Assembly: GCA_003561515.1 (NCBI GenBank)
Contig: PWWL01000365.1
Coordinates: forward strand, 1-40,725
Direction: 5' to 3'
DNA: 40,725 nt
Source of the DNA: Balneolaceae bacterium
GTDB taxonomy: Bacteria > Bacteroidota > Rhodothermia > Balneolales > Balneolaceae
Position 1 is the stretch's first letter. Every line of letters begins with the position of its first letter. Made by a program: the position numbers and the translations under genes. Shown here in pieces: positions 1-40,725 of the stretch. The notes beneath the pieces were generated by a model, which saw only the letters and a list, made by a program, of their open reading frames with translations, made no database searches and had not been told where the DNA came from.

Positions 1-982
1 AAAGGCCGATGGCCGGAAAAATGTACGCGGCGATCGGAACATCGCTCCAGCCGGTAACGGATCCCTCCTCAATGCCGATTGTGAGCGGAAGTACAAGAAG
101 TACCAGAACAATGCCCATGATAATGCACGCCTGAAGCACATAGAACCAGTGAACCCGCTTCATCACATAGCCGCCAAGAAGCCTTCCCGCGGCCAGCGCT
201 CCGGCATAAATACTGGTGATTTGGACACTGATGGCATCTGGCAGCTGAAGTACCTGAAAATTGAATGTCGGAAGCCAGGTGTTGATCGCCTGCTCTATGT
301 AAACGTAGAAAAAGGCACCGATGATGAAGAAAATGACGACTACATATTTAATCAGGCCGATCATATCGTAAAAGTCCTGTTTGGGACTGCCCGTTTCTGT
401 TTTTATAGAGCTTTCATCAAGTCCGGTAGAGATAAGCAGGGTAAGGGCAAAACCGCCGATAGCGGCAAGCACCCAGTAGGTGTCGAGCCAGGTGATGGAA
501 TCGTACCGGCCGGCGAGGTCGATAAACCAGCCGAACAGCCAAAATCCGCCGAGTACCCCCACCATAAAAAAGCCTTCGAGGATACTCATAAAACTTGCGT
601 GGTCGTTGGCATCCTCAGTGATCAGGCTTACGGTGGAATAGACCGAGATTTTTATCAGTGCAAAGCTCACGCCCACCATCGCAAAAAGAAGCTGCGACAT
701 AGCAAACCCGCCAAAAAGGGGCATCATGATGCTGCCAATGATGATAACCACGAGGCCGGCAATCATAGCATTTTTATATCCGAACCTTGGAATCCAGGAT
801 GCCAGCAGAAAGGATGCCACGGCGATGGAGAGGTCTTTCCATGCTTCAAGTACGCTGGCTGCCTCGGGAGTGACGCCGAAATCGTTAATGACCTGGAGAA
901 TAACCACACCCACGCTGTTGAGCAGAATGGCGAAGATAATGTAGTTACATATAAGGGAGAGCTTGATTTTCCAGTTTTTCAT
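1..982 (-). CDS. MFS transporter, C-terminus truncated by the window edge
   Basis: Minus-strand translation from the ATG at 982-980 reads MKNWKIKLSLICNYIIFAILLNSVGVVILQVINDFGVTPEAASVLEAW..., with many hydrophobic helices and an MFS-like pattern. It stays open to the window edge. The plus-strand 280-aa ORF over it looks like antisense noise. Confidence 0.85.
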   Translation of the reverse strand, partial: MKNWKIKLSLICNYIIFAILLNSVGVVILQVINDFGVTPEAASVLEAWKDLSIAVASFLLASWIPRFGYKNAMIAGLVVIIIGSIMMPLFGGFAMSQLLFAMVGVSFALIKISVYSTVSLITEDANDHASFMSILEGFFMVGVLGGFWLFGWFIDLAGRYDSITWLDTYWVLAAIGGFALTLLISTGLDESSIKTETGSPKQDFYDMIGLIKYVVVIFFIIGAFFYVYIEQAINTWLPTFNFQVLQLPDAISVQITSIYAGALAAGRLLGGYVMKRVHWFYVLQACIIMGIVLVLLVLPLTIGIEEGSVTGWSDVPIAAYIFPAIGL

Positions 983-1034
983 GCCGATTGATTGAATTGA
1001 TATGAATTCGGGACATGAGATAGAGAAACGAAAT

Positions 1035-1070
1035 CCCCTCCTTTTCAAGAAGGGGTCGGGGGTGGTTGAA
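1035..1070 (+). repeat. Intergenic repeat of CCCCTCCTT...AAGGGG...GGGGTGGTTG type
   Basis: cccctccttttcaagaaggggtcgggggtggttgaa. Confidence 0.7.
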
Positions 1071-1350
1071 TCAGGTTTCGATTCTGATTTATTGTAACAC
1101 CCCTCAAGCCCGCTGAAAAAAGTGGGGACTTTTCATTGTCAGGTTCAAGGATTTAACCCCGGACTCATGTCGTGTTTAACACAGCTAAAGAGAACTCGGA
1201 AAATCTACTTTCAAGAGGGGAGATTTCAAAATCAATCTTCATTATTCGCTATACGTTAATGGTATAGTCGTGTAATGGTTAAACGGCGGTTGTTTCAGAT
1301 TTTACGATTACACCAATAACCATTACACCATTAACGAATGGCAATCGAAT

Positions 1351-1384
1351 CCTTCAAGCTTCCGAAAGTCCGGAAGCCTGAAGG
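1351..1384 (-). terminator. Strong hairpin downstream of eno, possible terminator
   Basis: CCTTCAAGCTTCCG-AAAGTC-CGGAAGCCTGAAGG, a 14-bp stem with one mismatch. No clear T tract follows on the minus strand. Confidence 0.5.
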
Positions 1385-1416
1385 TTCATTACTTGATTGA
1401 TAAATAAAGTACCGCC

Positions 1417-2718
<1,302 letters not shown>

Positions 2719-2776
2719 TTAGTCTTAGCGTTGTATTAATGTAACGCTAAATCCTGTTTCCTTAAAGTAAAACCCC

Positions 2777-3445
2777 ATGAAACCAATACTTTTGTTTGAT
2801 ATTGATGGCACTCTGTTAAAAGTGAAAAGAGATTTTTTGTTAGGTGTGATTGAGTCTATTCTTGACGAACTGAATCTAATGGAGAAAAAGGCTCTTAATT
2901 CATCTTTCGCCGGCAGAACCGATAAAGATATTTTTATAGAATTGAGTGAGAAGGCGGGTGGGGGTGACCATCACTATGAGCTCATAAAACAATTATACGT
3001 CAATGAAATGCTGTCTGGCTTGTCGATAGATCATGTTGATCTGATTCCAGGGGCTGAGGCGGCGGTTCAATACGTAATGGAAAATGGAATCTCAGCAGGT
3101 CTGTGTACGGGAAATTTTAAGGAAGTGGCATTTAAAAAAGTGGAGGCTGCTGGTATGAAGAATATTTTTCCTTTTGGAGGATTTGGATGCCACCATGCCG
3201 ACCGAATTTATCTGCCGGGAGATGCACGGGCAGATTACAGCCGGGTTTATTCGGAAGATCCCGATCCGGCCAACTTTATCGTAATCGGCGATACGCCAAA
3301 CGACATACGATGTGCCAGGTACTTTGGAGCACGGTCGGTAGCTGTAACTACGGGTGGTTTTTCAGCTGAAGAGCTTCAGAAGCACAGTCCGGACCTGGTT
3401 CTTGACACGCTTTCTAATCCGGATCAGTGGTTAAATGAAATTTAG
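2777..3445 (+). CDS. HAD-family hydrolase (phosphoglycolate phosphatase-like)
   Basis: Motif I LFDIDGTLL, later LCTGNF and VIGDTPNDIRCA. Confidence 0.9.
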   Translation: MKPILLFDIDGTLLKVKRDFLLGVIESILDELNLMEKKALNSSFAGRTDKDIFIELSEKAGGGDHHYELIKQLYVNEMLSGLSIDHVDLIPGAEAAVQYVMENGISAGLCTGNFKEVAFKKVEAAGMKNIFPFGGFGCHHADRIYLPGDARADYSRVYSEDPDPANFIVIGDTPNDIRCARYFGARSVAVTTGGFSAEELQKHSPDLVLDTLSNPDQWLNEI

Positions 3446-3450
3446 TTGGC

Positions 3451-4317
3451 TTACCAAAACCAGCCGAATGTAAAACGAATGAGCGGTGTGCCAAAGAATT
3501 TCTGAGCCGAAAAGAAGTCCTCAAAAATCGGGTTGTTGTTTTGATCGGTCTCCAGAACGACAAATCGACCCTGTAGTGTACCTAAGACGGAGGGCTGATT
3601 TGGACTCATGATTTGGATACCATCCGGGAAGTAATAAAAGTAGTAGCCGAATTCAACCGAGTTCAGGCGAGCCATGTTGCTTCCAATATCAACGCCAATC
3701 TTAAGTTCACCGGCACCTCCAAAGTGCCACGATCCATCACTCCATCCCTGGAAAATATCATTAATGGGCGTAGGGCTAAATTGCTGAAACTCATCGGCAT
3801 TGATTTGTATCAGCTCATTGCCAATAAATCTATATCCAAAGCCCTGAGGGTCGTCGTAGTAAGGGTAAGAGAAAGCAGCTACTCCTCCGGCAGCGGCACT
3901 CACAAAAAAGCGATAGTTTTCCTGGATGAGATCCGGGAAAATTCTCTGTCTGAAACCAAGAAGTACCGGAAAAGCAAAGGCCCTTCTGAATTTATTTGGA
4001 ACAATTTGCTGGCCAAAGAAGAAGTCGGTGAATGTTTGTTCACTGGCATCGCGCAGGCCGGTAATACCAAACTTCAGGTACCCCTCGGCCTGTGGAGCAA
4101 TAACTCTTCTGAATTCGCCGCCAAGACCGAATCCAAAATTGTTCATGTCAATATTAATGCCGAACCCTGAGGAGTAGGCATCCTGCAGAGAAGTTACATT
4201 TCTGGGTGTGGGCATCACTTCAGGTTCCTGAACCTGTGCATAGAGTTGATCTGTGGCAAGAAAGAGAATTGATGAAAGCAAACAGGCGATCAGATAGCGT
4301 CCGTACTTTAAAGTCAT
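3451..4317 (-). CDS. Hypothetical outer-membrane beta-barrel-like protein; start revised to an internal ATG before the signal peptide
   Basis: From MTLKYGRYLIACLLSSILFLATDQLYAQ (signal peptide) to the C-terminal FTFGWFW, an aromatic terminus typical of outer-membrane barrels. The track start at 4383 adds a polar extension before the signal peptide. Confidence 0.65.
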   Translation of the reverse strand: MTLKYGRYLIACLLSSILFLATDQLYAQVQEPEVMPTPRNVTSLQDAYSSGFGINIDMNNFGFGLGGEFRRVIAPQAEGYLKFGITGLRDASEQTFTDFFFGQQIVPNKFRRAFAFPVLLGFRQRIFPDLIQENYRFFVSAAAGGVAAFSYPYYDDPQGFGYRFIGNELIQINADEFQQFSPTPINDIFQGWSDGSWHFGGAGELKIGVDIGSNMARLNSVEFGYYFYYFPDGIQIMSPNQPSVLGTLQGRFVVLETDQNNNPIFEDFFSAQKFFGTPLIRFTFGWFW

Positions 4318-4527
4318 ATTGGGTAGTTTGGATTGTGGTATGGAATCGTAACGAAAAAGATATCGATTCCATTGCATGCACATTTAGTAAGATGAAAGTA
4401 TTAAATAATCGAATCCAATCTGGGATATAAGAAAACCGTATTTGATTATTGTTCTATTTAGGCTTTTATTCAGGCAGAAAAATTGCCCTTACAACATCTT
4501 TTACAAATCAACTTCGATTCGTGATTT

Positions 4528-4920
4528 ATGAGTAACATCACAAAGTACTTGGTTTACGGGCCAAATGATACGTTAAGACGATTGCCCGTTAAAATGCTGG
4601 ACAGCATTGAACCGAAATACCTTTACAAATATAATTCAGCAACAAACAAGGATGAAATCTATGTTGCCGTTTATGAACAGTTCGAGAAGCAAATAAATGC
4701 CACAATTACGCTAACCTGCATTGTGGAGTGTACGCCAGCTCATACCAGGATTGAACTGAAGAAAGCCGGAGGCCGTATGGGTTTCAGGGGTAGTTCGTTG
4801 TCGGAAGAAAAAAGTATCGAATCGGATGTAGTTGACTTTATTATGGATTACTCCAAACGATTTGGTCTCTCTCTTCAGGAAGAAGTTGAAGCCCCTCCCG
4901 CTGAAGAAGACAAGAATTAA
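4528..4920 (+). CDS. Conserved-looking hypothetical protein (130 aa)
   Basis: ATG-started ORF immediately upstream of prmC, on the same strand. Confidence 0.65.
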   Translation: MSNITKYLVYGPNDTLRRLPVKMLDSIEPKYLYKYNSATNKDEIYVAVYEQFEKQINATITLTCIVECTPAHTRIELKKAGGRMGFRGSSLSEEKSIESDVVDFIMDYSKRFGLSLQEEVEAPPAEEDKN

Positions 4921-4941
4921 TCTGCGTTACCCGGATATAAA

Positions 4942-5808
4942 ATGAGCGGCAACAAGCTCTGGACCGTTGTGTCGATGCTTGAGTGGGCAACGGAATACTT
5001 TGAATCTAAAGGTGTTGACAATCCCAGGTTGAGCATAGAGTGGCTGCTGGCCGATCTGCTTGGCGTTCGAAGGCTCGATATCTATTTAAAATTCGACCGA
5101 CCGCTATCTCCATCCGAGTTGGATCAGCTAAGGCCCAGGATTAAACGAAGGGCATTGCATGAACCGCTCCAACATATTACGGGCAGTACCGAATTTATGG
5201 GACTAACGCTGAAGGTTAACAGGCATGTACTGATTCCGAGACAGGAAACAGAACAGCTCGTTGAGCTTATCCTTAAAAAACATCCGCACGATCCAGCAAA
5301 ACCAATAAAGCTGCTGGACATGGGAACTGGAAGCGGCTGTATTCCAATAGCTGTAAAAAAGCACCGTCCCGATTGGCATTGCGCGGGAATTGATATATCA
5401 GAAAAAGCTCTCGTAGTTGCCCGGGATAACGCGGAACGTTGCAAAGCCGATGTCCATTTTTATTTGGGTGACATATCAGATCCACAGTCGATTCATGATT
5501 TTACAGCTTCACACTGGGATATTGTGGTTTCTAATCCGCCGTACATTTTACCGGAAGAAAAAGATACACTGGATACCCAGGTATGGAAATATGAACCCGG
5601 TATCGCTCTCTTCCATGAAGATCCCGTGCTGCTTTACAGAGAAATCGCAGCTTTTGCTTCATCAAAAAATGCCGAACTGTTTCTGGAATTAAACAACAAG
5701 ATTGCAGACAGAATCAGAGATGAAGTAATGCCATATTTTGGTCAAACGGAGCTTAAAGCAGACTATGATGGGAACCAACGATTTCTGGTTGGATTAAAAA
5801 GCTCCTAA
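4942..5808 (+). CDS. prmC: Peptide chain release factor N5-glutamine methyltransferase
   Basis: LLDMGTGSGCIPIA SAM-binding motif and the NPPYI signature; N-terminal HemK/PrmC-like region. Confidence 0.95.
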   Translation: MSGNKLWTVVSMLEWATEYFESKGVDNPRLSIEWLLADLLGVRRLDIYLKFDRPLSPSELDQLRPRIKRRALHEPLQHITGSTEFMGLTLKVNRHVLIPRQETEQLVELILKKHPHDPAKPIKLLDMGTGSGCIPIAVKKHRPDWHCAGIDISEKALVVARDNAERCKADVHFYLGDISDPQSIHDFTASHWDIVVSNPPYILPEEKDTLDTQVWKYEPGIALFHEDPVLLYREIAAFASSKNAELFLELNNKIADRIRDEVMPYFGQTELKADYDGNQRFLVGLKSS

Positions 5809-5881
5809 CCCATTCAGTACCAGAGGATTTTTTAGAATTCCCACAAGATTTCTTGAAAGCTGCGTTTTTCAGCAAAATACG

Positions 5882-6150
5882 TGTGGAAAACTTGTGGAAA
5901 AATTTTTCTTCTCCCTCTTGCCATACGAGCTTAATTGTAAAATGTACGTTATGTAATTGTTACGCGATGTCAAGCAGATTCTGCTAAAATTTTAAATAAA
6001 TACCTTAACCATTGCGCACCAGTTAGTTAAAGTATTTTTTAAATTGTGGATAACTTTCTCAGAATTGAAAAACTATTGTTTGATTTGACGCCAATAAATT
6101 CCCATTTTTGTGACGGCTATGACAGAAGATCTTGTTTGACGTGTGGATAA
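5882..6150 (+). promoter_or_regulatory. DnaA-box cluster upstream of dnaA (candidate oriC or dnaA autoregulatory region)
   Basis: TGTGGATAA at 6045-6053 and 6142-6150 match the complement of TTATCCACA exactly. TGTGGAAAA variants lie at 5882-5890 and 5893-5901, in an AT-rich ~380-bp intergenic region. Confidence 0.65.
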
Positions 6151-6201
6151 CTATAGGGACAAATGCAAATTTTTTATTAGTTTTTTTTGGAGGCATTAAC
6201 G

Positions 6202-7647
6202 TTGAATACGCTAACTGCGGACAGTGCCTGGAATGAGTGTTTGGAGATCATTCAGGACAACATCAGTTATCAAAAATATAAATCGTGGTTTGAACCGATC
6301 AAGCCAATTAAGCTGGAAGAAGGGACGCTTACAATACAGGTACCAAGCCAGTTTTGGTATGAGTGGTTAGAAGAGCACTACTATAATATGCTCCGCTCTA
6401 CCATAGCCAAAGTACTTGGCAAGGAGGGTAAGCTTGAATATTCGGTTCTGGTGGAGAAATCGGATCGCCTGGAAGATAATCGTTCGATTCGCCTGCCTCA
6501 AAGGCCAATGGCGCCCCCCAAGCCGCAGGAGATGAACACATTTGCGGATTACTATCCCGGGAAGATTGAAAATCCTTTTGTAATCCCCGGCATCCGTAAA
6601 ACGAATATCGATTCAAATCTGAATTCAAATTATGTATTTGAAAGGTTTATTGAAGGAGACTGCAATCGGCTTGCGCGTTCTGCTGCAATGGCTATTGCTG
6701 AAAACCCGGGCAAAAATTCGTTTAATCCTCTCTTTGTTTATGGTGGTACCGGCCTTGGAAAAACGCACCTCGTTCAAAGTATTGGCAATAAAATAAAGCA
6801 GGAATTCGGTGATGAGCTTGCTGTACTATATGTATCATCAGAAACCTTTACAAATGAATTTGTACAGGCAATCCGTAATAATCGAGCGAGCGAGTTTACC
6901 ACCTTCTACCGGAATATTGATGTATTAATGGTAGATGACATTCAATTCTTTAGCGGTAAAGAAAAAACACAGGAAGAGTTTTTCCACATTTTCAACGCAT
7001 TGCATCAGGATGGAAAACAGATCATTTTAAGCAGTGATCGTGCGCCAAAAGACATACCCGACATCGAAGATCGCTTAATATCAAGATTTAGCTGGGGACT
7101 GAGTGCAGACCTTCAAATTCCGGAATATGAAACACGCTATGCTATTCTGGAAAGAAAAGCGAATGACAACGGTATCAACATCGATGCGAATATTCTTGAA
7201 TTCATTGCCCATAATTTCAAATCGAACGTAAGAGACCTCGAAGGAGCGATTATCAAATTGCTGGCAACGGCATCGCTAAAGCATGTAGATGAAATTGATC
7301 TGGCCATGGCAAAGTCGGTTTTGAAAGACATGGTGAAAAGTTCGCACTCACAGGTATCGATAGAGTCAATTCAGAATTTCGTTTGCGAGTATTTCGGTAT
7401 CGATACAAACAAGGTTCGGGAAAAAACCAGAAAGCAGGAAATCGTTGAAGCACGGCAAATTGCCATGTATCTCTCGAAAAAATTTACCAAGTCAAGCCTT
7501 AAAACTATTGGCCTTCAATTCGGAGGGCGCGATCATTCTACTGTAATTCACGCAATTTCAACGGTAGAAGGGCGTCTCTCAACCAGCCCCAAGCACAAGC
7601 GTATGTTAAGAGAGCTGGAGCAAAAAATTGAAGTGGCTACGCTGTAA
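6202..7647 (+). CDS. dnaA: Chromosomal replication initiator DnaA; start revised to the TTG at 6202
   Basis: Walker A GGTGLGKTHL, VDDIQFF, and the C-terminal signature GGRDHSTVIHA. The track start (TTG 6187) overlaps the GGAGG Shine-Dalgarno at 6189-6193, which is spaced 8 nt before TTG 6202. Confidence 0.95.
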   Translation: MNTLTADSAWNECLEIIQDNISYQKYKSWFEPIKPIKLEEGTLTIQVPSQFWYEWLEEHYYNMLRSTIAKVLGKEGKLEYSVLVEKSDRLEDNRSIRLPQRPMAPPKPQEMNTFADYYPGKIENPFVIPGIRKTNIDSNLNSNYVFERFIEGDCNRLARSAAMAIAENPGKNSFNPLFVYGGTGLGKTHLVQSIGNKIKQEFGDELAVLYVSSETFTNEFVQAIRNNRASEFTTFYRNIDVLMVDDIQFFSGKEKTQEEFFHIFNALHQDGKQIILSSDRAPKDIPDIEDRLISRFSWGLSADLQIPEYETRYAILERKANDNGINIDANILEFIAHNFKSNVRDLEGAIIKLLATASLKHVDEIDLAMAKSVLKDMVKSSHSQVSIESIQNFVCEYFGIDTNKVREKTRKQEIVEARQIAMYLSKKFTKSSLKTIGLQFGGRDHSTVIHAISTVEGRLSTSPKHKRMLRELEQKIEVATL

Positions 7648-7684
7648 TTTTTTTGGCCGGCTATTTCTCTAACACAGTTCATTA

Positions 7685-7722
7685 TCCGCCCGTGATGGTT
7701 CATCATTGGCGGATTTTTTTTT
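7685..7722 (+). terminator. Rho-independent terminator after dnaA
   Basis: TCCGCC...GGCGGA stem followed by a run of T. Confidence 0.75.
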
Positions 7723-7829
7723 ACCCACATGGAACATAAAATCTCTTGTGGCTCTCGATTGCTGCAAGCTTTGATTCCCCAAAAACGTAAAGAAATACCT
7801 AATCGACTAAATAATAGCCCGGAAAATAA

Positions 7830-8189
7830 ATGGATAAAATCACGCTTAAGTCTATCGAATATTTTGCACACCATGGTTATTACGATGAAGAAAGACAGAG
7901 AGGAAATCGGTTTGAGGTAGATATCACGGCTAAGGGTAATTTCAGTGATGCAGCAAATGGTGATGAGCTTGAAAAGACATTCGACTATGAGAGAGCGGAA
8001 AAAATGGTGTCGGATGTGATGAACGGTAAATCAGTTAAACTGATTGAAACAATCTGCAAACGTATAGGGGACGATATTTTTTCTGCAGATCCTTCCATTT
8101 TAGAACTGAAAGTGGCTATCAGAAAATTGAGTCCTCCTATAAAAAATCCTGCACAATATTCGGAAATAGTAATGAAATGGAAACGGTAA
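7830..8189 (+). CDS. folB: Dihydroneopterin aldolase
   Basis: MDKITLKSIEYFAHHGYYDEERQRGNRFEVDI is a classic FolB N-terminus; it overlaps folK. Confidence 0.93.
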   Translation: MDKITLKSIEYFAHHGYYDEERQRGNRFEVDITAKGNFSDAANGDELEKTFDYERAEKMVSDVMNGKSVKLIETICKRIGDDIFSADPSILELKVAIRKLSPPIKNPAQYSEIVMKWKR

Positions 8190-8665
8190 TTATTGCCGCT
8201 GGATCTAATCTTGGCAACAGGCTGGATTATTTGCGTAAGGCAGGTTCATTTTTAGAGGAAATAAGCGAAGACGAGATCTTTAAGTCTTCAATCTGGGAAT
8301 CGGAACCCGTTGGTGCTGCGAAATATACTTTTTATAACAGCGTGGCATCCATCACTACCGGGCTTCGCGCTGAAGAGCTACTAAAGGAATTAAAAGATTT
8401 TGAAATAAAATGTGGCCGTGAAGCCAAACCTGAGAGATGGGGACCGCGCATTCTGGATCTTGATATCATCCTGTACGGAAACTTGGTGATTGAGTCTGAG
8501 ACTCTTATTATTCCACATCCTGAATATCATCGAAGGCTGTTTGTGCTGTTACCACTATTAGAGATTTGCAAGCACCAGAAAGTACCGGTAAGCGGTAAAA
8601 CGATTGAAGCAATGATAACGGATGCTCCCAAAATAGTCATACACAAAAGTAATCTCAGCTGGTAA
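8177..8665 (+). CDS. folK: 2-amino-4-hydroxy-6-hydroxymethyldihydropteridine diphosphokinase
   Basis: AAGSNLGNRLDYL, RWGPRILDLDIILYG, IPHPEYHRRLFVLLPL. Confidence 0.95.
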   Translation: METVIIAAGSNLGNRLDYLRKAGSFLEEISEDEIFKSSIWESEPVGAAKYTFYNSVASITTGLRAEELLKELKDFEIKCGREAKPERWGPRILDLDIILYGNLVIESETLIIPHPEYHRRLFVLLPLLEICKHQKVPVSGKTIEAMITDAPKIVIHKSNLSW

Positions 8666-8688
8666 AACCGGCGCCCGAGCAACTAAGC

Positions 8689-9336
8689 ATGCCAAACAGA
8701 TTCGACTTTATAGCTATTGAAGGCGTAATAGGAGCAGGCAAAACAACTCTTGCCGGGCTATTGGCCGAACGTCACGGTGCCCGTTTAGTGCTTGAGCAAT
8801 TTGAGGAAAACCCATTCCTCCCAAAGTTTTATGAAAACCGGAAGCGTTATGCTTTTCAGACCCAGCTCGCATTTCTCGCGAGCCGCTTCAAACAGCAGGA
8901 AAGAGTAACCAGCCGTGACCTTTTCAGTGATTTCATTATATCAGATTATATTTTTGAGAAAGACCGAATATTTGCCAGGCTCAATTTAGACGAAGACGAG
9001 ATGGGTCTTTATGATAACATTTATAGCATTATGACCGGCATATCGGCTCGTCCCGACCTTGTTATTTATTTACAGAGTACTGTAGACAGACTAATGGAAA
9101 ACATAAGAAACAGAGGCAGAGATTACGAAAAGCATATTACAAGTGATTATTTGCAGGAACTAAGCGATTCTTACAACCAGTTTTTCTATCACTACAATAA
9201 AGCTCCGTTGATGATCATTAACTCAACAGAAATTGATTTTGTAAATAATCCCGCCCATCTGTCGTATATTGAAGAGCAGATATTTGATCAGCCAATACGA
9301 AGCAATACACATATCCATATAATTCCAGATTCATGA
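8689..9336 (+). CDS. Deoxynucleoside kinase family protein
   Basis: IAIEGVIGAGKTTLAGLL P-loop, LEQFEENPFLPKFY, the DYIFEKDRIFA region. Confidence 0.9.
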   Translation: MPNRFDFIAIEGVIGAGKTTLAGLLAERHGARLVLEQFEENPFLPKFYENRKRYAFQTQLAFLASRFKQQERVTSRDLFSDFIISDYIFEKDRIFARLNLDEDEMGLYDNIYSIMTGISARPDLVIYLQSTVDRLMENIRNRGRDYEKHITSDYLQELSDSYNQFFYHYNKAPLMIINSTEIDFVNNPAHLSYIEEQIFDQPIRSNTHIHIIPDS

Positions 9337-9557
9337 TTCGCTGGCTTTTAATAGCTTTATTTATTTACCTGATTTACAAGTTAATACGGGGGCCAAGGCC
9401 CGGCCGCCAGCAAAAAGAACCGTTTCGTTTTGGCGGCTTTCAAAACAGGAACAGTGGTTACAGCGGAAACAATAATCGGCGAAAAAATCTGGATCAGATC
9501 GAAGAAGCCGAATTTGAGGATATCACCAATAAAAAGGAGAAAAAAAAGGATAGCTGA
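9333..9557 (+). CDS. Small membrane-anchored hypothetical protein
   Basis: Overlaps the deoxynucleoside kinase gene by 4 nt. One N-terminal TM helix then a charged tail. Resembles small proteins often seen in Bacteroidota. Confidence 0.7.
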   Translation: MIRWLLIALFIYLIYKLIRGPRPGRQQKEPFRFGGFQNRNSGYSGNNNRRKNLDQIEEAEFEDITNKKEKKKDS

Positions 9558-10099
9558 TGAGTTTTGAAGAAAAGCATAAACAGGGATATGAGCTTTTGCA
9601 TGAAAAGGATCTCGACCGAAGTCTTGACACTGCTCGCGATCTGCAAAAACTAAACCCGGACGCACCTGAAGGTTACACGCTTGAGGGCGAGGTCATGCAA
9701 AAGCTAAACCAATGGGAAGCATCCATCAAATCATTCAATGAAGCCATCGATAAAGACAGCGGCAGTGGCAGACTGTACAATCTGAGGGGATATTCGCTTC
9801 TCAATTCTGATGATGCTGAAAAAGCACGTGAGGATTTTGAAAAAGCAATTGAGCTTGACGGCCTGCCCTCGGCACACCGGAATCTGGTTCTCTACAAGAT
9901 TATGAGCGGTAAGGCTCAGGAAGCTATCTCTTACCTGCTCGACAGAATCCGTGCACAGCCCCGGGATATAGAAAATTGGATACTTATGGGCGATCTGATG
10001 AAAAAAGGCGGACATGATGAAAAAGCACGTACCTACTACGAGCAGGCGCTGAAAATGGATCCGGAGAACGATTACGTGAGAGAACTGCTGGAGGGATAA
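9557..10099 (+). CDS. Tetratricopeptide repeat protein
   Basis: TPR-like repeats such as LYNLRGYSLLNSDDAEKAREDFEKAIELD and WILMGDLMKKGGHDEKARTYYEQALKMDPEN. Confidence 0.88.
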   Translation: MSFEEKHKQGYELLHEKDLDRSLDTARDLQKLNPDAPEGYTLEGEVMQKLNQWEASIKSFNEAIDKDSGSGRLYNLRGYSLLNSDDAEKAREDFEKAIELDGLPSAHRNLVLYKIMSGKAQEAISYLLDRIRAQPRDIENWILMGDLMKKGGHDEKARTYYEQALKMDPENDYVRELLEG

Positions 10100-10102
10100 C
10101 CT

Positions 10103-10134
10103 GGTACGACGGACAGCCTGTCCGGCAAGGAAAG
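10103..10134. repeat. REP-like palindromic repeat, diverged copy
   Basis: ggtacgACGGACAGCCTGTCCGGCAAGGAAAG, related to the copies at 20565-20597 and 20745-20777. Confidence 0.75.
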
Positions 10135-10272
10135 TTTGTCCAAAGCCCACAACTCATATCCTTAGCCTGATTCTCACCAAAGTTCTTAACAGGTTTCTTG
10201 AAAAAATCCCGCAAAACAGCATTACGAATAATGAAGGGTGAACGCTTTGCTCAGTGCAATTCTACCTAAAAC

Positions 10273-10307
10273 AAAAAAACCCCGAACCGTTACCGGCCGG
10301 GGTTTTT
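10273..10307. terminator. Bidirectional terminator between the TPR gene and secG
   Basis: AAAAAAACCCCG...CGGGGTTTTT inverted repeat between convergent genes. Confidence 0.85.
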
Positions 10308-10323
10308 AACAAAGTGAAAAAGA

Positions 10324-10683
10324 TTATTCGTTGTCGTCGATATCCTGTTGCTGTGGAACAGCAGGTGCAGTTTGAGATGGCACAGTAAAATCGGAAGTGT
10401 CCACATTCTGCATGCCTTGTTGCTGGATGGCACTTTGCGAACCGCCTTCGCGGTCGATGGCGAAGTTTGCAAGTACGCTAAGCGATAAAAATAATACAGC
10501 CAGAATGGTTGTTGTTTTCGACAGCAGGTCGGCAGTTCTTCGGGCACCCATTGCAGCGCCTCCTGCCATTCCGGCCGCGAGGCCTCCGGAAAGTCCTTCT
10601 CTCTGTCCCGGTTGAAGTAGTACAACAATGATCAGCAGAATGCAGATCAGTGTAATTAAGCTTATGATAATTGCGTAGAGCAT
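10324..10683 (-). CDS. secG: Preprotein translocase subunit SecG
   Basis: Two TM helices with VVLLQPGQREGLSGGLAAGMAGG and RRTADLLSKTTTILAVLFL. Confidence 0.93.
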   Translation of the reverse strand: MLYAIIISLITLICILLIIVVLLQPGQREGLSGGLAAGMAGGAAMGARRTADLLSKTTTILAVLFLSLSVLANFAIDREGGSQSAIQQQGMQNVDTSDFTVPSQTAPAVPQQQDIDDNE

Positions 10684-11134
10684 ATCGGAAAATCAAATAT
10701 TTTATTCTAAAGAGCCTTAAAAATATCACTATTTAAAGACTTAACAAAGCACTGAATTAAGATCAGTTTGCTACATTTTGAGATAACGACATTGTCAAGA
10801 AAAAATTGCAGCGGTACAGGCAGATTTAATATGCTGAGAGTTTGAGCTTAATCATTTTTCCCAATACCAACTCTATTTAACGCGAGTTTTCGATACAACA
10901 ATTTATATAAGAGTGTCTCCCATTCCCGAAGGTCCCACTGGAAGTCTCCCATTGAGGGGAGAACCTTTTTTAGGCGGGGAGGAGTGTTTTTGTCGTGAAT
11001 TATGAACTATTTAACTTGTACCCGAACCGGTTAAACACTCAGAAGATCATTCCCACTGGCCCCTTTCTCCCACTGGGATCCCTGTAGGAAAAGTGGGATT
11101 GTTGTGTGGCCTTCGCTGTTAAACCGAACCAACA

Positions 11135-11749
11135 CTATTTAGGGATCGGCTGGATTAGTTTGGGGTCATTGTATTTAGGGTCATTTACTTTTTTGCTTAC
11201 ACGCATTACCGAAAGATCCGTAAGAAGAACTCTATTAACAGAAGATGTTAACAGTTCTATATTCCTTGCGCCATCGTCAATCCATCGAAGAGCCGTATCA
11301 CGATCCAAAATAAGAGGCATTTTTTCTGACATGGGCTGCACTAGTACATTGGCGTCGCTGATGATGAATTTGATAAAGCGCTGATCATCTTCAAATATTA
11401 ATCCGGGAGTTACCATCAGTGGGCCATTAAGCATTCTGACAAAAAAAGGATGATCCTTTTCACGATTATCTTTCCATACATAAAAACCACTCAAGGGTAT
11501 TGCGCATGGGATAGCTCCCTTTGTTAGCAGCTCACTGCTCGTTTCTAGATCTGCAGTGGAATCACCATTTTTTGAGCCCCATCTGATTCTTGTAATACCA
11601 ATCTCATTGTTTTCTTTGCTTACCACAGGAATGTGATAGCCGGTAGTGATATTGTAATGAGGCTCAAATAACTGCTCACTTTCTGCAGTGATGCCAAAAA
11701 AGGTTTCTACTTCCTGTTTAGTTGCAAAAAATGCGATACGTGCAAGCAT
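11135..11749 (-). CDS. SRAP/YedK-HMCES-like protein with substituted active-site residues
   Basis: Family landmarks kept (N-terminal M-x-x-R, YNI, RWG, GFYVW, GLIFEDD, EKMPLILDRD, ALRWID), but the N-terminus is MLAR rather than MCGR. Confidence 0.75.
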   Translation of the reverse strand: MLARIAFFATKQEVETFFGITAESEQLFEPHYNITTGYHIPVVSKENNEIGITRIRWGSKNGDSTADLETSSELLTKGAIPCAIPLSGFYVWKDNREKDHPFFVRMLNGPLMVTPGLIFEDDQRFIKFIISDANVLVQPMSEKMPLILDRDTALRWIDDGARNIELLTSSVNRVLLTDLSVMRVSKKVNDPKYNDPKLIQPIPK

Positions 11750-11829
11750 AACTTTTTTTGATTAATGTATTGAATGATAGTAAGATAATCCTACTTTAGT
11801 AAATAGTTTTTAAGACGAGGCGTTCGCTG

Positions 11830-12693
11830 ATGAGAAAGATCTTTTATAACCGATACGAGAACAGACTTCGGATGTTTTGGCGTGTGCTCATTGTCACAAC
11901 CATTCTGATGGCGGCAATTATTGCATTCTCTGGACTAACTAGTACAGGATACGGATTCACGATTCCGCTGGCCATTACGATGATGTTAATTCTTTGGTTT
12001 GCATCAAAGAAAGTAGATAAAAGGCCTTTTTCAGAATATGGGTTCGAACTCAAGGCAATCTGGTTTCGTGATTTTGCAGCCGGCTTTTTGATGGCTGCGC
12101 TGGCAATGGCTTCCATTGTTCTGATAAGTGTTGGCATGGATTGGATGGTGATTGACGGCTTCAATGCTACAGCGCGGTCAGGCTCATTCCTGATCGGAAT
12201 TAGCTACATTTTACTTGTAATGATTGCTGTAAGTATATGGGAGGAAGCTTATTTTAGAAGTTATCTTATCAGTAATTTCACTGAAGGGTTTCATGGAAAA
12301 TGGATGAGCAAAGGCGGTGCCATTCTGCTTGCCGTGGTTGTTTCTTCAATCATATTCGGAATGCTTCATTACGGCAATCCAAATGCCAGCTGGGTTTCAA
12401 CGCTGAATATATCCATTGCTGGATTGGTGTTCGCATATCCTTATATTGTGACGAAAAGTATTGCCATACCCGTTGGGATGCATCTCTCCTGGAACTATTT
12501 TCAGGGTGCAATTTTCGGATTGCCTGTAAGCGGCAATCAGTTTGATCAAATGCTTATGGTCGTTGATGTTACGGGTCCGGAGGTATTCACTGGAGGCAGT
12601 TTTGGGCCAGAGGCTGGAGCAGCCGGCCTGCTTGGGCTGATGATACTGGTGACTCTCAACGAGGTATACATCACCCGCTTTTATATGAAGTGA
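11830..12693 (+). CDS. CPBP family intramembrane metalloprotease-like protein
   Basis: Multi-TM protein with WEEAYFRSYL (EExxxR) and FGMLHYGNP. Confidence 0.88.
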   Translation: MRKIFYNRYENRLRMFWRVLIVTTILMAAIIAFSGLTSTGYGFTIPLAITMMLILWFASKKVDKRPFSEYGFELKAIWFRDFAAGFLMAALAMASIVLISVGMDWMVIDGFNATARSGSFLIGISYILLVMIAVSIWEEAYFRSYLISNFTEGFHGKWMSKGGAILLAVVVSSIIFGMLHYGNPNASWVSTLNISIAGLVFAYPYIVTKSIAIPVGMHLSWNYFQGAIFGLPVSGNQFDQMLMVVDVTGPEVFTGGSFGPEAGAAGLLGLMILVTLNEVYITRFYMK

Positions 12694-12795
12694 AAGCCTA
12701 CTTTCGTTATTTAAGAGGCTTGTTGAATTGAATGTGGTTTTTTTATAGCCACATTACTTGTTAATTGAAATTTTGAAAAACATTGAGGTTACACA

Positions 12796-14211
12796 TTGTC
12801 GTTTAATCAATTTCGACTACGTTCCGATATTTTGAAAGGGTTGCAGGATGTAAAAATTGACAGTCCCTCCCAGTTGCAGAAAAAAATTTATAAAGCCGTT
12901 CAAAAAGGATCTGATCTTGTAATAAATACCACGGTTGAAGAAAAGCCGGAAGTCGGTTATTTGATATCCCTGCTCAATCAGATTGCAAAATCTGAAAGGA
13001 GGCAGGGAACCAGGGCTATTATTCTTACCGGCGACAAACAGCGCGCAAAGCAAATTGATGAATGGATTTGGGCGATAGGCTACCATGCTTCCATCGAAAG
13101 CGCATGCATTACGGAAGATGGAAATCCTGAAGACCAGATAAAGGCTCTTGCCGCTGGCCCTGTTGTTATTGTTGCTACTCCGGCACGTTTGGCCGAGCTT
13201 CTTGAAAAATCAAAAATGGTTTTTAGAGAGGTAGAGCAGATGATTGTTGACCAGGGCGAAACTGTACAGGAATGGGGCTCGGTTGAAACAGTTTCGAAGA
13301 GAGTAATTGGCAAATGCCAAAAGATCATCACAGCTTCCAAAGACAGTAAAGAACTACGCGATGCTGAAAAAAATCTGCTTACAGAACCGGAACTTGTTAC
13401 ACTGGCGAAAAAGAAAGATGCTGCCAAAATAAACGGGAAATCATCGGCGGATGATACGCCCGTAATTGCCCGCGATTTGACCCAATACTATATCAAAGTT
13501 CCGCCAAGGTCGAAGATTACAACGCTAATGGCTCATCTCCAAAACCATGAGGCAGATACGGTGGTAATCTTTACAGCATCACGAAGAACTGCCGACAGAC
13601 TTTATAAAGTCTTCAGAAAAGCAAACAAGCGTGCTGTAAGTGTTCACAGCCAACTTAAAAAAGAGACATTCAATGAACGGTTCGACCGGTTCAAAACAGG
13701 AAATGTTCAACATTTCATTGTCGGTGATTTTTCAGCTGCAGATATACCTCTAGAGCACGCTACGCAAGTAATCAATTACGATGTTCCGGAAAGCGTAGAG
13801 GAGTACAAGCTTCGCGCTGAGTTGGTTGGTGATGGCAAGGCTACGAAGATTGTTTCGCTGGTTTCTAAACAAGACCGGGACGATATTAATACCATTTGTT
13901 CTGAACTTGGATATGCACCTGAAGAGGTGCCTTTACCGAAATCGGTGAAAGAGAAAAAGGAAGCGGGTGAACAAAAGCCAAATGGAAAGCAGAAATCCAG
14001 GGCAAAAAAACCAGGGGCTAAAGAACGTGGAAAAGGCAGAAGTAAGCAAAAGGGCAAGAAGCGCGGCCGTCCTAAATCATCAGCCAAAACAAAACCCAAT
14101 ATCGAAGGTTTACCAAGGCCTACATTCGACCAACTTGAAGGCGGCCGGGCCGGTAAGAAAAAAGAAGAAAAAAAGGGTCTGGTTGGCTTTATCAAAGGGC
14201 TGTTCTCCTGA
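12796..14211 (+). CDS. Degenerate DEAD-box helicase-like protein with a basic C-terminal tail
   Basis: Overall DEAD-box layout with SPSQLQKKIYKAVQKGSDLVI, IVATPARLAELL and VVIFTASRRTADRLYKVF, but the Walker A, DEAD and HRxGR motifs are not recognisable. TTG start preceded by GAGGT at 12785-12789. Confidence 0.75.
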   Translation: MSFNQFRLRSDILKGLQDVKIDSPSQLQKKIYKAVQKGSDLVINTTVEEKPEVGYLISLLNQIAKSERRQGTRAIILTGDKQRAKQIDEWIWAIGYHASIESACITEDGNPEDQIKALAAGPVVIVATPARLAELLEKSKMVFREVEQMIVDQGETVQEWGSVETVSKRVIGKCQKIITASKDSKELRDAEKNLLTEPELVTLAKKKDAAKINGKSSADDTPVIARDLTQYYIKVPPRSKITTLMAHLQNHEADTVVIFTASRRTADRLYKVFRKANKRAVSVHSQLKKETFNERFDRFKTGNVQHFIVGDFSAADIPLEHATQVINYDVPESVEEYKLRAELVGDGKATKIVSLVSKQDRDDINTICSELGYAPEEVPLPKSVKEKKEAGEQKPNGKQKSRAKKPGAKERGKGRSKQKGKKRGRPKSSAKTKPNIEGLPRPTFDQLEGGRAGKKKEEKKGLVGFIKGLFS

Positions 14212-14247
14212 TTATTGAAGAAATCCGAACATAAACTGTTTGAGCTT

Positions 14248-15747
14248 TTACCTTTGGATTTCGCGCATTTGTCTAAACGATGTTTCTGAATCGGCAGGTG
14301 GAGTTGTGTATAGGCTTACGAGCCAGGTTGCAAGCCACGCAGCAATGAAACCAGGAATCAGTTCGTACATCAGATTGCTAAGATAGGGTGTGTAGTACCA
14401 CAGTATGGTAACCAGGGTGCCTGTAATTAATCCGGCGAAGATACCGGCGCGGGTTGTACGCTTCCAGTAGAGGGCAAGTATGGATGTTGGTCCGATAGAC
14501 GCCCCAAGTCCGGCCCAGGCAAAAAGTACAAGCCAGAATACCAGCTCTTCAGCCACAAAACCAAAAAGAAGCGATATTACCACGAGCAGGAAAACGACGC
14601 TGCGGCTTAAGAACACCAGCTTTTTTTGAGATATTTGCTCATCCTTTTTTATGATCTTTTCGTAGACGTCGCGCACCACACTCGACGCAGCCACGAGTAG
14701 CTGTGAGTCGGCGGTAGACATAATTGCGGCAAAGATGGAAGCAAGCACAATTCCAAAAAGGACCGGATGCAAATATTGCTGAGCCAGCATAGGGAAGAGA
14801 TTCTCGGTATCGGCTGCAGGCAGCATCCCGGCTTCAGGAAATACGGCTCTGCCAGCCAGTCCAATAAACACGGCGCCCCATGCCATCAGTACATTCCAAA
14901 CGGTTCCAACAACGGCAGCATATCTCAGCTGCATGGGGTCATCTATCGACATATACCGGGAGAGTATATGTGGATTTCCGGGCGAACCTAAACCAATTCC
15001 CACAAAACCGATTGCAGCACCCACGGATATGGCAAACGGGTCAACATACATCATATCCATCAAAGCAAGCTGTTGCAGCAGGCTTGTGAGGCCTCCAAGT
15101 TCAATGATGGCAATGACGGGAAGAAGTACAAGAGCCAGAATCATGAAAATAGCCTGTAGCATATCACTGAGACTTACGGCGAGAAAGCCGCCAACAATTG
15201 TATATGCAACTACGATGATTGCAGTAACCAAAATGCCCGTGTTCATCTCCATCCCGAAACCGGATGCAAAGGCTTTTCCACCTGCAACAAACTGTGCAGA
15301 TATGTAGCCAATCATAAAAATCAGGAAAATCGTAACAATTGCAATTCTTAACCGGCCGTCTTTATCCCCAAATCGTTCGGCAAAGAAGTCGGGTATTGTG
15401 ATACAGTTTCTGTTTTCAGTAAAATTTCGCAACTTGCGGGCATAATAGAGGAATAAAAAAACCTCAACAACAATATAGCCGAGCACAGCCCATACCGCTG
15501 ACGGCCCCTGGGCATAAGCCATACCGGTAACGCCGAGTAGCAGCCATGCGCTGCGGCCAGAGACAACGGCAGAGAGCGCAACTACAAAACGATTCATCTT
15601 TCTCCCGCCAATAAAGTACTCACTGATTCCCTGTGAGGAGAATCTGGATGCATAAATCCCGATACCAATCACCATAACGAGGTAGGCAACAAAGGCACCA
15701 ATAGACCACGGATCGTTAGCCACCGATATAATATCCGTATCATCCAT
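14248..15747 (-). CDS. Sodium:solute symporter family protein (PutP-like)
   Basis: About 13 TM segments; GGRKMNRFVVALSAVVSGRSAWLLLGVTG and ASIFAAIMSTADSQLLVAASSVVRDVYEK are typical of the SSS family. Confidence 0.93.
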   Translation of the reverse strand: MDDTDIISVANDPWSIGAFVAYLVMVIGIGIYASRFSSQGISEYFIGGRKMNRFVVALSAVVSGRSAWLLLGVTGMAYAQGPSAVWAVLGYIVVEVFLFLYYARKLRNFTENRNCITIPDFFAERFGDKDGRLRIAIVTIFLIFMIGYISAQFVAGGKAFASGFGMEMNTGILVTAIIVVAYTIVGGFLAVSLSDMLQAIFMILALVLLPVIAIIELGGLTSLLQQLALMDMMYVDPFAISVGAAIGFVGIGLGSPGNPHILSRYMSIDDPMQLRYAAVVGTVWNVLMAWGAVFIGLAGRAVFPEAGMLPAADTENLFPMLAQQYLHPVLFGIVLASIFAAIMSTADSQLLVAASSVVRDVYEKIIKKDEQISQKKLVFLSRSVVFLLVVISLLFGFVAEELVFWLVLFAWAGLGASIGPTSILALYWKRTTRAGIFAGLITGTLVTILWYYTPYLSNLMYELIPGFIAAWLATWLVSLYTTPPADSETSFRQMREIQR

Positions 15748-15835
15748 CGTTTTCTGAATCTTTTTTAGCCAGCCAGATAGCTAACAAAATAATGGAGACG
15801 GGAAGGACGAACATTACCAGGTAAAAGAAAAACAT
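15740..15835 (-). CDS. 31-aa single-TM small ORF overlapping the symporter start (candidate accessory protein)
   Basis: Minus-strand translation MFFFYLVMFVLPVSIILLAIWLAKKDSENDG*. Its last codons overlap the symporter ATG (GATGGATGAT). Not in the supplied ORF track. Confidence 0.6.
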   Translation of the reverse strand: MFFFYLVMFVLPVSIILLAIWLAKKDSENDG

Positions 15836-15970
15836 CAGCCGTCTTTTCAGTTATAAAGTGAGGTAAAGAGAATTAAATAGATATCTGTCTATGTAACAAA
15901 ATAAGAGCTCAGCCGTAGCAGTATGTATTGATGTTTTGGTTAATGAAATGACACTATCAAAGAGATAGAT

Positions 15971-16001
15971 ACCCGATATCCTGAAACGATATCGGGTTTT
16001 T
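15971..16001. terminator. Hairpin terminator downstream of glutamate dehydrogenase
   Basis: ACCCGATATC-CTGAAAC-GATATCGGGT, next to the GDH stop. The T tract is on the plus strand. Confidence 0.6.
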
Positions 16002-17405
16002 TTATGGAAAGATTCCCATGCCTTCATACATTGAGCCAACCTTATTGATAGCGCTTATAAAGGCAGCGGTTCTCAGGTCTACTCCATGGTGCTTGCGCAG
16101 GTTATTTATTTCGTTGTAGGCATTAACCATGGTTTCTTCAAGTCCAGAATCCACCAGTTCCCTTTCACCCCCACCCTGAGCGAGAAATTCAAGCTCTTTG
16201 TCGGTAAACTTTCTGTCGGAGATGGTTTCAATTACGGATAAGATTTTTTTATAGCTGTTTTCCTCAAACCTCTTGCCCATTCTTCCAAACCTCACATGTT
16301 GAATGTTTTTGAGCCATTCAAAATAAGATACGGTTACACCGCCTGCGTTCAGGTAGTTGTCTGGAATGATAAGCGCTCCGCGTTCCTTAATGATTTCGTG
16401 AGCAGCAGAAGTGGTTGGCCCGTTGGCGGCCTCACCGATTATTTTTGCCTTAATGCGCTTGGCATTTTCTTCATTTATCTGGTTTTCGAGCGCGGCGGGA
16501 ATAAGAATATCACACTTCGTTTCAAGTACGGACTTGTTGGTTTTCAGTGTTTTGGTTCCCTTGAAACCCTTGATGCTGCCCGTCTCTTTTTTATACGCCA
16601 TAAGTTCTTCGAGGTCAATGCCTTTATCACTGTGGATCGAGCAATCCCATTCCGCAACACCGGTCAATATGGATCCTGCTTCAGTCAGGTATTTGGCAGA
16701 GTGATAACCGACGTTACCAAGACCTTGTACCACAAGTGTTTTACCATCGAGCCCGGTTGTGAGTCCAAGCTCCTCCATGTCTTCTTTATTACTGCAGGCT
16801 TCTTTGATGCCGAAGTAGACACCCCGGCCGGTTGCCTCTGTACGCCCCCTGATGCCTCCCTGGCCAAGAGGCTTGCCGGTTACACAGCCTTCCGCATCTA
16901 TATCGTTTGTAAGCTGCCGATAGGTGTCAAAAATCCATCCCATTTCACGAGCACTTGAACCGTAGTCGGGCGCCGGTACATCATTGCCCGGACCAATGAA
17001 GTTCTTTTTATAAAGTTCGTATGTGTATCTGCGAGTTACCCTTTCAAGTTCGGTAACCGAAAAATTCTTTGGATCTATCTTGATCCCCCCTTTCGCACCT
17101 CCAAACGGTACATCCACTACTGCACATTTGTACGTCATCAAAGCGGCAAGCGCCATCGTTTCATCTTCACTAACCATGGTGCTGTAGCGGATCCCTCCTT
17201 TGGTGGGCATTTTATGATGACTGTGTTCTACCCTGTATCCGTCAATCACAATTACGGAACCGTCATCACGCTCAATTGGAAATTGAATATGAAGCACATC
17301 ATTACAGGCCTTCATTTGTTCCAGAAATCCTTTATCGAGCTTGGTGTAGGCAGCGGCTTTATCGAATGCCTTGTTAACCTGTTCAAAAAACTTATACTCT
17401 TTCAT
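16002..17405 (-). CDS. Glu/Leu/Phe/Val dehydrogenase (glutamate dehydrogenase)
   Basis: MPTKGGIRYS, ALMTYKCAVVDVPFGGAKGGI, GPGNDVPAPDYG, VVQGLGNVGYHSAKYL, GEAANGPTT, NAGGVTVSYFEW. Confidence 0.96.
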   Translation of the reverse strand: MKEYKFFEQVNKAFDKAAAYTKLDKGFLEQMKACNDVLHIQFPIERDDGSVIVIDGYRVEHSHHKMPTKGGIRYSTMVSEDETMALAALMTYKCAVVDVPFGGAKGGIKIDPKNFSVTELERVTRRYTYELYKKNFIGPGNDVPAPDYGSSAREMGWIFDTYRQLTNDIDAEGCVTGKPLGQGGIRGRTEATGRGVYFGIKEACSNKEDMEELGLTTGLDGKTLVVQGLGNVGYHSAKYLTEAGSILTGVAEWDCSIHSDKGIDLEELMAYKKETGSIKGFKGTKTLKTNKSVLETKCDILIPAALENQINEENAKRIKAKIIGEAANGPTTSAAHEIIKERGALIIPDNYLNAGGVTVSYFEWLKNIQHVRFGRMGKRFEENSYKKILSVIETISDRKFTDKELEFLAQGGGERELVDSGLEETMVNAYNEINNLRKHHGVDLRTAAFISAINKVGSMYEGMGIFP

Positions 17406-17494
17406 TGTGAAGCGAATGTTTTATTGCTGTTATGGTAGACGTGTTGGTCTAATTGTCGCAAATAAGAAATTCAGTTCCAAATGTTTCCCGCACA

Positions 17495-18022
17495 TTATCT
17501 TGATAGTTTAACGGAGTAAATTTGGCTCCACTTTTCAAGATTGCCAGAAGTTTCGAAAAGCGCCAACGATTGCACATACAATTTTGAAGGGAGCAGTGAA
17601 GATATGGTGGCGAATTCATTGTGAAGATCTTTACAATCCGATTCGCCATAAAGAAGTGAAATATGGAAAGAATGGCGTTTTGCGAAACCACTTCCCAAAA
17701 AAGTGTCTGCTACATTCGCAGCATTTAGCAGGCTATCGGAAGGGCTAAGCTCTGAATAGTATCGCTGAAAGGGTGGGTTACCGCATATCGGTTTTTCGAC
17801 GGAAAGTTTACAAGTGGAGAGATTGCTTGCGATGGATTTGGCAGCTGACTTCAAATCTGCGACTGGAATATCGGGGGTGGCAGCGAGTGTAATGTGAGGT
17901 TTGAAGCGAGGTGCGCCAAACGTATCAGCAAGCGAAGATATGATGCGGCTGATTGCCCGATACGAAACAGGGTCGGGCATCAGCCATAGTGTATACTTTG
18001 GTTTTTGAAGGCTCGGGGTCAT
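17495..18022 (-). CDS. 2'-5' RNA ligase / cyclic phosphodiesterase-like 2H family protein
   Basis: Two HxT/S motifs: PHITLAATP and FHISLLYG. Confidence 0.8.
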   Translation of the reverse strand: MTPSLQKPKYTLWLMPDPVSYRAISRIISSLADTFGAPRFKPHITLAATPDIPVADLKSAAKSIASNLSTCKLSVEKPICGNPPFQRYYSELSPSDSLLNAANVADTFLGSGFAKRHSFHISLLYGESDCKDLHNEFATISSLLPSKLYVQSLALFETSGNLEKWSQIYSVKLSR

Positions 18023-18312
18023 TCCGGATTGTAGGGCTGACTCGCACGCGCGTCAGTTACCTGTTCCGGATGGAAGCTGAATACATTAATCAAAAACAAA
18101 AAAGCAATAGAACCTATAGCGGCATAAATTAGCGGTCCGAAAAGTCCAAGCAGAATACAGATCACGCCAATCAGAACCGATCCAATAGATCCCCAGACAA
18201 GATTTCCAATTACCCCTATTCCTCTCTTGATCATTATAAGGTCGGTAATGTAACCTACAAGTAAACCGATTGAAATTAACCAGTAGATTGTTACGCCATT
18301 TAATTCTTCCAT
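18019..18312 (-). CDS. Small multi-TM membrane protein (possibly GlsB/YeaQ-like)
   Basis: Three hydrophobic helices with glycine-rich segments; overlaps the 2H gene by 4 nt. Confidence 0.6.
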   Translation of the reverse strand: MEELNGVTIYWLISIGLLVGYITDLIMIKRGIGVIGNLVWGSIGSVLIGVICILLGLFGPLIYAAIGSIAFLFLINVFSFHPEQVTDARASQPYNPE

Positions 18313-18403
18313 TCTGCCAATGCTGAAATTTGTTTTACTTTATTTGTAGCATCTAAGATAGCAAGTTTTCTTTTTTTTGCACAGCAAGAATAATCCAATA
18401 TTG

Positions 18404-19516
18404 ATGAACCGGACCGCGGAAACCCTCAGAAAAATTATCCACGTGGATATGGATGCATTTTATGCATCGGTTGAGCAGCGCGACTTCCCGGAGTACAGGG
18501 GCAAACCCGTAGTTGTTGGCGGCTCACCACAGGGCCGCGGTGTAGTGGCGGCCGCCAGTTACGAAGCGCGAAAATACGGAATCAGGTCGGCCATGCCAGC
18601 ATCAAGAGCGGTGAAGCTCTGCCCCCAAGCGGTTTTTTTGAAACCCAGATTTGAAGTGTACCGCGACGTTTCACACCAGATACGTGAAACTTTTTTTGAA
18701 TACACCGACCTGGTGGAACCTCTCTCGCTAGATGAAGCCTACCTTGATGTAACCGAAAACCACAAACAAAATCCTTCCGCAACGCTGATTGCGAAAGAGA
18801 TCAAAAAGAGGATCCGTGAGGTAACCGGGCTTACGGCATCGGCGGGTGTGGCATCCAACAAATTCCTGGCAAAGATTGCATCAGACCTCGACAAGCCCGA
18901 CGGCCTCAGCGTGATCACACCTGATGAAGCACAGGAGTTCATCGAAAAGCTGAAGATCGGTGAGTTCTACGGTGTGGGAAAAGCCACTCAGGAAAAAATG
19001 GAAAAACTCGGTATCCGCACCGGCGCCGACCTGAAGCAGTGGGATGAGGTTGACCTCGTAAAGCAGTTTGGCAAGTCGGGCCATCACTACTACAGGATTG
19101 CCAGGGGCATCGACAATCGCAGAGTGAAGCCCGACAGGATCAGGAAGTCGATCGGAAAAGAGCGGACGTTTTCAGAAGATGTATCGGACCTTGAGTGGAT
19201 TGGTGAGTTCCTGGATCAGCTGTCGGAGAAGATCTCTTTGTCGATGCAAGAGATGGACGCATCCGGAAAAACAATCACCCTGAAGGTTAGGTACAAAAAC
19301 TTTGAGACGGTAACCCGGAGCAGCACCCTGAACCACTACACCAGCAAGGTAGAAGATCTGTCGTCAACGGCCCGAAAGTTACTCACAGAAACCGAGGCCG
19401 GAATCAGAGAGGTAAGGCTGCTCGGAATTTCCGTATCATCCCTCAATCTTGCGGAAGGCGGCACGTTCGGAGAACAGCTTGAACTTCCATTCAAAGGAGA
19501 TAATTTGGCAGGATAG
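18404..19516 (+). CDS. dinB: DNA polymerase IV (Y-family); start revised to the ATG at 18404
   Basis: KIIHVDMDAFYASVEQRD, SLDEAYLDVT, TASAGVASNKFLAKIASDLDKPDG, FYGVGKAT. Confidence 0.96.
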   Translation: MNRTAETLRKIIHVDMDAFYASVEQRDFPEYRGKPVVVGGSPQGRGVVAAASYEARKYGIRSAMPASRAVKLCPQAVFLKPRFEVYRDVSHQIRETFFEYTDLVEPLSLDEAYLDVTENHKQNPSATLIAKEIKKRIREVTGLTASAGVASNKFLAKIASDLDKPDGLSVITPDEAQEFIEKLKIGEFYGVGKATQEKMEKLGIRTGADLKQWDEVDLVKQFGKSGHHYYRIARGIDNRRVKPDRIRKSIGKERTFSEDVSDLEWIGEFLDQLSEKISLSMQEMDASGKTITLKVRYKNFETVTRSSTLNHYTSKVEDLSSTARKLLTETEAGIREVRLLGISVSSLNLAEGGTFGEQLELPFKGDNLAG

Positions 19517-19564
19517 ACTCGGACAGCAGAAATGAATAACCCAAATGCAATCAGTTAATGTGAG

Positions 19565-20560
19565 ATGGATCCTGTAACACACGGCCTTGTTGGCGCGGCG
19601 GCGGCCACTACAGTTTCGGATAAAGAGAAGATGAGGCCGGCAGCCTTTGCCGGTGCGGTGTCGGCCATGATGGCCGACCTTGACATCTTTATTCACAATC
19701 CGGCCGATCCGCTTCTCAACATCGAAATTCACCGGCAGTTTACCCATTCTATCGTCTTCATCCCGGTGGGTGCACTCATTGCTTCCGCGGTTCTGTGGTG
19801 GCTGCTTCGAAAACATCTAAGCTTCAGGGAGCTCTATCTCTATTCGCTGGCCGGCTATGCCACCGCAGGCCTGCTGGATGCATTTACAAGTTACGGCACC
19901 CAGCTGCTCTGGCCGTTCCTGGATACCCGCTTTGCGTGGAATGTGATCTCGGTGGTTGACCCGGTTGTAACCATCGGCCTCATCGGCTTCATCGGCTTTG
20001 CCATATGGAAACAGAGGCGGTTATTCATCGGCTTTGCCTGGACATGGCTGGTCTTTTTTCTGCTCTTCGGCTGGCTGCAGCACAACAGGGCCGAATCGGC
20101 TGCCGAAGCACTTGCCGAGCTCAGGGGGCATTCAGCGAGCGAGCTTGTGGTGAAGCCCACCATCGGCAATCAGCTGCTGTGGAGGGCTAACTACAAATAT
20201 GAAGGGATGATTTACACCGATGCGGTAAGAACCGGCACATTCAGGGGGATACAAATCTATGAGGGAGAAGCGGAGCCCGAAATCATTCCGGAGCGCGATT
20301 TTGCCGAATTCAAAAACACCACGCTGTTTAATGATCTGAAGCGGTTCGAAAAACTCTCAGAAGGATTTCTTATACGTCACCCCGATAAACCCGAAGTTAT
20401 CGGCGACGCGCGCTATTCCATGCTGCCCACTTCCATGATACCGCTCTGGGGTGTGGAAACCGACACCACCGATACCGAACGGCACCTGCCCTTCCTCTAC
20501 TTCCGCGATGCAAGCGAAGAAAACCGCAACGACTTCATGGATATGCTTTTGGGTAGGTAG
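19565..20560 (+). CDS. Membrane-bound metal-dependent hydrolase (YdjM-like)
   Basis: MDPVTHGLVGAAAA, FAGAVSAMMADLDIF, HRQFTHSIVF, LLDAFTSYGTQLLWPF. Confidence 0.9.
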   Translation: MDPVTHGLVGAAAATTVSDKEKMRPAAFAGAVSAMMADLDIFIHNPADPLLNIEIHRQFTHSIVFIPVGALIASAVLWWLLRKHLSFRELYLYSLAGYATAGLLDAFTSYGTQLLWPFLDTRFAWNVISVVDPVVTIGLIGFIGFAIWKQRRLFIGFAWTWLVFFLLFGWLQHNRAESAAEALAELRGHSASELVVKPTIGNQLLWRANYKYEGMIYTDAVRTGTFRGIQIYEGEAEPEIIPERDFAEFKNTTLFNDLKRFEKLSEGFLIRHPDKPEVIGDARYSMLPTSMIPLWGVETDTTDTERHLPFLYFRDASEENRNDFMDMLLGR

Positions 20561-20564
20561 TACC

Positions 20565-20597
20565 ACGTACGCCGGACAGCTTGTCCGGCATGGAAAG
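20565..20597 (+). repeat. REP-like palindromic repeat, copy 1
   Basis: ACGTACGCCGGACAGCTTGTCCGGCATGGAAAG. Confidence 0.9.
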
Positions 20598-20744
20598 TCT
20601 TCAATACCATGGAAAACCTTTGGTTGAGAGTACATCTCAATCATTGGGTGATGAATTCCAATTATTCCGAGAACGCCCTATCTGGCCGGTGTAAGTTTAG
20701 AATCAGGATTAATTACTTTAGTTGATTCTTTCCCCGCGCATAAT

Positions 20745-20777
20745 CTTTCCATGCCGGACAAGCTGTCCGGCGTACGT
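20745..20777 (-). repeat. REP-like palindromic repeat, copy 2 (exact inverted copy)
   Basis: CTTTCCATGCCGGACAAGCTGTCCGGCGTACGT is the exact reverse complement of 20565-20597. Confidence 0.9.
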
Positions 20778-20849
20778 AAAACTTTTTTGGCCGGTGCGTC
20801 GTCTTATAGATGAAATCACAAAATCAAACAGAATAACCGGGCCTGATTC

Positions 20850-21428
20850 TTGAAAAAGATGGACGATGATTTGCTTGTAAAGCAGGTGCAGTTGGGCGAC
20901 CCGCGAGCATTTGACGTGCTGGCGGAAAGGTGGCGTGAAAGGATTCACCGGTTTGTATTTCGCTACTTCGGGAATGCCGATGATGCAGGTGAAATCACCC
21001 AAAAGACACTGATCCGCGTCTACAGGAAAATTCATGAACTGGATGAGCCCTCAAGCTTTTCCCCCTGGATTTACCGAATCGCCAATAATCTCTGTCTTGA
21101 TGAAGTGAAGCGGGCAGGCCGAAAAAGGTCGCAGCCCCTTGGCAGCTGGGCAGAGCGTATTCCGGAATCGGAAAATCACATGCCATCAAAACAGCTCGAG
21201 AGTCGTGAACTGGGTGAAATTGTGCAGGATGCGCTCATTACCCTGCCCGATGAACAGCGTATCGTGATTATCCTGAAAGAATTTGAAGGAATGAAATTCC
21301 GTGAAATTGCAGACATCCTCGATGAGCCTGAAAACACAGTGAAATCAAGAATGTACTATGGCCTGAAAGCCCTCAGGAATACATTAACCAATTGGAACAT
21401 CCAAAAAGAGTATCTGAACAATGACTGA
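20850..21428 (+). CDS. ECF-type RNA polymerase sigma factor (start may be the ATG at 20859)
   Basis: Sigma-70 region 2 (AEWRERIHRFVFRYFGNADDAGEITQKTLIRVYRKI-like, FSPWIYRIANNLCLDEVKR) and region 4 (LPDEQRIVIILKEFEGMKFREIADILDEPENTVKSRMYYGLKALR). Confidence 0.94.
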   Translation: MKKMDDDLLVKQVQLGDPRAFDVLAERWRERIHRFVFRYFGNADDAGEITQKTLIRVYRKIHELDEPSSFSPWIYRIANNLCLDEVKRAGRKRSQPLGSWAERIPESENHMPSKQLESRELGEIVQDALITLPDEQRIVIILKEFEGMKFREIADILDEPENTVKSRMYYGLKALRNTLTNWNIQKEYLNND

Positions 21429-22095
21429 AAAAGAAGCCCGTGAAAAATTGATGGACTATCTCTACGATGAGATGGATGAATCGGAGAAAGCCCGGTTTGA
21501 AGTGTACCTGGCGGATAACCCTCAGCTTCAAAATGAACTGAAGGAGCTGCAGGGCACCCGGTCGGTATTTGAAAAAGCGGAATTTGAAGTGCCGGAAGCA
21601 GGCCCGCTTTCCATGCATGATTTTACCGGGAAGCGGAGCGTAAGAGAAAAGGTACAGGTGTTGTCAACTCTCAGGCACTGGGCGGTTGCGGCATCGGTGC
21701 TGATTGCGGGCGTACTTCTGCTGGCGTATGCAGACCTGCGTGCCGGGTTTGACGATAACGGCTTTTACCTGACGATGGGGCAGGCTCCTGTTCCGGCACA
21801 AACCACAGCTGAACAGTCAGCGGTAACTGAAGAACAAATACTGATGCTCCTTGAGCAGATTCGTGAAGAAAATGCGCTGCTTATGACTGCCTTTGCCGAG
21901 CAAAGCCTCCAGCGGCAAAATGAACAGCTCGAGGAGGCGATGAACCTGCTTGCAGCTTACTACCAGGAGCAGCGGCGCCAGGACCTTTTGATGATCGCCG
22001 AGGGCCTCACACGGCTCGAAGAGGATACCTACTACCGTTTTCTGCAAACCGATGAAACCATCGGAGAGCTTATCTACGCGTTAAGCAATCCGTGA
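21421..22095 (+). CDS. Putative anti-sigma factor, membrane-anchored
   Basis: Overlaps the sigma factor by 8 nt. N-terminal anti-sigma-like helical domain (EKLMDYLYDEMDESEKARFEVYLADNPQLQNEL) with no Cys, then one TM helix (WAVAASVLIAGVLLLAYA). Confidence 0.75.
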   Translation: MTEKEAREKLMDYLYDEMDESEKARFEVYLADNPQLQNELKELQGTRSVFEKAEFEVPEAGPLSMHDFTGKRSVREKVQVLSTLRHWAVAASVLIAGVLLLAYADLRAGFDDNGFYLTMGQAPVPAQTTAEQSAVTEEQILMLLEQIREENALLMTAFAEQSLQRQNEQLEEAMNLLAAYYQEQRRQDLLMIAEGLTRLEEDTYYRFLQTDETIGELIYALSNP

Positions 22096-22140
22096 GTAAT
22101 TCCTGAACAGAGCCGCTAACTTTTTAACTGAATTACCGCT

Positions 22141-23478
22141 ATGAAACACCTAATCAATACACTTATCAAAATTGCCCTTTTAATTGTTACACTTCTTTTC
22201 GGCAGCCAGGCGCTCATGGCGCAAAGCGAACAGCTGCAGCGTGATATGAGGATTGCTGAACGGATTCTTGAAGAGATTTTTACACCACCGGTCACACAGC
22301 CAAGGCAGGTTGCAATTGCCGGCGGACGAACTATTGAAAGCAGGTATGTACCGGGAGTCGGAGTCCATTTTATTGTAAACAAGACGGGCGCAGGCAGTAT
22401 CGTAATCTTTGGCAGCAGGCCGGAATCTGACGATCGTGAAGGTAAAACTGAGGATTGGGTAAAAAACAATGCGATGGAATATTTTACACAATACGCATCT
22501 CAGCTTAGAGATCTGCCGGGCAATGAACAGGTGCGAATTACCTATGGGATGCGGGCTTCATCACCGCACATCTTAATAAATCCTCCAGCTGCCAACCGTT
22601 CTCATACTGAACCACGAAAAACAATTTGGGTCAGTAAATCAGAGATAGACAGATTTGCCGAAGGCCGTATTTCTGAATCAGAATTTCGAAATCGTATTTC
22701 ATCTCATTCGCTCACAACTGCCGGTGAACATCGTGATCTGGATATCTTTGCAACAGTTCTGGAAACTGCACTAAAATCAGGTGAAACAGAACATTTAAGG
22801 ATAAGCGGAAAACCTCAGTTTGATTACTTGCCGGGCTATGGAGCACATTACAACATCAATCTGAATCGCGGTTTCCGCTTTTTGATGCGCACCGGACTCA
22901 TGGACATTGCCCGGCAAATCGATGATATGGAGCTCGAAGATGTCAATATTCAGATTGATCTTGGCAGGCTCCCCGATAACTTGAGTAAAGAAATTGACGT
23001 TCAGATAAATCAAATGGATCTGAATCTCGATAGCCTGAGGCTCTCTTTGCAAAGGCTGGAGGATACACTCAAAGTCAGAAGTGGTGACATCATGTTTCAA
23101 CTGGAAGAGTTGAGAAGCCAGGCAGAAGAATCACGACGCAGGGCAGAAATTACCCGAGAACAGTGGGAAGCAAACAGGGAGCAGTGGGACGAAGCGCGTC
23201 AGCGTTTCGAGAGGTCGCGTGAACAATTTGCAAGAACCTCCCAGCGGGATACAACGGATCTGTCGGCAGATTTTGAAAATATCATATCGGAAATAACATC
23301 TGTAATCAGCGACTATGGTACCACTTTGAGATCACTCTCAGAAGTCGAAATGCTGATGATCACCATCAACTGGCCGCAGAGAAACCCCACTATTCCGGAG
23401 AAAACACATATCCGAATATCAAAAAGTGACATACTTGCCGGACGTGAGCCGGTTATCGAGCATACCTCAGTAAGATAG
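22141..23478 (+). CDS. Exported hypothetical protein with coiled-coil segment
   Basis: Signal peptide MKHLINTLIKIALLIVTLLFGSQALMAQ; coiled-coil-like run SRRRAEITREQWEANREQWDEARQRFERSREQF. Third gene after sigma/anti-sigma. Confidence 0.75.
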   Translation: MKHLINTLIKIALLIVTLLFGSQALMAQSEQLQRDMRIAERILEEIFTPPVTQPRQVAIAGGRTIESRYVPGVGVHFIVNKTGAGSIVIFGSRPESDDREGKTEDWVKNNAMEYFTQYASQLRDLPGNEQVRITYGMRASSPHILINPPAANRSHTEPRKTIWVSKSEIDRFAEGRISESEFRNRISSHSLTTAGEHRDLDIFATVLETALKSGETEHLRISGKPQFDYLPGYGAHYNINLNRGFRFLMRTGLMDIARQIDDMELEDVNIQIDLGRLPDNLSKEIDVQINQMDLNLDSLRLSLQRLEDTLKVRSGDIMFQLEELRSQAEESRRRAEITREQWEANREQWDEARQRFERSREQFARTSQRDTTDLSADFENIISEITSVISDYGTTLRSLSEVEMLMITINWPQRNPTIPEKTHIRISKSDILAGREPVIEHTSVR

Positions 23479-23510
23479 ATACCTCAGAAATCAAAGAAGG
23501 TACCATACAG

Positions 23511-23540
23511 GCCGTCGCTATGATAAGTGACGGCTTTTTT
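23511..23540 (+). terminator. Rho-independent terminator
   Basis: GCCGTCGC-TATGATAA-GTGACGGC then TTTTTT. Confidence 0.85.
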
Positions 23541-24384
23541 AGTAATGGGTAGGTAATTTTGCCCATGAAAAGATAAGATCTGTTCATTTGATTCGAATGC
23601 CACAAGATAAGTTCTATCAGTCTTTTCCCACGTGGATCCCTCAGTGGCAGACTGATATATGTGCCAATATAAAAGGTGTAAGCCTTACATATCATCCCGA
23701 GAATTCGGGAGGGCAACGCCCCGGGTTTGCGGATCAGTGATATAAAACCCCGAGCCCGAATTCAGATCAACGCCCTGATTCAATCCGAGGGGTTAATAGG
23801 GAAAACCCATCAACAGGTACAATGCCCACGGCTCCAATTCATGAGATCGCGGACAAACCTCCGGATTATGATTTCGTGAATTTCCACAAATACAGGCAGG
23901 AGGTTAGGGGTTCGCGCACTGCTGGTGCTACCGACCAGACATTCCTGCCGGAATGTAAACTCCAAAAAAAAGACAATCTAAATTATGTATTGGTTTGCTG
24001 ATACCGGGAATTCAAGGCCGATATATCAACTTTAAAAGTATAATTTTTTATTTATTTACGGACATATCACCCCTAACTTGCCAACTGTTTCCAATTTACT
24101 CACATTCCTCAATAGCAATAAATCCGTTTTTTATCCGTACTTTTCCATGCTGAATCAACTGACGTTCGTCGTTGACCTGCCCGGTACAAGTTTTTTGCCT
24201 CTCTTCAGGAAGTTTACATCTCTTCTGAAAATTGTAAATCGCGCTATTGGCCAGGGAGTATCCTCACATTCCCACTGTATTTATTCAAGAAGTATATCAG
24301 GAGCAGAGTGATGCGCGGTATGGGCGACAGATATTTTTTTAAACTGAGTTCGATAAAGATCTGCCTTCTTTGAAGCAATGTAGT

Positions 24385-24420
24385 CCCCTCCTTATGAAGG
24401 AGGGGAATAAGGGGTGGTTG
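24385..24420 (+). repeat. Intergenic repeat of CCCCTCCTT...AAGGAGGGG...GGGGTGGTTG type
   Basis: Shares layout with 1035-1070: CCCCTCCTT-hairpin-(A)AGG(A)GGGG-...-GGGGTGGTTG. Confidence 0.7.
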
Positions 24421-24504
24421 GATAATGAGGCCCCGATGTTTTGGGATTTTGTTTTCTATTTTTTTAATCGAACTCACTTCAACCTATTACAGAACAATCC
24501 TTTT

Positions 24505-25797
24505 ATGAACATGACCAAATTTTCAGAGCTGGGCATCCGGCCTGAGATCCTTAAATCCATCAACGAAATGGGCTTTGAAGCCCCAACTCCAATCCAGGAG
24601 AGATCCATCCCAATCATCAGATCAGGCGGTGATATGGTTGGCCAGGCACAGACCGGCACCGGTAAAACCGCAGCGTTTGGCATTCCGGCGCTTCAAAAAG
24701 CCGATACCGGCTCAAAACTGCCATCGGTGATTATACTTTGCCCTACCCGTGAACTTGCCATCCAGGTTACCGGAGAGTTGATCAAGCTTTCAAAATATCT
24801 CGAAGGTATCTGGATTGTGCCGGTGTATGGAGGCCAGCCTATCAGCCGGCAGCTCACTGCACTGAAAAAAGGTGCCCAGATAGTGGTTGGAACACCCGGA
24901 CGTGTGATCGATCACCTGAAGCGCGGAACGCTGAAGCTCAACAATCTGAAAATGGTAATTCTTGATGAAGCCGATGAGATGCTGAACATGGGCTTTCGCG
25001 AAGACCTTGAAGAGATTCTGAGTTACAGTAAGGGCAAATCGCAAACCGTCATGTTTTCAGCTACGGTTCCGAAGGCGATCCGCCAGATTATGGAAAACTG
25101 GATGGACAAGCCCGACATGGTAAAGGTGGACGGGAAAGCTGAAACCGCCGCAGGCATCGATCAGTTTGTAATGGAGGTGCGCGATTCTGTTCGAACGGAA
25201 GCCGTATCCCGCATAATGGATATGACCAATTTCCGGCTAGCCCTCATTTTTTGTAATACCAAGCGGCTTTGTGATTCCCTGGTTCAGGAGCTGCAGGCGC
25301 GGGGATACTCCGCCGATGCACTTCACGGCGATATGACCCAAAATATTCGCGACAAGGTTATGAACAACTTCCGCAACGGAAAAATTGAAATGCTGGTGGC
25401 CACGGATGTTGCCGCACGGGGCCTTGATGTGGAAAATGTGGATGTGGTATTCAACTACGACATACCGCAGGATCCGGAATACTACGTGCACCGAATCGGG
25501 AGAACCGGCCGTGCAGGACGTACAGGCATGGCCATAACCTTTGCTTCGGGACGAAAGATGAAGCGAATCCGTTTTATTGAAAAAATTACACGGGCCAAAC
25601 TGACGCCAATCCCAATGCCTACAGTGAGGGAAGTTCAGCAGTCGAAAATGGATGTGCAGATGGAGGAGGTTCTCGAAACCCTTGAAGCCGGCGGGCTTCG
25701 GGAATACATTGAACTTCTCGAGCCGGTTGCCGAACAGGGTTATTCAGCGATTGAGATCGCGGCGGCACTGATGAAGCAGAAAGTAGAGAAAGGATAA
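24505..25797 (+). CDS. DEAD/DEAH-box RNA helicase; start revised to 24505 or 24511
   Basis: PTPIQERSIP, AQTGTGKTAAF, PTRELA, GTPGR, LDEADEML, SATVP, ATDVAARGLD, HRIGRTGRAG. The track start at 24370 runs through an intergenic repeat. Confidence 0.96.
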   Translation: MNMTKFSELGIRPEILKSINEMGFEAPTPIQERSIPIIRSGGDMVGQAQTGTGKTAAFGIPALQKADTGSKLPSVIILCPTRELAIQVTGELIKLSKYLEGIWIVPVYGGQPISRQLTALKKGAQIVVGTPGRVIDHLKRGTLKLNNLKMVILDEADEMLNMGFREDLEEILSYSKGKSQTVMFSATVPKAIRQIMENWMDKPDMVKVDGKAETAAGIDQFVMEVRDSVRTEAVSRIMDMTNFRLALIFCNTKRLCDSLVQELQARGYSADALHGDMTQNIRDKVMNNFRNGKIEMLVATDVAARGLDVENVDVVFNYDIPQDPEYYVHRIGRTGRAGRTGMAITFASGRKMKRIRFIEKITRAKLTPIPMPTVREVQQSKMDVQMEEVLETLEAGGLREYIELLEPVAEQGYSAIEIAAALMKQKVEKG

Positions 25798-25913
25798 TCG
25801 ACGAATTAATTTGTGCTGAACAGAATGCTCAAGGCAGCGATATTGCTCAAACATAATTCTTGCCCACACACGAAGCAGCGCCATTAGGCGCATGCTTCAA
25901 AGTGGTTTAGGCT

Positions 25914-28439
25914 TTAATTCCCCACAAAAAACACCGCATTCACAAACAGCAGCTTGCCGTTTTCCCAGAAGCCGCGGAAGAGCGGGTTGTCTATGAGGTA
26001 CACAACGTCGCCCGATCCGAGCGACTGTGCCCCAAACACCAAGGAATTTTCAAGCATCTCTTTGGCACCGGCTCCTGCAAATCCGCTCATATGTGCATCG
26101 GTTCGTACAGCTCCCACATTCCAGCCATTATCGAGGAAATCGTAGGCATCCGCACTGTTTTTGAGGCTGAAGTATATGTCTCCATAACCGAATGCAAGCG
26201 GATGAGTGTTATCGAGATGTACACGGAAAGTAGACCCCGAGGTAGTGTTGCTTACGAACCTTCGCTGACGTTCAGCGTAGGGCTGTAATTTGCTTTCAAC
26301 GTCAGGTTCATCGGCAGTCCTCATTTTTTGAGTCAATTGAAATCCGTTCCGGTTTGAAAATATCCGGTTTGCGCTTCCGAATGTAATCAGGGTACCGCCG
26401 CTGCGCACCCACTGGCTGATGCGATCGATGGCTGAATCTGTAAGGATGTTATTATATGATCCCGATGGCAGTACCAGCACGTTGTAATTGTCGAGATCGG
26501 CGCGATTCAAATAGGTGGTATGGAGCATGGTGGCCGGGTAGCGAAGCTGGTGATCGAAAAAATGCCAGATTTCGCCTGCATTCAGAGAGGCAGTTCCCTC
26601 GCCCAATAACACTGCCACCTCCGGTTTTTCGATAAAACGGACATCCGAGGATCCGAAATCGGCACCCGTTCCAACAAAGCCGGTCGGTGAGGCGATCAGG
26701 TTACGGCTGTGAGTTTCGGCGGCTTCGCGAACAATTTGGTCAAAATTACTGCCCAGCGCCCGGTTATTGCTGCGCGTAATAACGAGTGTACCTTTGGCGA
26801 ACGATTCACCGTTCAGGGTAAACGGAATTTCCGCAAACCGGCTTTTAACGCCTTTTCTTGTGATTTCTGCTAAAAACCTCGCATCGTCCATGGTATTCCA
26901 TCGCAGAACATATGCATAAGGCCGTTCAGGGCCTGTAACACTGCTGCTTCTGAAGTCGGCCGCGGTGATATTCATTTGCGGGTTTTCACGCCGTTCGAGG
27001 GCATACCCCTCCAGGCCGAACCGGTAGTGTGCTTCCCATGAGGTGATATCGTATGTGAGTGAATCAACGAGCTCCGGGTTGGGCTCAAAGATCACCCTTA
27101 CAAGCTGCGATTGCGGTTGGAATGCACTGATCAGGATGTCGTTGGGCTGAATGGAGACCCGCCCAGTTTCTCCGGTGGTAAAGTTGAATCCGTCTCTGTT
27201 GCGGCTCGAGCCTGCCGTGCCGTATTGGATATTGGTTCTGTCGAGGAAACTGAGCAAGTTGTAAATCTTGTCCGGGTTATTGTCCCCTTTCACCACAAAC
27301 GTCTTATACTGGCTGTCGGGATTGTTCATTCCCCTTTCGAAATGCCGGCGAAACTCTTCGATCATCCGCTCAGAATGTTGCGACGCAGTTTCAACTGTCG
27401 ACATACCGGTTACGTGATGGTGCAGCAGCCTGTCGGCCAGGGTGAGCGTATCGCCTTCGGGTGTTTCGATGGCAAGACCGGCAAGGCTATGGCCTGCCTG
27501 CTCATAGGTCATGCCGATGGCGCCGTGGAATGTTGGCCAGGTATCGCCAAAGCTCGGATAAAAAAGATCGAATCGCTGCCGGGTGAAGTAGAGCCATCCT
27601 TCCTCATCGAAATAGCGGATATGATTTTCACCGATGGTTGTCTGAAACTCGCGCTGCCAGTCGGTAATGGACGTGTGGAACGGTTCGGCCGCCGGCGCAA
27701 AATAATAGGGCGCAGTGTAGCTCTGCTCATGATAATCGACATGAACATGAGGCATCCACAGCTTGTAGATATCATAGCGCATCTGCGACTCCTGTTGTAC
27801 CTGCCACGCCCAGTCGCGGTTCAGGTCGAACATGTAATGGTTCGAGCGCCCGCCGGGCCATGGTTCGTGATGTTCCCGTGCATCAAACGCAGCATTAACC
27901 TCAGCTCCAACCATGTTGTGGAACCACTGTGTGTAGCGGTCGCGTCCGTCAGGGTTCAGCATGGGATCCATGATCACTACTGTATTCCTGAGCCACTCTT
28001 TCGGTTCCCGATTATCGGGGCGTACAAGTTCATGCAAAGTTCGCATGGCCGCTTCACTGCTCGATGTTTCATTTCCGTGAATGTTGTAGCTGAGCCACAC
28101 AATCCCTTTTTTATTGGGTGTCGGTTCACCGCTTTCGAGGCCTGTTAGCCGCAGGTTGTTTAGGCGGATTTCATCAATATTTGAATGATTTTCGGGAGAG
28201 GTTACCACAAGGTAAACAAGTTCACGCCCCTGGTAGGTTTCGCCGTAATGATGAATGGTTACCCAATCCGACTCTTCGGCCACATGGGTCACATACGCCA
28301 GCACACGATGATGGTGAGTCCATCGTTCACCCAGTTCGTAACCCAGGAACTCATCGGGCGACTGAAGCTGAGCGAATGCGGTTGAAGTGATCAGGAAAAG
28401 CCCGATCAGGCAGGAGAAAAAGGATATCTGTTTTTGCAT
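25914..28439 (-). CDS. M14-family zinc carboxypeptidase-like exported protein; start revised to the signal-peptide Met
   Basis: Signal peptide MQKQISFFSCLIGLFLITSTAFAQ; YNIHGNETSSSEAAM (HxxE), DPMLNPDGRDRY, HVDYHEQ. Confidence 0.9.
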   Translation of the reverse strand: MQKQISFFSCLIGLFLITSTAFAQLQSPDEFLGYELGERWTHHHRVLAYVTHVAEESDWVTIHHYGETYQGRELVYLVVTSPENHSNIDEIRLNNLRLTGLESGEPTPNKKGIVWLSYNIHGNETSSSEAAMRTLHELVRPDNREPKEWLRNTVVIMDPMLNPDGRDRYTQWFHNMVGAEVNAAFDAREHHEPWPGGRSNHYMFDLNRDWAWQVQQESQMRYDIYKLWMPHVHVDYHEQSYTAPYYFAPAAEPFHTSITDWQREFQTTIGENHIRYFDEEGWLYFTRQRFDLFYPSFGDTWPTFHGAIGMTYEQAGHSLAGLAIETPEGDTLTLADRLLHHHVTGMSTVETASQHSERMIEEFRRHFERGMNNPDSQYKTFVVKGDNNPDKIYNLLSFLDRTNIQYGTAGSSRNRDGFNFTTGETGRVSIQPNDILISAFQPQSQLVRVIFEPNPELVDSLTYDITSWEAHYRFGLEGYALERRENPQMNITAADFRSSSVTGPERPYAYVLRWNTMDDARFLAEITRKGVKSRFAEIPFTLNGESFAKGTLVITRSNNRALGSNFDQIVREAAETHSRNLIASPTGFVGTGADFGSSDVRFIEKPEVAVLLGEGTASLNAGEIWHFFDHQLRYPATMLHTTYLNRADLDNYNVLVLPSGSYNNILTDSAIDRISQWVRSGGTLITFGSANRIFSNRNGFQLTQKMRTADEPDVESKLQPYAERQRRFVSNTTSGSTFRVHLDNTHPLAFGYGDIYFSLKNSADAYDFLDNGWNVGAVRTDAHMSGFAGAGAKEMLENSLVFGAQSLGSGDVVYLIDNPLFRGFWENGKLLFVNAVFFVGN

Positions 28440-28538
28440 GATCTTTTGTAGGTTCATATCGTTGTTCCGGGAACAGTTTGCCAATAAAAGAGCCTAAACA
28501 TAAACAAAACCGTAATACGCTAAAAGCATGGGGTTGTA

Positions 28539-30518
28539 TTGAAGAGAAAAAACCTTTCATCATCAGAGTTATCGCGATCCGAAAAAACGGCCGGTTCTGT
28601 GAGGCTTGCAGCCTGTTTGCGTGGAATTGCGGCTGTACTGATTGCAGTGATGTTCAGTTCATCTGTACATGCTCAGGAGCTTCGCTTCACCATTCTTCAT
28701 ACCAATGACGAGCATTCGCATCTGATCCCTATACCCGCCGTCGACGATCACCCCGATTACGAAAACCCGGCAGTGGGTGGTTTTGCCAGGATTGCCGGTG
28801 CCGTAAATATGATCCGTGACAGAAAGGCCGAAAACGGGGAGCCTGTTTTGCTGTTATCAGGCGGTGATATACTGGGAGGCCCCGCATTCGGCTGGCTGCC
28901 GCTCAGGGAAGGGCTCTCCCCGGAGTTATCCCTGATGCAGAGAATCGGGTACGATGCGTTCACTATCGGCAATCACGAATTCGACTACGGGCCGGATGTG
29001 CTGGCCCGCTACCTGCGAGATGCGGGATATCCTGAAGCCAATAAGAGAACAGCCATCCTGGGAACAAATACCCGGCCACCTCAGGATCATCCGCTGAGTG
29101 AAATGGGCATCCGGAACCACTACACCAAAGAGCTTGAAAACGGCCTTAAGGTCGGAATATTCGGTCTGATAGGCGACGATGCCATATCCAAAACCGCAGA
29201 GCCGGGGCCGGTTAATTTTGAGGACCCGATCCGGTCAGCCAGAAAAGCCGTGGACTCGCTGATCGCTGCAGGCGCAGATGTCATCATATCGGTAAATCAT
29301 TCCGGGGTAACGGAAGACCGTCAGCTTGCAGCGGCCGTTCCGGAAATTGATGTAATCGTTGGCGGACATTCGCACACTCCACTTTATGAGCCAATCACAG
29401 TCGGGAAAACGGTGATTGTGCAGGCCGGGCAGTACCTGAACTACCTGGGCATTCTGGAGCTTTCGTGGGATCCCGAAGAGCAAAGGGTGCACATCATGAA
29501 TGATCCGGAACAAACCCCGTTTTTGATGAAGATGGATCAGAGTGTGCCCGAAGATGAAGAAATTGCGGCAGAAGTGGCCCGCTATAAAGCTATTCTGAAC
29601 AGCTGGGTAGAAGAACTCACGGAGGGTGAGATCCGCAGTGTAAGACAGATCATTGCAGCTTCAGCATTCCCGATTACGAGAAATGAGCGGCAGAGAGAGT
29701 CGGCCATCGGCAATTACATCACCGATGCGATGAAGCGTGCAGCTGAAGATGTCCTTGGCAAGCAGGTGCATATCGCGGTGCAGGCCAACGGGGCCATCCG
29801 AAGCAACATCGTGCCCGGCACCATGGAGTGGAGCGAAGGAAGGCTTTCATTTTATGATCTTGTTATGGCAAACGGATTGGGCTACGGTGATGACGGAAAC
29901 CCCGGCTACCCGATGGTCTCTTTTTACCTCACCGAAGATGAGGTTCGGCGCGCGCTGGAAGTTTCGGTGCTGCTGTCGGGACTCATGGGTGATGCTTATT
30001 TTCTGCAATTTTCGGGGCTGAAGAAGTTGTACGATCCCGGGCGTGCCGTTCTGCTGCGAATTCCCTTTTCCGGAACGCCGATCCCCACCGGGCGCGCGGT
30101 CCTGAGCGCCGAACTCGACCGCGAGGATGGTGAATTGTACCGGATACGCCGGGGCAGTGATGAGTTGCTGCATGTGGTAACCGATTACTACATTGCCGGA
30201 TTTCTGCCGCTGGTGGGCGATGCGGTTCCGAACCTGGCAGTAACACTGCGCGATGAAAACGGCAATCCGGTGGAGCTGAATGACACTATTGTTTACCGGA
30301 ACGGCAGCCAGCTCAAAGTATGGCAGGCGATCCTCTATTATACCCTTAGCCACGAACAAAATGAAGATGGCCTGCCGGTGATTCCCGCCAGATATCAGGA
30401 ACCAGAAGGGCGAATGGCCGTAACTTTTACACTTCCACTTTGGGTTTGGCCGGCTGCCGCTTTTATTATAGTGATTCTTGTGATTGGACTGATTTTTATG
30501 AAACAAAGAGGAAGGTGA
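28539..30518 (+). CDS. Bifunctional metallophosphatase/5'-nucleotidase with C-terminal TM anchor
   Basis: ILHTNDEHSHLIPI, LLSGGDILGG, TIGNHEFDYG, ISVNHSGVTEDR, VGGHSHTPL; C-terminal hydrophobic segment WVWPAAAFIIVILVIGLIFMKQRGR. Confidence 0.93.
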   Translation: MKRKNLSSSELSRSEKTAGSVRLAACLRGIAAVLIAVMFSSSVHAQELRFTILHTNDEHSHLIPIPAVDDHPDYENPAVGGFARIAGAVNMIRDRKAENGEPVLLLSGGDILGGPAFGWLPLREGLSPELSLMQRIGYDAFTIGNHEFDYGPDVLARYLRDAGYPEANKRTAILGTNTRPPQDHPLSEMGIRNHYTKELENGLKVGIFGLIGDDAISKTAEPGPVNFEDPIRSARKAVDSLIAAGADVIISVNHSGVTEDRQLAAAVPEIDVIVGGHSHTPLYEPITVGKTVIVQAGQYLNYLGILELSWDPEEQRVHIMNDPEQTPFLMKMDQSVPEDEEIAAEVARYKAILNSWVEELTEGEIRSVRQIIAASAFPITRNERQRESAIGNYITDAMKRAAEDVLGKQVHIAVQANGAIRSNIVPGTMEWSEGRLSFYDLVMANGLGYGDDGNPGYPMVSFYLTEDEVRRALEVSVLLSGLMGDAYFLQFSGLKKLYDPGRAVLLRIPFSGTPIPTGRAVLSAELDREDGELYRIRRGSDELLHVVTDYYIAGFLPLVGDAVPNLAVTLRDENGNPVELNDTIVYRNGSQLKVWQAILYYTLSHEQNEDGLPVIPARYQEPEGRMAVTFTLPLWVWPAAAFIIVILVIGLIFMKQRGR

Positions 30519-30670
30519 TCTCTGATTGTAGATAGTTGATTGCTCAATCTAAAGCGCAATTCAGTTATAAAGCTGCAGTCTGTTAATCACCTTCTCGTGG
30601 TCACATACCACCGGCATAACCAATGTAAGAATTGTTATACAGACTATATCAACCTGATAGGTTTATAAAG

Positions 30671-30886
30671 TTACTTGAATGCGGTTTCCCATGCTGTCCG
30701 AAATGCAGCCAGTATATGGTCCCAATCATCAACGGCGTGGCAAAGCAAAACAATTATAACGCCGATTGCAAGTAATGTCATACCCCAATCATCGCGTCTG
30801 TATATTTTTTTTAGCGCATTAAAAATAAATAAGATTCCCACAAACAGCATAGCATTTGCGAGAAGCCACTCTGCATAAAATTCCAT
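30671..30886 (-). CDS. Small membrane hypothetical protein (71 aa)
   Basis: Two hydrophobic segments. The plus-strand ORF in the same place is less protein-like. Confidence 0.5.
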   Translation of the reverse strand: MEFYAEWLLANAMLFVGILFIFNALKKIYRRDDWGMTLLAIGVIIVLLCHAVDDWDHILAAFRTAWETAFK

Positions 30887-31003
30887 AATTCTCTCTATTA
30901 GTCGGTATTTTTACCGTATCAACTGTCACTCTCTAAACGTAAAGCATATCTTAAGATCGGATGCTTTTCGCGTATTTAACAGTTTGATTTTTCTAATGAT
31001 CGA

Positions 31004-31408
31004 CTAGGATTTTCGAAGAGCTTTTACAATTTCTTCAGGAGGCCTTATGGGCCTGCCGTTTTGCATAAATACAGCCGTAACCAAACCTTTTAATGTGAGC
31101 TCATCATTTGGTATCCGATATATATTTTGCTCAAATACAAAACGGACATTTCCCTGTTGCCATGCGTTCATCCGAACCACAAAAGAATCGTCGCCCATAA
31201 GCGGACGTTTATACTCAAGCTCCACTTTGTGAACCACAGCGTCCATGCCGCGGCTGTGCAATTCGTTAAAGTTGAGTCCGATCTCTTTCAGGTACTCATG
31301 GCGTGCATGTTCCAGGTAGTTTTGATAGACGGAGTTATTAACTACTCCCTGAGTATCGAGTTCATAATCCCGAACGGTAAATGAAAGTTCGAACTGATAG
31401 CTCTTCAT
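31004..31408 (-). CDS. Acyl-CoA thioesterase, 4HBT hot-dog family
   Basis: FTVRDYELDTQGVVNNSVYQNYLEHARHEYLKEIG is a typical 4HBT motif. Confidence 0.92.
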   Translation of the reverse strand: MKSYQFELSFTVRDYELDTQGVVNNSVYQNYLEHARHEYLKEIGLNFNELHSRGMDAVVHKVELEYKRPLMGDDSFVVRMNAWQQGNVRFVFEQNIYRIPNDELTLKGLVTAVFMQNGRPIRPPEEIVKALRKS

Positions 31409-31631
31409 GGAGACTAGATCTTTTAAAAATTAGCATAGTCTGCCTGGCACCCTGGCCAATTTGCCCGTACCGCACGAAAAATATGAACATGAAAGTGCCA
31501 AGAAGAATCGTAAGCGAACATCCCCTTCAATCCATAAAATTGAGACAAAAAGCGAGCCCGGGCTATTGCCTTTCGATGCTCATCTATGAGAAATGTGGAG
31601 GAGCTTTAATAAAAACGCACACCTCAAAAAT

Positions 31632-32849
31632 CTACTCTTTTTTATCAATCTCGCTCGCCATAATAAAGAGCGGCTGATTCTCGAAGCTCTTGTAAAATGG
31701 CCTCAAACGCTCAGTATTGTAGTGTTTTTCTACGTTTACAACCTTGCTTCGGCTGGTTACAATATCAATTGGAATGTTGCCGTAACGTCCGTTATTCAGT
31801 ACTACAAGTCTTCCATGAACTTTTTTCAAAATAAGATCGAGTGCAAGATTTCCGAAGGCCATGGGTGCAATAGAGTCGATTGCATCAGGGTCGCCGCCCC
31901 GTACCATGTACCCGAGTTTCTGATTAACGGTACGAATTTCATGTCCGTTATTATACTTGGGTGAAAGTCTGGTGAGCTCTTCACTTACAAGATCTCCAAT
32001 GCCTCCAAGCTTTTTATGTCCAAAAGCATCTGCCTTGCCGCTTTCAAAAACCATCTCTCCGCCTTCAAACATTGCACCTTCTGATATAAGTACCATCGAG
32101 TATTTACTTGGATTTTGGTTTCTGTCTTCAACCATCAGCTCGGCAAGCTGTTCCATGTTAAACTTATACTCGGGGATTACGCATCGATGCGCGGCGCCGG
32201 CCATGGTTGGCAGCATTGCAGTAAAGCCGGCGTAGCGGCCAAATACTTCCATCACGAGAAATCGCTCATGAGACCCTGCCGGTGTTCTGAGGATGTTGGC
32301 GAGGTGGATGGTTCGCGTAACACAGGTGCTAAAACCTATACAGTAGTCGGTACCGGGAACGTCGTTGTCCATCGTTTTAGGTATTGCCACTACTTTGAAG
32401 CCTTCCTGGTGCAGTCGAACACCATAACTCAGGGTGTCATCACCCCCGATTGGAATCAGCGTATCAATCCCAAGGTAATCAAGGTTCTTAAGAACTTCTG
32501 GTGTAAGGTCATTTACATCATCAGTGTATGAATCACGGTACTGATCGGGTAAATTTTCCTTTTTGACTCTGCTTGGATTTGTACGTGAGGTGTGGAGAAA
32601 TGTGCCCCCGGTACGTCCGGCTTTGTCTACGATATCAACATTTAACTCTAAAAAGTTTTTACTGTTATCAGCATTATCATCACGAATAATGTCAACCATA
32701 CCGCCCCAGCCACGACGGATACCAATAACTTTGTACCCCTCACGTATTGCTCTGATGGTTACTCCTCTGATAGCCGGATTCAGGCCTGGAACATCGCCCC
32801 CTCCGGTAAGAATACCTATTACTCCTTTTATCTTATTGATGTTTGCCAT
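31632..32849 (-). CDS. 6-phosphofructokinase, PPi-type signature
   Basis: GILTGGGDVPGLNPAIRG, IGGDDTLSYG, PKTMDNDVPGTDYCIGF, MEVFGRYAGFTA. Confidence 0.93.
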   Translation of the reverse strand: MANINKIKGVIGILTGGGDVPGLNPAIRGVTIRAIREGYKVIGIRRGWGGMVDIIRDDNADNSKNFLELNVDIVDKAGRTGGTFLHTSRTNPSRVKKENLPDQYRDSYTDDVNDLTPEVLKNLDYLGIDTLIPIGGDDTLSYGVRLHQEGFKVVAIPKTMDNDVPGTDYCIGFSTCVTRTIHLANILRTPAGSHERFLVMEVFGRYAGFTAMLPTMAGAAHRCVIPEYKFNMEQLAELMVEDRNQNPSKYSMVLISEGAMFEGGEMVFESGKADAFGHKKLGGIGDLVSEELTRLSPKYNNGHEIRTVNQKLGYMVRGGDPDAIDSIAPMAFGNLALDLILKKVHGRLVVLNNGRYGNIPIDIVTSRSKVVNVEKHYNTERLRPFYKSFENQPLFIMASEIDKKE

Positions 32850-33116
32850 AGCCTAATTTGTTATGAGTTTACTGAGACTTTTTAAGATTCAATTTTTGAA
32901 CCTGAACAAGGAAATTAAAAAAAATTAAGCTCTGATTATGGGACAAATCAATTTTTCGGAAGAAAAGCGCTTCCAAAATTTTATAACTTCCATCAGCACC
33001 CAAGTCCGGCAGATATTCGATTTTAAACGGTGCAATCGCTCAGTAAGGTTTTCTCATCTCGATAGCTTGTCTGGGAGGGGTGCTTAACTCGCTAATTCTG
33101 GTAAATAGACCGTAAC

Positions 33117-34616
33117 ATGGACCTAAGCATATCAACACTGTACAAAGACCTGGAAAAAAGAATAGGCCAGCTGAGGTATCAGCACAAAGACTTGATTAAA
33201 TCACGTGAAGTGGTAAATGATGCACTAAGGGATGGAAACATCTACTATGGAATAAATACCGGGTTTGGTGCTCTGGCGGCGAAACGAGTGAACGGCGATG
33301 ATCTGCGTCAGCTTCAAAGAAATCTTATTCTTTCTCACGCTGTGGGAGTGGGTAATTTGATTCCGAAAGAAATAAGTCGATTGATGCTGCAGTTAAAGGT
33401 TCACGCTCTGGCCATTGGGTATTCAGGAATATCCTTAGAGACGTTTAGCCGCCTTATGCTTTTTCTTGAGAAAGACTGGATACCCGCAATCCCCGAAAAA
33501 GGAAGCGTGGGAGCTTCGGGTGACCTTGCTCCGCTGGCTCACATGTCGCTGCCACTGCTTGGACACGGGTCATTCTGGAATAGGGAGGGTACGGACATCA
33601 TTCCGGCCGGCGATCTTCTGGCCAAACAAGGACTTGAGCCGGTAGATCTTCAGCCGAAAGATGGCCTTTCTCTCATTAATGGCACGCAGCTTATGAGTGC
33701 ATACGGTGCCTGGGTTCTCGAAAAGTCGCTTCAGCTGCTAAAAGCGGCCGACCTGGTCTCGGCCATGAGCCTCGAAGCGCTTCAGGGCAGTCTCACCCCT
33801 TTCGATGAACGGATTCATAAAATAAGGCCACACAGGGGCCAGGCCGAAGTTGCGGAGAATATCCGCAGCCTGCTTTTGCAGAGCGAAATCCTGGAGTCGC
33901 ACCGGCATTGCGGCAAGGTGCAAGACCCCTACTGCCTGCGATGCGTGCCCCAGGTGCATGGGGCCAGCCGCGATGCAATCGGATACGCTATCGGTGTGGT
34001 TGAAACCGAAATCAACTCGGTAACCGACAACCCGCTGGTATTTCCCGACGGTGATATTCTGAGCGGGGGCAACTTTCACGGGCAGCCGCTCGCCCTGGTG
34101 CTCGATTTTGCAAAGATAGCCCTGGCGGAGATTGCCAGCATTTCGGAGCGCCGCACTTACCTGCTGCTGGAGGGGCACGACGGACTTCCAAAACTGCTGA
34201 TGCAGGAAACGGGCATTAATTCCGGGTTTATGATTCCTCAGTATACCTCGGCAGCCCTGGTTTCCGAAAACAAAGTGCTTTGCCACCCATCATCTGTCGA
34301 TTCCATCCCAACCAGCCTGGGGCAGGAAGACCACGTGAGCATGGGCAGCATAAGTGCGCTGAATCTGCTTAAAGTGTATGAAAACGTGGAGCAAGTGCTG
34401 GGCATTGAGCTCTTCACCGCAGCGCAGGCGCTCGATTTTCGAAAGCCTCTAAAGCCGGGCAAGGGAGTTGAAACTGCGCACAGATACATCCGAGAAAGCA
34501 TCCCCCATGCCACCGAAGACCAGTACTTCAGGGATGATATTAGTCTTGCCGTTGACCTGATCCGCAACCGCGGAATGATTGAAAAAGTGGAGGCGGAGGT
34601 TTCGGTGTTGAATTGA
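33117..34616 (+). CDS. hutH: Histidine ammonia-lyase
   Basis: YGINTGFGALA, GSVGASGDLAPLAHMSLPLLG (MIO-forming ASG), SVTDNPLVF, GGNFHGQPLA, QEDHVSMG. Confidence 0.93.
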   Translation: MDLSISTLYKDLEKRIGQLRYQHKDLIKSREVVNDALRDGNIYYGINTGFGALAAKRVNGDDLRQLQRNLILSHAVGVGNLIPKEISRLMLQLKVHALAIGYSGISLETFSRLMLFLEKDWIPAIPEKGSVGASGDLAPLAHMSLPLLGHGSFWNREGTDIIPAGDLLAKQGLEPVDLQPKDGLSLINGTQLMSAYGAWVLEKSLQLLKAADLVSAMSLEALQGSLTPFDERIHKIRPHRGQAEVAENIRSLLLQSEILESHRHCGKVQDPYCLRCVPQVHGASRDAIGYAIGVVETEINSVTDNPLVFPDGDILSGGNFHGQPLALVLDFAKIALAEIASISERRTYLLLEGHDGLPKLLMQETGINSGFMIPQYTSAALVSENKVLCHPSSVDSIPTSLGQEDHVSMGSISALNLLKVYENVEQVLGIELFTAAQALDFRKPLKPGKGVETAHRYIRESIPHATEDQYFRDDISLAVDLIRNRGMIEKVEAEVSVLN

Positions 34617-34681
34617 AGTTTAACTTTACAGGAATTCAGCTTTTTTGAATATTACCATACACAAATTAAAGAGCAGAGCCC

Positions 34682-34906
34682 ATGATAAAAGAAAAATTTC
34701 CGGAATTGGAAAAGCTTACAGATGAGGAAAAATTGATTCTGATTGGAGAATCGTGGGATGAGGTTATGTCGGAGGCATCTTTAGAGCTATCTGACTGGCA
34801 AAAAGAAGAGCTTGACAGGAGGATGAAGCATGCTGAAGAACATCCTGAAGATTCTGTGCCATGGGAAGTTGTAAGAGAAAGGCTTTTCAGAAAGTATAAT
34901 GCCTGA
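34682..34906 (+). CDS. Addiction module antitoxin-like protein
   Basis: LTDEEKLILIGESWDEVMSEASLELSDWQKEELDRRMKHAEEHPEDSVPWEVVRERL resembles the addiction-module antitoxin family partnered with ParE/RelE toxins. Confidence 0.82.
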   Translation: MIKEKFPELEKLTDEEKLILIGESWDEVMSEASLELSDWQKEELDRRMKHAEEHPEDSVPWEVVRERLFRKYNA

Positions 34907-35194
34907 AATTTCATTTCTTGAAATTGCGATTCGGGATATTGAAGCTGCCAGAGATTGGTATTACGTGCAACAACCCGATCTTGGTGAGGAGTTTGCAGCA
35001 CAGGTAGAATCAGCCATCAAGAAAATCCAATCTACTCCGAATGCTTTTCCAGTGAAACATGGACTTTTAAAACTGAAGCTGGTTAAAAATTTCCATTTAC
35101 AATATTCTACAAAATTGAATCCCATGATTTAATCAGGATTCATGCGTGACTTCATCAAAGACAAGACATAAATACAATTATTCAAAAAAGATAA
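34899..35194 (+). pseudogene. ParE/RelE-family toxin, disrupted by a frameshift and an in-frame stop
   Basis: The 77-aa ORF matches the toxin to ...LKLKLVKN, then leaves frame. From 35090 the +2-shifted frame reads FPFTIFYKIESHDLIRIHA*LHQRQDINTIIQKR*, the expected C-terminal part, with TGA at 35147-35149. Confidence 0.8.
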
Positions 35195-35203
35195 ACTGGT
35201 ATA

Positions 35204-36430
35204 GTGCCGACTCTCAAAAACATCTCTACCCTCTACACCTGCCGCGATCAAGGCGGTCAGGCCGACGTCCATCCCATTGAAAAGGCTGCCATCGCCTGGG
35301 AAAACGGGATCACTCAATGGGCCGGAAGGGAAGAAGAGCTGCCTGAGGAATATGCCGGCGAAAAAGCACTGGATGCCGGGGGCTGCATCGTGATTCCCGG
35401 GCTGATTGACTGCCACACCCATCTCAGTTTTGGAGGATGGAGATCCGATGAGTTTGAAATGCGGATTCAGGGCAGGAGCTATCTTGAGATTGCCAAAGCG
35501 GGCGGGGGCATCCTCTCTACAGTGAAGGCCACCCGGCAGGCAAGTGAAGATGAGCTGTTTGCAAAGGCTGCCAGGCTGCTGGAAGAGATCATGAATACAG
35601 GCGTCACGGCCATCGAGTGCAAAAGCGGCTATGGGCTTACTCTGGAGGATGAGCTGAAACAGCTTCGTGTTTACCGGCGGCTGAAAGAAGCGTATCCCGT
35701 GCACATTGTCTCCACTTTTCTCGGGGCGCACACCTTTCCGCCTGAATACAAGAGCGACCGCAAGAGTTATATCGATTTGCTGATCAATGAAATGATTCCC
35801 GCCGTTGCCGAACAAAATCTCGCGGAGTTCTGCGACATTTTTGTGGAAGATTCGGCCTTTACAACGGATGAAGCCCGCCGCATCCTGCAAGCCGGGAAAG
35901 AGCACGGTCTCACACCCAAGCTGCATGCCGATCAGCTCACTTCAGGCGGCGGGGCCGAACTGGCCGCCGAACTCGGTGCCGTGAGCGCCGATCACCTCGA
36001 GCAGGTTTCCGGCCGTGGGATTGAGATGATGGCAAAAGCCGGGGTCATCGGGGTAACACTTCCCACGGCATCCCTCTACACGCAGCAGCCCTACCTGAAC
36101 TGTCGCCGGCTGGTGGATGGCGGGGTAAAAGTTGCGGTGGCCACCGACTTCAACCCGGGCTCGGCGCCCAGCTACGATCTGTCCCTGGCCATGATGCTCA
36201 CCTGCAACCACGGCCGATTAACTCCCGCCGAGGTCCTTAAAGGCGCCACCATCTACGCCGCGGCTGCCATTGGTCTTGAGAAAAAAACCGGCTCCATCGA
36301 ACCGGGCAAGTCTGCCGATTTCCTGCTGCTCGATGAGCTTGATATCAACTTCAGGATGTACCATTACCGGGGGAATGCGCCTGTGCGTGTGTTTTTGAGG
36401 GGTGAGGTGCGTGGGGGAACAGTTAGGTAA
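35204..36430 (+). CDS. hutI: Imidazolonepropionase
   Basis: VIPGLIDCHTHLSFGGWRSDEFEMRIQGRSYLEIAKAGGGILSTV, KLHADQLTSGGGAELAAELGAVSADHLE, ATDFNPGSAPSYDLSLAM. GTG start. Confidence 0.95.
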   Translation: MPTLKNISTLYTCRDQGGQADVHPIEKAAIAWENGITQWAGREEELPEEYAGEKALDAGGCIVIPGLIDCHTHLSFGGWRSDEFEMRIQGRSYLEIAKAGGGILSTVKATRQASEDELFAKAARLLEEIMNTGVTAIECKSGYGLTLEDELKQLRVYRRLKEAYPVHIVSTFLGAHTFPPEYKSDRKSYIDLLINEMIPAVAEQNLAEFCDIFVEDSAFTTDEARRILQAGKEHGLTPKLHADQLTSGGGAELAAELGAVSADHLEQVSGRGIEMMAKAGVIGVTLPTASLYTQQPYLNCRRLVDGGVKVAVATDFNPGSAPSYDLSLAMMLTCNHGRLTPAEVLKGATIYAAAAIGLEKKTGSIEPGKSADFLLLDELDINFRMYHYRGNAPVRVFLRGEVRGGTVR

Positions 36431-36470
36431 GATAACCTGAAATCGACCTATAAATTTATTGAAGAGTGTA

Positions 36471-36511
36471 CCCCTACCGAAGGGTCGGCACCAAGTGTGG
36501 TTTGAAGGGGG
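36471..36511 (+). repeat. 41-nt inverted repeat, left arm
   Basis: CCCCTACCGAAGGGTCGGCACCAAGTGTGGTTTGAAGGGGG, exact reverse complement of 36816-36856. Confidence 0.93.
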
Positions 36512-36772
36512 CAATGGGGGATGATAAGGTTTGAATTTAAACTTAGTTGATGATTACTTGACTCAATTTTAGGAGTTAGTGTTTCTGGCTGAGTTTCGCT
36601 TCGCGGGGCTCATTTTTTATACACGAAGTGAAAAGTTGAGCACAAATGAATCCATTCATATTCTGCGGAAATCCGCGCTAAACACAGCGTAACTCTGCGA
36701 GAAATAACTGCATTGTAATTTTTTGTTATATTATTAAGTGCAATTTTAATAATAATTTAATTGATCCAAATC

Positions 36773-36810
36773 AACGCTCAGAGGGTCATTCCCCCTCAGC
36801 TCTTACGAGC
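36773..36810 (+). repeat. 38-nt inverted repeat, arm left of the aminotransferase gene
   Basis: AACGCTCAGAGGGTCATTCCCCCTCAGCTCTTACGAGC, near-exact reverse complement of 38349-38386. Confidence 0.88.
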
Positions 36811-36815
36811 TTCTC

Positions 36816-36856
36816 CCCCCTTCAAACCACACTTGGTGCCGACCCTTCGGTAGGGG
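36816..36856 (-). repeat. 41-nt inverted repeat, right arm
   Basis: CCCCCTTCAAACCACACTTGGTGCCGACCCTTCGGTAGGGG. Confidence 0.93.
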
Positions 36857-36902
36857 GGGTTAAAACTTCGTTGTTATACCGCAATCACGCTGCTTATTTT
36901 CA

Positions 36903-38075
36903 TTACTTTAATACCCGGTTGATCTGCCGCACTGCCTGCCGTATTCGGTGGGTGTTTTCGACCAAACTCATTCTCACATAGCCTTCGCCGGCAGGACCGA
37001 ATCCGATACCGGGCGATACCAACACCTCCGCTTCTTCCAGAAGCCACTCGGCAAACTTCAGCGATCCCATATCGCGGTATTTCTCGGGCAATGGGGTCCA
37101 CACAAACATGGCTCCGCGGTTTTTGGGAATCTGCCAACCCGAACGAGCCAGCCCCTCAATCAGCACATCGCGCCTTCTTTCATACTTGGCTGCAATTTCA
37201 TCCACATTTGCCTGGTCACCTCTCAGGGCGGTGATCGCCGCCACCTGTATCGGGGTGAACATCCCGTAATCAAAAAATGACTTGATTCTCGATAGCAGGT
37301 GCACAATTTCAGCATTCCCCAGGCAGAAGCCGCAGCGCCAGCCGGCCATGTTGTACGATTTGCTCATGGTAAAAAACTCAACCGCAATCTCTTTCGCACC
37401 CTCGGTCTGCAAAATACTTGGTGCTTGAAAACCACCGAAAGTGATATCCTTGTAGGCAAAATCATGAATCACAATGATATTCTTCTCCCTGAAATAGGGC
37501 ACCGTTTCTTCAAAAAATTCCGGCCCCACCGTTGTGCCCGTCGGGTTGTGAGGATAGTTGAGGAAAATGGCTTTTGGAGCGGAATCCAGTTTTTCGAGGC
37601 TTTCAATCAGTTGGTCCGCTTTATCCGTCACGGGAATGTTTACCGGTTCAGCACCCGCAATAACCACGCTCCACATGTGAACGGGAAAGTAGGGTTCGGG
37701 TACCGCACAAAGTTCGCCGGGTCCCAGCAGCGCAAGCGCAAGGTGAGAAAGCCCCTCCTTGCTCCCGATCGTTGCAATCACTTCCTTCTCGGGATCGAGC
37801 TCAACCCCGTACCGTTCTTTATAATGGTCTGATGCAGCCCGCAGCAGATGCGGTATTCCGGTGGCTCTTGAATAGCGGTGCGACTTATCATCCTCGATCA
37901 CTTCATGAGTTTTTTCCACAACCTCCCTTGATGCGGGCATATCCGAGTTGCCCATCCCAAAGTCGATGATGTCTTTGCCCAGTTCCCGAAGCTGCTGTTT
38001 TTCAGCATTCAGCTTTCCGAACAGGTAGTAGGGAAGCTGCTGCATTCGGGTTGATGGAATGATTCTAGATGACAT
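36903..38075 (-). CDS. Pyridoxal-phosphate-dependent class I/II aminotransferase
   Basis: NYPHNPTGTT, IVIHDFAYKDITFGG, TMSKSYNMAGWRCGF, GIGFGPAGEGYVRMSLVE. Confidence 0.94.
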   Translation of the reverse strand: MSSRIIPSTRMQQLPYYLFGKLNAEKQQLRELGKDIIDFGMGNSDMPASREVVEKTHEVIEDDKSHRYSRATGIPHLLRAASDHYKERYGVELDPEKEVIATIGSKEGLSHLALALLGPGELCAVPEPYFPVHMWSVVIAGAEPVNIPVTDKADQLIESLEKLDSAPKAIFLNYPHNPTGTTVGPEFFEETVPYFREKNIIVIHDFAYKDITFGGFQAPSILQTEGAKEIAVEFFTMSKSYNMAGWRCGFCLGNAEIVHLLSRIKSFFDYGMFTPIQVAAITALRGDQANVDEIAAKYERRRDVLIEGLARSGWQIPKNRGAMFVWTPLPEKYRDMGSLKFAEWLLEEAEVLVSPGIGFGPAGEGYVRMSLVENTHRIRQAVRQINRVLK

Positions 38076-38348
38076 GATTATCTGCGTTTAATCCGCCGGT
38101 TGATTTGGTCAGATTTCGGTTATAGACCCAATATCGGGAAATTGGGTTCTTTGTTCCGAAAAGTGTACATAAAACTGAAAAAAGATTCCGACTGTTATAC
38201 ACCGACCCTGCATTCGGTTTCACTTTGCAATCAGACAGTTTGTACATTTAGCATCATAAAACTTTTAACCAACATGAGTTTGAAATCGGAATGCCGGTAA
38301 AATTAGTCCCCCTTTTCCCACTGGGTTCACTTTTGGGGAGGTTGCAAG

Positions 38349-38386
38349 GCTCGTAAGAGCCATTGGGGAATGACCCTCTGAGCGTT
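38349..38386 (-). repeat. 38-nt inverted repeat, arm right of the aminotransferase gene
   Basis: GCTCGTAAGAGCCATTGGGGAATGACCCTCTGAGCGTT. Confidence 0.88.
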
Positions 38387-38509
38387 GGGTTTATTCAGAT
38401 ATTCAATAATTGACCTAAAACTCATTACATATCATCCCCCATTGCCCCTTCAAAGGGGGAGACTCTTTAACGAACTCATATATTGAAATGACGTTAACTA
38501 ATTCTCTAT

Positions 38510-39649
38510 ATGCTGCTTGAACCACTGATTTGGTTTTTTATTGGGTTGGCCGCTTTGATTGGCGGTGCTGAGCTCATTGTGCGTTCTGCTTCAAAACTGG
38601 CAGGATTTTTCGGCATCCCAAGGCTTATCATTGGCCTGACCATTGTCGCATTCGGAACTAGCGCCCCTGAACTGGCCATTAGCATTCAGGCGGGTATCGA
38701 TGGAAATACCGACCTGATGATGGGTAACATCGTGGGCAGCAACATTACCAATATTCTGCTGATTCTCGGAATCACAGCCATATTTATCCCGCTAAAAGTT
38801 CACACCAACCTTATCAGGATCGATGTTCCGGTCATGATCGGAATCTCAATCCTGCTCTACATTTTTGCCTGGAGCGGCGCTATTACATTCATCGAGTGTG
38901 CCATCCTTGTTACGCTCCTGGTGTTCTACATGATTTTCCTTGCTCGTCAGAGCGGTTCGGCCTCAGTGCCTGCCGACCGGGAAAAGAAAAAAAGAACACC
39001 TGCTGCTGTGGCCATATATACCATCCTTTGCGTTGTGGGGTTTGTTCTTTTGGTTTCCGGTGCCCGATGGCTTGTTAACAGTGCGCTGGTACTTGCCGAA
39101 ATGGCCGGCGTGAGTGAGCTTGTGATTGGTCTCACGGTTGTGGCATTTGGCACATCTCTTCCCGAGGTTGTTACGGTATTGGTGGCTGCTTTAAAAAAAG
39201 AGAGAGATATTGCCGTGGGAAGCGTTATCGGGAGCAACATTCTGAACATTCTCGCTGTACTTGGAATTGCAGGGCTCTTCATACCTGAGTCGATACCTGT
39301 AAAACCGGCCCTGCTTAGGTTCGACCTTTTGGTTATGCTTGCGGTATCGATTGCCTGTATTCCGATTTTTTTTACCGGGCATAAAATAAGCCGGTGGGAA
39401 GGGTTCCTCTTTCTCGGATATTATACCTCTTATATTTTTTATCTGTTTTTGTCGTCCGCCGAGCACGAGGCTCTCGAAGCCTTCAGCACTACAATGCTGT
39501 TGTTTGTGATACCCATCACGGCCATCAGTATTCTTGCAGTAGCCATTAGGGAGTGGACGGTGAGGCTTCGATTCAGAAAATTCAGAGGATTCGGATGGAA
39601 AGAGAAAAAGAAGAAAGAAAAAGAAACGGAGGACGGCAGTGAAGAATAA
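38510..39649 (+). CDS. Calcium/sodium antiporter (CaCA family)
   Basis: Two alpha repeats: IIGLTIVAFGTSAPELAISIQA...GNIVGSNITNILLILGI and VIGLTVVAFGTSLPEVVTVLVAALKKERDIAVGSVIGSNILNILAVLGI. Confidence 0.96.
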   Translation: MLLEPLIWFFIGLAALIGGAELIVRSASKLAGFFGIPRLIIGLTIVAFGTSAPELAISIQAGIDGNTDLMMGNIVGSNITNILLILGITAIFIPLKVHTNLIRIDVPVMIGISILLYIFAWSGAITFIECAILVTLLVFYMIFLARQSGSASVPADREKKKRTPAAVAIYTILCVVGFVLLVSGARWLVNSALVLAEMAGVSELVIGLTVVAFGTSLPEVVTVLVAALKKERDIAVGSVIGSNILNILAVLGIAGLFIPESIPVKPALLRFDLLVMLAVSIACIPIFFTGHKISRWEGFLFLGYYTSYIFYLFLSSAEHEALEAFSTTMLLFVIPITAISILAVAIREWTVRLRFRKFRGFGWKEKKKKEKETEDGSEE

Positions 39650-40535
39650 CAATGATCCGCGTTTACGCGATCTTATTAGCGCTGAGCCGGCGGTCGAGAC
39701 CTCAGTTAGAATTATCGGTTTTCCGTCGGATGCGGGCGTACAAATCAACGGGGGGCGACCTGGTGCCTCACATGCACCGGAACCTATTTTCGAACAGCTG
39801 CTGAAACTGACCCCTCACGCGCACTGGTACGAGCGCCATTCGGAACTGCTCTCCAGAACCTGCGGCATCACCATGTTGAGCTGTACAGGGCATGTTGAGA
39901 AAGACCAAGAAAATCTTGGAAATACCGTGGCTGCCTGTCTGCAAAAAGGCATTATGCCAATAATTATTGGCGGCGGACACGAAACTTCTTTTGGTCATTT
40001 CCTGGGATATGCCGGAGATGGTCAATCGGTACGGATTCTGAATCTTGATGCGCACGCCGATGTTCGCCCTCTCAAGGATGGAAAAGCCCATTCCGGCTCC
40101 CCATTCAGGCAGGCTCTTGAGCATCCTTCAAAATCCTGCCACTCCTACAGCGTATTCGGGCTGAATCCCGCTTCTGTGTCGGCCGATCATTTCCGGTATG
40201 TAAGTGAGAACGGTATGGCCGACTATGAGGACGACCTTAAGCGATCGGGGGTTAGGAAGTGGTTTGAATTAGCTGCAATGGATGGGATGCCGGTTATGGC
40301 AACCATGGATATGGATCTCGTGAACCATGCCGGCGCGCCCGGAGTAAGCGCGCCTAACAGTTCAGGAATCACCACTCGCAAGTGGCTGCGGCTAGCCTTT
40401 GAGCTGGGCCGCCAGCCTGCAGTTTCCTCGTTCGATCTTTGCGAAGTAAACCCCGTTTATGATCGTGACGGACAAACCGTTCGCCTCGCTGCCCTCACCA
40501 TCTGGAATTTTCTGCTCGGGGTGACGTTGCGTTAA
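39639..40535 (+). CDS. hutG: Formimidoylglutamase, arginase family
   Basis: IIGGGHETSFGH, LNLDAHADVRP, HSGSPFRQAL, ATMDMDLVNHAGAPGVSAP. Overlaps the antiporter gene by 11 nt. Confidence 0.9.
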   Translation: MKNNNDPRLRDLISAEPAVETSVRIIGFPSDAGVQINGGRPGASHAPEPIFEQLLKLTPHAHWYERHSELLSRTCGITMLSCTGHVEKDQENLGNTVAACLQKGIMPIIIGGGHETSFGHFLGYAGDGQSVRILNLDAHADVRPLKDGKAHSGSPFRQALEHPSKSCHSYSVFGLNPASVSADHFRYVSENGMADYEDDLKRSGVRKWFELAAMDGMPVMATMDMDLVNHAGAPGVSAPNSSGITTRKWLRLAFELGRQPAVSSFDLCEVNPVYDRDGQTVRLAALTIWNFLLGVTLR

Positions 40536-40725
40536 TTGGTTTGAATGTGAATTAGCCAACTAATATGCACCCCGTAACCTGCATTTAAGGCCACAATTTA
40601 AAAGTCCCCTCTGGAGAGGCTGTGTGAAAATTATGAGTCAAGTATTCTGTAAAAAATGTTGTTTTTCTGGGTTTTTCATGGATTAAATTACTGATTATCA
40701 TTATCTTATGTATGTATATTTTACT

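Follow-up and report, generated by a model that had tools for sequence, protein, structure and literature searches.

A conserved DEAD-box-derived protein of the Balneolaceae that has lost the helicase ATPase motifs

A stretch of 40,725 nucleotides from a Balneolaceae bacterium (contig PWWL01000365.1, positions 1 to 40,725; hereafter the window) was found to encode an intact relative of the DEAD-box RNA helicases in which vestigial motifs stand on a conserved helicase fold. The protein descends from a DEAD-box helicase and keeps its fold, the loss of its motifs is fixed, and the gene is under purifying selection in a conserved synteny. It is almost certainly a conserved pseudohelicase that lacks canonical ATPase activity. 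The explanation we favor, with rather better than even confidence, is that the ATP motifs were lost in the Balneolaceae ancestor and that the protein was then kept as a noncatalytic scaffold or tether. The chances are about even that such a scaffold or tether would act in RNA metabolism; by analogy, it would probably work with the ribosome-assembly or RNA-decay machinery.

Helicase fold and motif losses

The open reading frame occupies positions 12796 to 14211 of the plus strand (471 aa, TTG start, stop included; all features described below are on this strand) and is preceded by a Shine-Dalgarno sequence, GAGGT, at 12785 to 12789, which is retained in nearly all orthologues. The reading frame, start codon, GAGGT and quoted peptides of a preliminary description of this DNA were each located in the window sequence. 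The 471-aa protein passed the gathering cut-offs of both Pfam DEAD (4.4e-11) and Pfam Helicase_C (4e-12), and its phmmer matches, which spanned residues 3 to 364 and reached 8.9e-20, were to DEAD-box chains, with eIF4A-III, eIF4A, and CshA among those aligned along the core. The best curated family matches in NCBIfam were CshA, RhlE, and SrmB, with scores far under the curated cut-offs; CshA, which ranked first (1.9e-33), gave 116 bits against a cut-off of 646.

An AF2 model based on a 55-sequence alignment had a mean pLDDT of 84.8, with most positions above 90 in residues 1 to 199 and 227 to 391; it superseded a weak model made earlier from Rhodohalobacter sequences alone (pTM 0.41). Its pTM was 0.52, and the orientation between the RecA domains is uncertain. 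The top Foldseek matches of this model were DEAD-box helicases (E down to 9e-26). A tandem RecA fold, the absence of which would have counted against the preliminary description by its own account, is therefore present according to AF2 and Foldseek. RecA-like domain 1 (12796 to 13392, residues 1 to 199) is matched by Pfam DEAD and RecA-like domain 2 (13474 to 13968, residues 227 to 391) by Pfam Helicase_C, and between them lies a variable linker (13393 to 13473, residues 200 to 226) delimited by the model and by conservation. In other genera this linker is grown by acidic KLEKASVKVVLNPEE-type repeats of up to about four copies (L105, L115, L109, L114, L110, L112, and L116), none of which occur in Rhodohalobacter. 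Domain 2 is the better conserved in the pseudohelicases (58.7% versus 43.7% for domain 1), which is the reverse of the active paralogue (61.7% versus 70.5%). As read from sequence conservation, constraint is shifted from domain 1 to domain 2 and to two C-terminal peptides flanking a hypervariable Lys/Arg tail.

Alignment to the most similar active paralogue, a 554-aa protein (G000:C84, locus L031), upheld the motif replacements listed in the preliminary description. In the window protein (i) motif I, or Walker A, AQTGTGKT in the paralogue, reads TTVEEKPE (12928 to 12951, residues 45 to 52); (ii) PTRELA of motif Ia reads GDKQRA; (iii) DEAD of motif II reads DQGE (13249 to 13260, residues 152 to 155); (iv) VATDVLARGIDI of motif V reads IVGDFSAADIPL; and (v) HRIGRTGR of motif VI reads LRAELVGD, within YKLRAELVGD (13804 to 13833, residues 337 to 346), where the first Arg is kept and the arginine fingers are lost. 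The Q-motif Gln and the first Asp of motif II are likewise retained, and none of these three retained residues had been mentioned in that description.

Motifs I, GG, V, and VI were gone in all 56 aligned orthologues, with GKT or GK[ST] in none, and because motifs I and VI were lost in every one of them the losses are not due to chance. Motif I is of the EEKPE type in the Rhodohalobacter orthologues, the P-loop is one to two residues shorter in genera g11, g13, g15, g17, g20, g29, and g31, many genera having a deletion of 2 residues there, and genus g12 has GGSK or GSSK remnants; motif II ranges from DEAD/DxAD (g12) through DEAH/DEAQ to DQAE/DQGE (g1). Within the 43 members of the tree set, the Q-motif Gln, the Pro of motif Ib, and the first Arg of motif VI were retained in 100% and the first Asp of motif II in 98%, and the Pro/Arg of motif Ib were largely retained, while the arginine-finger positions were kept in 0 to 5% and the motif I Lys in 12%. 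The canonical RNA contacts were also mostly gone in this set (Ia Arg, GG, and QxxR, 0 to 12%; motif V, 0 to 33%), such that any RNA binding would fall to the basic tail or to some newly acquired surface. Held against a functional DEAD-box ATPase, the family has the tandem RecA-like fold and the Q-motif Gln, and it lacks motif I, the motif VI fingers, and most of the canonical RNA contacts; in place of the DEAD of motif II stand DQGE in the window protein and DQAE, DEAH, DEAQ, or DxAD in relatives. Two marks of a pseudohelicase were found, namely a helicase fold that is conserved although its motifs are vestigial, and retention by selection across species. The genera appear halted at differing stages of motif loss and so offer a natural series on a helicase fold without ATP, and residual nucleotide binding may persist in lineages with a DEAD/DEAH motif II and a GGSK motif I (g12).

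Descent, distribution and selection

The 554-aa protein was the closest intact paralogue (26% identity, 3e-40). The orthodox DEAD-box gene of the same window was more distant (22% identity, 3e-17) and was ruled out as the parent. In a maximum-likelihood tree, the pseudohelicases formed a single clade (UFBoot 100) on a long stem (1.28 substitutions per site), and the active paralogues of the Balneolaceae were its sister group (UFBoot 100); long-branch effects may bear on the exact placement of the clade. On the evidence of these sequences, the gene is a duplicate of an active, Balneolales-wide DEAD-box helicase that arose at the base of the Balneolaceae, changed rapidly, and later came under constraint. 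Descent from a DEAD-box helicase, as first proposed in the preliminary description, was borne out by the tree, by Foldseek, and by the paralogue alignment.

Complete orthologues were identified by a first search in 21 of the 24 other genomes of the genus (61 to 72% identity), and a further two had orthologue pieces split by contig ends. When a profile built from 55 diverse members was searched across the order, the scores were bimodal, with complete pseudohelicases at 1e-156 to 1e-221, one contig-cut pseudohelicase at 5e-118, and the active paralogue at 1e-85 or weaker. The pseudohelicase was present in 73 Balneolaceae genomes, and the other Balneolales families had the active copy only. No orthologue was found outside the Balneolaceae in a phylum sample of 197 genomes, in which the 27 matches were all from this family and the 170 genomes elsewhere were without one. 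Full-length orthologues free of in-frame stops were detected in 18 Balneolaceae genera. The protein was mostly missing in genera with smaller genomes (g18, g28, and g30) and is thus dispensable in some lineages. A very divergent, degenerate copy (L125 in genome G106, 2e-92) was seen in g28, a genus otherwise apparently without the gene.

Close pairs of orthologues, with dS unsaturated or moderately saturated, gave dN/dS values of 0.03 to 0.11; except in the very closest pairs, synonymous sites neared saturation. The dN of the pseudohelicase was 0.64 to 1.08 of that of the active sibling in the same genome pairs. The preliminary description had asked whether purifying selection conserves the loss of the motifs; this is the case, and none of the 56 orthologues keeps the intact GKT/DEAD set that the description had associated with simple decay. 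The gene order secG (minus), SRAP (minus), CAAX protease (plus), pseudohelicase (plus) was seen often in Rhodohalobacter and again in the majority of the other genera that were inspected. In the window, the secG, SRAP (HMCES-like), and CAAX protease genes lie at 10324 to 12693 on mixed strands.

These results bear on two readings in which the protein is either dead or still catalytic. That the gene is a decaying pseudogene, as the loss of catalytic motifs might suggest, is refuted by the stop-free orthologues of 18 genera, the low dN/dS, and the conserved synteny, Shine-Dalgarno, and start codon, and we give it practically no weight. That the protein is still a working ATPase, divergent and with a noncanonical nucleotide site, is very improbable: the invariant Q-motif Gln (43 of 43), the nearly invariant motif II Asp, and the GGSK of one lineage speak for it, but GK[ST] is found in no member, the P-loop is shortened in many genera, and both arginine fingers are gone nearly everywhere.

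C-terminal tail and mRNA leader

Beyond domain 2, the protein continues into a hypervariable Lys/Arg-rich tail that is predicted to be disordered (13969 to 14106, residues 392 to 437); its sequence identity is 22%, yet its Lys+Arg content stays at 27 to 55% across the family. Next comes a conserved tail motif of the LPRPTFDQLEGGRAGK type (14107 to 14160, residues 438 to 455; 65% mean identity family-wide), with the consensus LPRPTYDGLSGGRxGK, and then a G-rich, hydrophobic-basic C-terminal peptide marked by conservation, KKGLVGFIKGLFS (14170 to 14208, residues 459 to 471). A peptide resembling this one is also found at the C terminus of active relatives (e.g., GIWGIIKSF and GIWGKIKNLF), in which the LPRP motif is missing. 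A search for a second protein with the tail motif or the C-terminal peptide gave none that was convincing, and for the tail motif the pseudohelicase was the only convincing match per genome in the seven genomes searched. The amphipathicity of the C-terminal peptide barely exceeded that of shuffled sequences (mean z of about 0.55), and a role as a membrane anchor is only weakly supported.

The mRNA leader in the window was found to contain a hairpin predicted by RNAfold (AATGTGG...CCACATT, 12731 to 12755) and an element that leader comparison showed to be conserved, TTGTTAATTGAAATTTTGA (12758 to 12776), which is GATCTTTGAAAATTGAAC in other genera. In eight other genera the leader runs in the order hairpin, GATCTTTGAAAATTGAAC, GCC, GAGGTG, and TTG, most of these leaders being headed by a TTTTGTATATT-like promoter element, and the conserved GCC can pair with the Shine-Dalgarno. 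An anchored pairing search, with shuffled sequences as the test, placed a hairpin 0 to 3 bases upstream of the element in all 19 leaders from other genera, with 17 different stems and a stem score of 16.4 versus 8.9 in the shuffles, the 19 sequences being related and not independent. RNAalifold on a MAFFT alignment missed this hairpin owing to indels. Rhodohalobacter leaders have an altered form of the element, and not all of them contain the hairpin; that of the window is strong. Rfam gave no family match in the window or in nine related loci. A UUG start with a GAGGT-type Shine-Dalgarno was observed in nearly all pseudohelicases (exceptions: GTG in L117 and ATG in L090). UUG is also the start codon of the active sibling in Rhodohalobacter, and the starts shared by the two genes possibly reflect translational control.

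Candidate roles and known pseudohelicases

As a scaffold or tether, the pseudohelicase would present the face of domain 2 and the conserved tail motif as a dock for a protein partner, the Lys/Arg tail could hold RNA in a sequence-independent manner, and the parent-derived peptide at the C terminus would target the protein to the site of the parent helicase, be it ribosome assembly or RNA decay. Proteins of the CshA/RhlE type usually have roles in ribosome assembly and RNA decay, and because of these roles and of the analogy with Utp25 drawn below, these are the likeliest settings. A more specific version, in which this scaffold is a bacterial counterpart of Utp25 and the structured, boxA-like leader couples its synthesis to rRNA transcription factors, is speculative and probably incorrect as a whole.

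Two other roles were weighed against that of a scaffold or tether. The pseudohelicase could instead regulate its active sibling, the shared C-terminal peptide or docking site leading to competition or pairing that tunes the access or activity of the sibling. A basic tail and a G-[hydrophobic]-K-rich peptide form the C terminus of both paralogues and of the active helicase in other Balneolales families, and nearly every pseudohelicase genome has the active copy; however, the pseudohelicase has a motif of its own, LPRPTYDGLSGGR, that is missing in the active copy, as well as its own locus and leader, and we consider this role unlikely. Equally doubtful is a ribosome-assembly factor under Nus-factor control, with GATCTTTGAAAATTGAAC as a boxA comparable to that of Escherichia coli suhB; in gamma-proteobacteria, suhB and translation genes are reported to be boxA-controlled (PMC5725501). 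This reading draws on the succession of a hairpin and a boxA-like sequence in the leader and on the presence of the element, with 0 to 1 mismatch, upstream of the pseudohelicase gene in eight of ten genomes scanned. Against it, local alignment of the element to the 16S leaders of the same genomes was nonsignificant overall (shuffle fractions of 0.03 to 0.87, with a TCTTTGA core shared in one genus), the CTTTG core is lost in Rhodohalobacter, and the element is partly promoter −10-like.

Among the nearest known systems is the active, CshA/RhlE-like sibling itself, which is collinear with the pseudohelicase across the core and shares its basic tail, a similar C-terminal peptide, and the TTG start. 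The sibling differs in that its catalytic motifs are all intact, it is Balneolales-wide, and it has neither the LPRPTYDGLSGGR motif nor the conserved leader. A whole bacterial family retains a DEAD-box duplicate devoid of ATPase motifs alongside its live parent. Compared by description, Utp25, termed the second pseudohelicase by its authors, likewise has a tandem RecA fold of DEAD-box origin, vestigial motifs, and a conserved noncatalytic role, but it is an essential component of the eukaryotic SSU processome with a demonstrated role in ribosome assembly, and it belongs to another lineage and has other accessory regions (PMC9539457). The PriA of Deinococcus is bacterial, has lost Walker A and B lineage-wide, and is a nonmotor, partner-binding protein; it differs in being the orthologue of a DNA replication-restart helicase rather than a DEAD-box paralogue, and its ATPase loss was measured (PMC4504706). 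Utp25, a eukaryotic protein, and Deinococcus PriA, a bacterial DNA-repair protein, were the two named pseudohelicases retrieved by our literature search, which had most subscription papers outside its reach and returned no pseudohelicase that descends from a DEAD-box protein of bacteria and nothing relevant on helicases of the Balneolaceae or Rhodohalobacter. The helicase label that domain-based annotation would give the proteins described here is almost certainly wrong. One Rhodohalobacter genome contains a third DEAD-box-like match (G015:C100:7743-9005) that has a single in-frame TAA and may be a pseudogene or an assembly error.
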